From an uncultured Alphaproteobacteria bacterium (GTDB lineage: Bacteria > Pseudomonadota > Alphaproteobacteria > Rhodobacterales > Rhodobacteraceae): 64,000 nt of DNA. The translations under genes and the position numbers were made by a program. Below, piece after piece: positions 1-64,000 of this stretch. The notes below the pieces were generated by a model. That model was not told the origin of the DNA. It made no database searches and saw only the letters and a list, made by a program, of their open reading frames with translations. Every line of letters begins with the position of its first letter. Position 1 is the first letter of the stretch. The stretch lies in NCBI GenBank assembly GCA_902533625.1, contig CACAMI010000001.1, positions 124,001-188,000 of the forward strand. Direction: 5' to 3'.

Positions 1-236
1 TTTTGTCTATGTCTAGAGAAATAGTAAAACTTTTTGGAGTGCCACCTATTCTACTGTTGGATGAAATTGGAGCACATCTCGATCATGAAAGAAGAAATGA
101 ACTGATATTGCAACTTTTTGCGCTTAAGGCCCAGTTCTTTATTACTGCGACTGATCAAAGTTTTTTTAAGTATGATTATGATGACTTGAATTATGTAGAA
201 ATCCTTAATAAAGGCGGAAATTCTTATATAAAATAA
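1..236 (+). CDS. recF: RecF, C-terminal end (cut by window edge)
   Basis: This is the last 77 or so codons of the RecF recombination mediator, an SMC-like ATPase that helps load RecA at single-strand gaps. The visible part carries the Walker B / D-loop region, with the motif PPILLLDEIGAHLD near the start, then a stretch ending in ITATDQSFF, which is how alphaproteobacterial RecF proteins close. The 5' end lies outside the window; the reading frame is open from the first complete codon at base 3. gyrB follows 68 bases downstream in the same direction, the usual origin-proximal order recF-gyrB. Confidence 0.85.
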   Translation, partial: LSMSREIVKLFGVPPILLLDEIGAHLDHERRNELILQLFALKAQFFITATDQSFFKYDYDDLNYVEILNKGGNSYIK

Positions 237-292
237 AGTTAACAAATTTTATTCCTTTTAGTGACAAATAAATCTAATTATATTATCGTTAA

Positions 293-3603
<3,311 letters not shown>

Positions 3604-3609
3604 AATGTT

Positions 3610-3636
3610 AGACCGCACGATTTGATCGTGCGGTCT
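3610..3636 (-). terminator. Hairpin after HU gene
   Basis: A perfect 12-bp inverted repeat with a 3-base loop (arms 3610-3621 and 3625-3636), GC-rich in an AT-rich background, begins 11 bases after the HU stop. Read on the minus strand it is followed by a short T-containing tail (ACATTTTG), weaker than a textbook T-run. It most likely terminates or attenuates HU transcription before the transporter gene. Confidence 0.7.
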
Positions 3637-3646
3637 CAACGGTTAT

Positions 3647-3937
3647 TTAAGAATTAATAGCGTCTTTAAGAGCTTTGGCTATTGATACCTTGGCCACTCT
3701 ATCAGCTGGTTTTTTAATTTGTTCATTTGTTTGAGGATTTCTTACCATTCTTTCTGGACGTGCTCGGCAATATATTTTTCCAACTCCAGGGAGAGTAACT
3801 GCACCTCCTCCGGCTACCTCTTTAGTAATTATTCCGCATAGTGCATCAACCATTCTATTAGCTGAAGCTTTATCAGAACCCATTGTTTCTGCTAGAGATG
3901 CAACGAGCTGTGATTTTGTCATTGGCTTTTGTGTCAT
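3647..3937 (-). CDS. HU-family DNA-binding protein
   Basis: Histone-like nucleoid protein of about 96 residues, the usual HU/IHF length. It begins with a helical region (MTKSQLVASLAETMGSDKA), followed by the beta-arm segment GGGAVTLPGVGKIYCRARPERMVRNPQTNE, in which the RNPxT motif at the arm tip contacts the DNA minor groove. The ATG at 3937 is preferred over a GTG four codons earlier because AGTGGA lies seven bases upstream of it. The gene has its own promoter region, with TATACT at 3994-3999 on the complement, and a strong hairpin behind it. The sequence is more diverged than typical HupB and could be a specialised HU paralogue. Confidence 0.93.
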   Translation of the reverse strand: MTQKPMTKSQLVASLAETMGSDKASANRMVDALCGIITKEVAGGGAVTLPGVGKIYCRARPERMVRNPQTNEQIKKPADRVAKVSIAKALKDAINS

Positions 3938-4323
3938 ATTAAATTCCACTTATGTTTTATTGAAACACTGTTATTAACAGTGCTATTTAAGATAGTATAG
4001 TAAGAACTTAACCAAAATTTTCTTGTAAAAACAATGGTAGTTTGAAGAAAATGGGAAAAAATTTGAAAAAATCCTAATAAATAATCGAATATTGTTACAT
4101 CAGTATGGAAAAAATCATCAAGACCCAGCTTTTTATAGCTTTCTGGTAGAGAGGTAATATTTTGAGATATTAAAGTCTAGGTAGGATTTTATACCTAATA
4201 GAGCTATATCTAAGCCTATGGTTTCTTTTTCGGAGCATCTTAGGTCCAAAGGTATTTTCTAAACGGGACTTATCTGTTAAAAACTGCTAAAATGCTACCA
4301 AATGTGTATCTGAGAAAATAAAG
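3938..4323. other. Gene-free divergent promoter region
   Basis: About 385 bases between the divergent HU and PBP1A genes. Apart from the HU promoter and palindrome I see only weak elements: an inverted repeat TAGGTA/TACCTA around 4180-4197 and a possible -10 box TAAAAT near 4290 reading toward the PBP gene. No open frame with a ribosome binding site and no recognisable RNA gene was found; a small RNA cannot be excluded. Confidence 0.4.
3966..3999 (-). promoter_or_regulatory. HU promoter -10 and leader palindrome
   Basis: On the minus strand TATACT (3994-3999) makes a good -10 box. Just downstream, at roughly +6 to +22, is the perfect palindrome CACTGTTATTAACAGTG (3966-3982), an 8-bp inverted repeat around one base. 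It could be an operator for a dimeric regulator or a hairpin in the HU mRNA leader. No convincing -35 box was found. Confidence 0.4.
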
Positions 4324-6354
4324 TTGCCCAAGGAACAATCTTTTTTTAAAAAACTTTACTATCTACCAAAGGTTTTCTTACAGTTTGCACTGAAAGCTTT
4401 CAATTGGCTACTTCTTAGATTCTTTTTGATTGGTTGCTTTATATTTAGTTTCCTTGTTTTATATTTTTACTTAATAATCCCAGACATTTCAGAACTTCTA
4501 GATGGAAGAGATAGAGGTTCCGTTGAAATAACAGATCTTAATGGAGTAAATTTTGCTTCAAGAGGAAGGCAGTTTTCTAATGATTTAACGCCACTCAACA
4601 TTCCTAAGTTAATTCATGATTCTATCATAGCTGTAGAGGATAAAAGGTTTTATTCTCACCTTGGGGTTTCTCCTCGTGGAATTTTATCCGCAATTCGTAT
4701 TAATTTAAAAGAAGGACGCTCACCATTTAAAGGCCACGGCGGGTCAACTATTACTCAGCAGATTTCTAAGTTGATTTGTCTGGGTAAAACAGAGAACAAA
4801 AATGATTTAGATTGTAGGAGACAAACTTTAGGTCGTAAAATTATTGAGATACCTTTTTCTTTTGCTCTTGAGTTGAAATTCACAAAGAAAGAAATATTAA
4901 GCATTTACGTCAACCGCGCCTATTTGGGAGGTGGAGCAAATGGTTTTGAGGCTGCAGCTTACCGGTATTTTAGAAAAAAATCACACAACTTGAATTTGTC
5001 CGAGGCAGCCATGCTGTCAGGTCTCTTAACTGCACCTTCAAAATATTCTCCTCTTAATAGGATAGATTTAGCACGTGAGAGAGGTTCAATTGTCCTTAGA
5101 TTAATGAGACAACAAGGTTATATTTCTGAAAGTGAATATCAAAGTGCTATTTCTCAACCTGCAAAATTGCATCCACAAGCTAAGACAAAAGTTGGAGAGG
5201 ATTTTGCCAATTGGATAATAAGAAATGCACCAGATATCCTTTCTAATGATACTACGGAAGATATCGTAATTAACACTACCTTTGATCCAAAAATTCAAAC
5301 TGTTGTAGAGGAAGCATATAAAAATATCCTATCTAATCGTCTTAAGGCAAATTCAAACGCACAGATAGCGATAGTTGTAATGGAAAAAAATGGTGCAGTA
5401 AGAGCTATAGTCGGTGGACGTGAGCTAAAGGAAAGCAAGAATTATTTTAATAGAGCCACTCAAGCCAAAAGACAGCCTGGCTCAGCATTTAAACCTTTTG
5501 TATACGCAACTGCCCTTGATTTGGGATATTCTCCTTTTTCAATAGCAAATGATAGGCGGCTAAGTGTAAAGGTTCCTGGGTTCAAGGAATACTCACCAAA
5601 AAATTATAACGATGAATATATTGGTTCTACTACTTTAATTACGGCACTTTCAAATTCTATAAATACAATCGCCGTAGAAATAGGCAACTCAATTGGGTAT
5701 GGTAGGATTAAAGATACAGCTAAGAAGCTTGGAATAGATTCTCAGATATCTTTAAACCCTTCTATGTCCTTAGGTACTTCTGAAGTTTCTCTAATTGAAT
5801 TAACAAGTGCTTATGCGGGTATTTTAAATAAGGGTGTAAGCATTAAGCCTTTTGGTTTGAAGGAATTATCCTTGAAAGGAGACAACTTTCCTATCATCGA
5901 GCATAAAGTTTATTTGGGGAATCAAGCAATAAGTGAAGGAGCATCTGAGGCATTAGTTTATATGTTAAATCAAGTTATTGAAAAAGGAACTGGTGTAAGG
6001 GCAAAAATTAAAGATTGGGGATTGGCAGGTAAAACAGGAACTACACAGAATGCCAGAGATGCTTGGTTTTTAGGGTTCTCTTCTGAATATGTTGTTGGAG
6101 TATGGATGGGGAAAGATGACAATACTCCGCTTGAGGGAGTAACTGGGGGGACACTTCCTGCTGAAATTTGGAGGAGCATTATGCTAAGCTTAAAGCCATT
6201 ACATTCAAAGGAATCTCAAGAAATGTCTCTTCCAGTAATAGTAAACACAGATGAAATTAAAAAAGGATTGGAAGAAGTGCCCAAAAATATCAATCTAAAA
6301 GACTATAGAAATGAGAGTTTTTTTGAAAGGATAATTAAATCTTTTTCTAACTGA
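4324..6354 (+). CDS. Bifunctional penicillin-binding protein, PBP1A type
   Basis: Class A penicillin-binding protein that polymerises glycan strands and crosslinks peptides in the periplasm. A single membrane anchor lies at about residues 28-55. The GT51 transglycosylase domain follows, with the catalytic glutamate in AVEDKRFYSH (E105) and GGSTITQQISK. The transpeptidase domain shows the active-site serine in PGSAFKPF (S387, K390), SIN (S445-N447) and KTGTTQ (K570). The length (676) is on the short side because there is no long OB/C-terminal extension. The start is a TTG with only a weak upstream GAG, but no better start exists nearby. It converges on the mlaC-like gene; a short AT-rich inverted repeat (6353-6371) spans both stops. 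Confidence 0.93.
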   Translation: MPKEQSFFKKLYYLPKVFLQFALKAFNWLLLRFFLIGCFIFSFLVLYFYLIIPDISELLDGRDRGSVEITDLNGVNFASRGRQFSNDLTPLNIPKLIHDSIIAVEDKRFYSHLGVSPRGILSAIRINLKEGRSPFKGHGGSTITQQISKLICLGKTENKNDLDCRRQTLGRKIIEIPFSFALELKFTKKEILSIYVNRAYLGGGANGFEAAAYRYFRKKSHNLNLSEAAMLSGLLTAPSKYSPLNRIDLARERGSIVLRLMRQQGYISESEYQSAISQPAKLHPQAKTKVGEDFANWIIRNAPDILSNDTTEDIVINTTFDPKIQTVVEEAYKNILSNRLKANSNAQIAIVVMEKNGAVRAIVGGRELKESKNYFNRATQAKRQPGSAFKPFVYATALDLGYSPFSIANDRRLSVKVPGFKEYSPKNYNDEYIGSTTLITALSNSINTIAVEIGNSIGYGRIKDTAKKLGIDSQISLNPSMSLGTSEVSLIELTSAYAGILNKGVSIKPFGLKELSLKGDNFPIIEHKVYLGNQAISEGASEALVYMLNQVIEKGTGVRAKIKDWGLAGKTGTTQNARDAWFLGFSSEYVVGVWMGKDDNTPLEGVTGGTLPAEIWRSIMLSLKPLHSKESQEMSLPVIVNTDEIKKGLEEVPKNINLKDYRNESFFERIIKSFSN

Positions 6355-6359
6355 AAATA

Positions 6360-6977
6360 TTAATAATTTTCTAGTTCCTTAATTAATGTCGGCACGGAAC
6401 CAGACAGAGACCTTAACAAGTTACGAATTTCAGTCCTCTCGGTATGAATCATCGAAATTCCTTCAAATTTAATATTAATCAATTTTAGGTCATTCTTATG
6501 TATAACAACCTGCCAAGAAATGTCGAAAGACTTTGAATTCTCAGTTATGATCTTACTTTCGATCAGATATCCTTTTGAACCCTGATTCTTAACATTTGCT
6601 ATCCGTAGATTTCCAGAATTAAAATCTCCAAATTGTTTGCCGTACTTTTTGGCCATATAATATTTTAGTGCTGAAGAAAAATGTTTTCTTTCTGCTTTAG
6701 TAGAGGTTTTCCAGCTTGGGCCAAGCACAGCCCTTGATATAAACAAAACATCAACACTCTCATCAAAGAGAGATAACATGTTCGATATTTTTTCCAATTC
6801 GCTGGACTCCTTTGAAGCAACTTTGTTAATTTTCTTATAGATGGTTTCGACAAAATTCTTTGGGTCTAGTCTTTCTGTATTGCTTTCAGAATAAAGATAA
6901 TTACTTCCTATCGTGTACAAAAAAATAACTGAGGCACACAATATTATTTGTCTTTTTAAATTATCTGTAGCTAACAT
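6360..6977 (-). CDS. MlaC/Ttg2D-type phospholipid-binding protein
   Basis: Predicted periplasmic lipid carrier of the MlaC (toluene tolerance, Ttg2D) family, which shuttles phospholipids between the outer-membrane lipoprotein and the inner-membrane Mla ABC transporter. A hydrophobic signal segment covers residues 10-30. The mature part has the family's layout: an N-terminal helical region (DPKNFVETIYKKINKVA), a region resembling LFDESVDVLFISRAVLGPSWKTSTKAER, and a C-terminal beta region (WQVVIHKNDLKLINIKFEGISMIHTERTE) including the conserved final strand pattern. The other mla genes are not adjacent, so the assignment rests on the sequence only. It is separated by 14 bases from the hydrolase upstream and probably shares its transcript. 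Confidence 0.8.
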   Translation of the reverse strand: MLATDNLKRQIILCASVIFLYTIGSNYLYSESNTERLDPKNFVETIYKKINKVASKESSELEKISNMLSLFDESVDVLFISRAVLGPSWKTSTKAERKHFSSALKYYMAKKYGKQFGDFNSGNLRIANVKNQGSKGYLIESKIITENSKSFDISWQVVIHKNDLKLINIKFEGISMIHTERTEIRNLLRSLSGSVPTLIKELENY

Positions 6978-6991
6978 GGTTTTTTGAAAAA

Positions 6992-7855
6992 TTAGATCTT
7001 ATTTATTGGAATCTTTATGTAAGATGTCCCATTTTCTTCTTTAGGAGGTAGATCCCCAGCTCTCATATTAACTTGGATTGATGGGATTAGGAGTTTTGGA
7101 AATCCAAGTAGAGAATCTTTCTTTTCCCTAAGCTGGACAAACGCATCTTCACTAATGTTATCATTTACGTGAGGGTTGTTTTCTCTTTGTGCGCCAACTG
7201 TAGTTCTATATTGGTATTCAGACCTACCATTGGGAAGATAGTCGTGGCACATCCATAAAACCGTTTGTGACTGGTGCTCAAGTATTCGCCGTATTGATTT
7301 ATACATGGTTCTGGCATCGCCTCCGGGAAAATCACATCTTGCTGTTCCAAAATCTGGCATAAATAAGGTGTCCCCGACAAAAATGTTGTCTTCAATTTTA
7401 TAGCAACCACAAGCGGGCGTATGTCCAGGTGTGGAAATATATGAAGATAAAACCTCGCCTATATAAAAAGACTCCCCGTCATTAAAAAGTTTGTCAAATT
7501 GTGACCCATCTCTTTTGAAGCCTTTTTCGGCGTTATATATTTCGCCAAAGGTATGTTGGATTTCCTTCACTCTACTTCCTATACCAATCTGGCCTCCTAA
7601 ATTATCTCTAATATAAGGGGCTGCTGATAGATGGTCCGCATGAACATGGGTCTCCAGAATCCATTCAATACTAATATTGTTCTCTTTGATATAGCTTATA
7701 ACTAGATCTACATGTTCACTATTAGTCTTCCCAGTGTCCACATCAAAATCAAGGCAACTATCAATAACGGCGCCTTTATTTGAGCTTTTGTCAAAGACAA
7801 CGTAACAAAAGGTATTACTCTTTAAATGGAAGAAGGGTTTTATCTCAATTGTCAT
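6992..7855 (-). CDS. Metallo-beta-lactamase fold hydrolase, persulfide-dioxygenase-like
   Basis: The 287-residue protein has a single metallo-hydrolase domain. The metal-binding THVHADH motif lies at about residues 90-96, a second histidine in STPGHTPAC, and GDTLF provides the bridging aspartate. The overall pattern (long tail with PHVND, KLLIPSIQVNMRAGDLPP) matches the Blh/ETHE1-like group, in which iron-dependent members oxidise glutathione persulfide to sulfite in sulfide detoxification. Rhodanese domains seen in some relatives are absent. The sulfur role is inferred from family resemblance; a different thioester or persulfide substrate is possible. The start ATG lies in a typical AT-rich upstream region, divergent from the RidA operon. 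Confidence 0.82.
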   Translation of the reverse strand: MTIEIKPFFHLKSNTFCYVVFDKSSNKGAVIDSCLDFDVDTGKTNSEHVDLVISYIKENNISIEWILETHVHADHLSAAPYIRDNLGGQIGIGSRVKEIQHTFGEIYNAEKGFKRDGSQFDKLFNDGESFYIGEVLSSYISTPGHTPACGCYKIEDNIFVGDTLFMPDFGTARCDFPGGDARTMYKSIRRILEHQSQTVLWMCHDYLPNGRSEYQYRTTVGAQRENNPHVNDNISEDAFVQLREKKDSLLGFPKLLIPSIQVNMRAGDLPPKEENGTSYIKIPINKI

Positions 7856-7996
7856 AGTGCAAGGTTCCCAAAAAAAAGTAACACTAATGATTATATATTA
7901 TGAACTATTTAAAACATAGGAATAATATATAGTTTAAATTTACAGGCTTTGATTATTTTAATATAAAAAAAAATTAATAATGGAAAGGAATTTATT

Positions 7997-8461
7997 GTGA
8001 GTAATTCTATTGAAGAAAAAATGAAGACTTTAGGAATTAATTTACCTGAAGCCCCGTCCCCAGCTGCAAATTATGTGCCCTTCGTAATTACGGGAAACCA
8101 TGTCTATATTTCTGGCCAGGTGTCAGCAGATCAAAATGGTTTTATATGTGGAAAACTTGGTTCTGACATATCAATTGAAGATGGATATGAGGCAGCAAGA
8201 AGCTGCGGGTTAGCATTGCTTTCTCAGTTAAAGGTAGCTTGCTCAGGAGATCTTGAAAGAGTTAAAAAAGTTGTTAAGTTAACGGGTTTCGTAAATTGTA
8301 CAGCAGACTTCTCGGCTCAACCAAAAGTTGTTAATGGCGCGTCAGATTTAATGTTTGAAGTATTTGAATCCAAAGGAAAGCACGCTCGTTCAGCTGTTGG
8401 AACAGTATCCTTGCCGTTAGGAGTAGCGGTGGAGGTAGAGGGAATATTTGAACTTTCATAA
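7997..8461 (+). CDS. RidA/YjgF-family protein
   Basis: Member of the RidA/YjgF/YER057c family, small trimeric enzymes that hydrolyse reactive enamines and imines made by PLP enzymes. At 154 residues it is the longer subtype (YjgH/YoaB-like), with VYISGQVSAD, VKKVVKLTGFVNC and HARSAVGTVSLPLGVAVEVEGIFEL. The classical catalytic arginine region is represented by ARSAVG. The start is a GTG with a good GAAAGGAA site seven bases upstream. It leads an apparent operon with the GDPD-type gene 25 bases downstream, an arrangement I recall as common in Rhodobacteraceae. Confidence 0.9.
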   Translation: MSNSIEEKMKTLGINLPEAPSPAANYVPFVITGNHVYISGQVSADQNGFICGKLGSDISIEDGYEAARSCGLALLSQLKVACSGDLERVKKVVKLTGFVNCTADFSAQPKVVNGASDLMFEVFESKGKHARSAVGTVSLPLGVAVEVEGIFELS

Positions 8462-8486
8462 TAGGGTGTTTAACCACTGAAAAACC

Positions 8487-9239
8487 ATGGCTTTAAACTC
8501 AATATTCCTTTCCAGGCCTTTTTCGCATAGAGGTTTACATGGAAAAGAAATTACCGAGAATTCGAGAGCAGCATTTCAAGCGGCCATTTGTAAAGGGTTC
8601 GGTATTGAGTTGGATGTTCAGGGACTAGCGGACTCCTCTCCTGTAGTTTTTCATGATGATTTTTTAGAAAGGCTTACCAATGCGCAGGGTCAAGTGAGTC
8701 ATCTGAAAGTTAAGAATTTGGAAAAAATTTACTTAAGTAATGGAGAATCTATACCAACTCTTGAAGAGATATTAAATTTAGTTAATGGAAAAGTTCCAAT
8801 TCTTTTGGAAGTAAAAGATCAAGACGGAATGTTGGGGAAAAATATTGGACAATTAGTTCAAAAAACAGCAAATTTAATTAACGCCTACAGAGGTCCTTTG
8901 GCCGCCATGTCCTTTAATCCCTTTGTAGTTAAAGCTTTGGAAAATTTATCTCCTAAAATTCCAAGAGGTTTGGTTACGGACGATTTTTTTTCAAAAGAAT
9001 GGGGTTTTCTTAGTTTGGAACAAAAAGAGTCTCTTAACAAAATGTTGTTTTCAAAGACAAGCCAGTTGGATTTCATTTCTCATAACGTGACAAAGATCAG
9101 AAGCCCACAGATAAATCTAGCCAGGAAAGAAAATCTTCCCATTCTCTGTTGGACTGTTCGTTCCAGTATTCAAGAGAGGGAAGCTAAAAAAATTTTTGAT
9201 AATATTACTTTTGAAAATTATTTTCCAAATTTGGTTTAA
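8487..9239 (+). CDS. Glycerophosphodiester phosphodiesterase family protein
   Basis: A 250-residue TIM-barrel phosphodiesterase (GDPD, UgpQ-like) expected to cleave glycerophosphodiesters to glycerol-3-phosphate and an alcohol. Catalytic signatures are the early SHRGLHG with the active-site histidine (residues 13-18), FGIELDVQ providing acidic metal ligands, VVFHDD with the second histidine, and PILLEVK. No signal peptide is evident, so it should act in the cytoplasm on phospholipid breakdown products. It follows ridA and precedes the acyltransferase-like gene by 13 bases; the three look co-transcribed. Confidence 0.9.
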   Translation: MALNSIFLSRPFSHRGLHGKEITENSRAAFQAAICKGFGIELDVQGLADSSPVVFHDDFLERLTNAQGQVSHLKVKNLEKIYLSNGESIPTLEEILNLVNGKVPILLEVKDQDGMLGKNIGQLVQKTANLINAYRGPLAAMSFNPFVVKALENLSPKIPRGLVTDDFFSKEWGFLSLEQKESLNKMLFSKTSQLDFISHNVTKIRSPQINLARKENLPILCWTVRSSIQEREAKKIFDNITFENYFPNLV

Positions 9240-9252
9240 AGAAAAGAAACTT

Positions 9253-10413
9253 ATGACCTTACAAATAAAAATAATAAACAGTCTGGATAAAATTGATGAA
9301 GATATCTGGGATTCCTGCTCAAACTCCATAAGTAGCAAAGGAAAGCCCTATGACCCCTTTACTACCTATAGGTTTTTACGAGCGTTAGAAAAAAGTAAAT
9401 CTGTGGGAGAGGGCACGGGATGGTATCCTCAGCATCTTCTAGCTTTAAGGAAAAAGGAGGTGGTAGGAGTTGTCCCTATGTATTTAAAAAGCAACTCACA
9501 AGGGGAATACATTTTTGATCATAATTGGGCACATGCTTATCAAAATGCTGGAGGGTCTTATTACCCAAAGCTTCAGATTAGTGTTCCTTTTACACCTGCT
9601 ACAGGAAGGCGGTTCCTGTTAAAATACGAAAATGATAAAGATACATCCTTAGAGATTTTAAAATATATAAAGTCTCTTGCTACAAATAATAAATTATCTT
9701 CAGTCCATATTACTTTTTGTGAGATAGATGAAAAACTAATCCCAATTCAAGAAGGCTTTCTAAGCAGAGAGACCTACCAATTCCACTGGAAAAATTACAA
9801 CTTTAAAGACTTCGAAGAATTTCTTGGCAAGCTCTCTTCTAGAAAGAGAAAGGCAATAAAAAAAGAAAGAAAAGTTGCAAATAATTTTGGTGGAAAAATA
9901 GTACAATATTCTGGCGATAATATAACTATGGAACATTGGCATTATTTTTGGAAATTCTATCAAGATACTGGAAAGCGAAAGTGGGGGGCACCATATTTGA
10001 CTTGGGAATTCTTCAAAGAAATTCATAAAACGATGAGAAACGATATTTTACTTGTCTTAGCTCTTAATAAGGGAGAGGCAATAGCGGGTGCTTTAAATTT
10101 CGTTGGAAGTAAAACACTTTTCGGTAGGTATTGGGGGGCAACAGAATATCATAAATTTCTGCATTACGAGTTATGTTATTATCAGGCTATTGATTATGCA
10201 ATAAATAATGGACTTGAAAAAGTTGAAGCAGGTGCGCAAGGAGATCATAAAATCTCGAGAGGATACTTGCCACACAAAACTCATTCACTACACTGGTTTT
10301 TACATAGTGGAATGCATGAGGCGATTCAGAATTATTTGGTTGGCGAGAAGGAATCCATTGATTTTGATACAGGTTATATAAGGAATTTAAGTCCATTTAA
10401 GGAGATAAATTAA
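9253..10413 (+). CDS. GNAT/FemAB-like protein (PF04339-type)
   Basis: A 386-residue cytoplasmic protein resembling the family labelled peptidoglycan biosynthesis/recognition (PF04339), which has a FemAB/GNAT-like acyltransferase fold. Recognisable stretches are [11 protein letters not shown] near the middle, [13 protein letters not shown]-like [31 protein letters not shown], and the C-terminal [35 protein letters not shown]. The reaction is not established for the family; transfer of an aminoacyl or acetyl group is inferred from the fold. I use the ATG at 9253, because an upstream in-frame start (9196) lies inside the preceding gene. Its stop overlaps the next gene's start by one base (TAATG). 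Confidence 0.82.
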
Positions 10414-10721
10414 TGATGGAAAAAATATTTGAAGACGAAAATGATAATAAAAGTTTTGCCGAATTAATTAACTGTGGCTGGTTAGTATCTTCCTCTGGAA
10501 AAGAAATAAAAAAGGAATTTAAGTTTGATAACTTTGTTGAAGCTTTTGGATTTATGACCAAGATAGCTCTAATGGCCGAGAAGATAAATCATCACCCGGA
10601 ATGGAAAAATACTTATAATAGGGTGGAAATAGTACTTACGACTCATGACAAGGGAGGATTGACTAAGTTTGACATAAAGCTAGGTGAGATGATTGAGAGT
10701 ACTTTTAGACCAAAAAATTAA
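10413..10721 (+). CDS. Pterin-4a-carbinolamine dehydratase
   Basis: Small protein (102 residues) of the PCD/DCoH family, which dehydrates 4a-hydroxytetrahydropterin and recycles the pterin cofactor of aromatic amino acid hydroxylases. The family signature KINHHPEW is present with its two active-site histidines, followed by [20 protein letters not shown], the usual C-terminal half. No phenylalanine hydroxylase lies nearby, so the pterin partner is unknown; many alphaproteobacteria carry this gene alone. Start and preceding stop overlap (TAATG), indicating translational coupling, though an ATG one codon later is equally possible. Confidence 0.93.
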
Positions 10722-11218
10722 TCCTGCCAATTTGTATTTTTTATTAAGGCTTGACCAGAAGAGGTTTTGCAGTAACTTCTAGATTCCTCAATTTGTAGAG
10801 ACAAAATTATCCCATTTTTAGCTATCATCGCATACCTCATAGATCTTCTTATTAAACCAATTTTAGGTACGCTAAACATCAACCCGGATGCTTCCGTAAA
10901 TTTAGCATCTGGATCACATAAGAGAATAATTTTTTTAAGGTCTACATTGTTAGCTTTTCCCCAGGCGTTCAAGACATGTGGGTCATTCGTAGTAAGAATG
11001 CCAATAATATCAACACCTTTTTTCTTTAAGTCTTTTTCAGATTCTATAATGCTTGGAAGGTGTTGTCTGGAGCAAGTGGGAGTGAATGCACCAGGCATTC
11101 CAAACAAAGCAACCGTTTTGCTGATAAATAAATCCTCATACTTTATCTCCAGGATTTCGTCATTTACCTTTGTTAGAAGGCTAAACCTAGGTAATTCTGA
11201 GCCTTCAGAAATTTTCAT
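10718..11218 (-). CDS. Peroxiredoxin, Prx5/AhpE-like
   Basis: Thiol peroxidase of 166 residues belonging to the Prx5 group, reducing hydrogen and organic peroxides with thioredoxin or glutaredoxin. The peroxidatic cysteine is in [10 protein letters not shown] (C49), followed by the family's [15 protein letters not shown] and the [15 protein letters not shown] segment. A C-terminal cysteine (SYCKTS) could be the resolving residue, but that is only inference. It is transcribed convergently with the pterin dehydratase; their stop codons overlap by the four bases TTAA. Confidence 0.94.
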
Positions 11219-11285
11219 TTTAATCTCACCATAAGGCCGTTATATACAGGACTGACATAAAAGAGAACAGTTTTTTGGGGCAATT

Positions 11286-11843
11286 ATGAGAATTATTGGA
11301 GGTGTTTACAAAGGAAGAAAACTTAAGTCGATTGCTTCATCTGAAAATACTTCTCTTCGGCCAACATCTGCCAAAGTAAAGGAAAGTATATTCAATATAT
11401 TACGTCACAAGTTTCATTTAAATTTACATGAAATAAAAATTTTGGATTTATTTGCAGGAACTGGATCACTTGGTTTTGAGGCTATTTCAAGAGGTGCAAA
11501 AAGCGCAACTTTTGTTGAAAGTGACAAATATGCATGCAAATTAATAATGGAAAATGCAAAAACGCTAGGGGTTGAATCTAAAATATCATTAAATGTGGGG
11601 GAGTGCCAAAAAATAGGTTTAAATAAAGCAGATCCTTTCGAGTTAATATTCATGGATCCTCCGTATGGTGAAGGCTTAGGAGAAAAGTCGTTCAAAAATG
11701 TTTTGAGGGGTAATTGGGTTAAGAAGCATAGTTTAATTGTTTGGGAAGAGGGAGCAGAAATATCAAATATAGAAGGTGGTAACATTCTTGAGACGAGAAA
11801 ATATGGAGAAACGGTTTTATCATTTGTTGAGGTAATGATATAG
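11286..11843 (+). CDS. rsmD: 16S rRNA (guanine966-N2)-methyltransferase
   Basis: Class I SAM-dependent methyltransferase that modifies G966 of 16S rRNA during small-subunit assembly. It begins with the family's MRIIGGVYKGRKL and RPTSAKVKESIFNIL, then the SAM-binding motif ILDLFAGTGSLGFEA (about residues 48-62) and the catalytic N-methylation motif DPPYGEGL. The length (185) is typical. It stands alone between a divergent peroxiredoxin gene and ubiE. Confidence 0.95.
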   Translation: MRIIGGVYKGRKLKSIASSENTSLRPTSAKVKESIFNILRHKFHLNLHEIKILDLFAGTGSLGFEAISRGAKSATFVESDKYACKLIMENAKTLGVESKISLNVGECQKIGLNKADPFELIFMDPPYGEGLGEKSFKNVLRGNWVKKHSLIVWEEGAEISNIEGGNILETRKYGETVLSFVEVMI

Positions 11844-11895
11844 GTTAAGAATAAAAGAATATATCTAATTAGACTATTTAAGGCGGAAAAAAATT

Positions 11896-12642
11896 TTGGC
11901 AGATAATGAAGTAAATTTCGGATTTAAAAAAGTTAAGATGTCTGAGAAGCCAAGGCTTGTTAACGATGTGTTCTCAGGCGTTGCTAATAACTATGATATT
12001 ATGAATGATGTCATGAGCTTAGGAATCCACAGAATCTGGAAAAATTTAATGATGGATTGGTTGGCTCCTAGACCTGGTCAAAATTTAATTGACGTAGCTG
12101 GTGGCACGGGAGATATTGGGAAGCGTTTTTTAGATAGGTGTAAAGGAAATGCGGAAGTCAAAATAGTTGACTTTACTCAAGAAATGATTTCCTTCGGAAA
12201 GAGAAAGACTGAAGATTATAGATATAAGAATCAGCTAGCTTGGTTTTGTGCTGACGCGATGCGATTGCCATTTTCGAATAATAATTTTCACTCATATACG
12301 ATCTCTTTTGGTCTTAGAAATGTTTTGGATATTAATAAAGCTCTAGAAGAAGCATATAGAGTTCTCCGACCTGGTGGAAGAATCCTAATTTTAGAATTTA
12401 GCACTTTAATAGATAAAAATCTTCAGCGCTTATACGATAAATACTCTTTTGGAGTTATTCCATGGTTAGGAAAGGTTATTGCGAAAGATAAAGAAAGTTA
12501 CCAATATCTTGTCGAGAGCATAAGAAATTTTCCAAAACAAAATGAGTTAGTTGATCTAATGATTTCCGCAGGGTTTAAAGAGGTAAAATATAGAAATTTA
12601 TCTATGGGAATAGTTGCCTTACACTCTGGGTGGAAATTATAA
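11896..12642 (+). CDS. ubiE: Ubiquinone/menaquinone C-methyltransferase
   Basis: SAM-dependent C-methyltransferase of ubiquinone biosynthesis, methylating the benzoquinol ring. The N-terminus VNFGFKKV, followed by VFSGVANNYDIMNDVMSLGIHRIWK, matches the alphaproteobacterial UbiE start, and DVAGGTGDIGKRFL is the SAM motif. SFGLRNVLDINKALEEAYRVLRPGGR is the second family signature. The start is a TTG at 11896 with AAGGCGG ten bases upstream; a later ATG would delete the conserved N-terminus. ubiB begins two bases after its stop, so the pair is almost certainly an operon. Confidence 0.97.
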   Translation: MADNEVNFGFKKVKMSEKPRLVNDVFSGVANNYDIMNDVMSLGIHRIWKNLMMDWLAPRPGQNLIDVAGGTGDIGKRFLDRCKGNAEVKIVDFTQEMISFGKRKTEDYRYKNQLAWFCADAMRLPFSNNNFHSYTISFGLRNVLDINKALEEAYRVLRPGGRILILEFSTLIDKNLQRLYDKYSFGVIPWLGKVIAKDKESYQYLVESIRNFPKQNELVDLMISAGFKEVKYRNLSMGIVALHSGWKL

Positions 12643-12643
12643 A

Positions 12644-14182
12644 GTGCGTGGCCCACACAACATTTGGCGAGTAATAAGGGTCGGATCCACCTTCGAACGT
12701 ACAGGTGCGATGAAGTTTTTACTTAAGAGGTTAAATGTTCCCTTTTCATTAAGAATCATTGCGCGAATTCTTGGATTGCCTTTTAAACCTCTAGGACATA
12801 GGGGAGACCCTCTCCAACCTCCATTATTAAGGGCAATAACAGCTTTAGGACCTGCTTACATTAAGTTTGGACAACTCCTGTCTACTAGACCTGACATAGT
12901 TGGTGATGAAATAGCAAGTGAACTATTGGTCTTACAAGATTCTTTACCTGCATTTAAAAAAAAGACTGCTATTGATATTATTGAAGCTGAATTAGGTGCC
13001 AAAATCAGTGAAACTTTTGTATCACTATCAGAACCTAAGGCCGCCGCATCATTGGCACAAGTTCACAAAGCTGTTTTAAAGTCAGATGGAAGGGAAGTGG
13101 CCGTAAAAGTTTTGAGACCAGGTATTGAGAAAGCTTTCTTAAAAGACATTGATTCCTTTTTTTTTATAGCAAGACTTTCAGAAGTTTTGGCGCCTTCCAT
13201 AAGAAGACTAAAACCATTAAAAGTTATTGAACATTTTAAAGGTATAGTGCTGGAAGAGCTGGATTTGAGAATGGAGCTGGCAGCAGCAGCAGAGTTTAAG
13301 TCAAACACCGAAAACGATGACGAATTCACTGTTCCTTCAGTGTTATGGGAGCTTTCAACTAGAAGAGTGATGATTACTGAATGGGTTAACGGTATACCTT
13401 TAAGTAAGAGGGATGAGCTTAAAAAAGCAAATACTGATTTAGAAGAGCTGGCAAAGCGCATAGTGCAGAAATTTTTAACTCACGCTTTGCATGACGGATT
13501 TTTCCATGCGGATATGCATCAAGGAAATCTTATGAGGGGTGCCAAAGATAACTTAATAGCGATGGATTTTGGTATTATGGGCAGAATAGATCCTTATACC
13601 CGAAGAGTTTATGCAGAAATACTAATGGGCTTTTTAAATAAAGATTATTTTCGGGTTGCAGAGGTTCATTTTGAAGCAGGTTATGTTCCAATCGACCAAG
13701 ATGTAAATGTTTTTGCTCAATCGCTAAGGGCTGTAGCAGAACCTATTTTTGGTATGGAGGCTAATAATATATCCATGGCCCGACTTCTTAAACATCTATT
13801 TGATGTTACTGAACGGTTTGGAATGGAAACTAGAACGGAACTATTACTTTTACAAAGGACTATGGTTGTAGTGGAAGGGGTTGCGCGTTCTTTAGATCCC
13901 AACCTAAATATATGGGAAACTGCAAAGCCAGTAGTTGAGGATTATATAAAGGAAAATCTTGGACCCAAAGCGATCTTAAGAGATCTTTCTAAGGCGATAT
14001 ATACACTTTCAAGGTTTGGTCCTCACATCCCATTTTTCTTAGAAAAATCTTTACGGAAAATATTAGAACCTCCGCCAAAAAAAGAAAAGAAGAGGCGGCT
14101 GCCAGCCCTATTAGGAGGGATAACGATTGGGATTGTTATTTCAATACTTTCAATCGGTCTCGGAATTTTATGGCTACAATAA
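12644..14182 (+). CDS. ubiB: Ubiquinone biosynthesis kinase-like ATPase UbiB
   Basis: Atypical protein-kinase-like (ADCK/ABC1) ATPase needed for ubiquinone synthesis, anchored at the inner membrane. Key parts are ALGPAYIKFGQLLSTRPD (the KxGQ motif that replaces the normal P-loop), the AAASLAQVH loop, VAVKVLRPG with the ATP-binding lysine, the catalytic-loop-like DGFFHADMHQGNL, and MDFGIMGR. Two hydrophobic C-terminal segments complete it (last 30 residues). I place the start at GTG 12644, whose product opens VRGPHNIWRVIR as in relatives; GGTGGA lies upstream within the end of ubiE. A TTG 30 bases earlier is possible but unlikely. Confidence 0.96.
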   Translation: MRGPHNIWRVIRVGSTFERTGAMKFLLKRLNVPFSLRIIARILGLPFKPLGHRGDPLQPPLLRAITALGPAYIKFGQLLSTRPDIVGDEIASELLVLQDSLPAFKKKTAIDIIEAELGAKISETFVSLSEPKAAASLAQVHKAVLKSDGREVAVKVLRPGIEKAFLKDIDSFFFIARLSEVLAPSIRRLKPLKVIEHFKGIVLEELDLRMELAAAAEFKSNTENDDEFTVPSVLWELSTRRVMITEWVNGIPLSKRDELKKANTDLEELAKRIVQKFLTHALHDGFFHADMHQGNLMRGAKDNLIAMDFGIMGRIDPYTRRVYAEILMGFLNKDYFRVAEVHFEAGYVPIDQDVNVFAQSLRAVAEPIFGMEANNISMARLLKHLFDVTERFGMETRTELLLLQRTMVVVEGVARSLDPNLNIWETAKPVVEDYIKENLGPKAILRDLSKAIYTLSRFGPHIPFFLEKSLRKILEPPPKKEKKRRLPALLGGITIGIVISILSIGLGILWLQ

Positions 14183-14226
14183 TTAATCCATAGATAAATA
14201 TAGATTTTTTGAAGAATTGGTTTATT

Positions 14227-14232
14227 TATAAT
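14227..14232 (+). promoter_or_regulatory. tRNA-Arg promoter -10 box
   Basis: A perfect TATAAT lies nine bases before the mature tRNA-Arg 5' end, as expected for a short-leader tRNA promoter. Upstream is a T-rich run, but no clear TTGACA at the right distance. The gap from the ubiB stop is only about 45 bases. Confidence 0.5.
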
Positions 14233-14241
14233 GCGTCTAGT

Positions 14242-14318
<77 letters not shown>

Positions 14319-14378
14319 ATAAAATATAGGTTATAATCGATATTCTATGAAATTTTACTATTTAAGCTCGATATTATT

Positions 14379-15506
14379 CTAATTACTTTCTAATGAAGGA
14401 AGGTATTTGGACACTGCCTCTAACCCCGTTTTTAATATTTCAGGATCATTTGCGTATCCAATACGTATCCAGCCTTCCATATTCAGAGTGCTTCCAGGAG
14501 CAAACAGAACACCAGTGTTTTTTAAAATATCGATACAAAAAATTCTTGATGGTATATCATAATCATATTTTAGTAACGCTGTTGTGCCTCCTTTTGGTTT
14601 GATGTAGGAGAACCTTTTCTCTTTTTTTACCCAATCATCGAGTACTCTGAGGTTACCTCTAATAATGGGGATATTTCTTTCGGAAATGCGTTCTCTATTC
14701 TCTAAGGCGATAGAGGCGCAGTAATCATTAATCATACCAACGCTGATTGTATTATAATCCCTGTGGCGAAAAATCATTTTTAAAATTTCATGAGATGAAA
14801 CTATCCACCCTAATCTTAATCCTGCCAATGAGTATGTTTTTGACATGCTACCAGTGCTGATACCTTTATCATAAAGGTCAGCAATGGAAGTAGTATATTC
14901 GGGTCCACTTTGATTGGTCCCACGATAAACTTCATCACATAATATGTAGGCGTCATGAGAGATTGCTAATTCAACAATTCTAGCTAGTAAATCTTCATTA
15001 ATCACTGAACCCGTAGGGTTGTTTGGATTAGTTAAGGAAATTAATTTAGTCTTTGAACTTAATGAGTTTTTAAGTTCATTCAGGTCTGGCAAAAAATTAT
15101 TTTCTGCCTTCAACTGTACTATTTTTATTTCAGCTCCTAAGCTTTCCGGTACGGAATAGTGTTGTTGATAGGTAGGCATTATCGAGGTAACAGAATCTCC
15201 TGGCGATATCAAAGCATTATAAACAAGAGAGTTAGCTCCAATAGCTCCGTGAGAAATAATTACGTTCTGCTTTTCCTTTTTCTGAAAAAGTGATGCAATT
15301 AGTGTTCTTAGCCTATCTGTCCCCTCTATAGCTCCATAAGTCATCGTCATTGTAGAGATTTCTTGATAAAAGTTGGTGTTTGTTCCTGAGAGTTTAAGCA
15401 AATCGTTTATAGACATTGGCTTTATACAAGTTTCAGCCAAATTGTAATCGCAATGGTCCTCAAATTCATTCATCCACATTTCTATGCCAAAAGGATCTAT
15501 AAGCAC
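14379..15506 (-). CDS. PLP-dependent aminotransferase, class I/II
   Basis: Fold-type I pyridoxal-phosphate enzyme of 375 residues, probably an amino-acid aminotransferase. It shows SHGAIGANSLVYNAL (phosphate-binding region), LTNPNNPTGS, CDEVYRG with the aspartate that contacts the pyridine nitrogen, and the Schiff-base lysine in GSMSKTYSLAGLRLGW. The C-terminal arginine that binds the substrate carboxylate is likely in GWIRIGYA. The substrate cannot be told from the sequence; the closest resemblance I recall is to capreomycidine-synthase-like and arginine-related aminotransferases. The start is a GTG with GGAG upstream. It is transcribed toward the tRNA-Arg gene. Confidence 0.87.
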   Translation of the reverse strand: MLIDPFGIEMWMNEFEDHCDYNLAETCIKPMSINDLLKLSGTNTNFYQEISTMTMTYGAIEGTDRLRTLIASLFQKKEKQNVIISHGAIGANSLVYNALISPGDSVTSIMPTYQQHYSVPESLGAEIKIVQLKAENNFLPDLNELKNSLSSKTKLISLTNPNNPTGSVINEDLLARIVELAISHDAYILCDEVYRGTNQSGPEYTTSIADLYDKGISTGSMSKTYSLAGLRLGWIVSSHEILKMIFRHRDYNTISVGMINDYCASIALENRERISERNIPIIRGNLRVLDDWVKKEKRFSYIKPKGGTTALLKYDYDIPSRIFCIDILKNTGVLFAPGSTLNMEGWIRIGYANDPEILKTGLEAVSKYLPSLESN

Positions 15507-15571
15507 TTTGGTTTACTCCTTGAAAATTTAATAAGAAAATATCAATACTTTAACAAAACCTTCCTGGTAGC

Positions 15572-15982
15572 CTATGACTTCAGTCTTCGTAGATATCTAA
15601 AAGATTGAATACAAAGTAAGGAAAACCCAAATCCAGTTAATAGCAGCATTAACTTTGAACTGCTTACGTAAATATTTCCAAATGGGTCTGAGCCTGTCAC
15701 TAAACTTCTCAAAAAATCCAAACCGCCGAGAAAGCATAGGAGGCCAAAGATTACAACGATGTGCATAAATAATTTTTGCTTGCTAGGATACCATTTAGAA
15801 AGGAACCCTAGCAAACAAATGGGAATGCCGAGCATAGCAGGAATCCAAGAGGTGACAGATTGGCTATTGGAAAGGATGCTAACGATCATTGCCCATAATA
15901 TGAGAATTACTCCATAATTTATAGAAATATCCCTCATGTTCATCCCTAAAAAAATAAATTCCTTTTGAGGTTCTTTTGTCAT
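15572..15982 (-). CDS. Small integral membrane protein, unknown
   Basis: A 136-residue protein I do not recognise. It has four hydrophobic segments in the reading order GVILILWAMIVSIL, IPAMLGIPICLLGFL, MHIVVIFGLLCFLGGL and LMLLLTGFGFSLLCI, with basic loops (KWYPSKQK, RYLRRLKS) suggesting cytoplasmic ends. The C-terminus is strongly basic. The ATG at 15982 is preferred over the longer frame (to 16045) because GGAG lies six bases upstream. It precedes the aminotransferase gene by 65 bases on the same strand and might share its transcript. Confidence 0.7.
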   Translation of the reverse strand: MTKEPQKEFIFLGMNMRDISINYGVILILWAMIVSILSNSQSVTSWIPAMLGIPICLLGFLSKWYPSKQKLFMHIVVIFGLLCFLGGLDFLRSLVTGSDPFGNIYVSSSKLMLLLTGFGFSLLCIQSFRYLRRLKS

Positions 15983-16135
15983 GCAATTCTCCAACTCTCT
16001 ATGATTTGGTTTCGATTGTGTCTTCAATCTATTATTTTTCGGCAATCAATCCAATAGATTTTATATACTCATTGTTAAAAAATATGATTTAAATGGAGGC
16101 ACATCCGTGAATGCCTTAGAGAAAAATTTGCCTAA

Positions 16136-17347
16136 TTAAAATTCTCTCCAATTGATCTGAGAATGGTTACTTTTCTTAGATTTGTTTTCCTCAAGATTTA
16201 TTTCATCTTTTGTAAAGTTGGCAAATGACATTCGGTAGTCATGCACGGTCCTCAAAGACACATTCAATTGGTTTGCTATAAAATGATCAGGAAGCCCCTT
16301 TTTGATAGCTTTGTAAGCGTAAAGATTTCTAAAGCTAGAAACATTACGCTTAAGTCCATTTTTAAAAATATTTATTTTTGCAAAGCCCAATAGGGAAATA
16401 AGGCTTCGGCTGGTATTTAAGGGTGCCCTGTTTATTCTTACGTTGTACAGAATTTTTTCATTATCTGGTGGCTGACCTCCAAGTTCTTCAGTACGGAGAT
16501 TTCGTAGATTTTTTATATAGGTTTTTGCCTCACTATCAAACTCCACTACCCTATAGCCTACTCGGGATTCAATATTGCAACACAAAATTTCGTCCCTAAG
16601 GAAAAAATCTTCGTAGCTTAATTGGCCTAACTCTACAGATTTTAAGCCTGAAAATGCACTTAAACCAATTAGATTAGAAAATATATATCTGTCTCGCCAC
16701 CCATGCCTGCCTTCCCGGATCCACGATAAGATAACATCTTGCATTCTATTGTGCTCATCGGTGGAAAAAAAAGGAAGTGTGGGCAGATCTCTTCCTTTGT
16801 TCTCAAATCTAAAGTCAGGAAGCATTTTAATAAAGCCCTTTTTATAGGCGTACCTGAAAACCTTTCTTAGGTATGAGAGTTCGCGTTTAATTGTGGCATC
16901 AGAGGGAATTAGCCTGACATAATTTAACCTTCTCCAAATAACAAAATCATTCACCTCTTTTGCGGTGATTTTTGACATATTGTATCTTCCAAAAAAATCC
17001 AAGGCGTAGCGCTTTAAGGCGTAAATGCTGCGGTTGGCTCCCTCACGAGATTCGTTGATGCTAGTTTTAAGAAATAAATGAAACACCTCAGAAAACTTTT
17101 TTGTATATAAGCTACTTTCGCCAATAGAACTGCCCCTTAGTATAGAATGATATTTCCTGGCAATTCCCTCTGCTTCCCTGAAGTCACTACTTCCCGTCGA
17201 CACCCTTTTGCATCCATTTAAGCCTGATATCCTAAGTCGAGCATGATAATTTTTTCGGTTAGAATCTCCTCTTGTAAATAGAACTATTAACCCATCCCCA
17301 TCCAAGTCATAGATTCTATTTCCAAAATTACTGACTCTAGTTTTCAT
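16136..17347 (-). CDS. Tyrosine-recombinase-like protein with substituted active site
   Basis: A 403-residue protein with the layout of phage-type integrases: an arm-binding-like N-terminus (about 1-75), a helical core-binding domain (about 85-185, KRYALDFFGRYNMSKITAKEVNDFV) and a catalytic-domain fold after 190. The nucleophile position is kept (Y371 in TVHDYRMSF), as is the second arginine (R340 in SSFRNLYAY). However, the first catalytic arginine is lysine (K236 in FSGLKSVEL), the HxxR histidine is serine (S337), and the GH position reads NV. It may therefore bind DNA without normal recombination. Its upstream region carries the 24-bp tandem repeats, and a serine-recombinase-like gene lies just beyond them on the same strand. 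Confidence 0.8.
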   Translation of the reverse strand: MKTRVSNFGNRIYDLDGDGLIVLFTRGDSNRKNYHARLRISGLNGCKRVSTGSSDFREAEGIARKYHSILRGSSIGESSLYTKKFSEVFHLFLKTSINESREGANRSIYALKRYALDFFGRYNMSKITAKEVNDFVIWRRLNYVRLIPSDATIKRELSYLRKVFRYAYKKGFIKMLPDFRFENKGRDLPTLPFFSTDEHNRMQDVILSWIREGRHGWRDRYIFSNLIGLSAFSGLKSVELGQLSYEDFFLRDEILCCNIESRVGYRVVEFDSEAKTYIKNLRNLRTEELGGQPPDNEKILYNVRINRAPLNTSRSLISLLGFAKINIFKNGLKRNVSSFRNLYAYKAIKKGLPDHFIANQLNVSLRTVHDYRMSFANFTKDEINLEENKSKKSNHSQINWREF

Positions 17348-17522
17348 AAGTTAGGCCATTTCAACATATAGATAATACACGTAGTTCTCAAAAATTAATA
17401 CAAAAATAAGCCCATTTAAGCACGTAAATAAAAATGCCTTGATAAATACTTGTTAAAAAAGGGATAAATTAAGTTGAAACACCGACAGGGGGGTTTTAAA
17501 GACTCACGTATGTGAAATGAAA

Positions 17523-17618
17523 TTAATATTTTGGTAATCTGAAATGAAATTTTACTGGACATTAACTAGTAAAATTCACTGGGCATTGAGCATTAAATTT
17601 TACTGGGTATTAATCATC
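17523..17618. repeat. Tandem 24-bp repeats (iteron-like)
   Basis: Three clear copies of a 24-bp unit start at 17547, 17571 and 17595, each with the core AAATTTTACTGGRYATTA or a close variant; ACTGG recurs at exactly 24-base spacing (17554, 17578, 17602). A fourth, degraded unit at 17523 keeps TTTTGG in phase. The array lies between the two recombinase-like genes, upstream of the tyrosine-type one, and its last copy runs into the stop codon of the serine-type one. It could be a binding site for one of these proteins. Confidence 0.8.
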
Positions 17619-18168
17619 GTAGTTGCACATTTTTGCCTCTTATTAGCCTGTAAACACTCATTCGACTAATACCAAGATTTTTTGCAGTTAAGGAAACCTT
17701 GCCAGTTCGAGAAAATTCTTCTCTGATCAAATCTGGATTCAGTGTTGCTTTTCTACCTTTATATTTTTTCATTTTCTTTGCTCTATATATTCCTTCTTTT
17801 TGACGCCGCTTTATTATCATGTGTTCAAAATCAGCTAAACTTTGTAATAAAGCCATTGAAGAATGTCCATCGGTGTTAGCCTTTGTGGGTTTGAAATTTA
17901 TATCTTCTCTAACAAAGCGGATAGAGGTACCCTTTTCCCAAAGAGCTGCAATAATTCTGTAAAGATCACGTACGTCTTTACCAAGGCAGTCCATACTTTG
18001 TGCAATGACCTGATCGCCTTCACTGGCAAATTTAATTAATTCTTCAAGCTCCGGCCTGTTTGAGCGAGAACCCAAAATGCGATCTTCAAAAATTTGATCA
18101 ACTGGCTCTAAAACCTGCTCGTGGGCTGTATTGTCTCCTAAAAAAATTTTTCGGTAACCAAATTTCAT
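17614..18168 (-). CDS. Serine-recombinase-like protein lacking the catalytic serine
   Basis: A 184-residue protein colinear with resolvase/invertase recombinases, with an N-terminal catalytic-domain fold (about 1-125) and a C-terminal helix-turn-helix (GRKATLNPDLIREEF, then SLTAKNLGISRMSVYRLIRG). The usual YxRVST is replaced by GYRKIFL, so the nucleophilic serine is F9 and the neighbouring arginine is K7. In the second motif DRLGR reads DCLGK (D60, C61, K64). An arginine equivalent to R45 seems kept (R38). The DNA-binding end is intact. This points to a non-cleaving DNA-binding derivative, or a fast-diverging relic. The 24-bp repeats begin at its stop codon. Confidence 0.82.
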   Translation of the reverse strand: MKFGYRKIFLGDNTAHEQVLEPVDQIFEDRILGSRSNRPELEELIKFASEGDQVIAQSMDCLGKDVRDLYRIIAALWEKGTSIRFVREDINFKPTKANTDGHSSMALLQSLADFEHMIIKRRQKEGIYRAKKMKKYKGRKATLNPDLIREEFSRTGKVSLTAKNLGISRMSVYRLIRGKNVQLR

Positions 18169-18371
18169 ATTTAAGGTGTATGTAATATTTAACTCTAATA
18201 GTAAAAATACTAAAATATATAGTTGATGTCTAGCTTAATATTCTATTTTTTGGTATTTTAAAAAAGTAAATAAAGTGTACTAATAGGATCTAGATGTAAA
18301 AAGTGCTTACGTATGTATTTTCCCATTTTTTAAGACTTATCGGGAAGCTTAAGAGTGAGAATAAGATTTAA

Positions 18372-18974
18372 ATGGTTAGACAGAGTAAAAGGATATTATT
18401 TCCAGTACGTAATGGATTTTGTTGCGGTGTAGATGAAGTAGGCCGAGGTGCCATAGCGGGTCCAGTGGTTTCAGCTGCGGTAATTTTACCAAGGGGGTAT
18501 TATCCGGTAGGTTTGGATGATTCTAAAAAACTGTCAAAATCTAAACGGGAAGACCTTTACGCATTTATGCAGGAAAAGGTACAGTTTGGTATAGGGCTAG
18601 CGACTCCAAAAGAGGTGGATAGAGTGAATGTACATCATGCCTCTCTCTTGGCAATGAGAAGGGCATTGGTAAATTTAAGAATAAGCCCAGAAATTGTTTT
18701 GATAGATGGAAAGTATGTTCCAAAAAACATTGATGCTTTTACTCAGTCAGTTGTTTCTGGGGATTCCCTAATTCCCGCAATTGCGGCGGCTTCCATTTTT
18801 GCTAAGGTTTATCGTGATAATTTAATGAGAAATCTGTCCAAAGTTCACACGGAATACGGGTGGGAAAATAATGTAGGGTATGGTACAAAGTATCACTTAG
18901 AGGGTTTAAAAAAACACGGCTTGACTTCAGAGCATAGGTGTTCCTTTGCACCCATACACAATATGTTGTGTTAA
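18372..18974 (+). CDS. rnhB: Ribonuclease HII
   Basis: Cleaves RNA in RNA-DNA hybrids and removes single ribonucleotides from DNA. The catalytic acids are visible as CGVDEVGRGAIAGP (D21, E22), VLIDGK near residue 118 and YRDN near 155, and the C-terminal NVGYGTKYHLEGLKKHGLTSEHRCSFAP is typical of RNase HII. The length (200) is normal. The gene lies directly before ccrM, a pairing common in Rhodobacterales. Confidence 0.97.
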   Translation: MVRQSKRILFPVRNGFCCGVDEVGRGAIAGPVVSAAVILPRGYYPVGLDDSKKLSKSKREDLYAFMQEKVQFGIGLATPKEVDRVNVHHASLLAMRRALVNLRISPEIVLIDGKYVPKNIDAFTQSVVSGDSLIPAIAAASIFAKVYRDNLMRNLSKVHTEYGWENNVGYGTKYHLEGLKKHGLTSEHRCSFAPIHNMLC

Positions 18975-19012
18975 AGAAATAAAATAACCTTTTGATCTAA
19001 AAAAGAAATTGA

Positions 19013-20161
<1,149 letters not shown>

Positions 20162-20184
20162 ATTTATCAGGGTTGGTGAAAAGA

Positions 20185-21252
20185 TTAAAACTTTATGCTA
20201 GAAGTTAAAACCTTTTTTGCAAGACCGGGAAGTGAGTCAATTAAATTTTGGTCAAAAAGGTGAGCCTCGGATCCCGAAGGGATTTTACTTATTTCCGCTT
20301 TATAAACGGAAAGGACGAGTTTGAAATGAGTAAAGGCGTGATAAATTTTATTGGAAGATATTTTCCAGGAAGCTGCAAAAGGTGGACCCAATAAAGCCTT
20401 GTCATCCAGCCATCCAAAGGTGGGTGGACAAAGCATATTAGGTAAAAGGCCAATTGACGGTCTTCGGACTAGTACAACATACCTGCCTTGAGTTGCAACA
20501 TATATTGTCCCATACCTAATAGGTTTTTCCTTGCGACGGCTTTTTTTGGGAACTAGGTGAACAATATTTTTTATCCTAGAAAGGCACACTTTGTTCAAAG
20601 GACACCGATAACAAAGTGGATTGATGGGTCTGCAGATAGTAGCTCCTAGATCCATAACTGCTTGGGCATAATCACCAGATCTCTCAGTGGGGGTAAGCTT
20701 ATCAGAAAGTGAATAAATTTGTTTCTTCACCTCAATAATTGGCTTCCTTAAAGAAAAGATACGAGCCATAACTCTTTCAACATTTGCATCAACCACGGTA
20801 GCTTTTTTGTCAAAAGCTATAGCAACTATTGCAGCTGAAGTGTATGGCCCTATACCAGGAAGCTTCAATAGCTCTCCTATGGAATTCGGAAAGTGTCCTT
20901 TATAATCCTGAGAAATTATTCTTGCGCATTTAATTAGATTTCTAGCACGAGAATAGTAACCTAGCCCTGCCCACATAGAATACACATCTTCTTCTTTTGC
21001 ATTAGCCAAATCAAAAACGGTTGGCCATGTGTCGATAAATAAATTGAAATAGGGTATAACTGCTTTTACTGTAGTCTGCTGAAGCATAATTTCAGAGACC
21101 CAAATTAAGTATGGATAATTATTTCTGAAAACAAGATCTGCTTCGTTTTTGGATCTCCAAGGCAGCGTCCTACCATTGTCCTTGTACCAATTCAGAAGAA
21201 TATTAGGAATATTTTTCTGCTCTGCCACAGACTTTGAAATTAGTTTTTTCAT
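20185..21252 (-). CDS. mutY: Adenine DNA glycosylase MutY
   Basis: Removes adenine mispaired with 8-oxoguanine. The protein (355 residues) has the catalytic glutamate in SEIMLQQT (E54), the helix-hairpin-helix LPGIGPYTSAAI (131-142) with the catalytic aspartate in VDANVERV (D155), and the iron-sulfur cluster loop with cysteines spaced C-x6-C-x2-C-x5-C (CRPINPLCYRCPLNKVC). A C-terminal NUDIX-like domain for 8-oxoG recognition follows (KKSRRKEKPIRYGTIYVAT). It is divergent from dciA with a 69-base gap and convergent with ccrM. Confidence 0.97.
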   Translation of the reverse strand: MKKLISKSVAEQKNIPNILLNWYKDNGRTLPWRSKNEADLVFRNNYPYLIWVSEIMLQQTTVKAVIPYFNLFIDTWPTVFDLANAKEEDVYSMWAGLGYYSRARNLIKCARIISQDYKGHFPNSIGELLKLPGIGPYTSAAIVAIAFDKKATVVDANVERVMARIFSLRKPIIEVKKQIYSLSDKLTPTERSGDYAQAVMDLGATICRPINPLCYRCPLNKVCLSRIKNIVHLVPKKSRRKEKPIRYGTIYVATQGRYVVLVRRPSIGLLPNMLCPPTFGWLDDKALLGPPFAASWKISSNKIYHAFTHFKLVLSVYKAEISKIPSGSEAHLFDQNLIDSLPGLAKKVLTSSIKF

Positions 21253-21321
21253 ATGTTATAAAATTATGTGAATTAATAATTGCCTTTACCTATGAGCATA
21301 ATCTAGTGATCTGAATATTCA

Positions 21322-21708
21322 ATGAAGCAATACAGAAAAAGAAATGCAAGTAGGGATAGGTTCATAAGGGCCTCACATATTTTAGAAAGCGTAATTCAAA
21401 AAAATTTTAGCAAAAAAGGTTTTGAAGATAGTAGTCTTGTGTTTCGTTGGAGAGACATTGTCGGTAAGGAAATTTCTGAAGTAACGCGACCATTAAAATT
21501 AAATGTCTCCAAAGAAAACAAACTTACAACTTTAAAAATACAAGTAAATAGGGCATATGCCCCTCAAATCTCCCTAAGTCTGGATCAAATTAAAGCTAAG
21601 GTTAATCAATTTTTTGGATATAGGGCAATTTCAGAAATAGTTTTGCAGCAGAGAGGGCCTTATAGTTTTAAAGAAATGAATAAAGAAAATAATTTCACAA
21701 AAAAGTAA
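21322..21708 (+). CDS. DciA/DUF721-family protein
   Basis: A 128-residue basic protein of the DUF721 family; characterised members (DciA) load or support the replicative helicase DnaB in bacteria that lack DnaC. The conserved patch LVFRWRDIVGKEISEVTRPLKL is present, followed by LTTLKIQVNRAYAPQISLSLDQIKAKVNQFFGYRAI, the KH-like domain. The mutY-DUF721-dsbA order is conserved in Rhodobacteraceae. The helicase-loading role is transferred from the family, not visible here. Confidence 0.88.
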   Translation: MKQYRKRNASRDRFIRASHILESVIQKNFSKKGFEDSSLVFRWRDIVGKEISEVTRPLKLNVSKENKLTTLKIQVNRAYAPQISLSLDQIKAKVNQFFGYRAISEIVLQQRGPYSFKEMNKENNFTKK

Positions 21709-21791
21709 CCTTAAAAAATGTCATCTAAAATTAGATATGATTGTAGATTGCATTAATAGAAGTTGAGATTTAACATCAGTAAAATCAAAAG

Positions 21792-21803
21792 CTCAAATTT
21801 GAG
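21792..21803. promoter_or_regulatory. 12-bp palindrome before dsbA
   Basis: CTCAAATTTGAG is a perfect palindrome that runs into the dsbA ribosome binding site (GAGAAAGG). It could be an operator or a small hairpin in the leader; nothing here tells which. AT-rich palindromes of this size also arise by chance. Confidence 0.25.
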
Positions 21804-21818
21804 AAAGGTAAAAGTTTG

Positions 21819-22460
21819 ATGGTAGAAAAAAAAAAGATGGTTGATCAAAGGCATATAACTTCTCTATTCTTAGCTGGTCTAGTATTAATATTGATAAGTC
21901 TGAAAAGTTTTGCTGAGCAAAGCACTCCTTTGGTTCATGACCTAGATATGGCCATTGGAAATCCAGAATCTCAAGTTACTGTTGTGGATTATTCTTCATT
22001 AACTTGTCCCCATTGTGCAACTTTCCATGCAGAAATTTTTCCTAAACTAAAAGAGGAATATATTGATACAGGAAAAGTAAACTTAATATTTAGGGAAGTA
22101 TATTTTGATGGTCCAGGGCTTTGGGCTTCAATGGTTGCAAGATGCAGAGATAAGGATGCATTTTTCCCTACTATTGATCTGCTTTTTAGAAAACAAGATT
22201 TTTGGTCCAGTAGTAGTTCCCAAATAGACATTGTTAATGGCTTAACATCTATAGGAAAACAAGTGGGGTTGTCAGATAAAGAAGTCCTAGACTGCCTAAA
22301 AGATAGAGATAAGGCAAAAGATTTAGTAGCATGGTATAAGAATAATAGTGCCAATGACTCCATTGATAGCACCCCGACTATTATTGTTAATGGAGAAAAA
22401 TTGTCTAATAGATCTTATCCCTCATTAAAGGAAGCAATTGAAGTTTATTTAAAAGATTGA
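21819..22460 (+). CDS. DsbA-family thiol-disulfide oxidoreductase
   Basis: Exported thioredoxin-fold protein of 213 residues, probably forming disulfides in periplasmic proteins. A hydrophobic signal/anchor covers residues 13-30 (SLFLAGLVLILISLKSFA). The mature domain has the active site LTCPHCATFH (C63, C66), and the cis-proline follows in SIDSTPTIIVNG. The start is either this ATG or the TTG one codon before it; AAAGG lies ten bases upstream. In many relatives an smc gene follows; here lpxK lies instead, convergent, and the last 16 bases overlap. Confidence 0.92.
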   Translation: MVEKKKMVDQRHITSLFLAGLVLILISLKSFAEQSTPLVHDLDMAIGNPESQVTVVDYSSLTCPHCATFHAEIFPKLKEEYIDTGKVNLIFREVYFDGPGLWASMVARCRDKDAFFPTIDLLFRKQDFWSSSSSQIDIVNGLTSIGKQVGLSDKEVLDCLKDRDKAKDLVAWYKNNSANDSIDSTPTIIVNGEKLSNRSYPSLKEAIEVYLKD

Positions 22461-23449
22461 TTTATCACTGATTTTATAGAGTTAATTAATTCTAATTCTT
22501 CTGAAAATTTTAGCTTGATTGGCAAAAAAATGAAGTTATGCCTTTCATTTTTAGGAATACGAACAAAATCTTTTTCTGTTGTAATTAGCTGTGCATTGTT
22601 GCTTAAGCTTGCTTTCTTCAACTTCCGAAGTAAGTGGGGAGTATAATTTTCATGATCTGGTAAAGAAAACTTCTTTGTAATTTCTCCCCCAAACTTTTCG
22701 ATAGAATTAAAAAATTTTTCCGGATGACCAATGCCGGCCACAGCGACAAATTTAGCTTTATCCAAATGAATATCAGATTTCACTACCTTCATCTCTGCAC
22801 CAAAAACATTCAATTCATTGGGAAGGTCAATGCTTTTTATGAATCTTTCTCTCTGATGTTTTCTCCCTATAACTAAAAGGATATCAGCTCTGCTGAGCGC
22901 GTCAGCTATAGGTTCACGAAGTGGCCCAGAAGGCAAGATTTTTCTATTTCCAAATGCTATTTCTGCATCTACCGTTATTATGGAAAGCGTTTTTTTAATG
23001 CTAGGGTCTTGAAAGCCATCATCCAGAATTAGCAATTCGGCTCCATCTTCAATGGCTGCAATTATAGCACTTCTCCTTTGTTTGGCTACCCAGACGGGAG
23101 CAAATTTGGACATCAGGATTGGCTCATCTCCTACCCCGTAAGCGTCGTCAGTTTCAGTAACTTTTTTTGGGCCTTTAATTATACCCTTATAGCCCTTAGA
23201 TATGATGTGCACTTTAGTTTTATACTCTAAAAATATTTTTGCTAATGAAATTGTTGTTGGAGTTTTTCCCGACCCCCCTATATTAATATTTCCAACACAA
23301 ATTATAGGTATAGTGAATTCTTCATATTTTCCATTTACAATTCTTCGTTTACTGAAAAATTTCCATATTACAGACAGAGGAAACAGTATCTTGGAAAAAA
23401 AAACTGCCAAATTTTTTTCCGAAAACCAAAATTTAGGAGCTTTCAGCAT
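22445..23449 (-). CDS. lpxK: Tetraacyldisaccharide 4'-kinase
   Basis: Inner-membrane kinase that phosphorylates the 4' position of the lipid A precursor. An N-terminal membrane helix (about 13-33) is followed by the P-loop GNINIGGSGKTPTT, then VHIISKGYKG, ELLILDDGFQDPSIKK (Walker B-like, catalytic region) and LPSGPLREP, all typical. The C-terminal part contains VAVAGIGHPEKFFN and LITTEKDFVRIP. It follows waaA on the same strand after 26 bases, the usual waaA-lpxK pair in alphaproteobacteria, so the organism makes LPS. Confidence 0.96.
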   Translation of the reverse strand: MLKAPKFWFSEKNLAVFFSKILFPLSVIWKFFSKRRIVNGKYEEFTIPIICVGNINIGGSGKTPTTISLAKIFLEYKTKVHIISKGYKGIIKGPKKVTETDDAYGVGDEPILMSKFAPVWVAKQRRSAIIAAIEDGAELLILDDGFQDPSIKKTLSIITVDAEIAFGNRKILPSGPLREPIADALSRADILLVIGRKHQRERFIKSIDLPNELNVFGAEMKVVKSDIHLDKAKFVAVAGIGHPEKFFNSIEKFGGEITKKFSLPDHENYTPHLLRKLKKASLSNNAQLITTEKDFVRIPKNERHNFIFLPIKLKFSEELELINSIKSVINQSFK

Positions 23450-23475
23450 TTTATTGAAATTTTATATATAAGGTA

Positions 23476-24768
23476 TTAGTCGTCAAGAAAAGCTCCTAAT
23501 TCAGAGATGAATTCATCCGAAGTTGTAGAGGATTGAGTGGTCATTAGCCATGCATTACTTATTCTATCAGCTAAAGTATTAGATTTTAAGCCTTCAAATA
23601 CAGCATTAAGCAAATCTTTATGAGAAAGTTTATTTGATCCTAAAGATTGGTCTATTGCTTTTATACCATTGCACGAAATCAAATCAGAAATTAAATTTAA
23701 ATGGCATCCATAATTTGGTCCCGTTATAATGCAGGAACTATAGGAAATTGGAATAATAGGATCAAAAATCTCCCTGTCATAACTTTTCCGTCTCAGGCTG
23801 CCTCCCAGAAGTGTAATTTGAGCATTTTTCAAACTTTCAACTATCTCATTGTTGTTCCATTTAACTAAAACTATATTATTTTCAATCAGGTTATTATTTT
23901 TCAATTTGCGGCCATTAATCTTGTCATAAGTACTAATTTCTGCATCTGCTGTTTTCCCAAATAAAAGGAAAAGATAAACATTCGGCAACCATTCGGATAA
24001 TTCTTTTTGGCACTCTATGACTATATCAATTTCATCTTCATATACGCCGGCAGCAAACCAAATAACCCGGTTCTTAGAAGAGAATTTCTTTACCAATTGT
24101 GAGTTATTATTTCTTGGCAGGGTCACAGGTTCATCATTAAATTCTGCAACGGTTGTTTTTAAATTATATCCTGCGTTACATTTCAAAAGAACTTGTCTTG
24201 TAGAGTTGTCGCTAGAGTAAACGGAAACATTATTATATAATTCATTATAAAATTTAGAAAAGATATGGGAAATCCCTGATGAAATTATAAGACGATTATA
24301 AGTGCTTATCCGGCTGGCATTAATCCAAAAGACCTTTAATTTTAATTTCTTACATTCTGCAAATAATTCAGAGCAGCCAATTGAATCTATCAATATAACA
24401 ACTTTTGGCTTTAGTTCGGCTAAAAATCGTATTATCTGTGGATATGATCCGTTCTCAAATTTTTTAACTTTGAGGTTATTTGGCAACCTAACAAACGCGT
24501 AACTATCCGTAAGTCTTTTTGAAAAAAGAAGATGACTAAATTTTGGATAGGATAATGAAATACGACTGCAAAGAGATATTGCAGTTCTCAAATTTTTTTC
24601 TTCCTTTACAATGCTGACTATTTTTGGTTTTTTTGAACTTCTGAATTCATTTAAATTAAATAAATTTGAATTCTTTTTTTCTGAGAAAAATGGAAACTTA
24701 AAAAAAGATAAAATTCTCAACAAAAAATTTTTACTCACCACAAAACTCTCTAAAATTACTTTTTCCAA
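23476..24768 (-). CDS. waaA: Kdo transferase, divergent
   Basis: Glycosyltransferase family 30 protein that should add Kdo to lipid IVA. The sequence is diverged: the usual SVGE near the start reads IVKEE, STHEGEE reads AAGVYEDE, and VGGSL...GG.N..EP reads LGGSLRRKSYDREIFDPIIPI. Still, the order and spacing of these blocks over 430 residues, the following IITGPNYGCHLNLISDL, and the position before lpxK support the call. An N-terminal amphipathic/hydrophobic region (FLLRILSFFKFPFF) could attach it to the membrane. Activity and the number of Kdo residues added cannot be judged. Confidence 0.82.
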   Translation of the reverse strand: MEKVILESFVVSKNFLLRILSFFKFPFFSEKKNSNLFNLNEFRSSKKPKIVSIVKEEKNLRTAISLCSRISLSYPKFSHLLFSKRLTDSYAFVRLPNNLKVKKFENGSYPQIIRFLAELKPKVVILIDSIGCSELFAECKKLKLKVFWINASRISTYNRLIISSGISHIFSKFYNELYNNVSVYSSDNSTRQVLLKCNAGYNLKTTVAEFNDEPVTLPRNNNSQLVKKFSSKNRVIWFAAGVYEDEIDIVIECQKELSEWLPNVYLFLLFGKTADAEISTYDKINGRKLKNNNLIENNIVLVKWNNNEIVESLKNAQITLLGGSLRRKSYDREIFDPIIPISYSSCIITGPNYGCHLNLISDLISCNGIKAIDQSLGSNKLSHKDLLNAVFEGLKSNTLADRISNAWLMTTQSSTTSDEFISELGAFLDD

Positions 24769-24872
24769 TCGATATTATGAAATTTAACTTAGATTATAGT
24801 GGATCCTCTTAGTGCATTTTTTCTCATAATATATTGTGACTTATATTGAAAGATATTTAATTCTTGAACTAT

Positions 24873-25490
24873 TTATTTAGCCCTAGTTTTTTCCATTGCA
24901 ATTTTTAGTGCTTTTCGTCGCCTAACTCGTTTTAAATAATCTGATACTTCATTAGACTGGGGAATGCTAAACCCCAAGGAAATTGCCCATCCGGCGCAAT
25001 GACCACATATAATGTCTGGTACAGAAAAAAAGTCACCCAGCAAGAATTCTTTACCAGAAATTCTTTTCTCAAGAACAGCAAGACCTTTAGAGAATTCATA
25101 ATTTGCTATTGAGCGAATTTCAGGTAGTTTTAATGAAGATGGATGGAATACAGAATTTTTTTGATACATTGATAGAGGGCCATCGATGTCATCACAGCAA
25201 AATTGGGTGATACTATCTTGTTCAGCCCTTTCGGTAGTGCCCATTGGAAAAGAAAAAACGCTGTGCTCATTTCCATGCTTTCCTGACAGGTAATTTAAAA
25301 TTGCAACAGAATCGGAAATGTTAAAACCTTCTGAGGTTCTTAGTGAAGGTACTTTACCACTTAAATTAGTAGCTTTGGCCCATGTAGAATGGGGCTCTGC
25401 AGGAATAAATTCATAATCTAACTGAAGTTCTTCTAAAGCCCAATATACTCTTAAGGCTCTTGTATTAGGGCTACCAATTACAGTGTACAT
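24873..25490 (-). CDS. Glutathione S-transferase family protein
   Basis: A 205-residue cytosolic GST. The N-terminal thioredoxin-like domain starts MYTVIGSPNTRALRVYWALEEL, keeps the cis-proline in GKVPSLRT and the gamma-glutamyl-binding SDSVAILNYL. An all-helical C-terminal domain ends LKRVRRRKALKIA. The catalytic residue is probably one of the serines/asparagines around SPNTR, as in beta or Ure2-like GSTs. The specific substrate is unknown. It stands between waaA and holA on the same strand, with AT-rich gaps. Confidence 0.88.
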   Translation of the reverse strand: MYTVIGSPNTRALRVYWALEELQLDYEFIPAEPHSTWAKATNLSGKVPSLRTSEGFNISDSVAILNYLSGKHGNEHSVFSFPMGTTERAEQDSITQFCCDDIDGPLSMYQKNSVFHPSSLKLPEIRSIANYEFSKGLAVLEKRISGKEFLLGDFFSVPDIICGHCAGWAISLGFSIPQSNEVSDYLKRVRRRKALKIAMEKTRAK

Positions 25491-25529
25491 TCTATGGCTT
25501 TATTCATTTTCATAGAGCTCTTCAACATT

Positions 25530-26531
25530 TTAGTTAATAAAGGAACAAATATTCATCAACATTCTTTCCACTTTAATTTTATGCTGAATATAGCTTTTTT
25601 CTCGAAGTTGTATATTTGTATCGAATATTAGGTTGATTACTTTATCAGTTTTTTCTACTGACCAAATCTTTAGATGGCTTTCAAACTTCTCCTTTGCCTT
25701 TCCAAAATAAGGTATTCTGGTATATGTCTTTACCTTTGTAGCCTGAATATTTTTAAAATATCTTAATAAAAAGCTTATTAGACTGCTAAAATTTTGTCTA
25801 CCTGCTGCATATTTTCGAAATTCTTTTATTGTATCAGTTATTTGGCCATTAGCTACATTTTCAACAATCAAAAAATAATTTTGGACTGTTTCCTCAAGCA
25901 CTACTGATTCAATGTCCTCTTTGCTCAAAGATCTTTCATCTTCCAAAAAAGCAAGTTGAAGCTTATCTAAAGCTTGGTTCAAATTCATAATCCCGCTAGT
26001 CTCCGAAATTTCCTTAAGAATAGTCAAGCAAGAATGATCGATTACTTTAAGACCTCTATTGTTAAGCATATCTTTGATTTCAAGCGTGTTTAAATCCCTC
26101 TGATAAGCTCCAACTGTGATAGCAAAGTCAGGCTGACCTTCAATTAGCTTTTTCAGTGGTGAATTTGAAGACATATTTTCACCAAGCAATAATAAAAATG
26201 TTTCAGGGTTAGTTAATTTGAGTTTTATTATCTCTTCCACAATATTTTTGCTTTTATCGCTTGTGGCCTCGACAAGAACAAGCTTAGGGCCACTAAAGAA
26301 AGACTTGGTTTTTAGCTCCTTAAATAATATCTCGCTATCATTGAGGACTTGTCTTTCGCTTAGTTTTATCAATCTCATTTCTTCGTTTAAATTTTTTCCA
26401 CCTAGCTTACTGATTAGAGTATTGCTATATTGAACAATTTTATCTGGAGCATTTCCATGTATCAATATAAGGTTGAACTGAGAGTTTGGATTATTAACAA
26501 AATTTTCAGTTTGATTGTTTTTTAATCGCAT
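25530..26531 (-). CDS. holA: DNA polymerase III delta subunit
   Basis: Clamp-loader delta subunit, which opens the beta sliding clamp. The protein (333 residues) has the AAA+-like N-terminus (FNLILIHGNAPDKIVQYSNTLISKLGG), the block FFSGPKLVLVEATSD, and the C-terminal collar domain (RQNFSSLISFLLRYFKNIQATKVK). It overlaps the end of lptE by 26 bases, and the leuS-lptE-holA order on one strand is a conserved alphaproteobacterial cluster, which strengthens a call resting on weakly conserved sequence. Confidence 0.93.
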   Translation of the reverse strand: MRLKNNQTENFVNNPNSQFNLILIHGNAPDKIVQYSNTLISKLGGKNLNEEMRLIKLSERQVLNDSEILFKELKTKSFFSGPKLVLVEATSDKSKNIVEEIIKLKLTNPETFLLLLGENMSSNSPLKKLIEGQPDFAITVGAYQRDLNTLEIKDMLNNRGLKVIDHSCLTILKEISETSGIMNLNQALDKLQLAFLEDERSLSKEDIESVVLEETVQNYFLIVENVANGQITDTIKEFRKYAAGRQNFSSLISFLLRYFKNIQATKVKTYTRIPYFGKAKEKFESHLKIWSVEKTDKVINLIFDTNIQLREKSYIQHKIKVERMLMNICSFIN

Positions 26532-27018
26532 CTTTTTTTAACCAGTCACTACCATTTATTTCTATTTCAGTAATAATCTTCTCCGCAGTAAACCTTGACA
26601 GCCTTTGCATAGAGTTTTGTTTGGAAACATTTGAAGAGTAGGTCGTCGTATTTATATTTGAACTATAGGACGATGTTCCAAATACAGTACCTACATACAC
26701 TATATCACCTGTTTCTATATTTCTTATTGAGTAGTCAGTTGTGGAATTCAAAATATATCGTGTTGTTTGATTTTCTTTTGTTACTATTCCTGTATTAGAT
26801 GAAATATTTGTTGAAAAACTTAGCAAGTATTTTTCCTCAATTGGTGGATCTAAAAGTCTAAATAAGTGCTCTCTAACTATAAATTCGTTTCTATCTTTAG
26901 GTTGATCTATTTTAATGTATTGCTGAAATCTTGGCGCGTTCAAATTTTTTTCAACTATTGGTTGAAAGCCGCAATTAGAAAGCACTCCAAAAAATATCAA
27001 TGTAAAAATAAGACGCAA
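26506..27018 (-). CDS. lptE: LPS-assembly lipoprotein LptE
   Basis: Outer-membrane lipoprotein that plugs the LptD barrel during LPS insertion. The signal peptide ends in the lipobox LSNC (Cys16), followed by GFQPIVEK, the alphaproteobacterial LptE start. The rest is low in similarity, as usual (YSIRNIETGDIVYVGTVFGTSSYSS), and ends with a C-terminal helix (RFTAEKIITEI). Location between leuS and holA fits the family. Its 3' end overlaps holA by 26 bases, indicating coupled translation. Confidence 0.92.
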   Translation of the reverse strand: MRLIFTLIFFGVLSNCGFQPIVEKNLNAPRFQQYIKIDQPKDRNEFIVREHLFRLLDPPIEEKYLLSFSTNISSNTGIVTKENQTTRYILNSTTDYSIRNIETGDIVYVGTVFGTSSYSSNINTTTYSSNVSKQNSMQRLSRFTAEKIITEIEINGSDWLKKDAIKKQSN

Positions 27019-27053
27019 GACCCAAATCTTTCTATATGAATATTACTACGTAA

Positions 27054-29603
27054 TCAAATTACAATGTTAACAATACGATCAGGAACAACAATAACTTTTT
27101 TCGGTGACACACCCTTTAGGTTTTTTTTGATTAATTCGTTGTTTAATGCTTCAAGTTTTATTTGATCCTCCGGGGTACCACTGTTTATTTGTATTTCTGT
27201 TTTTCGTTTTCCATTAATCTGGATAGGGAGAGTAACTAAATCTTCCCGCAAGTATTCTTCTTCAGCTCTTGGCCACATGGATGAAGAGAGTTGTGATTTT
27301 TCCCCTGTCATTTCCCATATTTCTTCTGAAAGATGGGGCGTCATAGGGTTCATAAGTATTGCCAACGTCTTAATAGATCTAATTTTCGATGGTTTAGAAC
27401 TCTTTGATTTTGAAATGAAATTAGTAAATTCATATAAATTAGCAATAGATTTGTTAAATGCAAAAGTTTCTATACCTTTTGAAACTTTTTCTATCGTTTG
27501 GTTGCGTATTTTCTCAATTTTTTCATCTTCTGAATTACTTGATTTTAGGTCTTCGGAATTTATTATCTCATGTGCAAGACGCCAAACCCTTTGAATATGG
27601 CGCCACGCAGCTTCAACACCCGACTCCGTCCACTCAATATCCCGCTCTGGAGGGCTATCAGAAAGCACAAACCATCTTGCAGTATCAGCTCCATATTGCT
27701 CAATTATATCCTTGGGGTCCACAACATTTCTCTTTGATTTAGACATTTTAGTAGATGCCCCTTTTGTTACTTTAGAGTTATCAGATATTTTCCTGATTTC
27801 CCCACTTTTTTCATGGCATACTTCCTCTGGAGATAACCATTGTCCTAGACCGTCCATATAAGTCTCGTGGCATACCATTCCTTGGGTAAAGAGTGCATTA
27901 AATGGCTCTTTAAATTTTTCAGGCAAGTGACCTGTTTTAACCATTGCCCGTGAGAAAAATCTAGAATATAAGAGGTGTAAAATAGCATGCTCTATGCCTC
28001 CAATGTACTGGTCAACGTTCATCCAGTAGTCAATTGCTTCTTTATTTATTGGTTTTGGGTCTTTTGGTGACGTAAAACGTAAAAAATACCAAGAACTATC
28101 GACGAAGGTATCCATTGTGTCAGTTTCTCTTTTTGCTACGGAATCACACTTTGGGCAGATTGTTTTCATCCAATCCTGGTGTCTCTCCAATGGGTTTCCA
28201 GGTCTGTCAAATTCTATATCCTCTGGAAGAAGAATAGGAAGGTTTTCCTTCTTTTCTGCAACCAATCCACATTTTTCACAATGAATCATTGGTATTGGAC
28301 ATCCCCAATACCTTTGCCTTGAAATCCCCCAGTCCCTCAGGCGATAATTTGTTTTCTCTATTCCTGTCCCTTTTTTCTCTAATTGGTTGCAAACTATTTT
28401 TCTAGCTTCCAAAGTAGTTTTACCATTAAGGAATTCCGAATTTATCATTCTTCCCTCCCCTAAAATTGCTGAATTTTTTACACTGACGTCGTTTATTTCC
28501 ACGTTTTCGGGCTCAAATACTTGAAGAATTTCCAAATTATATTTCTTTGCAAAATCAAAATCTCTTTGATCATGAGCAGGGCATCCAAATACAGCTCCAG
28601 TTCCATAATCCATCACTATGAAATTTGCTATAAATACTGGAATTTTCTTATCTCTTATAAAAGGGTGTTCAACTTTAATACCAGTATCAATTCCTTTTTT
28701 TTCAGCCGTTTCTAATGCCTCTTCGCTAGTCAAGTTATTTTGACATTCAATGCCGAAATCATTTAGCCTTTTATTTGTCTTTGATAGTTTCACTGCGATT
28801 GGGTGGTTGGGCGAAATGGCTAGAAAGCTCATGCCAAAAATAGTATCTGGTCTAGTGGTATAGACTTTTATATTCTTAAATTCAGTAATAGAATTTTTTA
28901 TTGAAAATGTTATCTCGGCGCCAGAGCTTTTTCCTATCCAGTTGTTTTGCATTATTCTGACTTTTTCTGGCCATCCTTTTAAGGCATCTAAACCCTTTAA
29001 AAGCTCTTCAGAATAATTTGAAATATTAAAGAACCATTGGGTTAGTTCTTTTTTTTCTACAAGAGCTCCTGATCTCCAGCCTCTACCATCTACCACCTGT
29101 TCATTTGCTAGCACAGTCATGTCTACAGGATCCCAATTTACCTTGGAGATTTTCCTGCTAACCAGCCCCGATTTTTCCATATCAATGAATAGGCTTTGTT
29201 GCTTCGCATAATAATCAGGATCGCAAGTGGCTAATTCCTTTGACCAATCAATTGATAGCCCCATTGGCCTAAGTTGTTCTTTCATATCTTTAATATTAGA
29301 CTCTGTCCAAGTTCTCGGATGTACTTTTTTTTCCATGGCTGCGTTTTCTGCAGGCATTCCAAATGCATCCCAACCCATGGGATGTAATACGTTAAAACCT
29401 TTTGATTTTTTGTACCTAGCAATTACATCTCCCATTGCATAATTCCTTACATGTCCCATATGTATTTTTCCAGAGGGATACGGAAACATCTCAAGTACGT
29501 AATATTTTGGCTTTTTAGGATCTATTTTGGCATGAAATACATCATTTTCGTCCCAAAATTTCTGCCATTTTGGTTCAATTTCTTTTGAATTATAGCGATC
29601 CAT
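27054..29603 (-). CDS. leuS: Leucyl-tRNA synthetase
   Basis: Class I aminoacyl-tRNA synthetase charging tRNA-Leu. It shows the HIGH-type motif in [15 protein letters not shown] (about residue 42), the editing domain with TTRPDTIFG, a zinc-like module with CEKCG and CPKCDS cysteine pairs, and KMSKS in [13 protein letters not shown] (about residue 620). The 849-residue length is normal. It heads the leuS-lptE-holA operon with a 35-base gap to lptE; upstream is the long divergent promoter region of the outer-membrane protein gene. Confidence 0.98.
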
Positions 29604-29794
29604 ATACCTTCTCTCTCTGCCTAATGTAATGACTACAGTTAGAATACGATTTTATACCTTGGCGTAAAGTCTGAATAAATTTTTTTATCTCCTAAGCGGA
29701 TCAAAATGTTTCGTTACGGAATTTTTGATATATATTCCTTGTGTTGCAAAAATACATCACACAAAAAAAAGTATGTGTTTTTACCTCCAAATCC

Positions 29795-29892
29795 TTGACG
29801 AAACAGGCATTATTACTAAAAACTATCTGCACTCGTGATGATATTGTCATTATGGGGTGCACCTTAATACAAATTTTTTAGTAACAGAGAGG
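29795..29892 (+). promoter_or_regulatory. Promoter and leader of outer-membrane protein gene
   Basis: Within the 297-base gap between leuS and the outer-membrane protein gene, TTGACG (29795-29800) followed 16 bases later by TAAAAA (29817-29822) is the best promoter candidate. That gives a leader of about 70 bases ending in a strong ribosome binding site, AGAGAGG (29886-29892), eight bases before the ATG. The rest of the gap shows nothing else I can name. Confidence 0.4.
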
Positions 29893-29900
29893 CTAAAATT

Positions 29901-30827
29901 ATGAAAAAACTATTATTAACAACTACAGCACTTGCTGGTATGACTGGGGTAGCTTTTGCTGACGTGTCATTTTCAGGAGGCGCGCACATAAACTACAAAA
30001 CAGCAACTGGCAGCGCAGACGCAGCTTTCAGTTCAGACTCAAATCTAACTGCTACAATGTCAAATGGCGGCGCTTACTCAGCATCTGTTGGTATTGGTGT
30101 TGGTGAAGCAGCAAACGCCCCAGGAGCTGCAGTAACTGTAACTACTCCAATGGCTACTATAACTGTCGCTGAGGGTGGCGATTTAGCTGATGCTTCATCT
30201 ACATATGCAGAAGTATCTGGAATGACAGGAATGGGTTCAACTGAGAACGAGGACACCGATGTTAGTATTTCAGCGTCACTTGGAGACATCTCCGCTTCTT
30301 TTTCATCTGACCTAACCATGAGTAGTGCTAGCGCATCATTTGGTGCTTCAGGTAGCTTGGGCGGATTGGCCTTCACATTCGGTTCAGAGAATGAAGATAT
30401 GGGTATTTCATTGTCAGGAGCCGCTCTTGGTGGAACTATAAAGGTAGCGATGGAAGAAATTGGAACAGCTAGCAACAGCGGTGTTTCAATTGCAATTCCT
30501 GTAAGTGGGTCTACACTTACATTGAATGCAGACGATACTTCCGGTGAAGACGGATGGTCAGCAAGTGTTGCGACAACAGTTAATGGTGCAAGTGTAACAG
30601 TTGGAACAAACGATGCTGGAACAACAACAGTAGACGTGTCCGCACCTATCGCAGGTGGAGCAACATTCGTAGCTGATTATAGCACAGCTGCAGATTCAAG
30701 TGAGTATGGAGTATCATACGATCTAGGTGGTGGAGCAACATTCTTGTTATCCCATTCAGAGTTCGCTGCTAGTAAAACAGACGACTATGCTTTGGGAACA
30801 AACATGAAGCTTTCTTTCGCATTCTAA
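29901..30827 (+). CDS. Porin-like outer-membrane beta-barrel protein
   Basis: A 308-residue exported protein. A signal peptide MKKLLLTTTALAGMTGVAFA with cleavage before DVSF is like Rhodobacteraceae porins. The mature chain is a regular alternation of hydrophobic and small polar residues, with glycine-, serine-, alanine- and threonine-rich strands, and it ends KLSFAF, a terminal phenylalanine typical of barrel-insertion signals. Unusually, I find no arginine and only a few lysines, against many aspartates and glutamates. Its codon choice is more GC-rich than its neighbours. Own promoter, strong ribosome binding site and strong terminator suggest high expression as a single-gene unit. Porin versus a gated or structural barrel cannot be decided. 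Confidence 0.8.
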   Translation: MKKLLLTTTALAGMTGVAFADVSFSGGAHINYKTATGSADAAFSSDSNLTATMSNGGAYSASVGIGVGEAANAPGAAVTVTTPMATITVAEGGDLADASSTYAEVSGMTGMGSTENEDTDVSISASLGDISASFSSDLTMSSASASFGASGSLGGLAFTFGSENEDMGISLSGAALGGTIKVAMEEIGTASNSGVSIAIPVSGSTLTLNADDTSGEDGWSASVATTVNGASVTVGTNDAGTTTVDVSAPIAGGATFVADYSTAADSSEYGVSYDLGGGATFLLSHSEFAASKTDDYALGTNMKLSFAF

Positions 30828-30849
30828 AGGAACGAAATTTCGAGAAAAA

Positions 30850-30876
30850 GGGCGGCTTGGGCCGCCCTTTTTTTTT
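30850..30876 (+). terminator. Rho-independent terminator of the porin-like gene
   Basis: A perfect GC hairpin GGGCGGC-TTGG-GCCGCCC (30850-30867), extendable by A-T pairs, is followed by nine T residues. It starts 22 bases after the stop codon and is the clearest terminator in the window. Confidence 0.95.
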
Positions 30877-30928
30877 AATAAAATAAAAAGTATACTATCC
30901 ATAGAGGTAAAATTATTGGAGGAGAAAA

Positions 30929-31540
30929 TTGGAAGTATCATTTAAAACCCCAGTGTATGTTATCAGGCCAAATTTCAGTGAAAGTTTACTGGATGAATTA
31001 GAAACAGATATATACAAAATACAATCTGACTCCCCATCAATACAGGTTTCTAATATAAATGGATGGCATTCAGAGACGGATCTGTTTACGCGTGAGGAAA
31101 CCAGTATCAAGACACTTTGCGGTTTATTAATGACAGAAAGTACTAGACAGTTGATGTCGATGTCACCAGATTTTGACCCAAAAAAATATGATGGTGAATT
31201 TGGAGGTTGGATAAATATTAACCCGAGGGGTGGCGCCAATGCTACTCACCATCATCAACCATGGGATTGGTCTGGGGTTTTTTATGTTAAACAACCAAAG
31301 ATAAGTGATGAAGGCGGGCGATCTGGAATGATAGAATTTATAAACCCTTGTCAGCAAAGTAGTGGTTTAGCGAAGAAGGGGTTTATGAATGCAGGGCTGT
31401 CACCATTTCTAAGATTTCGCCCTAATCCTGGTGAAATAGTATTTTTCCCATCGTACTTGCTACATAGTGTGTACCCAAATGAAACTGATGATGATAGAAT
31501 TACTATCGCTTACAACTTAAGGCTCAATGAAAAAAAATGA
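30929..31540 (+). CDS. 2OG-Fe(II)-oxygenase-like protein (TIGR02466 type)
   Basis: A 203-residue protein matching the pattern of the TIGR02466 family, thought to have a 2-oxoglutarate/Fe(II) dioxygenase jelly-roll fold. The likely metal site is in NATHHHQPWDWSGVFYV for the first histidine and acidic residue, and PSYLLHSVYPNETDDDRITIAYN for the distal histidine and the 2OG-binding arginine. The substrate is unknown; marine phages and bacteria carry many such proteins. Start is a TTG with GGAGGAG four bases upstream. It follows the porin terminator closely and precedes a methyltransferase gene by 60 bases. Confidence 0.8.
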   Translation: MEVSFKTPVYVIRPNFSESLLDELETDIYKIQSDSPSIQVSNINGWHSETDLFTREETSIKTLCGLLMTESTRQLMSMSPDFDPKKYDGEFGGWININPRGGANATHHHQPWDWSGVFYVKQPKISDEGGRSGMIEFINPCQQSSGLAKKGFMNAGLSPFLRFRPNPGEIVFFPSYLLHSVYPNETDDDRITIAYNLRLNEKK

Positions 31541-31600
31541 CAAATTTTTGGTTTAGAATTTAAAGTCTCCTCATTGATTTCAATTAAAGGATTAGTGACT

Positions 31601-32245
31601 ATGCATAATAAAGAAGAAGCATATAAGCTCTCCTCTCCAGGCGAACATAAGAAATATTATGATAAGTGGTCAGGAAAATATGATGAAGAATTTGTTGAAT
31701 CAGAGAATTATAAGTATCCAGAAAAAATTTCAAAGATATTTATGAATTTAGCAGAATTCAGACATTCTCCTATTGCTGATATAGGTTGTGGTACCGGCGT
31801 TTTGGGGGAAGAATTTATAGATATGGACATGGTGCTAGATGGCTATGATATTTCAATTGGAATGCTAGCTGAAGCAAAAAAGAAGAAAGTTTACAGAAAT
31901 TTATTTGAATGCGACATAACTGAGGAAAATGTTTTGCCAACCTCGGAGTATGGTGGAGTAATTAGTTGTGGTACGTTTACTTTTGGCCATCTAGGTCCAG
32001 AATATTTAGTTAGAGTAATCCAAATGCTCAATGAAGGAGGGCTTGGAGTAATAGGAATAAACAAAGCTCATTATTTAAGTAAAAATTTTGATGAGGAAAT
32101 AAAATTATTGGAGTCTACTGGAAAGATTTATAATGTAAAAATTTTTGAGGAACTAATTTATAGTGACAGAAAAACTGATGAAGATAAAAATATAAAGGAT
32201 GATGAAGTATCTAATATACTAACTTTCTTCTCTAGTTCGGCTTAG
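31601..32245 (+). CDS. Class I SAM-dependent methyltransferase
   Basis: A 214-residue methyltransferase with the SAM-binding motif IADIGCGTGVLGEEF (about residues 56-70), motif II VLDGYDISIGMLAEAK and a post-motif GGVISCGTFTFGHLGPEYL. It starts YYDKWSGKYDEEF, as in small-molecule methyltransferases. The substrate is unknown. I chose the ATG at 31601, preceded by AAAGGA, over an upstream start nine codons earlier. Its stop overlaps that of the convergent transporter gene by four bases (TTAG). Confidence 0.85.
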   Translation: MHNKEEAYKLSSPGEHKKYYDKWSGKYDEEFVESENYKYPEKISKIFMNLAEFRHSPIADIGCGTGVLGEEFIDMDMVLDGYDISIGMLAEAKKKKVYRNLFECDITEENVLPTSEYGGVISCGTFTFGHLGPEYLVRVIQMLNEGGLGVIGINKAHYLSKNFDEEIKLLESTGKIYNVKIFEELIYSDRKTDEDKNIKDDEVSNILTFFSSSA

Positions 32246-33132
32246 CTTTCTGCAACCTTACTTTTTGTTAATGCAACGAGCAATATTCCTGGTGTAATTA
32301 CAATTAACCCTAAGGTGCCAAAAAAACCGATACTTTCCCCTAAAAGAAAAAAGCTAAGAAAGATTCCCATAGATGGCACACCAGCTAAAATTGCGGCTGT
32401 AGGATTTGGGCCAATGTAGCGCACTGAAATTGCTAATAGTAATAGACCAAGAAGATTAGGAACTAAGCCCTGATAAACAAGTTGTAAATATAAGTTAGCA
32501 AGATTTTGGTCAAAGGAGATAGGTTTAAAAAAGAAAAACCAAATAGGTATATACATAGCACCATTAAAAATAGAGCTACACATTACAACCTGTAATAGAG
32601 ATACATTCCAAAGCCTACATAAAGTCAGATAAAATGTAAAATATATTGCGGCAATAAAAAATAAAAGATCTCCAATCCAACTTTCTTTGGTATATATGAT
32701 TGAGCCATCTATCATTGAAAGAAGGGCTCCACAAAGGATTAAAAAAATTCCTAAGAGCTGAAGCTTTACGGGAAATTCCTTAAAAAAATAAACGCCAATT
32801 ATAATAGTAAGAGCAGGGAATGAGCCGTTCATGAATATCCCCCCATGAGAAGCTGGCGCATAATTAAATGCATTAAAGACACAAAAAGTATAAAAAGGGC
32901 CTAACAGAAAAGTTAATATAACTATCCGCTTAAGTTTCATATGTTGCCATGGCTTATAATATAATAAAATCGGTAAGGCTACGATCGATGAAATCCCATA
33001 GCGAATGGCCATAACATCAAAAGTAGTTAAAGAAGAATTTATGCCAACTTTACTCACTATCAACCAACCGGACCAAATAAAAAGAACGGAAATAGCAGCT
33101 AGGATGCCAGGTAATTTATGATAGTAAGTCAA
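32242..33132 (-). CDS. EamA/DMT-family membrane transporter
   Basis: A second drug/metabolite-transporter permease, about 296 residues with ten hydrophobic segments. The first repeat shows GILAAISVLFIWSGWLIVSKVGI and the second starts WIGDLLFFIAAIYFTFYL and includes YIGPNPTAAILAGVPSMGIFLSFFLLGE. Substrate unknown. The frame is open to a TTG at 33228, but I prefer the TTG at 33132, which has AAGGAA nine bases upstream and gives the family's usual length. The longer start would overlap the neighbouring gene's leader. Confidence 0.85.
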   Translation of the reverse strand: MTYYHKLPGILAAISVLFIWSGWLIVSKVGINSSLTTFDVMAIRYGISSIVALPILLYYKPWQHMKLKRIVILTFLLGPFYTFCVFNAFNYAPASHGGIFMNGSFPALTIIIGVYFFKEFPVKLQLLGIFLILCGALLSMIDGSIIYTKESWIGDLLFFIAAIYFTFYLTLCRLWNVSLLQVVMCSSIFNGAMYIPIWFFFFKPISFDQNLANLYLQLVYQGLVPNLLGLLLLAISVRYIGPNPTAAILAGVPSMGIFLSFFLLGESIGFFGTLGLIVITPGILLVALTKSKVAES

Positions 33133-33257
33133 GTGGTTAAATTCCTTAAATTCTATATGTGTATATATTTTTGGAGAATAATCTAGGGACTTAAATATGG
33201 AGCATATAAATGATATAAGTGCAAACAAAGAAATTCTTGATATTGGAAATTATAATA

Positions 33258-34397
33258 ATGCAAAGTCTCTCTGGTATTCTTGTCGTATCGATAGAGCAAG
33301 CTGTCGCAGCTCCACTTTGCACTGCTCGTTTAGCTAATGCGGGAGCAAGAGTTATAAAAGTAGAGCGTAGAGAAGGTGATTTTGCGAGGAATTACGATAG
33401 TACAATTAAGGGAGAAAGTTCTTATTTCACCTGGCTAAATCAAGGGAAGGAAAGCATTGTACTTGATTTCGATAGAACGGAAGATCGTGAATTATTACTT
33501 GCAATGATAGACCAAGCAGACGTCTTTGTGCAAAACTTGAAGCCGGATTCTTTAGAAAAATTCAAGCTAGACTCTGTCAGTTTAAGAAAAAGAAATTCAA
33601 ATTTAATAACTTGTGATATTTCTGGTTTTGGAGAAGACAAAAAATCAAAGACTTACAAAGCATACGACTTGATAGTTCAAGCTGAAAGTGGGTTGCTAGG
33701 AGTTTCTGGTGTGCCTGAGGAACCTGGCAGAATAGGCATATCAATTTGTGATATTGGAGCAGGTATCACAAGCTACACAGCGGTTTTGGAAGGATTGATT
33801 AGAAAATATAGAGGTTTCGGCGGTTCAAGTTTTAAGACTTCACTTTTTGGAGTTGCCTCTGAATGGATGACTGTCCCTCTTGCACAGCATGAATATGGTG
33901 GAAGAAATATTAAGCCAGCTGGATTAAAGCATCCCTCAATAGCCCCATACGGAGCATTTTCTACTAAAGATGAAGATTTAATAATTATTTCAGTTCAAAA
34001 TGAAAGAGAGTGGAAAATTTTTTGTAAAAACATTTTAGAAAATAGAAAAATAGCTTTTGATAAAAAGTTCTCAACAAATAACATGAGAGTAAAGAATAGA
34101 ATTCAACTTGATAGGCTAATTCAAAGTCAATTTTCCGAAGAGAGGTCTAAATACCTAAAAGAAAAACTTGAAATGTCATCAATAGCATTTGGGGAGGTCA
34201 ATGATTTGGAGGGCTTAGCGAATCATTTTGCCATGAACCGACAGTTAATGCGTACGTCTTCGGATCAGGAAGTTTTTTTTCCATCAAATCCCTTGAAAAG
34301 ATCTTTTTTGGATAAAGTAGAAGAAAAACAAACCCCAAGGGCACCGCTTCTCGGTGAGAATACCGAATCTATAAAGAATGAATTCACAAAAACTTGA
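33258..34397 (+). CDS. CaiB/BaiF family CoA-transferase
   Basis: Class III CoA-transferase of 379 residues, moving CoA between carboxylic acids. The N-terminus LSGILVVSIEQAVAAPLCTARLANAGARVIKVER matches the family's Rossmann-like start; the catalytic aspartate is probably in AYDLIVQAESGL, and GISICDIGAGI follows. The sequence ends with the usual PRAPLLGENTE. The acid substrate is unknown (relatives act on oxalate, carnitine, itaconate and mesaconate). I start at ATG 33258 because the upstream 13 residues of the open frame do not fit the family. Confidence 0.9.
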   Translation: MQSLSGILVVSIEQAVAAPLCTARLANAGARVIKVERREGDFARNYDSTIKGESSYFTWLNQGKESIVLDFDRTEDRELLLAMIDQADVFVQNLKPDSLEKFKLDSVSLRKRNSNLITCDISGFGEDKKSKTYKAYDLIVQAESGLLGVSGVPEEPGRIGISICDIGAGITSYTAVLEGLIRKYRGFGGSSFKTSLFGVASEWMTVPLAQHEYGGRNIKPAGLKHPSIAPYGAFSTKDEDLIIISVQNEREWKIFCKNILENRKIAFDKKFSTNNMRVKNRIQLDRLIQSQFSEERSKYLKEKLEMSSIAFGEVNDLEGLANHFAMNRQLMRTSSDQEVFFPSNPLKRSFLDKVEEKQTPRAPLLGENTESIKNEFTKT

Positions 34398-34401
34398 GCG
34401 C

Positions 34402-35580
34402 CTAGTTAGATTGTCTACTCAATATTTCTTTTATAAAGGCTTCTCCCTTTTTTATTTGTGATAAACTTATAAATTCGTTTGGTTGATGAGCTTGTTCAAT
34501 ATTCCCAGGACCACAGATAATTGCGGAATAACCAGCTTCTTGAAATTGGCCACCTTCTGTTCCGTAGGAAACAACATTTACGGTATTGTCGCCGGTGATT
34601 GATCGGGCAAGCTGTTCTGCCATCCCTTCAGATTCAGGTCTACATCCAGGTGTGGCAGACTTTATGTTAACATTTATAAAGCTATCTTGATTAATAGACT
34701 TTATTATTTTCTCCACCCGCTCAACTTCATCTTTATATTTTCTTATCCATTCCTGCAGAGACTCACCTGGTACCACTCTTATATCGGTTGAAAATGTACA
34801 ATTTTTTGCAGTAATATTTGAAGCTGTTCCTCCTGATATTTTACCTACATGAAGTGTGGTATAAGGAGGATTAAAAGGCGCAGCTAAAGCATTAGAATTT
34901 TTTTTGCTATTATCTGAATTTTTTCTCATTTCAACCTCAAGCCAGTTAATAAGCTTAGCTGCAGTCATCACCGCCGATACACCTTTGTTTACTAAACTTG
35001 AGTGCACTTCAAAGCCTCTAATTTCAGTTTCAAGCAAAGATATTCCCTTGTGAGAATTTACTACTTTCATCATTGTTGGTTCTCCAACGATAACAAGATC
35101 TGCTGGCGGAATATTTTGTTGCATATCTTTAATCATATGGGGAGCTCCTAAGCATCCAACTTCTTCATCATAACTTATTGCAATTTGTATGGGCTTTAGG
35201 AGATCAGCTTCAACCATTTCAGGCACAGCAGATAAGGCACATGCAATGAAACCTTTCATATCACAGGCACCTCTGCCATAAAACTTATCCCCCTTTTCTG
35301 TCAGTTTAAATGGATTTGTGTCCCATTCTTGCCCTTCAACTGGAACCACATCAGAATGTCCTGAAAGTATAATTCCTCCTTTGTTCTTGGGGCCAATATG
35401 AGTGTATATCGCTGCCTTTTTCCCAGTTTTGTCATAAACCCTATAAGATTCTAAGCCATAAGATTTAAAATATTCTTCTACAAATTCGATTAGCTCCAAG
35501 TTTGAATCCTTAGAAACTGTCTTAAAAGATACCAGTTTCTCTAATATCTCTAGTGAGTTTCGAAGTTTTTTCTTTTCCAT
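34402..35580 (-). CDS. ArgE-type M20 deacetylase
   Basis: Zinc metallohydrolase of the M20/ArgE group (392 residues), expected to remove an N-acyl group, as acetylornithine deacetylase does. Metal ligands are visible in LSGHSDVVPVEG (first histidine and aspartate), GRGACDMKG (bridging aspartate), ISYDEEVGCLG (catalytic glutamates) and VVGEP. SYGTEGGQFQEAG and CGPGNIEQAHQPNEF complete the ArgE pattern. The ATG at 35580 with AGGG upstream is preferred over an ATG 24 bases earlier that overlaps the preceding gene. Sitting behind a TPP enzyme rather than arg genes, its true substrate may be another N-acyl amino acid. Confidence 0.85.
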   Translation of the reverse strand: MEKKKLRNSLEILEKLVSFKTVSKDSNLELIEFVEEYFKSYGLESYRVYDKTGKKAAIYTHIGPKNKGGIILSGHSDVVPVEGQEWDTNPFKLTEKGDKFYGRGACDMKGFIACALSAVPEMVEADLLKPIQIAISYDEEVGCLGAPHMIKDMQQNIPPADLVIVGEPTMMKVVNSHKGISLLETEIRGFEVHSSLVNKGVSAVMTAAKLINWLEVEMRKNSDNSKKNSNALAAPFNPPYTTLHVGKISGGTASNITAKNCTFSTDIRVVPGESLQEWIRKYKDEVERVEKIIKSINQDSFINVNIKSATPGCRPESEGMAEQLARSITGDNTVNVVSYGTEGGQFQEAGYSAIICGPGNIEQAHQPNEFISLSQIKKGEAFIKEILSRQSN

Positions 35581-35593
35581 TTGAAGCCCTTTT

Positions 35594-37252
35594 CTAAATA
35601 TCATCTAAGTAGAATCTAGTTGATAGTTGATTTTTTTCGACTGAAAGTTCAATTAGCGACATTTTTTTTGAATCCATTGCCTTTTTTATAGCAGGTATGA
35701 AATTTTTCGTATTATTCACCTGTTGCGTAAAAGCATCAAAAGACTCCCCTAAAGCACAAAAATCAGGGTTCTTTAAGTTTGTTCCATAAACTCTACCTGG
35801 GTACTCTCTCTCTTGGTGCATTCTGATAGTTCCATAATTTTCATTATTAAAAATTATTATGATAGGTTTTGCGTTATATTGCATAGCAGTTCCCAGTTCT
35901 AAGCCTGACATCATAAATCCCCCATCTCCTACAAAACCTATGACTAATCTTTTTGGAAACAAAATTGATGCAGCGACGGCTGCAGGCACCCCATAACCCA
36001 TGGAACCACAGGTACTTCCAATAAGTCTGGAAGGTCTTCCAAAGTTAAGAAACCTTTGAGGCCAGCCAGAATGATTTCCAGCATCTAGAGTATAAATACA
36101 ATCCTTAGGTACAATGTTTCTTAGATCTAAAAAAGCTTTACCCAAATCAAGTTTAGTTTTATATGGTTTAGGTTGCTTATCTTTTTGATACTCTTTTCGT
36201 AGTTTCCGCAACCATTCAATAAAGTTTGAACAGTTAGAGATTATCTCATTCTCTATTTTTTCTGTAAATTCTTCTGGGCTAGCTGTTATCCCTAAAATCG
36301 GGGTGTAGACTTTTCCTAACTCTTCACTAGAGATATGAACATGAATTAAATTCTGAGACAAGGTAGGAGGTTTTAGCATCTCATATCCTTGAGTTGTCAT
36401 TTCCCCAAGTCTGGCCCCTACTACAAGAAGAGTGTCAACATCTTTCATGTTATTAATTAATGAAGTAGGGCCTGAAGTGCCAAAGTCACCCACAAAATTC
36501 TCATTTTTTAGAGTAACGCAATCAAGTCGTCTAAATGTTGTTGCAATCGGAAGGTTGTTACTTTTTGCAAATTTACAGATTGAATTAACTGATTTATCAG
36601 ACCAGGATCCCCCTCCCAAAAGAAGTAATGGTCTCTTACTCTTTGAAAATAATTCTTTTAACTTCTCAACACTGGCCGTTCTAACGTCTGACTTTTCTTT
36701 TGTGAAATTTGGAACTAACTGGGCGTTTGTTTTATCTTTGAGCATATCCTCTGGAAGGGCTACCACTACTGGACCCGGTCTTCCAGATAACGCAGTTCGA
36801 AAGGCTCTAGAAACCGTTTCAGGAATTCTTTCAGCATTATCAATTTGGGTTACCCACTTAGCAATAGGATTAAACATCTGTTTATAATCGATTTCTTGAA
36901 AAGCTTCTCGCCCTTCAGCTTGCCTAGAAACCTGACCAATAAAAAGAATCATTGGAGTGCTATCCTGAAAGGCAATATGTACTCCTATTGCAGCATGGCA
37001 AGCCCCAGGACCTCTGGTAACAAAAGCTATACCAGGCTTTCCTGTTAATTTTCCATAAGCCTCAGCCATATTTGCGGCACCAGCTTCATGGCGAGCATTA
37101 ATTAATTTCAAAATTTTCTTCTTATCATACATAGCATCCAAAGCGTCCAAATAACTTTCTCCGGGGACACAAAAGGCCAATTCAGTATTATTACGAATTA
37201 GTTGGTCTATTAAAATTTGACCACCAGTTCTTAGTTGGGTCTTACTAATCAT
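35594..37252 (-). CDS. Thiamine-pyrophosphate enzyme, acetolactate-synthase-like
   Basis: A 552-residue TPP-dependent enzyme of the acetolactate synthase/oxalyl-CoA decarboxylase/benzaldehyde lyase superfamily. It has the catalytic glutamate region LINARHEAGAANMAEAYGKLTG (about residue 55), the central nucleotide-binding-like domain (LLLLGGGSW, VDTLLVVGARLGE) and the TPP/Mg site GFVGDGGFMMSGLELGTAMQYN followed by NNENYGTIRMHQE. No regulatory small subunit follows, so it is probably not the biosynthetic IlvB but a catabolic or specialised decarboxylase/ligase. It may be co-transcribed with the deacetylase gene, since its stop lies only 13 bases before that gene's start. Confidence 0.88.
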   Translation of the reverse strand: MISKTQLRTGGQILIDQLIRNNTELAFCVPGESYLDALDAMYDKKKILKLINARHEAGAANMAEAYGKLTGKPGIAFVTRGPGACHAAIGVHIAFQDSTPMILFIGQVSRQAEGREAFQEIDYKQMFNPIAKWVTQIDNAERIPETVSRAFRTALSGRPGPVVVALPEDMLKDKTNAQLVPNFTKEKSDVRTASVEKLKELFSKSKRPLLLLGGGSWSDKSVNSICKFAKSNNLPIATTFRRLDCVTLKNENFVGDFGTSGPTSLINNMKDVDTLLVVGARLGEMTTQGYEMLKPPTLSQNLIHVHISSEELGKVYTPILGITASPEEFTEKIENEIISNCSNFIEWLRKLRKEYQKDKQPKPYKTKLDLGKAFLDLRNIVPKDCIYTLDAGNHSGWPQRFLNFGRPSRLIGSTCGSMGYGVPAAVAASILFPKRLVIGFVGDGGFMMSGLELGTAMQYNAKPIIIIFNNENYGTIRMHQEREYPGRVYGTNLKNPDFCALGESFDAFTQQVNNTKNFIPAIKKAMDSKKMSLIELSVEKNQLSTRFYLDDI

Positions 37253-37319
37253 TCAAAACCTAAAAAAATTTCTCTGTTGATATTATTTCATTTGGTTGGC
37301 TGGTAAAAGCAATTATTTA

Positions 37320-38096
37320 TTAGGAACGTTGTAATTGCCACTTTTTAAATCTTTTTTCTATGAGTGGATCATTTAATGAAATCATTTTTCCAGATAAATC
37401 TTTAACTTCAGGCGAAAGACACCATAGGGCTAAGTTTGCTGGTACTTCGGTTGAAAGTAAATCAGATTTCTTAACTTTTGATATATGATTTATTCCACTT
37501 TTCCGTATCCTTTCTTGCATTGATGTATCAACCATACCTGGTGAAATACCAATTGAAGTTATGTTATGCTCTATCCCTTCGAGATGTGCCTGTTGATTAA
37601 CCATATGTAAAGCTGCTTTTGTGGCACAGTAAGCGGCCCAGCCCTCTACTGGATGGATTGCTGCGGCAGACAAGATATTTAATATCCTGCCTTTGCTTTT
37701 CTTAAGGTAATCCCAACAATGATTTATTATCATTAATGGAGAGATAAAATTTATCTCATTTGAATTCACTAGGTGTTCTAGTGGTAAATTTCCTAATTTC
37801 GAAATAGGGTGTACCACTGCACCATTGTTAATTAAAATATCTATAGTACCCCAAATAGAGATTGCTTCTTCTAGGGTTTTTTTTAATTCTTCTGGTTTAG
37901 ATAAGTCTAAAACAAGTTCCGCGACTTCAAACCCTTTTTGGGTTAATTCGTTTATAGAATCTCGACAGTCTCCCGATCTCTTAGGAGATAAAATCACCCT
38001 ATAGCCGTTTTTAGCTAATAGCTCGCTTATGTTTTTTCCAATACCAGTCCTAGCACCCGTTACAAGGCAAACTTTCCTATCTTTTTTTACAGACAC
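37320..38096 (-). CDS. Short-chain dehydrogenase/reductase
   Basis: Classical SDR of 258 residues with the NAD(P)-binding motif VTGARTGIGKNI (about 12-23), ILINNGAVVHP, the catalytic serine in ILNILSAAAIHPVEG and the YxxxK pair in AAYCATKAALHM. The cofactor-specificity loop SPKRSGD contains basic residues, hinting at NADPH. The substrate is unknown. It lies just downstream of htpG (9-base gap) and is probably read from the same heat-shock promoter, which is a curious pairing for a metabolic reductase. Confidence 0.9.
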   Translation of the reverse strand: MSVKKDRKVCLVTGARTGIGKNISELLAKNGYRVILSPKRSGDCRDSINELTQKGFEVAELVLDLSKPEELKKTLEEAISIWGTIDILINNGAVVHPISKLGNLPLEHLVNSNEINFISPLMIINHCWDYLKKSKGRILNILSAAAIHPVEGWAAYCATKAALHMVNQQAHLEGIEHNITSIGISPGMVDTSMQERIRKSGINHISKVKKSDLLSTEVPANLALWCLSPEVKDLSGKMISLNDPLIEKRFKKWQLQRS

Positions 38097-38105
38097 TATT
38101 AGGTA

Positions 38106-39959
38106 CTAAAGGCTGGATTGCATATAATCAGACACCCTAGAGCAGTAATCTCCTATATCCTCTGGAAGTTGACCCTCCATTAATCTAGCTTGATCGTATA
38201 AAGTGAGAGCAATCTGCTTGGTCTCATTATCTTTTTTACCAATCAAAGAAGTTAATTTCTTAATTAATTTATGATCTGGGTTGAGTTCCAATACCCTAGG
38301 CATACCTTTGAAATCCTTATTTTGTAGCATCATCATTCTTTCCATATGAACATCCATTCCACTATCAGAAGCTACCAGACAGCATGTGCTATCTACCAGT
38401 TTATTGGAAATTCTCACGTCTGCAACTTTTTCACCCAGCACTTCTTTAACCTTTGCTATAAGTTTTTCAAATTTCTTATCATCTTTCTTATCACTCTTAT
38501 CTTTAGTTTCATCAAATTTATCTAAATTAACTTCCCCATGAGTAATTGACATAAATTTCTTATCCTTGAATTCATTTACGACAGACAGCCAGAAAGTGTC
38601 GATAGGATCTGTTAAAATTAGAACATCTAGTTTTTTCTTTCTGAAAGCCTCCAAGTGAGGACTATTTTCTGCCTGTTCAATATTCTCAGAAGCTAAATAG
38701 TATATAGCGTCCTGTTTCTTATGCATTTTATCTAAGTATTCTGACAAAAATATAGAACTTTGATTATTTACGGATTTGAATTTGGATAACTCCAGTATAT
38801 CAATCTTACTATCTGCATCTTCATAAATACCTTCTTTAATAACAGATCCAAAATTTTCCCAAAATTTCTCAAATTTCTCTGGATCTTTCCCCTTTAATTT
38901 TCCCAACTCAGTCAAGATGCGTTTTTTTAATGTTTTGGATATTTTTCTGAGAGTGGGGCTGTTTTGTAATAGTTCTCGGCTCACATTTAGATTAATATCT
39001 GAAGTATCTAAAATTCCTGATACAAACCTTAGCCATCTAGGCAAAACAGTTTCTAAGGTGTCAGTGATAAAAACGCGATTGGAATAGAGTTTTACTTTAG
39101 GAGCTCTTTCCACATGAAAAAGATCAAAAGGCTTATTTTCTGGAATATAAACTAAGCTTGTATAACTAATAACTCCTTCAGCTTTATTATGAATAGTTAG
39201 CATAGGATCGCCAAAGCCACCACCTGTTTGGCGAAAAAATTCAGCATGCTGTTCTTTAGTAATGTCACTCTTTGCTTTAGTCCAAATTGCGGAAGCATCA
39301 TTTAATGTTTCCAAATCTTCACTTTTTGTGTCAATCCACTTAATAGGGTATTGCACGTGATCTGAATATTTCTTTATTATTTCCTGAATTTTTTCTTTCT
39401 TTAAATATTCTTTACCAACTTTGTTAAGAAATAGTTTAATCTCAGTACCAGATTTGCTTTTGTCAAATTTTTCAATTTCGTAACCGGTTAATCCGTCAGA
39501 CATCCATTTGTTAGCTTTTTCTTCTCCAATCTTTCTGGTTAAAACTTCTACTCTATCAGCAACCATAAAAGCCGAATAAAAGCCAACTCCGAACTGACCT
39601 ATTAGATTAATGGATTTGGTCTTATCGTCAGTTTTTTGGGCTTCAAGTTTTTCTAGGAACTCTGAGGTTCCCGATTTTGCTATTGTACCGAGGGCACCGT
39701 CTAATTCTTCGACTGACATGCCTATCCCTGTGTCGGATATAACCATTGAGCCTTCAGATTTATCTGTAGAAATTTTAATTTGATGCTCCTTGGCATCAGT
39801 TTTTTCTACTGCTCCAGATGTCTCCATAAAACGTCTTTTATCTATAGCATCCGAGCTATTTGATATAAGCTCTCGCAAAAATATATCTTTGTCAGAATAA
39901 AGAGAGTTTATGACAATATTTAATACACGACCTGTATCTGCCTCGAACTGTTTCTTCAT
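38106..39959 (-). CDS. htpG: Molecular chaperone HtpG (Hsp90)
   Basis: Bacterial Hsp90 of 617 residues. The GHKL ATPase domain starts FEADTGRVLNIVINSLYSDKDIFLRELISNSSDAIDKRR, with ISDTGIGMS and GQFGVGFYSAFMVADRV as ATP-lid and binding elements. The middle domain has LYSNRVFITD and NVSRELLQNSPTLRKISK, and the C-terminal dimerisation domain follows SDSGMDVHMERMM. Upstream is a sigma-32-like promoter (39991-40020), consistent with heat induction. Confidence 0.98.
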   Translation of the reverse strand: MKKQFEADTGRVLNIVINSLYSDKDIFLRELISNSSDAIDKRRFMETSGAVEKTDAKEHQIKISTDKSEGSMVISDTGIGMSVEELDGALGTIAKSGTSEFLEKLEAQKTDDKTKSINLIGQFGVGFYSAFMVADRVEVLTRKIGEEKANKWMSDGLTGYEIEKFDKSKSGTEIKLFLNKVGKEYLKKEKIQEIIKKYSDHVQYPIKWIDTKSEDLETLNDASAIWTKAKSDITKEQHAEFFRQTGGGFGDPMLTIHNKAEGVISYTSLVYIPENKPFDLFHVERAPKVKLYSNRVFITDTLETVLPRWLRFVSGILDTSDINLNVSRELLQNSPTLRKISKTLKKRILTELGKLKGKDPEKFEKFWENFGSVIKEGIYEDADSKIDILELSKFKSVNNQSSIFLSEYLDKMHKKQDAIYYLASENIEQAENSPHLEAFRKKKLDVLILTDPIDTFWLSVVNEFKDKKFMSITHGEVNLDKFDETKDKSDKKDDKKFEKLIAKVKEVLGEKVADVRISNKLVDSTCCLVASDSGMDVHMERMMMLQNKDFKGMPRVLELNPDHKLIKKLTSLIGKKDNETKQIALTLYDQARLMEGQLPEDIGDYCSRVSDYMQSSL

Positions 39960-39990
39960 GTTAACCTCATTTCAAAATTAAGTTTTAAGA

Positions 39991-40020
39991 ATAGATGTGG
40001 CGTTTTCTATTTTTTTCAAG
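39991..40020 (-). promoter_or_regulatory. Sigma-32-like promoter of htpG
   Basis: On the minus strand CTTGAA (40015-40020) and CATCTAT (39991-39997) are separated by 17 bases, close to the alphaproteobacterial RpoH pattern. The same CTTGAA box occurs in front of the HSP20 gene. It lies about 30-60 bases upstream of the htpG ATG. Confidence 0.55.
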
Positions 40021-40047
40021 GGCCAAAGCTTCTTATTAATTTTAGCC

Positions 40048-40806
40048 TCAGTTAACTTTAACTCTGTCTCCTAGTTTAATTTCACCATCTGAGAGTACTT
40101 TACAATAAACTCCAAAATTTTGGTGTTGAAAATTATCTCTTAATATCTTCAAAGTATCCACATCTCTAATTCCATTTTGTGGATTGGTTTTGGTTGCATT
40201 ACATCTTTCAATTGGTTCAATTACTTCCAATTCCACCTCTCCTATTTTTATGCTGCTTCCGACCCAATTAAATTCCTCAAAAGGAACTGAGTGTTTCATC
40301 CAAAGATTTCCTCTAAATCGACGCATGTCAAGATTCAGACCAGCTTTACTGGACAAGAGATCAAGAGAGCTAAAGGAAAGTAGAGAAATAGATGGATAAT
40401 CGGTATCGGTCATTCCGCGGTTTGGAACTTTGCAAATCTTAAAACTCTGTGGACCATTTTCTGGACACAAACCAGAAACCCAATTTATTATTTTTTCTGA
40501 AAACTGCGGTGATTCAATTTTTATTTTTAGAGAGGGAAGTTCCGGATGAAATAATTCAATTAAACTATTTGTTTCATCTACACTAGCCGTTATAGCCATA
40601 AGTTTTGGAGCGATAGAGACGCGAATAAACGATGAGCAGGGCACCCAATCAGGATGTGAAAAATTAAATTTTGTTTTTTCATGAGTTAGTGCCCAGACCC
40701 TGTCGAAAGGCATAGTAGCATTTCTTTTTACAATTGTTGAAGTTATCTCTTCTGCACCAATGCTTTTTATTGGATGTCTACATATTCCGGAAATTTCAAT
40801 ATTCAT
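40048..40806 (-). CDS. MOSC-domain protein
   Basis: A 252-residue protein with an N-terminal MOSC beta-barrel (ISGICRHPIKSIGAEEI...RVWALTHEKTKFNF) and a C-terminal MOSC domain (RRFRGNLWMKHSVPFEEFNWVGSSIKIGEVELEVIEPIERCNATKTNP). The conserved cysteine in ERCNAT is the presumed molybdenum-cofactor sulfur ligand, as in mARC and YcbX-type proteins that reduce N-hydroxylated compounds. Ferredoxin-type fusion domains are absent. I start at ATG 40806, where the family begins; the longer frame (to 40842) overlaps the preceding small ORF. Confidence 0.88.
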   Translation of the reverse strand: MNIEISGICRHPIKSIGAEEITSTIVKRNATMPFDRVWALTHEKTKFNFSHPDWVPCSSFIRVSIAPKLMAITASVDETNSLIELFHPELPSLKIKIESPQFSEKIINWVSGLCPENGPQSFKICKVPNRGMTDTDYPSISLLSFSSLDLLSSKAGLNLDMRRFRGNLWMKHSVPFEEFNWVGSSIKIGEVELEVIEPIERCNATKTNPQNGIRDVDTLKILRDNFQHQNFGVYCKVLSDGEIKLGDRVKVN

Positions 40807-40813
40807 TTTATCA

Positions 40814-41077
40814 TTATATAGATGTGCCATTTTGAGGAACAACTAGGCATATATATCTTAGCTTTACTCCTCGGTCTAGACCTATTTGCTTCTCCTTCAA
40901 GGATAGTGCATTTAGGTTCTGTGCTGTAGAAAAACACTTGTCCTTTGTATAAAAAGAAACTCCCATATTTGTAATGGAATGGGATACATCAAACCCCATT
41001 CCATTGACTAGTGAATAAAGAAAAAGTCCCCAGGCTAAGTCCAACTGATCAAGCCTTTTTTGGAAAAGTCTGGACAA
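40814..41077 (-). CDS. Small ORF of unknown function, probable frameshift at its start
   Basis: An 87-residue frame starting at a TTG with no ribosome binding site; I do not recognise the protein (DLAWGLFLYSLVNGMGFDV near the start, RYICLVVPQNGTSI at the end). Just upstream, right behind the HSP20 stop, GAGG five bases before an ATG (41091) gives a well-placed start, but that frame ends after 18 codons (41035). The two frames would join to one protein beginning MKIFFLSRLFQKR if the T7 run at 41076-41082 (minus strand) had eight T. Sequencing error, a broken gene or slippage are all possible. It lies between HSP20 and the MOSC gene on the same strand. Confidence 0.45.
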   Translation of the reverse strand: MSRLFQKRLDQLDLAWGLFLYSLVNGMGFDVSHSITNMGVSFYTKDKCFSTAQNLNALSLKEKQIGLDRGVKLRYICLVVPQNGTSI

Positions 41078-41100
41078 AAAAAGATTTTCATTTTTGCCTC

Positions 41101-41544
41101 TTAGGAAGCCTTCTTATTTATTGTTTTTTGAACTAAATTAATGGGTATTTTTTTTGGAATTTCTGCTTCTGGTATTTCCCTATGTAAGGATACATTTAGC
41201 AAACCATCTAGTAATGTTGCATTAGTGACTTTAACATTATCAGCTATCCTAAATTTTTTATTGAATGCTCTTGTAGCTATGCCACGGTGAAGAAAATTTC
41301 CACCCTCATTCTTTTCTTTTATATTTCCTTCAATCGTTAATACACCATTGAGAAGTTCTATATGAATATCTTTTTCTGAAAATCCTGAAACAGCCATAGT
41401 TATAAGGTAATTTTCATCACCAATTTTTTCAATATTGTAAGCTGGATAGGTTGAATCTTTTATTGTTGCTGTATTTTCAAGTTCATTGAACAGCTGGTCA
41501 AAACCAACAAAAGATCTCATGAAAGGTGTTGTAATAAAAGTCAT
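41101..41544 (-). CDS. Small heat-shock protein, HSP20/IbpA family
   Basis: ATP-independent holdase chaperone of 147 residues. The N-terminus MRSFVGFDQLFNEL is IbpA-like; the alpha-crystallin domain runs YPAYNIEKIGDENYLITMAVSGFSEKDIHIELLNGVLTIEG through GLLNVSLHREIPE, and the tail carries IPKKIPINL as an IxI-type motif. An AGGAG site lies seven bases before the ATG. The leader folds like a ROSE thermometer and a sigma-32-like promoter lies further upstream, so control at both transcription and translation is likely. Confidence 0.96.
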   Translation of the reverse strand: MTFITTPFMRSFVGFDQLFNELENTATIKDSTYPAYNIEKIGDENYLITMAVSGFSEKDIHIELLNGVLTIEGNIKEKNEGGNFLHRGIATRAFNKKFRIADNVKVTNATLLDGLLNVSLHREIPEAEIPKKIPINLVQKTINKKAS

Positions 41545-41634
41545 AAATAAGCTCCTTTATTAAGCAAGTTTAAAAAAGTTTGGCACCGATACGGCTGCCA
41601 GAGGTTTAAATTGTGGGCCCATTTTGGCACCTCA
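41545..41634 (-). promoter_or_regulatory. ROSE-like RNA thermometer in the HSP20 leader
   Basis: The 3' hairpin (41552-41568, minus strand CTTGCTT-AATA-AAGGAG) pairs the ribosome binding site with a UUGCU element, leaving one bulged G; this is the signature of ROSE elements, which melt on heating and release the site. Upstream the leader forms a second strong hairpin (41581-41600, TGGCA(G)CCG with CGGTGCCA) and a GAGGT/ACCTC long-range stem around the TGGGCCCA palindrome. Overall length of about 90 bases and gene context (small HSP) fit ROSE elements. Confidence 0.72.
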
Positions 41635-41641
41635 CAATAAT

Positions 41642-41670
41642 TAAATGGCAATTATTTCGATTTTTTCAAG
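41642..41670 (-). promoter_or_regulatory. Sigma-32-like promoter of HSP20
   Basis: Reading on the minus strand, CTTGAA (41665-41670) and CCATTTA (41642-41648) are spaced 16 bases apart, resembling RpoH promoters. Transcription would start near 41634, giving the ROSE-like leader its full set of hairpins. It lies just after the stop of the small coiled-coil gene. Confidence 0.6.
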
Positions 41671-41681
41671 TACAGTTCTAT

Positions 41682-41870
41682 TTATTTATCATCGAATGAG
41701 GATAAAATGTCAGCTATAGTTGTTTCTAAGTCACTATTTTGCTGTTCAATCTGCTCAATTTCTGAACGTAATTCATCGATTCTAGTTTTTCTACTTTCCA
41801 TAACAGATTTTATTTCTTCAAGCAGGCCACTTAGCTTTTCACTGAGGTCTGCTTCTTCACCTTCCGCCAT
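41682..41870 (-). CDS. Small acidic coiled-coil protein, unknown
   Basis: A 62-residue, strongly acidic protein almost entirely of predicted coiled coil (LSEKLSGLLEEIKSVMESRKTRIDELRSEIEQIEQQ...), with regular heptad-like hydrophobics. I do not recognise a family. A good GAGAGG ribosome binding site precedes the ATG, so it is probably real. It lies between the TPR-sulfotransferase block and the heat-shock promoter of HSP20, on the same strand as both. It could oligomerise or bind a partner protein; nothing more can be said. Confidence 0.65.
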   Translation of the reverse strand: MAEGEEADLSEKLSGLLEEIKSVMESRKTRIDELRSEIEQIEQQNSDLETTIADILSSFDDK

Positions 41871-41952
41871 TTTCTTATCCTCTCATGAATTTGTTCACAT
41901 TTAATAACGGATTAGAAAAAAAATTGTTATTTATAAGTCAAAATAAAGTAAA

Positions 41953-42111
41953 TTATCCTTTTAATCTTAATTTGTTGAAAGCATTTTCAAACCTAACTTT
42001 GTCAAATTTTCTCACTGCTTTGACAGTAGCCAGCTTATCAGTCAAATCATCCTGCTTTGCATTGGCAACAAACTTGTTTATCAACTCACGTTTATCTTGT
42101 TTTTTTCTCAT
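41953..42111 (-). CDS. Small basic ORF, 52 residues, unknown
   Basis: An ATG-started frame coding for a lysine/arginine-rich protein beginning MRKKQDKRELINKFVANAKQ and ending FNKLRLKG, with no transmembrane segment. It starts 14 bases after the stop of the TPR-sulfotransferase gene on the same strand, with GGA five bases before the ATG, so translation from the same mRNA is plausible. The composition looks protein-like (alternating charged and hydrophobic residues), but the assignment rests only on the open frame and its position. Confidence 0.4.
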   Translation of the reverse strand: MRKKQDKRELINKFVANAKQDDLTDKLATVKAVRKFDKVRFENAFNKLRLKG

Positions 42112-42125
42112 GTTAAGTCCAAATT

Positions 42126-43898
42126 CTATCTGGTAAGTTCATTAAATGCTCCATTTAAGAGTTTTTCGAACTTTTTCCATTCTTCTGAACTCCCCTTGTA
42201 CACTTTTTTTCTTACTTGTTGAGTTGAAGCTGTCATTACGGATCTTTTATTTTTCTCTGGACTAAGACATGCATCTTCCCAAGGCAGACCGGTATATTCA
42301 ATTAATTTTCTTGTTTCTTCTTCCTGGTTATTAGTTAATTCTTCATAATCCAATTGGTATATGAAATTCCCATATTGCTCTTTCCAAAAATTCATTAGAT
42401 CGTTATATAACCTATGGTACTCAACCAAGTCCTTAAGATCAAAAGTAAAACCAAGTCCTCTTGATACAAAATTCAACTTAAAATTTGACCAACATACTGC
42501 CTTAGGATCTCTATTAACATGTATTATTTTGGCTTCCGGAAATGCGGTTTTAATTAGACCAATGTGCCTGAAGTTACTGGGCATTTTATCAGTAACAAAA
42601 GGTTTGCCATCGGAAAGTTTTTTGAGTTCATCTAAATATTGGACTCTAAATCTTTTTAAGGATTCCTCGTTCAATTTAATATTGCCCCTAATTAAAGGTA
42701 GACCATATTGACTGCAAAACTCAAGTTCGCCAGCACCTGAAACTTTAGAATGACATGATATAATTTGTTCCACGAGAGTTGTTCCCGATCTTGGCATTCC
42801 TAAAATAAAAATGGGAACAGTTGTGAGTTCTTTACCTGTAATATTTATTTGGAATTCATTTATTAGTTCAAAACTAGTTTTTATTTGAGAAAATAGAAGC
42901 TGATCCTCGGATATATTATAGTTGAGCAACTTTTTGCGTAATGCATTGCCTTCCTTTAGAAAAGAAAAGGCCTTTTTATTATCTCCAATATCCCCATATG
43001 CTTTTCCTAAAGCGAAAGCTAATACGGATACTTCTTTTTCTTTCAGTATGCCAGTGGAATATATTTTTTCCATCTGGTCAAATTGTATATCATTTTTTTC
43101 GTATTTTTTAATTTTACTAATATTTGCATATGCTTCCGCAAATTTTGGATTTATTTCAATGGCCTTTTCGTAATTAATAACAGCTTTTTTTAAATCACCT
43201 TGATCTCTAAATACAATACCTAAATTATTATATGCTTCAGCGTAATTTATGTTTAGTAATATCGCTTCTTTATAAGACCCAATTGCCTTAACTAAATCAC
43301 CTTGATCTCTAAAGGTTAAACCAAGATTATTTTTTATCTCAGCATAATCAGGATATAATTTCTCTGCTTTTTCCAAAACTCCAAGGGATTCATCAAACAT
43401 TTGCTGTTGTCTAAATACATCTCCTAAGTTAACGAGAGTATCGCGATGAATAGGGTTAATATCTAGCACTTTCAAATAATTTTTTATGGCTAAAACATAA
43501 TTTTCTCTTTCTTGGAATATAACACCAAGGTTATATGTGGCTTCATAAAGTTCAGGTTTAATTTCTAGAGCTTTTTCGTATGAAATAATTGCCTTTTCAT
43601 TCTGGCCTTCAGTTTTAAGTAGGTTTCCCAAGTTATTATGAGCTTCAGCATAATCAGGTCGAAGTTCTATAGTTTTTTCATAACATTGCATGGCATCCTG
43701 AATTTTATTCATTTGAGTATTGATAGCGCCTAAAATATTCCAAAGTTTAAATGATTTTGGATAATCCGAGAGTAATTTATTTACTTCTTCAAAAACATGA
43801 TCAAACCTTTCATTAGAAAAATTTGTAATCAAATTCTCTAAGATAGGCTGTTTTGGATTTTCATTAACACTAGAATGGTTTGTGATCTGATGTTTCAT
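42126..43898 (-). CDS. TPR-repeat sulfotransferase
   Basis: A 590-residue fusion of about seven TPR repeats (residues 45-330, e.g. PDYAEAHNNLGNLLKTEGQNEKAIISYEKALEI) with a C-terminal PAPS-dependent sulfotransferase. The 5'-phosphosulfate loop is IFILGMPRSGTTLVEQIIS and the 3'-phosphate motif IIHVNRDPKAVCWSNF. The C-terminus KKVYKGSSEEWKKFEKLL is the shared family end. The TPR part presumably binds a protein or peptide substrate, perhaps for tyrosine or glycan sulfation; that is inference. The ATG at 43898 has GAGA upstream; a TTG ten codons earlier is possible. A decayed copy of its N-terminus lies just upstream. Confidence 0.88.
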   Translation of the reverse strand: MKHQITNHSSVNENPKQPILENLITNFSNERFDHVFEEVNKLLSDYPKSFKLWNILGAINTQMNKIQDAMQCYEKTIELRPDYAEAHNNLGNLLKTEGQNEKAIISYEKALEIKPELYEATYNLGVIFQERENYVLAIKNYLKVLDINPIHRDTLVNLGDVFRQQQMFDESLGVLEKAEKLYPDYAEIKNNLGLTFRDQGDLVKAIGSYKEAILLNINYAEAYNNLGIVFRDQGDLKKAVINYEKAIEINPKFAEAYANISKIKKYEKNDIQFDQMEKIYSTGILKEKEVSVLAFALGKAYGDIGDNKKAFSFLKEGNALRKKLLNYNISEDQLLFSQIKTSFELINEFQINITGKELTTVPIFILGMPRSGTTLVEQIISCHSKVSGAGELEFCSQYGLPLIRGNIKLNEESLKRFRVQYLDELKKLSDGKPFVTDKMPSNFRHIGLIKTAFPEAKIIHVNRDPKAVCWSNFKLNFVSRGLGFTFDLKDLVEYHRLYNDLMNFWKEQYGNFIYQLDYEELTNNQEEETRKLIEYTGLPWEDACLSPEKNKRSVMTASTQQVRKKVYKGSSEEWKKFEKLLNGAFNELTR

Positions 43899-43968
43899 AT
43901 TATCTCGCAAAATTTGGTTCAATGACAATTGCTTCGCAGCAGTAGGTCAACATCTTTTTGTTTTTTCC

Positions 43969-44223
43969 TTAAATACGCATAGAATTTTCTTTATTATTAT
44001 AAGTTGGTGCATATTTTGGGTTTATATCAATTGATATGTCATAATTGCAAATTTTATCATCAAAGTTTTCGAAGGCTAAATGTGAAGAGCCAAGAAGATT
44101 ACATAATTGACAGGAGTTATGATAATCATCTAAAAGATTACCCACTTCATGAATCAAATTATTGAATTTCTGGTTTGAAAATAGTTGAACTAATTTAACT
44201 GCCACTTCGGCTGGTGGGTTCAT
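43969..44223 (-). pseudogene. N-terminal remnant of a TPR-sulfotransferase
   Basis: An 84-codon frame whose protein aligns with the start of the neighbouring TPR-sulfotransferase: FSNQKFNNLIHEVGNLLDDYHNS against FSNERFDHVFEEVNKLLSDYPKS, followed by SIDINPKYAPTYNN against TIELRPDYAEAHNN. It stops where the second TPR should begin, so it looks like the relic of a third copy truncated by deletion or recombination. It has an ATG and an AGG six bases upstream and may still be translated as a short TPR-like protein. Confidence 0.7.
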
Positions 44224-44330
44224 TTTTTACCTGCTATTATAAATCTTTCATAGCTAACTGTTTTTCAGATATTGAATATTTATTAAGAAATGATATTCCT
44301 TTAAAAGATAAAAGGCTGCAGGTTAAAAAG

Positions 44331-44924
44331 TTATTTTGCATATAGAGTTACCTGAGGTGGTTTTTTTTCACTAAATTTAATTATATTATGAGCGCAGTTA
44401 TTCATGAAGGGCGGATGCCATATTTGGGATAAGTTCTTATGTTCTATTTTTGTAAGCAAGGCTTTTATAAATGCACCATGCCCTACTAAAGCAACTAAGC
44501 GCCCCTTATTTTCACTGTAGATCTCTTCAACAATTTTCAAAGCTCTGGTAGTAAGGTCGCTGAAACTTTCCGCACCCTTAAGCGAAAATAAGTGTGGTTC
44601 TTTAAAGAAGTGATTATGTGACTCTGGATCTTTTTTGGCAATCTCTGAATATAGCTGGCCTTCCCAAGGTCCCAAATATATTTCCTTGAGGTCATCAAGG
44701 TAAATAATTTCCTTATGACGGTTTGGCCATATGATCTCACTTGTTTGGCGTGCTCTTAAGCTAGAACTAGAATAGATTTTCTCATAAGCATAACCCTTAA
44801 CTTTTTCTGCTAAAATTCTAGCTTGATTTTGACCTAGTTTTGTTAAAATAGAACCCATATGGCTTTGTGCTCGACCTTCGGCATTCCAGTTTGTTTCTCC
44901 ATGTCTGAAAATATGTAATTCCAT
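44331..44924 (-). CDS. Histidine phosphatase family protein
   Basis: A 197-residue phosphoglycerate-mutase-like phosphatase. The catalytic histidine lies in LHIFRHGETNWNAEGRAQSH (RHG motif, about residues 7-9), SSSLRARQTSEI carries the second phosphate-binding arginine, and the other histidine is in LVALVGHGAFIKAL. The broad family includes phosphosugar, alpha-ribazole-phosphate and protein phosphatases; the substrate is open. It is flanked by the two TPR-sulfotransferase genes, in the same direction. Since sulfotransferases yield 3'-phosphoadenosine-5'-phosphate, a role with a nearby phosphate product could be imagined, but this family is not known for it. Confidence 0.88.
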   Translation of the reverse strand: MELHIFRHGETNWNAEGRAQSHMGSILTKLGQNQARILAEKVKGYAYEKIYSSSSLRARQTSEIIWPNRHKEIIYLDDLKEIYLGPWEGQLYSEIAKKDPESHNHFFKEPHLFSLKGAESFSDLTTRALKIVEEIYSENKGRLVALVGHGAFIKALLTKIEHKNLSQIWHPPFMNNCAHNIIKFSEKKPPQVTLYAK

Positions 44925-45032
44925 TCAATTTAATCTTTTTCTCAACTTTATATTTCAAAATAATAATGTATTTTATAAATAGTTATTAGTATATTCTAAG
45001 CATCTAAAACGAGTTCAAGAAATCTTGTTATC

Positions 45033-47159
45033 CTATTTATAATCTTTATAATTTTCAAGCCTATCAAACTTACCTTCTAAAAATGGTTTATATTTTTTCC
45101 AGTCGTCAGAACTTCCTCTGTAAACCTTACTACGTACTTGCGTCTTGGACGCTGTGCGAACACTACGTTTGTTTCTTTCAGGGTATAGGCACCTGTCCTC
45201 CCAATTTAGCCCAAGGTAGTTTATTAGGTCTCTTGTTGCAGAGTTTTGATTATGAGTAAAAAATTCATAATCAAGATGGTAAATACGTTCTTTGTAATAT
45301 TGATTCCAAAACATCATAAGATCTTCGTAGAGGAGATGGTAATGAATTATATCATCAAGGTTAAAAGAGTAATTTATTCCATTTGGGAAATATTCTTTAA
45401 AATTAGACCAGCACGTAGCAGCAGGCTGCCTTCTCGTGTGAACAATTTTTGCTTCGGGAAACGCACTACATATCAGCGCAATATAAAGGAAATTTTGTGG
45501 CATTTTATCTGTAACATATGAGACCCCTTCAGAAATCTTAGAAATTTTTTTCAAATAAATGTCCCTGAACTTCTTGATTGCCTTTTCGCTACATTTTTTG
45601 TCTCCAATCGAAAGTGAAGCGCCATGAAAATTTATATCCCATAGTTCACCCGCACCCATAACTTGAGTATGGGAAGATATAATTTGCTCAATTAGTGAAG
45701 TTCCTGATCGTGGCATACCGAGGATAAATATTGGTGTAGGGCAAGAAGTTTTTTTTGACAGTTTTAAGGCGTTTTCTTGAATATGCCTCGCTGACTGTTT
45801 AATGCGTGAAAACAATTTTTGGTCTTGGCTAATTTCGTAATTTAATAACCTCTTTTGATATGCATTTCCCTCCTTTAGAAAATCAAAGGATTTCTTTATT
45901 TGACCGAGATCTTTAAAAACTTTCGCCAATGCAAAACAGATTTGGATATGCTCTTTTTCATTTAAGTTCTTGTCATACAGACTTTGCATTCGAGGTATGT
46001 CTTGGTCTTTGGGTAAATAATTTTTTAAAATGGACATTAATCTGTAAGCCTTAGCACAATCAGGCTTTTCTTTAATCATTTCTTTTAGATACTTTAAAGC
46101 TTCTTCATTTTTACCTAAATTCTGGAAACAGATTGATATGTTCATAAGATTATCTGTTCCATCCACTTTCAATGTTCTAGCAGTTTTAAAAAATTCTAAG
46201 GCCTCTTTAGGTTTGTCAAGTTTCCGAAGTATTAGCCCCATTGTTTCATAGGCCTCATATCTTTTTTGATCAAGCTTCATAGCATCCTTTAGAATAACTA
46301 GGGCTTTGGAGCTCTCCAAACTTTGATGACTTGCTTTAGCAAGATTTATCAAAGCTTTATAATATTTTGAATTTAAGCTTAACGCCTTTTCAAAATTGAA
46401 AATTGCCAATTTTAGTTCACCTAGCGCTACCAAAGCAGTACCCAAGTTATTGTATGCCTCAGCATAGTTTGGGTTGATCTCGATAGCTTTCTTATAATAT
46501 TTTTCTGCTTCTCTTACATTTCCAAGGCGTTGGACAGTATAACCTAAATTATTTAGTGCTTCACTGTAGTTAGGGTTAATCTCAACAGCTTTTCTATAAT
46601 ATTTTTCTGCGTCTGAGATCTTAGATTGCTGCATTAATGCATTTGCTAAATTATTATGTGCTTGAGGAAAAAGAGGATTAATACTTAATGCCGAAGTAAA
46701 GTGTTCAACAGCTTTTTTGAGTTTGCCTTGAGCGTTTAGTATATTCCCTAGATTATTATGACCTTCGGCAGAGTCTTTTCTTAGAGCTATTGTATTTCTA
46801 AAAGCATTTTCGCTAAGTGCCAGATTCCCTGTTTGTGCTGCAAGAATTCCCAAAAAGTTTTGAATCTTATAAGATGTTTGAAACTTTTGGCCTAAATCTT
46901 GTGCTTTATTCAAAGCATTTTTTATATCCCCCTTTCTATAAAGTTCAGAAAGTTCATTCATTGATCGGTCAAGAAGGCCCTGATCTAATTCTAGATCTGG
47001 TTTTGATTTGCCTATTTTTATTAATGCAAGCCTAGCTCTATTATTCTTTGGGAACTGCTTAAGTATGTTTCTATAAATATTTTCAGCATCAAGTATATTG
47101 CCCTTTCTTAATAATGAGGAAGCTTTTAGAAAATCTCGTTCAATTGATAGCTTTGTCAT
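45033..47159 (-). CDS. TPR-repeat sulfotransferase (longer paralogue)
   Basis: A 708-residue paralogue of the gene at 42.1-43.9 kb. An N-terminal domain (residues 1-85) is followed by about nine or ten TPRs (up to about 440; AEAYNNLGTALVALGELKLAIFNFEKAL). The sulfotransferase domain has PIFILGMPRSGTSLIEQIISSH (5'-phosphosulfate loop, about residue 485) and KIVHTRRQPAATCWSNF, a variant of the 3'-phosphate motif in which NRDP is RRQP. It ends SKVYRGSSDDWKKYKPFLEGKF. The two genes are homologous but clearly diverged, so they likely act on different substrates. A remnant of another copy's 3' end lies upstream at 47.4 kb. Confidence 0.88.
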   Translation of the reverse strand: MTKLSIERDFLKASSLLRKGNILDAENIYRNILKQFPKNNRARLALIKIGKSKPDLELDQGLLDRSMNELSELYRKGDIKNALNKAQDLGQKFQTSYKIQNFLGILAAQTGNLALSENAFRNTIALRKDSAEGHNNLGNILNAQGKLKKAVEHFTSALSINPLFPQAHNNLANALMQQSKISDAEKYYRKAVEINPNYSEALNNLGYTVQRLGNVREAEKYYKKAIEINPNYAEAYNNLGTALVALGELKLAIFNFEKALSLNSKYYKALINLAKASHQSLESSKALVILKDAMKLDQKRYEAYETMGLILRKLDKPKEALEFFKTARTLKVDGTDNLMNISICFQNLGKNEEALKYLKEMIKEKPDCAKAYRLMSILKNYLPKDQDIPRMQSLYDKNLNEKEHIQICFALAKVFKDLGQIKKSFDFLKEGNAYQKRLLNYEISQDQKLFSRIKQSARHIQENALKLSKKTSCPTPIFILGMPRSGTSLIEQIISSHTQVMGAGELWDINFHGASLSIGDKKCSEKAIKKFRDIYLKKISKISEGVSYVTDKMPQNFLYIALICSAFPEAKIVHTRRQPAATCWSNFKEYFPNGINYSFNLDDIIHYHLLYEDLMMFWNQYYKERIYHLDYEFFTHNQNSATRDLINYLGLNWEDRCLYPERNKRSVRTASKTQVRSKVYRGSSDDWKKYKPFLEGKFDRLENYKDYK

Positions 47160-47323
47160 TAAAAATTGTTAGTCCTTTTAGAGTTTTTTGGCCAATCATT
47201 TTATTATTGAGGCATGTTAGAAAGTTTGCTCAGTCCATTATTTATTGCCAATAGATAACAGTATAGTTAAATATTTTTACTTATTGAAACAAAAAAACCC
47301 TTCGCGTTTTACAAATATTTTTT

Positions 47324-47434
47324 CTACTTCAACTTTGGTCTCTCTAAAAAATGTAATTCTGCCAAACTATCAAGTACATCACCTAAAAATTGATAGTATT
47401 TTTTCCACTTTTGGGGACTCCCTTGGTATATTTT
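47324..47434 (-). pseudogene. C-terminal remnant of a TPR-sulfotransferase
   Basis: Outside any long open frame, the minus strand encodes KIYQGSPQKWKKYYQFLGD... followed by a stop. It aligns with the C-termini of both neighbouring sulfotransferases (KVYKGSSEEWKKFEKLL and KVYRGSSDDWKKYKPFLEG). Only 36 codons remain, preceded by a stop codon, so it is the tail of a lost copy. The flanking bases 47160-47323 and 47435-47604 show nothing else apart from AT-rich sequence. Confidence 0.7.
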
Positions 47435-47604
47435 TTACATTATAATTTTTTAATCACAGTTAATACTGAATGCTATTTTTTTGAATTATGATTGCATTTC
47501 TTTTTAATTCTAGCTGAACATAGTATTTTTAGGGAACATTATTGTGGATAGAAATTATATATCTCATAGGTCTTATTCCATATTCAATATTTTAAGAGGT
47601 GTTG

Positions 47605-47694
47605 TGGCGGACAGGAAGGGATTCGAACCCTCGAGGCAGTTTCCCGCCTACTCCCTTAGCAGGGGAGCGCCTTCGACCGCTCGGCCACCTGTCC
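47605..47694 (-). tRNA. tRNA-Ser (anticodon GCU)
   Basis: A 90-base class II tRNA with a long variable arm. On the minus strand the acceptor arms GGACAGG/CCTGTCC pair perfectly, the anticodon stem is CTCCC/GGGAG with the loop CTGCTAA giving GCT (codons AGC/AGU), and the T arm is GAGGG-TTCGAAT-CCCTT with a G-U pair. The discriminator is G and CCA is encoded. It lies at the boundary of the sulfotransferase block and lspA. Confidence 0.96.
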
Positions 47695-47703
47695 ACCGAA
47701 AGG

Positions 47704-47730
47704 TTTATATGCTGAGCTAGGTTCATTCAA
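47704..47730 (-). promoter_or_regulatory. tRNA-Ser promoter candidate
   Basis: On the minus strand TTGAAT (47725-47730) and TATAAA (47704-47709) are 15 bases apart, ending nine bases before the tRNA 5' end. The spacing is slightly short, so the exact -35 box may be offset by one or two bases. Confidence 0.4.
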
Positions 47731-47843
47731 GGCGTTTTTTATATTAAAGTTGATTAATTCACTTTGTTAACGAAAAAATTATTAATATTGTATGAATTAA
47801 TTTGGTAAGCTAAAAACCTGTTAAAGGATTTAGGTTTTAATTT

Positions 47844-48329
47844 ATGATACCAGTCAAAAATATATTAATAATAGCATTTTTTGTATTTATGATCGATCAG
47901 GTAACTAAACTAGTTGTAATTCATTACATGGACCTATCAGGTCTATTATATATAAAATTTTTGCCCCCTATTATGAATTTTAAGATGGCTTGGAATGAGG
48001 GGATAAATTTTGGCTTGTTTGCATCTAGATCTAATGCGGTTAAATGGTTTCTAATTTTTATTGCTTTAGTTATTTGCCTTTATTTTTTAGTGTGGATGAG
48101 AAATGAGACTAAAATAGTCCACCAAATATTTGGAGGATTAATAATTGGAGGTGCAGTTGGAAATGTTTTTGACAGATTATTGTATGGGGCAGTAGCTGAT
48201 TTTATTAATATTTCTTGCTGCGGTTTAGAAAATCCATACTCGTTTAATTTAGCTGATACTGCTATTTTTGTTGGTGTTTTCGGAATAATATTAAATTTAG
48301 ATAGATACAAACATGTGGATGAAGATTAG
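47844..48329 (+). CDS. lspA: Lipoprotein signal peptidase II
   Basis: Inner-membrane aspartyl protease that removes signal peptides from lipoproteins. It has four hydrophobic segments and 161 residues. Family boxes are FMIDQVTKLVV, MAWNEGINFGLF, GGAVGNVFDRLLYGAVADF with the catalytic aspartate D119, and FNLADTAIFVG with D138. The lptE and 40-residue lipoprotein genes in this window encode likely substrates. mutL follows after 28 bases. Confidence 0.97.
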   Translation: MIPVKNILIIAFFVFMIDQVTKLVVIHYMDLSGLLYIKFLPPIMNFKMAWNEGINFGLFASRSNAVKWFLIFIALVICLYFLVWMRNETKIVHQIFGGLIIGGAVGNVFDRLLYGAVADFINISCCGLENPYSFNLADTAIFVGVFGIILNLDRYKHVDED

Positions 48330-48357
48330 TAATTTAATATCTCATATTATGTAATTA

Positions 48358-50202
48358 ATGAATAATAATAGAAGAATCAGAATACTAGATCGTGAATTGG
48401 CAAATAAGATAGCTGCTGGTGAAGTAATTGAAAGGCCGGCAGCAGTAGTTAAGGAGCTTTTAGAGAATTCCTTAGATGCAGGGGCGACAATTATAGATAT
48501 AGTAGTTTCTTGGGGTGGAAAAGGGTTAATCAAAGTTTCCGACAATGGCTTTGGCATAGATAAAGAGGAAATAAAATTATCTGTTTTAAGGCACGCAACA
48601 TCTAAGATGGAAAAAAATGATCTCTCTAGCATAAATAGTTTCGGTTTCAGGGGCGAGGCCCTTCCATCTATTGCGGCAGTGTCTAAATTAAAAATAGTAT
48701 CAAAAACACAAAGTCAGGAGACGGCTTTTGAATTATCTATGAGTTTTGGAGACATAATCGATTTTAAACCTGCCAGTGGAAACAATGGAACCACCGTTTT
48801 AGTAAATGATTTATTTTCTAACGTGCCGGCTCGCTTTAAATTTTTAAAGTCAGATAGGTCTGAAAATTCTCTAATCCTAAGTGTTATAAAGCGCTTGGCT
48901 CTTTCAAGACCCGATCTGGCATTAACTTACTCTCATTTAGATAAGATAGGAGAGAAAAAAATTTTAGAATTACCGTCCCATGGCCCTAGTGACTTTAATT
49001 TGAGAACAGCCGCAATATTGGGCTCTGAATTTTCAGATAATAGCTTTGAGATATCAGGGGAGAAAGAAGGTATACGGGTTCATGGATACGCTAGTATACC
49101 AACCTATGCACGTGGAAATACCAGCCAGCAATTTTTTTCAGTCAACTCAAGACCTATATATGATAAAGAAATTTCTTATGCCCTTAAGGTGGCCTACGGA
49201 GATTTTTTACCCAGTGGAAGATTTTGTTCAGCTTTGATCAATATTTATTGTGATCCTAAAGATTTGGATGTTAATGTTCACCCTACCAAAGAAGAGGTCA
49301 GATTTGCTTTTCCAAAAAAGATAAAGGAACTATTAATTGGCTCTGTTCGAGAGGGGATTGGATCTATGGGGATTAAGGCATCTACTCGCTTAAATTATTC
49401 CGCGAGAGAATTTTTTTCTATGGGATCAGATGGCGGCTCTTTTTCACAAAAAAATAAAAATGTAGATAATTTATCAGTTGATCAAATGGTTTTAAATCAA
49501 AATTTATATCCAGACTTGAATATGAATTCCACAAAATTTTTTGAAGGTCATTTAGAAGAAAAAAAATTCAATCCAAGGGAAAGTTTAAAGGTAAGGGATA
49601 ATGTGATGGGGGAAGATTTTCCTCCTCTTGGGTATGCTATTGCCCAAATTCATGAAAATTATATAATAGCTAGAACAAAAGATGGAATGGCCCTGATTGA
49701 TCAGCATGCGGCACATGAGCGGATAACGTACGAGAAATTAAAAAAAGAATATTATGAAGGGCACGTAAAGAAAGCGCAAAACTTACTTATACCTGAAATA
49801 ATAGAATTAGGGGATCAAGATACGAATTCCATATTGAGGTCTAAGGATGAACTTGTAGCTTTTGGACTAGATGTTGATTCTTTTGGACCCGGAGCAATTT
49901 CGGTCCTAGCAATTCCAGCTGCCCTAGGAGACATTAATATCGAAGAGTTAATAAAGGATCTTTTATTAGAAATTGGAGATTTAGGAAGAGAAATTGCTCT
50001 TAAAACAAAAATTGATCAAATATTGTCAAGAATGGCATGTCATTCATCGATCCGTAGTGGGAGAAGATTAGTATTAGAAGAAATGAACGCTCTTCTAAGA
50101 AAAATTGAGGTTGTTCCTTATTCTGCACAATGCAACCATGGGCGTCCAACTTACATTACATTGTCATTAAAAGATATCGAAAAGCTTTTTGGGAGAATTT
50201 AA
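48358..50202 (+). CDS. mutL: DNA mismatch repair protein MutL
   Basis: GHKL ATPase linking mismatch recognition to repair. The N-terminus shows LANKIAAGEVIERPAAVVKELLENSLDAGAT (catalytic E36, N37 region), KVSDNGFGID, and SFGFRGEALPSIAAVSK; SVNSRPIYDKEIS and DVNVHPTKEEVRF end the ATPase domain. The C-terminal domain begins near residue 425 and has a LIDQHAAHERITYEKL stretch; I see the ACHSSIRSG...CNHGRPT zinc-site-like motifs but not the DQHAxxER endonuclease tail beyond the LIDQHAAHER block, which is in fact the endonuclease signature. The organism therefore probably uses MutH-independent repair. Confidence 0.97.
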   Translation: MNNNRRIRILDRELANKIAAGEVIERPAAVVKELLENSLDAGATIIDIVVSWGGKGLIKVSDNGFGIDKEEIKLSVLRHATSKMEKNDLSSINSFGFRGEALPSIAAVSKLKIVSKTQSQETAFELSMSFGDIIDFKPASGNNGTTVLVNDLFSNVPARFKFLKSDRSENSLILSVIKRLALSRPDLALTYSHLDKIGEKKILELPSHGPSDFNLRTAAILGSEFSDNSFEISGEKEGIRVHGYASIPTYARGNTSQQFFSVNSRPIYDKEISYALKVAYGDFLPSGRFCSALINIYCDPKDLDVNVHPTKEEVRFAFPKKIKELLIGSVREGIGSMGIKASTRLNYSAREFFSMGSDGGSFSQKNKNVDNLSVDQMVLNQNLYPDLNMNSTKFFEGHLEEKKFNPRESLKVRDNVMGEDFPPLGYAIAQIHENYIIARTKDGMALIDQHAAHERITYEKLKKEYYEGHVKKAQNLLIPEIIELGDQDTNSILRSKDELVAFGLDVDSFGPGAISVLAIPAALGDINIEELIKDLLLEIGDLGREIALKTKIDQILSRMACHSSIRSGRRLVLEEMNALLRKIEVVPYSAQCNHGRPTYITLSLKDIEKLFGRI

Positions 50203-51313
50203 AATTATTATTAAACCCGAAATCTTGCTAATTATAAATTTGATTTTCGTTTTTATTTTGTTCTTATACTTGAGAAGGAATAACACTCAGAGTGTTGGGG
50301 GTCGGCGGTTAGAAGAAAGGCTTTTAAGTATTCAGGTAGATATTGACAAAATGTCTAATACTCAACAGCAGATTCAAGGTCAAATTAAGACTTCTGGAGA
50401 AATGAATCAAACCGGACAAAGTAATACTAATAGCCTTGTATCTGAAAGGCTTAATAAAGTAGAAAAATCTGTATCTGAATCGCTCAATATGAATCTATTA
50501 AAGACAGGTCGATATCTTTCTGAAATTCAGGAACGATTATCAGTTATTGATAAAGCTCAGACTAATATAGAAAAACTTTCTGGTAATGTCTTGGGGCTTC
50601 AGGAAATACTTTCAAATAAGCAAGCCAGGGGTGCTTTTGGAGAAATTCAATTATTTGATATAATAAAAAAATCACTTCCACCAGACTCTTTTGAAACCCA
50701 GCCTGTACTTTCAAATAATAAGAGAGCAGATTTCTTAATTAAATTGCCCAACCCTCCAGGCCCCATAGTTATAGATAGTAAGTTCCCATTAGAGGCATAT
50801 AATTCATTGACAAAATCGACAACTGATAGAGAAAAAAAAGATGCTGAAAAGAGTTTTAAAATTAATGTCAGGAACCATATAAAGGATATAGCTGAGAAAT
50901 ATATAATACCAGGTGAGACTGCAGATGGAGCATTAATGTTTTTACCATCGGAGGCAATTTATGCGGAATTGCATGCTAACTTTACTGATCTAATCAGTGA
51001 AAGTTTTTCTTTAAAGGTTTGGGTGGTTTCTCCTACTACATGTATGGCCACTTTGAATACGGTTCGGGCTATACTTAAGGATGCCCGCCTTAAAGAACAT
51101 GCTGAAAGAATTAGAATAGAATTAGAGCATATTCAAAAAGATGCACATAGGTTAGAAGTACGTGCAACAAACTTGAATAAGCATTTTAACTTAGCTTCTA
51201 AAGATTTAGAAGAGATAAAGATTTCATCATCTAAAATTTCAAAAAGATCAACTAGGTTTGAGCAAATAGAGTTTGACCATGTAAAAAATGAATTAGATAT
51301 TGAAAAAGAATAG
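50189..51313 (+). CDS. rmuC: RmuC-family DNA recombination protein
   Basis: RmuC family (374 residues), reported to limit recombination at inverted repeats; the C-terminal domain has a restriction-endonuclease-like fold. A membrane anchor is at residues 9-28 (PEILLIINLIFVFILFLYL), then a coiled-coil linker (about 40-130), then the conserved RADFLIKLPNPPGPIVIDSKFPLEAYN and MFLPSEAIYAELHANF. The frame starts at TTG 50189, overlapping mutL by 14 bases, which suggests translational coupling; no better start precedes the membrane anchor. Confidence 0.9.
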   Translation: MGEFKIIIKPEILLIINLIFVFILFLYLRRNNTQSVGGRRLEERLLSIQVDIDKMSNTQQQIQGQIKTSGEMNQTGQSNTNSLVSERLNKVEKSVSESLNMNLLKTGRYLSEIQERLSVIDKAQTNIEKLSGNVLGLQEILSNKQARGAFGEIQLFDIIKKSLPPDSFETQPVLSNNKRADFLIKLPNPPGPIVIDSKFPLEAYNSLTKSTTDREKKDAEKSFKINVRNHIKDIAEKYIIPGETADGALMFLPSEAIYAELHANFTDLISESFSLKVWVVSPTTCMATLNTVRAILKDARLKEHAERIRIELEHIQKDAHRLEVRATNLNKHFNLASKDLEEIKISSSKISKRSTRFEQIEFDHVKNELDIEKE

Positions 51314-51410
51314 CAATACCATAAACAGCAGTGCCTATATTTTTCCTAAAACTTTTGGTTGTAAAGTTAGAGCAATTTAGTATAAATATTGCAAATATAT
51401 AAGGATTTAA

Positions 51411-52106
51411 ATGCACGTTGGGTTGATAATGGATGGGAACGGCCGTTGGGCTACTCGGAAGGGATTTGACCGAATAGAAGGTCACAAGAGTGGTGCAAAA
51501 GTTGTCGAGGAAATCATAAGATCTTGCTCTCAAGCTGGTGTAAAAACATTAACCCTGTATGCATTTTCGACAGAAAATTGGTCAAGGGACAAGGGTGAAA
51601 TTAAGGGCTTAATGGATCTTTTTAATTACTATATTTCAAGACACCTCACAGAAATGATATCTAATGGAATAAGGATAAAATTTTTGGGCAGTAAGGATGG
51701 ATTGCAAGATAAAATAGTTAATTTAATCAATAATGCTACGGAAAAATCCGCGTACAATGACAAATTTTTCCTTAATATTGCAATAAATTATGGTGGCCGA
51801 GATGAGATTGTCCGAGCCGTAAGAAAGATAGCAAAAAACGTAAAAAATGGTTTGATTGATATAGATGATATAGATGAAAAAACCATAACATCTATGTTAG
51901 ATACATCGTCTCAAAAGGATCCAGATTTAATTATCAGAACTGCTGGAGAGCAGCGACTTTCGAACTTTCTTTCATGGCAAAGTGCATACTCCGAGTTTTA
52001 TTTTTCAGGATTAGAGTGGCCAGAATTTAATAAGACAGAATTTTTTAAGGCTTTGGAGAGTTATAAAAGTAGAGTAAGAAGTTTTGGGGCAGTTGCAGGT
52101 GAATGA
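51411..52106 (+). CDS. uppS: Isoprenyl diphosphate synthase, UppS family
   Basis: cis-Prenyltransferase that makes undecaprenyl (or decaprenyl) diphosphate, the lipid carrier for cell-wall and LPS synthesis. The active-site aspartate is in MHVGLIMDGNGRWATRKG (D8), followed by LTLYAFSTENWSR and, near the C-terminus, DLIIRTAGEQRLSNFLSWQSAYSEFYF. Length 231 is normal. It is not next to cdsA/dxr as in many alphaproteobacteria, so a second copy elsewhere is possible; the usual biosynthetic role is still the best guess. Confidence 0.94.
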   Translation: MHVGLIMDGNGRWATRKGFDRIEGHKSGAKVVEEIIRSCSQAGVKTLTLYAFSTENWSRDKGEIKGLMDLFNYYISRHLTEMISNGIRIKFLGSKDGLQDKIVNLINNATEKSAYNDKFFLNIAINYGGRDEIVRAVRKIAKNVKNGLIDIDDIDEKTITSMLDTSSQKDPDLIIRTAGEQRLSNFLSWQSAYSEFYFSGLEWPEFNKTEFFKALESYKSRVRSFGAVAGE

Positions 52107-52164
52107 GTTCGAGAAACTATAACTCTAGTTACTTGGAAGTGATTAAATTTGAAGGGAGAAACAA

Positions 52165-52287
52165 GTGAGATTAATTATTTTTATTCTATTATTTAGTACT
52201 CTTGTTGGATGTGGAACAGTTGGGGGTGCTCTTAGGGGAATGGGTTCTGATTTTGATTTAGTCGGATCTTACCTTTTCGAAGGTTAA
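52165..52287 (+). CDS. Small lipoprotein, 40 residues
   Basis: A short GTG-started frame preceded by GAAGGGAGAA with ideal spacing. The protein has a basic first residue pair, a hydrophobic signal (LIIFILLFSTL) and a lipobox LVGC, giving a mature lipoprotein of only about 25 residues (CGTVGGALRGMGSDF...SYLFEG). It resembles the short entericidin-like or unannotated lipoproteins seen in alphaproteobacteria; the function is unknown. It lies 58 bases after uppS and its stop is only six bases before the coaBC start, so it is likely expressed with them. Confidence 0.72.
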   Translation: MRLIIFILLFSTLVGCGTVGGALRGMGSDFDLVGSYLFEG

Positions 52288-52293
52288 CTCCCT

Positions 52294-53481
52294 TTGCTTA
52301 GTGGCAAAAAGGTTCTGGTAATCATTTGTGGTGGTATTGCTGCTTACAAAGCTTTGGAGCTAATACGTAGGTTAAAGAATTTGAATGCCCAGATATTTCC
52401 AGTAATGACACCAGCTGCAAAAAACTTTGTCACAGAGATGAGTGTAGGAGTGTTAGCTGAAAGCAAAGTTTATTCTGAATTATTTGATTTGCAGGATGAG
52501 TCAGAAATAGGGCATATTAATTTGGCACGAAGTGCTGATTTAATAATAGTGGCTCCAGCTACAGCAAATTTTTTAGCCAAAGTTGCTTCTGGTATTTGTT
52601 CGAATCTGGCAGAGACGATAGTAGCCGCAGCTAATTGTAGGGTAATTATGATTCCTGCAATGAACGTAAAAATGTGGGAAAGAAAAACCAACCAAAGAGC
52701 GGTAGAAACTCTTAAAGGCGATGGGGTACATTTTATAGGACCAGCATATGGAGAGATGGCTTGTGGTGATTTTGGGGAAGGGCGGTTTGAGGACTTAGAT
52801 GTAATAGAAACATCTATAAAAAATTTTTTTGGTTCAAAAAAACTATTTGGAAAAAGAATTCTAATTACATCTGGATCAACTTACGAGCCTATTGACCCAA
52901 TACGTTTTATATCCAACCGATCTTCTGGCAAGCAAGGTAGCAGCATCGCTTCCGCTCTTAGTGAATTAGGAGCTGAGGTGATTTTTATTTCCGGGCCTTC
53001 AACAGAGAGTTCACCTGAAGGTGTTAATTTGATTAAAGTTGAAACGGCGGAGCAGATGTTTGAAGTAGCGCTTTCCCAGAAAAATATTGATGTAGCTATT
53101 TGTGTCGCTGCTGTTGGAGACTGGAGAGTAAAGCGGCTAAGCAAAAATAAACTAAAGAAAGGTCTTGAGAGTGAGTTGAACCTTCAGTTAGTCCAAAATA
53201 AGGACATTCTTAAAAAAATTTCTCAATCAAAGAATAGGCCTAGATTGGTAATAGGCTTTTCGGCAGAGACCCAAAAAGTTATTGAGCATGCAAAGGAAAA
53301 AAGAGTTAATAAAAAGTGTGATTGGATTTTGGCAAATGATGTAAGTAGGTCCGACAGTTCTATGGGTGGCGATTTTAATGTTATAACTTTAGTAACTTCA
53401 GAAGGTGTTGAGAGGTGGCCAAAGCTATCTAAATATGAAGTTGGAATTCGGTTAGCCGAAAGAATTTCTAAGGCAATATAA
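52294..53481 (+). CDS. coaBC: Bifunctional CoaBC (phosphopantothenoylcysteine synthetase/decarboxylase)
   Basis: Two steps of coenzyme A synthesis. The N-terminal CoaC flavoprotein domain (1-180) has CGGIAAYKALELIRRLK, IVAPATANFLAKVASGICSNL, PAMNVKMWE (the PXMNXXMW substrate motif) and the ACGDFGEGR clamp. The C-terminal CoaB domain (190-395) has ILITSGSTYEPIDPIRFISNRSSGKQG and VAICVAAVGDWR. The frame starts at a TTG with GAAGG about ten bases upstream. It forms a tight run with the lipoprotein and moeB genes. Confidence 0.96.
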   Translation: MLSGKKVLVIICGGIAAYKALELIRRLKNLNAQIFPVMTPAAKNFVTEMSVGVLAESKVYSELFDLQDESEIGHINLARSADLIIVAPATANFLAKVASGICSNLAETIVAAANCRVIMIPAMNVKMWERKTNQRAVETLKGDGVHFIGPAYGEMACGDFGEGRFEDLDVIETSIKNFFGSKKLFGKRILITSGSTYEPIDPIRFISNRSSGKQGSSIASALSELGAEVIFISGPSTESSPEGVNLIKVETAEQMFEVALSQKNIDVAICVAAVGDWRVKRLSKNKLKKGLESELNLQLVQNKDILKKISQSKNRPRLVIGFSAETQKVIEHAKEKRVNKKCDWILANDVSRSDSSMGGDFNVITLVTSEGVERWPKLSKYEVGIRLAERISKAI

Positions 53482-53511
53482 ATTAATGTTTTACTTGTTA
53501 TGTAATTTCTG

Positions 53512-54270
53512 ATGAAAAATACTTTAATTACCGGATATGATCGTTACTATAGACAAGTTCTAGTAAAAGAAATAGGCGGTCAAGGCCAGCAAAAGTTGAA
53601 AAAATCAAAAGTATTGGTTATTGGAGCTGGAGGCCTTGGAGCGCCAGTTTTGTTTTATCTTGCAGCTTCGGGTGTAGGAACATTGGGTGTTGTTGATTAT
53701 GACACCGTCGAAATGTCAAATTTACAAAGGCAAATTCTATATAAGACTAAGGATATAGGGCAGATTAAGGTTAAAGCCGCTAAGAATACAATTAAAACTT
53801 TAAACCCTGATGTTAAAGTTAATACATATAACAAAAAGATTATAACAGATGCAGATACTAACATTTTGTCAGAATATGACATTATAATAGATGGTTCAGA
53901 TTCTATAAAACTAAAAAACTTAATTGCGCGAAAGTGCGTAAAGGTATCCAAAACTCTAGTCACAGGGTCAGCATCTACTTGGGAGGGTCAACTTTTCATT
54001 TATGATCCTAATAATAGTGTTTCATGTTACTCATGTATTTACGGAAACCAATCGAATAACAATGACAATGATTGTTCTCATCTAGGAATTGTAGGAACAG
54101 TGACAGGCATGATAGGGTCAATGATGGCTTCTGAAACTATCAAAAATATTGTAGGACTTTCGTCGTCCTTAACAAACAATCTTTTGATTTATGATGGCCT
54201 TTTCAATGAGTTTAGAAAAATATTTGTTCCTAAGAATACGACCTGTAGATCTTGCAATTACAATTTATAA
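53512..54270 (+). CDS. MoeB/ThiF-type adenylyltransferase
   Basis: E1-like enzyme of 252 residues that adenylates the C-terminal glycine of small sulfur carriers (MoaD or ThiS). ATP-binding GAGGLGAPVLFYLAASGVG, VVDYDTVEMSNLQRQILY and DGSDSIKLKNLI are all present; the catalytic cysteine lies in NDCSHLGIVGT, and two zinc pairs (CYSC, CRSC) frame the C-terminal half. No rhodanese domain is attached, as in MoeB proper. The partner sulfur carrier is not in the window, so MoeB versus ThiF is undecided. Its end overlaps the convergent dehydrogenase gene by six bases. Confidence 0.92.
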   Translation: MKNTLITGYDRYYRQVLVKEIGGQGQQKLKKSKVLVIGAGGLGAPVLFYLAASGVGTLGVVDYDTVEMSNLQRQILYKTKDIGQIKVKAAKNTIKTLNPDVKVNTYNKKIITDADTNILSEYDIIIDGSDSIKLKNLIARKCVKVSKTLVTGSASTWEGQLFIYDPNNSVSCYSCIYGNQSNNNDNDCSHLGIVGTVTGMIGSMMASETIKNIVGLSSSLTNNLLIYDGLFNEFRKIFVPKNTTCRSCNYNL

Positions 54271-55251
54271 CATGCTTGGTAGAACTTGATCTGGTGGCCT
54301 ATGGCCATCTGCTAAAGTTTTAATATTCACTATAACCTTTTCACCCATCTCTATTCTGCCTTCAACTGTTGCCGAACTCATGTGCGGAAGTAACAAGACA
54401 TTCTTAAAGGTTTTCAGCTCTGGAGAAACATTTGTTCCCCCTTCATAAACGTCCAAGCCTGCGCCCGCTATTTTTTTTGCTCGCAAGCTCCTTATCAGTG
54501 CTTTTTGATCAATGACTTCTCCTCTTGCTGTATTTATAATGAAAGCACTACTATTTAGCAGATTAAGTCTATTAGAATCTATTAGATGAAAAGTATCTGG
54601 TGTATGGGGGGTATGAATTGACAGTATATCCAAATCAGGTAGCATAACGTCTAGATTGTCGTAGAAAGCGGCATTTAATTCTGTTTCAATTTCTGGATGA
54701 ATTTGTCTTCTGTTATGATAAATTATTTCCATACCAAAAGCTGAAGCTCTGGCTGCGACTTTTCTTCCAATTCTTCCCATCCCTAAAATACCTAGCCTTT
54801 TACCGCTAATACGGTTTCCCAATAATGCAGTGGGTTTCCAGCCCTCCCAAGTGTCATCTGTTATCCTATCAGCACCCTCTTTCATCCTTCTTGGTAAGGC
54901 GAGGATTAGCGCCATAGCAATATCTGCAGTATCTGAAGCGGATACACCCGGGGTATTCGTAACCATTATACCTCTAGCCATAGCAGTTTTAACATCAATG
55001 TGATCATATCCAGCTCCGTAATTTGCAATTAGTTTGAAATTTTTCCCTGCCAAGGCTAAAAGCGAGCTGTCTATTTTGTCTCCAACCGTCGGGACCAGAA
55101 TATCAGATTCTCTAACTGCATTGACTAATTGATCTCTAGAAAATGGTTCATCCGTATTATTTAAACTAGTATCGAACAATTCATTTAATCGCACTTGAAC
55201 TATTTCAGGAAGTTTTCTAGTTACCACTACTCTAGGTTTACGGTTTTGCAT
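54265..55251 (-). CDS. D-2-hydroxyacid dehydrogenase (glyoxylate reductase-like)
   Basis: NAD(P)-dependent dehydrogenase of 328 residues. It begins RKPRVVVTRKLPEIVQVRL, shared with alphaproteobacterial glyoxylate/hydroxypyruvate reductases, and has LIANYGAGYDHIDV, the nucleotide-binding GILGMGRIGRKVAARA, the catalytic arginine in NTARGEVIDQ and the histidine in LLPHMSSAT. I chose ATG 55251; the open frame extends 27 codons further without family similarity. It is divergent from the SH3-domain gene, an arrangement I recall from other Rhodobacteraceae. Confidence 0.9.
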   Translation of the reverse strand: MQNRKPRVVVTRKLPEIVQVRLNELFDTSLNNTDEPFSRDQLVNAVRESDILVPTVGDKIDSSLLALAGKNFKLIANYGAGYDHIDVKTAMARGIMVTNTPGVSASDTADIAMALILALPRRMKEGADRITDDTWEGWKPTALLGNRISGKRLGILGMGRIGRKVAARASAFGMEIIYHNRRQIHPEIETELNAAFYDNLDVMLPDLDILSIHTPHTPDTFHLIDSNRLNLLNSSAFIINTARGEVIDQKALIRSLRAKKIAGAGLDVYEGGTNVSPELKTFKNVLLLPHMSSATVEGRIEMGEKVIVNIKTLADGHRPPDQVLPSML

Positions 55252-55382
55252 TTGCTTTATCTTTCTTACTTTAGATTCGTTATTTATTATTCTAATAAAC
55301 CTGGCTATTCTAGATCCAGAATTTAAAACCATTCTACTGGTAATATTAATTTATGAAATGAAAATTTCTAATAATTGAGCAA

Positions 55383-55919
55383 ATGTTGAAAAATACCATA
55401 AACTTTATTTTGGGCTGTATAATTTTGACAACCATCTGTGTGGTGCCCTCATTTTCGATTGAACTCACAACAAGCGCAAAGGGAGATAAGAAACAAATCA
55501 ATGCTGAAAAAAAAGGTTCGGAGACTGGCAGGTCTTTACCAAGGTTTGTTAGTTTGAAAAGCTCAAAGGTAAATATGAGAAGAGGTCCTGGAAAGGAGTT
55601 TAGGATAGATTGGGTTTATTACAGGAAGAACCTGCCAGTGAAAATTATTTTTGAATATTTACGATGGAGAAAAATCGAGGATTTTGAGGGTTACACGGGC
55701 TGGGTGCATGCTTCTTTGCTTTCAGGGAAAAAGTCATTAATAATTATTGGTGACAATGTTCCATTAAGAGAAAGACCAGTAAAAGATGCTTCTTCTATAG
55801 CTTATCTTCAAAGGCATGTTTTAGTTTTCCCTGAATTGTGTAAAAAAGCATGGTGTAAAGTTGAGATTAATAGCTATAGTGGTTGGTTGGATAGAGAGTT
55901 AGTCTGGGGAGACTTTTAA
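55383..55919 (+). CDS. Secreted SH3-domain protein
   Basis: An exported protein of 178 residues. A signal peptide (MLKNTINFILGCIILTTICVVPSFS) is followed by two bacterial SH3-like domains, LKSSKVNMRRGPGKEFRIDWVYYRKN with the conserved NMRRGPG turn, and IIGDNVPLRERPVKDASSIAYLQR. Such domains commonly bind peptidoglycan or partner enzymes; no catalytic domain is attached. It is conserved next to the glyoxylate-reductase-like gene in related genomes as I recall. Its stop overlaps the convergent regulator gene's stop by four bases (TTAA). Confidence 0.85.
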   Translation: MLKNTINFILGCIILTTICVVPSFSIELTTSAKGDKKQINAEKKGSETGRSLPRFVSLKSSKVNMRRGPGKEFRIDWVYYRKNLPVKIIFEYLRWRKIEDFEGYTGWVHASLLSGKKSLIIIGDNVPLRERPVKDASSIAYLQRHVLVFPELCKKAWCKVEINSYSGWLDRELVWGDF

Positions 55920-56674
55920 GACAAGGTATTTTCTATAAATAGTTTGTAACCAAGCCCTCGAACAGTTTTAAGAAAGGTTGGGTGGGTTGGGTTTGGTTCT
56001 ATTTTCTTTCTCAATCGTGTAATTTGAAGATCTATTAACCTGTTATTTATGATCTTTTTGTTTGAAACTGAGAACTCTTTTTTAGAATTCAGCTCCTTTA
56101 CAATTTTTTCCCGCGAGAGGACCTTATTTTTGTGGATATCAAAAACATGTAAAAGAGCCATTTCATTTGCAGTAAGATTTATCTTATTACCATTAACGTT
56201 TAATATTTGTTTATTAAAATCTAAATTAAAACCCTGATCGGTAAGAGCCTTAGTTTGTTTCTCTGATACGGTTAACTGATTGCGTCTAATAATTGCCCTA
56301 ATCCGAACTAATAACTCTTCTGGCTCAAACGGTTTGGTTAAATAATCATCTGCTCCGTTTTTGAAACCTTGTAACTTGTCAGTCATTTCGGTGCGGGCTG
56401 TAAGCATAAAAACTGGAACATTAAAGTTCTCAGAGATTATTTTTGTTAATTCAAACCCATCTGTGCCAGGCATCATTACATCTACTATCACTATTTCAAA
56501 CCTAAAGTTTTTAAGATGCTCGATCGCGACTTCAGAGTTCTTGGCAGAAATTGCAATGTAATTATTTTTCTTTAAGAAACGTTTTAAGAGGTTCCTTATT
56601 CGGAAGTCATCATCTACTATCAACACCGAAATTTTTTGAGTTGGCGTGGACACATAATTTCTTTGAGACATCAT
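55916..56674 (-). CDS. OmpR-family response regulator (PetR-like)
   Basis: A two-component response regulator of 252 residues. The receiver domain has VLIVDDDFRIRNLL (acidic pocket), EIVIVDVMMPGTDG with the phosphorylated aspartate, and KPFEPEELL with the conserved lysine. The C-terminal winged helix follows (NLTANEMALLHVFDIHKNKVLSREKIV, RLIDLQITRLRKKI, TVRGLGYKL). Its position next to a branched-chain aminotransferase gene matches petR of Rhodobacter, where PetP (MarR type) usually accompanies it; I see no petP here. The start ATG is chosen from several close starts. No sensor kinase is adjacent. Confidence 0.87.
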   Translation of the reverse strand: MMSQRNYVSTPTQKISVLIVDDDFRIRNLLKRFLKKNNYIAISAKNSEVAIEHLKNFRFEIVIVDVMMPGTDGFELTKIISENFNVPVFMLTARTEMTDKLQGFKNGADDYLTKPFEPEELLVRIRAIIRRNQLTVSEKQTKALTDQGFNLDFNKQILNVNGNKINLTANEMALLHVFDIHKNKVLSREKIVKELNSKKEFSVSNKKIINNRLIDLQITRLRKKIEPNPTHPTFLKTVRGLGYKLFIENTLS

Positions 56675-56776
56675 AACAGTTCTTGACTTGTTGACTACTT
56701 GTGTAATCAATTATAGAAAATACAGTTAATTTAGAAAGAAAAAATTTAGACAATAAACTTTTAAAGGTGAGTTAAC

Positions 56777-57643
56777 ATGATTTCTTACGATGACCGAGAT
56801 GGTTATATTTGGATGGATGGTGAATTCATAGAGTGGCGAAACGCCAAAGTACATATACTTACCCACGCTTTACACTATGGCTCTTCAGTCTTTGAGGGAG
56901 AGAGATGCTATGGTGGGAAGATATTCAAGAGCATTGATCACTCTAAGAGGCTTATAAATTCAGGAAAATTAATGGACATACCCATAACATACACGGTAGA
57001 TCAGATTGAAGATATAAAAGAAAAAGTGATAGAAAAATCAAAGCTCTCCGATTTATATGTACGGGCTATTGCGTGGAGGGGATCGGGAACCGACATGGGA
57101 GTGGCATCGGAAAATAATAGGGTAAGGATGGCAGTTGCGGCTTGGGAATGGGGTGCATATTATGGCGATGCAAAATTCAAAGGTGCTAAACTAAACATAT
57201 CTAGATGGAAGCGGCCAAGCCCAGAAACAATACCATGCTTTGCAAAGGCGGCTGGCCTTTATATGATCTGCACTCAGTCAAAACACGAAGCACAGCAAAA
57301 AGGCTGCTCAGACTCCTTAATGATGGATTATAGAGGTCACGTAGCTGAGGCAACAGGGGCAAATGTCTTCTTTGTGAAAAATAATGTTGTTCATACTCCC
57401 AAGCCGGATTGCTTTCTTAATGGTATTACACGGCAAACGGTAATTCAAATCCTTAAGGATAAGGGGATAGAGGTTGTTGAAAGGCATATACTTCCTAATG
57501 AGATGGAAGAATTTGAGCAATGCTGGTTGACTGGTACAGCAGCAGAGGTTACCCCAGTCGGCAAAGTAGAACAGTATAATTTTGAAGTAGGTGCTCTTAC
57601 AAGGGAAGTATCTAAGGAATATGAGAATCTTGTAAGAAGTTAA
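56777..57643 (+). CDS. ilvE: Branched-chain amino acid aminotransferase
   Basis: Fold-type IV PLP aminotransferase for the last step of leucine, isoleucine and valine synthesis. It has THALHYGSSVFEGERCYGG, VRAIAWRGSGTDMG, the PLP-lysine region CFAKAAGLYM, DSLMMDYRGHVAEATGANVFFV and CWLTGTAAEVTPVGKV. The length (288) is normal. An upstream GTGAG region lies about seven bases before the ATG. It is divergent from the response regulator, and rsfS begins 13 bases after it. Confidence 0.95.
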   Translation: MISYDDRDGYIWMDGEFIEWRNAKVHILTHALHYGSSVFEGERCYGGKIFKSIDHSKRLINSGKLMDIPITYTVDQIEDIKEKVIEKSKLSDLYVRAIAWRGSGTDMGVASENNRVRMAVAAWEWGAYYGDAKFKGAKLNISRWKRPSPETIPCFAKAAGLYMICTQSKHEAQQKGCSDSLMMDYRGHVAEATGANVFFVKNNVVHTPKPDCFLNGITRQTVIQILKDKGIEVVERHILPNEMEEFEQCWLTGTAAEVTPVGKVEQYNFEVGALTREVSKEYENLVRS

Positions 57644-57656
57644 AAATTATTTTTAT

Positions 57657-58010
57657 GTGCTAGCAAGCGAGGGTAAAGAGCTGAAAGAAAAATCCCAAAA
57701 AACATTATCAACTATTCGCCATTGTTTAGAGGATAATAAAGCTTTTGATATAATCGAAATTGATTTGAAGGGGAAAACTGAAGAAGCAGATTTTATGCTA
57801 ATAGCGACAGGATCTTCTAAAACCCAAATAAGTGCTATTTCTCAAAAAGTAATGATAAAATTAAAGAAAGAAAAAGTTCTTTCAAAAATTGAAGGAATAG
57901 ATAATTGTGATTGGGTATTAATAGATGCTGGAGATGTAATATTAAACCTTTTTAAAAAAGAAGTTAGGAATTTTTATGATCTTGAGAAGTTTTGGGGGTC
58001 AAGTTTTTGA
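57657..58010 (+). CDS. rsfS: Ribosomal silencing factor RsfS
   Basis: Small protein (117 residues) that binds uL14 and blocks subunit joining under starvation. The family core DIIEIDLKGKTEEADFMLIATGSSKTQISAISQKV and DCDWVLIDAGDVILNLF-like sequence (here IDNCDWVLIDAGDVILNLFKKEVRNFYDLEKFWG) is clear. The start is a GTG without a strong ribosome binding site. It opens the rsfS-rlmH-gpmI run, with rlmH starting 12 bases after its stop. Confidence 0.95.
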   Translation: MLASEGKELKEKSQKTLSTIRHCLEDNKAFDIIEIDLKGKTEEADFMLIATGSSKTQISAISQKVMIKLKKEKVLSKIEGIDNCDWVLIDAGDVILNLFKKEVRNFYDLEKFWGSSF

Positions 58011-58022
58011 GGGTTGTTTGAG

Positions 58023-58493
58023 TTGAAAATAAGAATATTTGCAGTGGGCAGAAATGGTAGCGGACCGGAATATGATTTAACTACGGATTATATGAGACGT
58101 GCAACAATTACTGGTAAAGGCATAGGGGTCAATAAAATAGAAATAATAGAAATAGATGATAGAAAACAGAAGTCTTTTAATGAACTAGGAAAGTTTCTGT
58201 TGAAAAAACGAGAGACACTTAAAAAGATGATTTCTCTTGACGTTAGGGGAAAATTATTAACCTCGGAGTCTTTTGCAGAATTGTTTTCGAGTTATGCGAA
58301 TGAAAAGGTGAATGAAATATGCTTTTTTATAGGTGGGCCAGATGGGCTTCCGACCGATATTTTACAAAATGTTAATCTTTCAGTATCTTTTGGCCGAATG
58401 ACTTACCCGCATCAATTATTGAGGGCTATGCTTTTAGAGCAAATCTATAGGGCAACAACAATAATTTCAAGACATCCTTACCACAGATCCTAG
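58023..58493 (+). CDS. rlmH: 23S rRNA pseudouridine1915-N3 methyltransferase
   Basis: SPOUT-class enzyme that methylates pseudouridine 1915 in the ribosome. It shows LKIRIFAVGRNGSGPEYDL at the start, LDVRGKLLTSESFA in the middle, ICFFIGGPDGLPTDI (SAM-binding trefoil loop) and the C-terminal SFGRMTYPHQLLRAMLLEQIYRATTIISRHPYHR. I use the TTG at 58023 with GAGGG nine bases upstream, which gives the standard 156-residue length; a TTG three codons earlier is possible. Confidence 0.95.
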   Translation: MKIRIFAVGRNGSGPEYDLTTDYMRRATITGKGIGVNKIEIIEIDDRKQKSFNELGKFLLKKRETLKKMISLDVRGKLLTSESFAELFSSYANEKVNEICFFIGGPDGLPTDILQNVNLSVSFGRMTYPHQLLRAMLLEQIYRATTIISRHPYHRS

Positions 58494-58503
58494 TAATTTA
58501 AGT

Positions 58504-60042
58504 ATGGAAAAGCAAAGATCCCAGAAATTAGTTTTGTGTATCCTGGATGGATGGGGAGAGTCCTCAAAAAAGAAGTACAACGCTATCAAACAAGCGAATA
58601 CAGAGCATTATGATAAAATAAATATTTACTACCCAAAAACGTTTCTTAGAACATCTGGAGAGGATGTTGGTTTGCCAGAAGGCCAAATGGGCAACTCTGA
58701 AGTAGGCCATACCAATATTGGAGCTGGTAGAATTGTTTATTCAGATTTACCAAGGATAAATGAGTATTTCTTGAATGGTGGCTTAACTAGAAACAAAAGC
58801 CTGAAAAGGTTACTTGAGGGATCAATAAATAAGGAGGGATCAATTCATTTGATTGGCCTGATATCCTCTGGTGGGGTTCATTCACATCAAAAGCAGATTA
58901 TTGAAATAATAGACCACATTTCGAAATTTGGAATAAAAGTAAATGTGCATGCAATAACTGATGGCAGGGATGTAGGGCCAGAAACTGGATTACGTTTTAT
59001 TAAGGATTTTGAACAGAGACTTCCCAAGAATGCGAATATCGCAACATTGATGGGAAGGTATTATGCTATGGATAGGGATAAGCGCTGGAACAGAACAGAG
59101 GCGGCATATAGAGCAATAATTGAAGGAAATGGTAAAAGGTTTAATTCAGCAACTGAAGCTGTAAAAAGGTCTTATGAAGATGGAATTTTTGATGAATTTA
59201 TATGTCCTGCATTGGTTGGAGATTACGGTGGATTAAATGGAAAAGGCAATAGCCTTATAGCTTTGAATTTTCGAGCTGATAGGTTTAGGCAGATACTGAC
59301 ATCAATATTAAAAACAGATTTTCAATATTTTAAAAAAAATGAATCATTTGGATTTGAAAAAGCCTTAGGTTTGGTTTCATATTCGAATGAGCTCGACACC
59401 CTAATGGATGTAATGTTTCCACAAGCAGAAATCAAAAATACTTTAGGCTCCTGTTTAGAGAAAAATAATATTAAACAGTTAAGGTTAGCAGAGACTGAGA
59501 AGTATGCTCACGTAACTTATTTTTTTAATGGTGGCACAGAGGATTTGTCTGAAAATGAAGACAGAATATTGATTAAAAGCCCTTTAGTTGAGACTTATGA
59601 TAAGCAGCCAAAGATGTCATGTGTTGAGGTTTGTGACTCTCTAATCGAAGCCATTCTAGGGGAGAAGCATAGATTTATTTTGGTTAATTTTGCAAATCCT
59701 GATATGGTGGGCCATACTGGGAGTTTTGAAGCAACTAAGGAAGCGTGTGAGGCCTTAGATATTTGTTTGGGAAGGGTGCTTAAAGCAATAAAGCAAACTA
59801 ACTCTGTTATGCTGCTGACAGCTGATCATGGTAATGCAGAACTGATGTATGATGAAAAATTAAAAATGCCTCATACTAGGCACACACTTAATCCTGTTCC
59901 GTTCCATCTAATAAATTCAGATAGTAAATTGAAGCTTCAAAGTTCTGGTAGATTGTGTGATATAGCACCAACTGTTTTAGAACTCTTAGATATTGAAAAG
60001 CCAAGAGAAATGAGTGGTATGTCTTTGTTAAGGCAGTATTAG
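58504..60042 (+). CDS. gpmI: Cofactor-independent phosphoglycerate mutase
   Basis: Manganese-dependent iPGM of 512 residues interconverting 2- and 3-phosphoglycerate. Near the start are LCILDGWGES (metal-binding aspartate) and the catalytic serine loop GQMGNSEVGHTNIGAGR. Further metal ligands appear in the C-terminal domain: NFANPDMVGHTG and TADHGNAELM with MPHTRHTLNPVPF. It follows rlmH after ten bases. In related alphaproteobacteria an EnvC-type murein hydrolase activator gene lies between gpmI and ctpA; here only 99 bases separate them. Confidence 0.97.
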   Translation: MEKQRSQKLVLCILDGWGESSKKKYNAIKQANTEHYDKINIYYPKTFLRTSGEDVGLPEGQMGNSEVGHTNIGAGRIVYSDLPRINEYFLNGGLTRNKSLKRLLEGSINKEGSIHLIGLISSGGVHSHQKQIIEIIDHISKFGIKVNVHAITDGRDVGPETGLRFIKDFEQRLPKNANIATLMGRYYAMDRDKRWNRTEAAYRAIIEGNGKRFNSATEAVKRSYEDGIFDEFICPALVGDYGGLNGKGNSLIALNFRADRFRQILTSILKTDFQYFKKNESFGFEKALGLVSYSNELDTLMDVMFPQAEIKNTLGSCLEKNNIKQLRLAETEKYAHVTYFFNGGTEDLSENEDRILIKSPLVETYDKQPKMSCVEVCDSLIEAILGEKHRFILVNFANPDMVGHTGSFEATKEACEALDICLGRVLKAIKQTNSVMLLTADHGNAELMYDEKLKMPHTRHTLNPVPFHLINSDSKLKLQSSGRLCDIAPTVLELLDIEKPREMSGMSLLRQY

Positions 60043-60141
60043 GGTATCAGTTTTGAATCTCTGAGTTTAGTTGTAAGTTGCTAAAAATGGATGTATGAGT
60101 AGCCGTAGTATAATAATCTTGAAAAAGTCAAAATTGAAAAT

Positions 60142-61464
60142 ATGCTGAATTATTTAAATAAATCGCTGACTAAAATATTAATTTGTTTATTATTTTCTGC
60201 CACTACAATTTTCTCTGCAGAAAATGATAACAAGGTATATGAGCAGCTAAATGTTTTTGGAGAGGCATTTGATAGAATAAATGAAATGTATGTTGAAGAG
60301 GTAGATGTTGAGAGGTTAATACAGTCAGCAATTAATGGCATGCTTAGCTCTTTAGATCCTCATTCTGGATTTTTACCGCCTAGAAGTTATGAAGATATGC
60401 AAATTGATACTAAAGGATCTTTTGGAGGTCTTGGTATTGAAGTTACTCAGGAAGAGGGTTTTGTAAAAGTTGTTTCGCCAATGGATGACACTCCCGCTTT
60501 TAGGGCAGGGGTAGAGGCTGGTGATTTTATTACGCACATTGATGGAGAACCGATTCTAGGACTATCTCTTAGTGAAGCGGTAGAAAAAATGAGAGGTCCT
60601 GTAGGGGAAAAAATCGTGATTACCATAGTTCGTGTATCGGAAGATGAACCATTTGATGTCACAATTGTTAGAGACACAATCAAGTTGGTGGCCGCCAGAG
60701 TAAGATATGAAGATAATGTAGTAATCATGCGTGTTTCAACGTTTAATGAACAAACTATCCCAAATTTAAAGGACGGAGTTAAAAAGGTTCTACAAGAAAA
60801 TAATGGGATGAGAAACGTGAACGGGTTTATTTTGGATTTAAGAAATAATCCTGGTGGTCTATTAAGTGAAGCTGTGTCTGTTAGTGATTTATTTTTGAAT
60901 GAGGGAGAGATAGTTTCCACTAGAGGTCGAGCAGATTCTGACATGGATCGATTTACCGCATCAAAAGGAGATTTAGCTGAGGGGCTTCCTTTAATAGTAC
61001 TAATAAATGGAGGTTCAGCTTCGGCTTCAGAAATTGTGGCTGGAGCACTCCAGGACCACAGTAGGGCAATATTGGTTGGCACAAAAACTTTTGGCAAAGG
61101 CTCTGTCCAAACCGTCGTTCCTCTTGTTGGTGATGTTGCAATGCGTTTGACTACGGCCCGATATTTTACCCCTTCCGGCAGGTCAATACAAGCTATGGGG
61201 GTTTCTCCAGACATAATCGTTGAGCAGCAACCTCCAGTTTCCAAGGAAGATTTGGAGGAAATGAAACAGGGTAGGGAAAGATTAAAAGAAATAGATCTAC
61301 GGGGAGCACTGTCAAACGGAAACCTTACAGATGATGAAAAAAATCTAATAGAGACAGAGAGAGAGCGGCGAGAAATTATGGCTGAAAGACGAAGGAATGA
61401 TTTTCAATTAGCCCATGCTTTGGATTTGATAAAGGGTTTATCAAAAATGAGCATAAATGAATAA
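60142..61464 (+). CDS. ctpA: Carboxy-terminal processing protease CtpA (S41)
   Basis: Periplasmic S41 serine protease of 440 residues. A signal peptide covers residues 1-25 (TKILICLLFSATTIFS). The PDZ domain follows (IEVTQEEGFVKVVSPMDDTPAFRAGVEAGDFITHIDG), and the catalytic core has NGGSASASEIVAGALQDHSRAILVGTKTFGKGSVQT with the nucleophilic serine and general-base lysine. The tail is a charged helix. A possible -10 box TATAAT lies at 60109-60114, about 30 bases upstream. Related enzymes trim peptidoglycan hydrolases and C-termini of exported proteins. It overlaps rppH by eight bases. Confidence 0.95.
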   Translation: MLNYLNKSLTKILICLLFSATTIFSAENDNKVYEQLNVFGEAFDRINEMYVEEVDVERLIQSAINGMLSSLDPHSGFLPPRSYEDMQIDTKGSFGGLGIEVTQEEGFVKVVSPMDDTPAFRAGVEAGDFITHIDGEPILGLSLSEAVEKMRGPVGEKIVITIVRVSEDEPFDVTIVRDTIKLVAARVRYEDNVVIMRVSTFNEQTIPNLKDGVKKVLQENNGMRNVNGFILDLRNNPGGLLSEAVSVSDLFLNEGEIVSTRGRADSDMDRFTASKGDLAEGLPLIVLINGGSASASEIVAGALQDHSRAILVGTKTFGKGSVQTVVPLVGDVAMRLTTARYFTPSGRSIQAMGVSPDIIVEQQPPVSKEDLEEMKQGRERLKEIDLRGALSNGNLTDDEKNLIETERERREIMAERRRNDFQLAHALDLIKGLSKMSINE

Positions 61465-61942
61465 GCTTAGGATCGAAGAAGAAGCTTACAGGTTATGTGT
61501 AGGTATTATGTTGTTTAATTCTTATGGCAATGTTTTTACTGGTAAGCGGCTGGACTACAAAACCTCTGCATGGCAAATGCCTCAGGGAGGAATTGAGCCT
61601 GGTGAAAATATTAAAGATGCAGCCTTTAGAGAGCTGTCAGAAGAAACAGGCATTACATATGAAAATGTCGAATTTGTAGAGGAAATGGATGAGTGGCTTT
61701 ACTATGAGATTCCTAAAAAGATGATATCTAATTTTTGGAATGGCAAATATAAGGGGCAAAAGCAAAAATGGTTGTTGTTTAGATTTATTGGTAAGGATAG
61801 TGACATAAATATAGAAACTGAAGAACCAGAATTTTGTAATTGGAAATGGACCGACGTGGACAGCCTTGTATCATCAATTGTTCCCTTTAAAAGGGAGATA
61901 TATAAGCAAGTTGTAAAAACGTTTAGAGATAGGCTAGTCTAA
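61457..61942 (+). CDS. rppH: RNA pyrophosphohydrolase
   Basis: NUDIX hydrolase of 161 residues that converts 5'-triphosphate mRNA ends to monophosphate and so starts decay. The NUDIX box is complete: GGIEPGENIKDAAFRELSEETGI (G-x5-E-x7-RE-L-x-EE-x-G). RLDYKTSAWQMPQGG and GQKQKWLLFRF are family features. Its start overlaps the ctpA end (ATGAATAA), suggesting translational coupling. It converges on the DUF1285 gene with a nine-base overlap. Confidence 0.95.
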   Translation: MNKLRIEEEAYRLCVGIMLFNSYGNVFTGKRLDYKTSAWQMPQGGIEPGENIKDAAFRELSEETGITYENVEFVEEMDEWLYYEIPKKMISNFWNGKYKGQKQKWLLFRFIGKDSDINIETEEPEFCNWKWTDVDSLVSSIVPFKREIYKQVVKTFRDRLV

Positions 61943-62509
61943 TATATTTAGCTTATTTTCTTCTAAAATAGGGAAAAATACATTTTGTGACCATATTCCC
62001 AGCCATGAAGCTCCCTTGTGCGAGTGGAATTCAGATTTTTCAATAAGCCTATAAAATGTTTTCCTATCTATAAGACCCTCAAGATTTTTCCTAACAACAA
62101 CATAGGGGGATGGCTCTTGAGTATGGTTTTTAAATAAAATTCGGAGAGGATTTTTTGAACCAAGCGAGAACTCAGTTTCAGTGTTTGTTAAAAAGGTTAT
62201 CTCTTGGGTCCCGTTTACTATTTTTGATTCTGCATCTACTATTAAAAATGGTGCATCGTCTACTTGAATTTTAATTTTTTCAACTGGTGTTACTAAATAA
62301 TAGAAATCACCCTCTTTTTTAAGTATGTTAGAAAATAATTTTACTAGCCGTTTTCGACCTATCGGTGACTTATTATAATGCCAGTTACCATCACGGGTAA
62401 TTCTGATATCTAGTTCTCCGCAATAAGGAGGGTTCCACAAGTGAACTGGCGCAGGCTCACTTTCCTTGATATACTTTTTTATAGTTAAAGAAAATTTAGA
62501 AACATCCAT
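61934..62509 (-). CDS. DUF1285-family protein
   Basis: A 191-residue cytoplasmic protein of the DUF1285 family, recognisable by CGELDIRITRDGNWHYNKSPIGRKRLVKLFSNILKKEGDFYYLVTPVEKIKI and the late VVVRKNLEGLIDRKTFYRLIE. The function of the family is not established. In several alphaproteobacteria it stands next to MoxR-type ATPase genes, which I do not see here. The start ATG is followed by a normal N-terminus; the end overlaps rppH in the convergent orientation. Confidence 0.9.
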   Translation of the reverse strand: MDVSKFSLTIKKYIKESEPAPVHLWNPPYCGELDIRITRDGNWHYNKSPIGRKRLVKLFSNILKKEGDFYYLVTPVEKIKIQVDDAPFLIVDAESKIVNGTQEITFLTNTETEFSLGSKNPLRILFKNHTQEPSPYVVVRKNLEGLIDRKTFYRLIEKSEFHSHKGASWLGIWSQNVFFPILEENKLNILD

Positions 62510-62599
62510 TTTTAGTTAGTTAATTTTTTTTACCTAATACGCTTTATATTTAGATATTTTAGTAATAAATGTAAATATATAGTGTTTCAGGAGCATAAC

Positions 62600-63760
62600 A
62601 TGAAATTATCAAATTGTTTTAATTTTCAGGATTTCAGGAGGCTAGCATCAAAGCGATTACCTAGCCCAATTTTTAATTACATAGATGGGGCTGCTGACGA
62701 TGAGGAGACATATAAAAGAAATACTGAGGCCTATAACGAAGTAGATTTAGTTCCAAGCGTATTAAAAGGTGTCGAGGATGTCGACCTTTCTACAACAATT
62801 TTTGGTAAACAAATTTCTTTACCAGTTTATTGTGCTCCAACCGCGGTACAAAGATTGTTTCATCACGAGGGTGAACGTGCGGTTGCTAAGGCAGCACATA
62901 AGTATGGAACAATGTTTGGGGTATCTTCTTTATCTACTGTTAGTGTGGAAGATATCTCAAAAATTAGTTCTGGGCCAAAGATGTTTCAGTTCTATTTTCA
63001 TAAAGATAGAGGTCTGAATTCTGATATGATCGAGAGGGCAAAAAATGCAAAATTCGATGTATTAGCTTTGACGGTGGATACAATAACCGGAGGTAACAGG
63101 GAAAGAGATTTAAGAAGTGGGTTTGCAATACCTCCAAAGCTAAATATGGCCAGTATATTGAGTTTCATATCAAAGCCACAATGGGGAATTAATTATATGA
63201 CTCACCCAAAGTTTGAATTACCTCATTTGAAGAACTATGTCCAGGAAGGTACTAGCGCTGTAACTTCAATAGGCTCTTATTTTTCAAATATGCTAGATCA
63301 GTCCATGAATTGGAAAGACGCAGAAAATTTGTGCAGTAAGTGGGGTGGGCACTTCGCATTAAAAGGCGTGATGAGCGTTGAAGATGCTAAGAGGGCAATT
63401 GATATTGGATGTACGGGAATTATTGTTTCTAACCATGGTGGTAGACAGCTCGATGGATCAAGGGCTCCTTTTGACCAGTTAGCAGAAATTATAGATGCAG
63501 TTGGAGATAAGTTAGATGTAGTTTGTGAGGGAGGAATTCAGCGTGGAACCCACATACTTAAGGCTTTATCTCTTGGTGCAAAAGCTTGTTCAGGCGGCAG
63601 ATTGTATTTGTACGCATTGGCTGCAGCCGGTCAAGCGGGTGTAGAAAGATCTTTAGATTTATTGAAGCAAGAGCTTGAACGGGACATGAAATTGATGGGA
63701 TGTACTTCTATAGATCAATTAAATAGAAAAAACTTAAGGTACCGAATTTCTACAGGATAA
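62600..63760 (+). CDS. lldD: FMN-dependent L-lactate dehydrogenase (alpha-hydroxyacid oxidase family)
   Basis: Membrane-associated flavoenzyme oxidising L-lactate (or a related 2-hydroxyacid) with quinones. TIM-barrel landmarks are RLPSPIFNYIDGAADDEETY, CAPTAVQRLFHHEGERAVAKAA, TVDTITGGNRERDLRSG, and the active-site histidine in GIIVSNHGGRQLDGSRAPFD, followed by EGGIQRGTHILKALSLGAKACSGGRLYLYALAAAG. I start at ATG 62600, six bases after AGGAG; the longer frame from 62582 is unlikely. Substrate preference cannot be settled from motifs (glycolate and mandelate oxidases look similar). Confidence 0.92.
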   Translation: MKLSNCFNFQDFRRLASKRLPSPIFNYIDGAADDEETYKRNTEAYNEVDLVPSVLKGVEDVDLSTTIFGKQISLPVYCAPTAVQRLFHHEGERAVAKAAHKYGTMFGVSSLSTVSVEDISKISSGPKMFQFYFHKDRGLNSDMIERAKNAKFDVLALTVDTITGGNRERDLRSGFAIPPKLNMASILSFISKPQWGINYMTHPKFELPHLKNYVQEGTSAVTSIGSYFSNMLDQSMNWKDAENLCSKWGGHFALKGVMSVEDAKRAIDIGCTGIIVSNHGGRQLDGSRAPFDQLAEIIDAVGDKLDVVCEGGIQRGTHILKALSLGAKACSGGRLYLYALAAAGQAGVERSLDLLKQELERDMKLMGCTSIDQLNRKNLRYRISTG

Positions 63761-63770
63761 ATTACCCTAG

Positions 63771-63800
63771 AAAAATTTTCTGCTTTATGGGAAAATTTTT
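63771..63800. terminator. Bidirectional hairpin between lldD and rpmJ
   Basis: AAAAATTTTC (63771-63780) and GAAAATTTTT (63791-63800) form a perfect 10-bp inverted repeat around a ten-base loop, starting 10 bases after the lldD stop. Its right arm overlaps the bL36 stop codon, so it can end transcripts from both sides. The A/T-rich stem makes it weaker than the terminator at 30850. Confidence 0.5.
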
Positions 63801-63924
63801 ACCCCTGCCGAGCTTTAAACCGTCTTTGGGTTTTATTAATAACGTAAACCCGTCCTTTTCTCTTTACCACCCTACAATCTCTATGCCGCTGCTTAAGCGA
63901 TCTCAATGAATTTCTTACCTTCAT
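63799..63924 (-). CDS. rpmJ: 50S ribosomal protein bL36
   Basis: A 41-residue ribosomal protein too short for most gene callers. It reads [19 protein letters not shown], then [13 protein letters not shown], and ends FKARQG, the pattern of the bL36 type lacking the full set of zinc cysteines (only one cysteine, C17), as in YkgO-like and alphaproteobacterial versions. A GGAG ribosome binding site lies about eight bases before the ATG. It is a single-gene unit converging on lldD. Confidence 0.95.
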
Positions 63925-63962
63925 AATTTTTCTCCATTAAGCATTAAATTTTTATCATCCGG

Positions 63963-64000
63963 TGGTGGGCGTAACTGGGATTGAACCAGTGACCCCTTCG
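63963..64000 (-). tRNA. tRNA, 3' half only, probably tRNA-Val (GAC)
   Basis: The window ends inside a minus-strand tRNA. Visible are the T arm (ACTGG-TTCAATC-CCAGT), the 3' acceptor strand TACGCCC, discriminator A, encoded CCA, and the 3' half of the anticodon stem CGAAG followed by GGGTC. This matches tRNA-Val(GAC) of alphaproteobacteria, but the anticodon is outside the window, so the identity is inference. Confidence 0.8.

Follow-up and report, generated by a model that had tools for sequence, protein, structure and literature searches.

The HSP20 gene studied here raises the question of what its leader does: is the RNA ahead of the start codon an RNA thermometer and, if so, of which kind? 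The gene lies on the minus strand of the window, by which we mean the whole 64-kb stretch (64,000 nucleotides) of DNA from an uncultured alphaproteobacterium that was analyzed, and it is the only HSP20 detected in a genome that is 74.65% complete. Our comparisons indicate that the leader is very probably a ROSE-class RNA thermometer. It most likely silences HSP20 until the cell warms, a temperature response that we infer. At the level of sequence comparison, the analysis establishes that the three-hairpin leader is conserved and carries covariation, that its ribosome site is able to pair with an arm bearing a bulged G, and that a promoter-like site lies in register with it.

The HSP20 leader and its hairpins

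On direct reading of the window, the minus-strand leader upstream of the HSP20 ATG is AAACTTGCTTAATAAAGGAGCTTATTTATG, with a GC content of 0.36. The preliminary description of this locus had placed CTTGCTT-AATA-AAGGAG, with one bulged G facing the ribosome site, in front of an HSP20 gene. Both the gene and the motif are present, and all six pairs around the single bulged G are standard, one of them being U.G (Table 1). A second hairpin of 8 bp, also reported there, was located with its bulged G. The long-range stem that completed that picture has to be redrawn: the pairing exists, but it is better seen as the local hairpin 1, which shares a GGUGCC..GGGCC form with relatives in the leader alignment.

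Table 1. Features of the HSP20 leader, its gene and the neighboring htpG gene in the window.
Feature	Position	Strand	Basis
Sigma-32-like promoter of HSP20, CTTGAAA-N14-GCCATTT (read 41670-41643); predicted transcript start ~41636	41643..41670	-	Exact pattern counts and leader comparison
Hairpin 1: AUUGUG/CACAAU, bulged A, GG/CC, U.G, bulged G41628, CC/GG, loop AAAAU	41610..41638	-	Sequence, minimum-energy fold, R1 alignment
Hairpin 2: UGGCA/UGCCA, bulged G41595, CCG/CGG, loop UAU, 5 + 3 pairs	41581..41600	-	Sequence, fold, ROSE_3 match, R1
Hairpin 3, ROSE core: CUU-(G41565)-CUU, loop AAUA, AAGGAG (CTTGCTT 41568-41562, AATA 41561-41558, AAGGAG 41557-41552)	41552..41568	-	Sequence, motif position, 6/6 pairs, R1, SAR116-type leaders
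Shine-Dalgarno AAGGAG, 7 nt upstream of ATG	41552..41557	-	Sequence
HSP20, alpha-crystallin type small heat-shock protein, 147 aa, regulated gene; start codon ATG 41544-41542	41101..41544	-	ORF list and Pfam HSP20, E 3.6e-17
Second sigma-32-like promoter, same form, before htpG; outside the thermometer	39993..40020	-	Exact pattern
htpG (Hsp90), neighboring heat-shock gene, same promoter type	38106..39959	-	ORF list and Pfam

Conservation of the ROSE motif among HSP20 leaders

Relatives were drawn from two sets. The first comprised 101 genomes, 87 of which had an HSP20 match, and supplied, apart from the window's own locus, 29 loci and another 40 leaders; the second was the best 80 of 594 HSP20 loci found in a named genome collection by an alignment-based search. 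In total, 149 leaders were extracted, the window's included, with one locus (L129) left out because the end of its contig was too near. Bartonella bacilliformis (L098) was among the HSP20 matches and was counted only.

The motif U(U/C)GCU starts between -30 and -16 in 142 of the 149 leaders, including that of the window, where TYGCT occupies this position at only one of 63 ORF starts, HSP20 itself. The complete six-pair stem with its bulged G was found in 137 of the 142 motif-bearing leaders, versus 3.9% when the 3' part was shuffled. After removal of near-copies, 124 of 136 leaders retained the full stem, five fell short of it and seven had no motif. The pairs of this stem (stem 3) vary among the leaders, position 1 being mostly A-U, G-U, G-C or C-G, position 3 C-G, U-G or U-A, and position 6 mostly C-G, U-G or U-A, with A-U once. 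A scan of the genome for TTGCT..RAGGAG returned 28 sites versus 5 in a reversed control, and six of the 28 were followed, 4-12 nt past AGGAG, by a start codon opening an ORF of at least 60 aa. HSP20 alone combined an ATG with a complete stem, and no second clear ROSE of the UUGCU form was found in the 74.65%-complete genome.

A covariance model trained on the lineage

The alignment A2, from which the covariance model R1 was built, consists of 47 leaders from the genome's own family with the window left out. The three-hairpin structure was drawn on it by hand, with stem 3 taken from the motif in the literature, and its rows are related to one another. In A2, 85.7% of cells are paired versus 78.0% after shuffling, and 107 cells carry two-sided changes versus 42.8; at least one such change is found in 17 of the 23 pairs, and none of 500 shuffles reached the real value on any of five measures. 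Sliding the structure along A2 lowered pairing to 61% or less, a control that favors the drawn structure, as this was drawn on the same alignment. The slide by +1 equaled the drawn structure in pairs with two-sided changes (17 each) and exceeded it in further pair types (49 vs 47), but fell far below it in cells paired (60.9 vs 85.7%) and covariation score (0.177 vs 0.310). Most of the covariation belongs to hairpins 1 and 2; in stem 3, two pairs out of six show two-sided changes. RNAalifold, applied to A2 alone, likewise proposed hairpins 1 and 2 and not hairpin 3. At the bulged position, a G is found in 46 of the 47 rows in hairpin 1, in 43 in hairpin 2 and in all 47 in hairpin 3.

When run on the 64-kb window, R1 returned a single match at E<=10, directly at the HSP20 leader (41644-41542, minus strand, 28.1 bits, E 4e-5, E-values being rough), which spans model positions 1-102 of 102. 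Modeled without base pairs, the same alignment matched nowhere in the window at E<=10, so the window shares structure with these relatives more than it shares sequence. Among 91 sources, R1 matched directly upstream of HSP20 at E<0.01 in 70, a count that includes at least the window's own copy (L004) and a locus (L093) on the same contig as a training row (L009); 4 of the 83 matches listed at E<=1 lay elsewhere in their loci. A set of 32 sources gave a match in 30 (all but L102 and L153), with one of 31 matches elsewhere, in L006. An alignment of these 32 sources (A4) was fitted to R1, and its pair counts are left out of the evidence. The early reading of the leader as a ROSE-like thermometer is supported by homology, covariation and position.

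The closest counterparts of the window's gene lie outside its own family. In the named collection, the best protein match to HSP20 is that of a SAR116 single-cell genome (57%), and we use the term SAR116-type for the family of that genome, with five genomes, four of which had an HSP20 match. R1 matches the leaders of all three close SAR116-type orthologues (58-59%, one being that of the single-cell genome) at 36.4, 25.6 and 23.3 bits. One of these matches, in L198, stops ~27 nt short of the ATG and misses stem 3, which is present there by reading. Four distant SAR116-type copies (40-44%, L200-L203) gave no R1 match at E<=5. Where the window has CUU(G)CUU..AAGGAG in stem 3, the SAR116-type leaders have CUC or CUU(G)CUA..UAGGAG; the innermost pair has changed from U-A in the window to A-U in all three, a two-sided change that keeps the pairing.

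Comparison with the curated ROSE models

No Rfam ROSE match was obtained in the window at the gathering score. With a relaxed threshold over 351 bases, ROSE_3 (RF02523) was top-listed of six matches, on the minus strand at 41603-41539 (20.0 bits, E 0.065), and the first hairpin of this match is hairpin 2 of the leader. Checking the leader with these models, as had been proposed, therefore gave a divided answer: ROSE_3 matches the right place on the right strand, but its score is below the gathering score of 43 bits. The leader is a diverged member of the known ROSE class and is not filed under that accession.

A score below the cut-off says little here because the curated models are insensitive at these loci. 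Of 60 alphaproteobacterial HSP20 loci scanned, namely L004-L023 (which include the window's own copy), L142-L161 and 20 named loci, a single one, L084 from Microvirga, passed the cut-off of any of the ROSE models RF00435, RF01832 and RF02523. Fourteen ROSE-type matches were listed over the 60 loci, the passing one included, with E up to 10 allowed in the first 20 loci and up to 1 in the remaining 40. All 14 were located at the start of HSP20; no match was listed for the window's own copy, which belongs to the first 20 loci. As an observation on the models themselves, a pass rate of 1/60 sits beside a motif found in 142/149 leaders, and retraining with Rhodobacterales leaders may help.

A sigma-32-like promoter and neighboring heat-shock genes

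Promoters for sigma-32 (RpoH) follow the consensus CTTGAAA - 13 to 15 - CCCATNT. A promoter had been described upstream of the leader as CTTGAA-16-CCATTTA. It is present and, rewritten in the form given in Table 1, agrees with the consensus at 12 of 13 positions with a spacer of 14. It lies in register with the leader. A transcript from the predicted start would keep hairpins 2 and 3 entire and lose no more than the end pairs of hairpin 1.

Exact CTTGAAA-N16-CATNT occurs twice in the window, before HSP20 and before htpG, versus 0.14 expected. With one mismatch allowed the count is still 2, which is below the 4.27 expected by chance, and for this reason only the exact form is informative. At least 10 of the 13 consensus positions are found in 130 of the 149 HSP20 leaders versus 2.8% of shuffles; one SAR116 leader, L062, reaches only 9. 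Over the whole genome, a slightly looser exact pattern gave 10 sites versus 6 in the reversed control. Three of the 10 precede HSP20, htpG and a lon-like ORF (L188; named by eye), and four lie inside long open frames. A putative small heat-shock regulon consisting of these three genes can be read from the pattern.

Predicted folding and alternative explanations

Hairpins 1 and 2 are part of the predicted minimum-energy fold at all nine temperatures from 4 to 50 C. Hairpin 3 was not favored in the temperature-dependent fold that had been suggested as a check: ViennaRNA gave it a probability of 0.00-0.03 in the whole leader at 15-45 C, compared with a median of 0.94 at 15 C over the 137 leaders whose stem is complete. 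In 20 of these 137, among them the window's own leader, L010 and L062, this probability is <0.1. In the predicted fold the ribosome site is mostly paired at 4-15 C, by alternative weak pairings and not by the ROSE stem. Accessibility of positions -14 to -7 was 0.13 at 4 C, 0.22 at 15 C and 0.36 at 45 C. These values are below the median window ORF at all five temperatures (rank 4/60 at 4 C), and the gain from 15 to 45 C ranks 16/60 among the window ORFs. A crude linear estimate, highly sensitive to the U.G wobble, put the melting point of the isolated stem 3 at 28 C, the 14th lowest among the 137 leaders, whose median was 50 C; for the three SAR116-type leaders it gave 29.9 C twice and 54.7 C once. 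Across leaders, the rank correlation of this estimate with GC was 0.26.

Both the low melting estimate and the near-zero probability of stem 3 in full-leader folds speak for a decayed ROSE, that is, a descendant of a working thermometer whose hairpin 3 has become too weak in an AU-rich genome, leaving HSP20 under the sigma-32-like promoter alone. We consider such decay improbable, as neither the bulged G nor any of the six pairs has been lost and the nearest relatives retain stem 3 by way of a two-sided change. That as many as 20 leaders with a complete stem share the low probability, L010 as well as the window, suggests moreover that stems of this kind may escape the energy rules. PMC11342760 describes two solved ROSE-type structures that are unlike each other, one of them containing a G-G pair along with further unusual contacts, so that energy rules may treat stem 3 poorly. 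As they stand, the predicted folds neither confirm nor refute the ROSE reading of this leader.

A transcription attenuator, in which hairpin 2 followed by TTTTTT (41577-41572) would end part of the transcripts, is very improbable. The hairpin is indeed a GC-rich one of 8 bp with six T beginning three bases downstream; however, a scan for terminators and sigma-70 promoters found no terminator-like site (and two promoter-like sites versus 1.4 expected), and a run of five T in the last 45 bases occurs in only 8 of the 149 leaders, the window's included, whereas the stem at the ribosome site is nearly universal. That an AT-rich leader without a regulatory role folds in this way by accident is scarcely credible, for although TYGCT alone arises in 3.4% of shuffles of the leader's end, a model trained without the window matched it at the E-value given above and found nothing without structure, and promoter and gene type agree with those of relatives.

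Origin of the gene and its leader

The HSP20 protein and the contig that carries it point to different relatives. By GyrB, which this contig also encodes, the nearest family is f1, the genome's own, which includes Oceanomicrobium pacificus (Rhodobacterales), with 66-71% identity in four genomes versus 62-64% in four genomes of other families. In a tree of 28 rows, used in place of a 109-row tree that was set aside over a warning of long-branch attraction, HSP20 groups with the SAR116-type proteins with a support of 100/100. A clade of the window's protein with eight f1 HSP20 proteins was rejected (p-AU 0.0017); one of window, SAR116-type and f1 proteins was rejected more weakly (p-AU 0.028), and long AT-rich branches may contribute. 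HtpG was found in 7 of 100 f1 genomes, those of the window and its congener included. Among nine other genomes, its best full-length match is that of the SAR116 genome (49%), and there is a 78% fragment in the congener. Because HSP20 groups with the SAR116-type and not with its own family, HtpG is rare in f1 and GyrB is f1-like, it is plausible that HSP20 and its leader were transferred together.

A more specific version of this history would have HSP20 and its thermometer transferred in one piece between the SAR116-type bacteria and an AT-rich, streamlined lineage affiliated with the Rhodobacterales, where hairpin 3 was tuned to a lower opening temperature. We think this unlikely, the more so as the third SAR116-type leader is estimated to melt at 54.7 C. 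If it were true, the melting point of stem 3 could record the thermal niche of uncultured bacteria. As a separate observation, HSP20 and HtpG are both closer to SAR116-type proteins than to those of their own family, on a contig with a family-like GyrB, which is a possible case of heat-shock gene transfer.

A model for the leader and its relation to known ROSE elements

If the leader is a ROSE thermometer, a heat-shock sigma factor would drive transcription of the mRNA from the base of hairpin 1 onward, and hairpins 1 and 2 would fold locally and remain folded. Hairpin 3 would be a weak structure in the cell, with CUU-(G)-CUU on AAGGAG and the bulged G beside the U.G wobble, and at growth temperature it would cover the ribosome site. 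Upon warming, hairpin 3 would melt first, ribosomes would bind and HSP20 would be made, as in ROSE-like elements that have been measured. By the crude melting estimate, the AU-rich stem 3 should open at a lower temperature than that of most relatives.

Both alpha- and gammaproteobacteria are known to carry ROSE-like elements ahead of small heat-shock genes (PMC3669281), which agrees with what the preliminary description had said of the alphaproteobacteria. The leader resembles ROSE1 of Bradyrhizobium hspA and the Rfam families RF00435, RF01832 and RF02523 in preceding a small heat-shock gene, in its three hairpins and in setting U(U/C)GCU with one bulged G against the Shine-Dalgarno sequence (PMC3669281 and PMC11342760, available portions). 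It differs from them in scoring below the ROSE_3 cut-off and in being AU-rich, and, by the estimate used here, 123 of the 136 leaders set against it have a stronger stem 3. In the short ROSE-like elements of Pseudomonas ibpA (PMC3669281), reporter induction from 25 to 42 C was 3.3- to 8.3-fold, and the ribosome-site hairpin melts while the first hairpin stays. These share with the window leader the U(U/C)GCU facing the ribosome site and transcription by sigma-32, of which a sigma-32-like promoter is what can be read here, but they have two hairpins rather than three (PMC3669281).

ROSE-like elements of the ibpA and hspD genes of Nautella sp. R11, a marine Roseobacter, have been reported by motif in PMC3230580; the likeness to the window, compared by motif description, is that of a ROSE-like motif before small heat-shock genes in a different lineage. 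ROSE-G also has a bulged G in the arm facing the Shine-Dalgarno sequence, but there, in the available part of PMC12857270, the motif is CUGCU with two facing bulged Gs before ABC transporter genes, unlike the UUGCU and single bulge of this leader. A search of the open-access literature returned one paper for ROSE elements in Rhodobacter and nothing on an RNA thermometer in SAR116. The window leader would extend a measured class of RNA thermometers to an AT-rich lineage that the curated models miss (1/60 loci, versus 70/91 sources for the lineage model). Heat-sensing set points could be compared across uncultured bacteria wherever relatives differ in how strong their ribosome-site stem is.

Other features of the window

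Two neighboring proteins on the minus strand (42126-43928 and 45033-47159) combine TPR repeats with a sulfotransferase, the first by Pfam and the second by eye. A tyrosine recombinase-like ORF, also recognized by eye, lies at 16136-17347 on the minus strand, ~2 kb from a tRNA gene (14242-14315), and may mark an inserted island.
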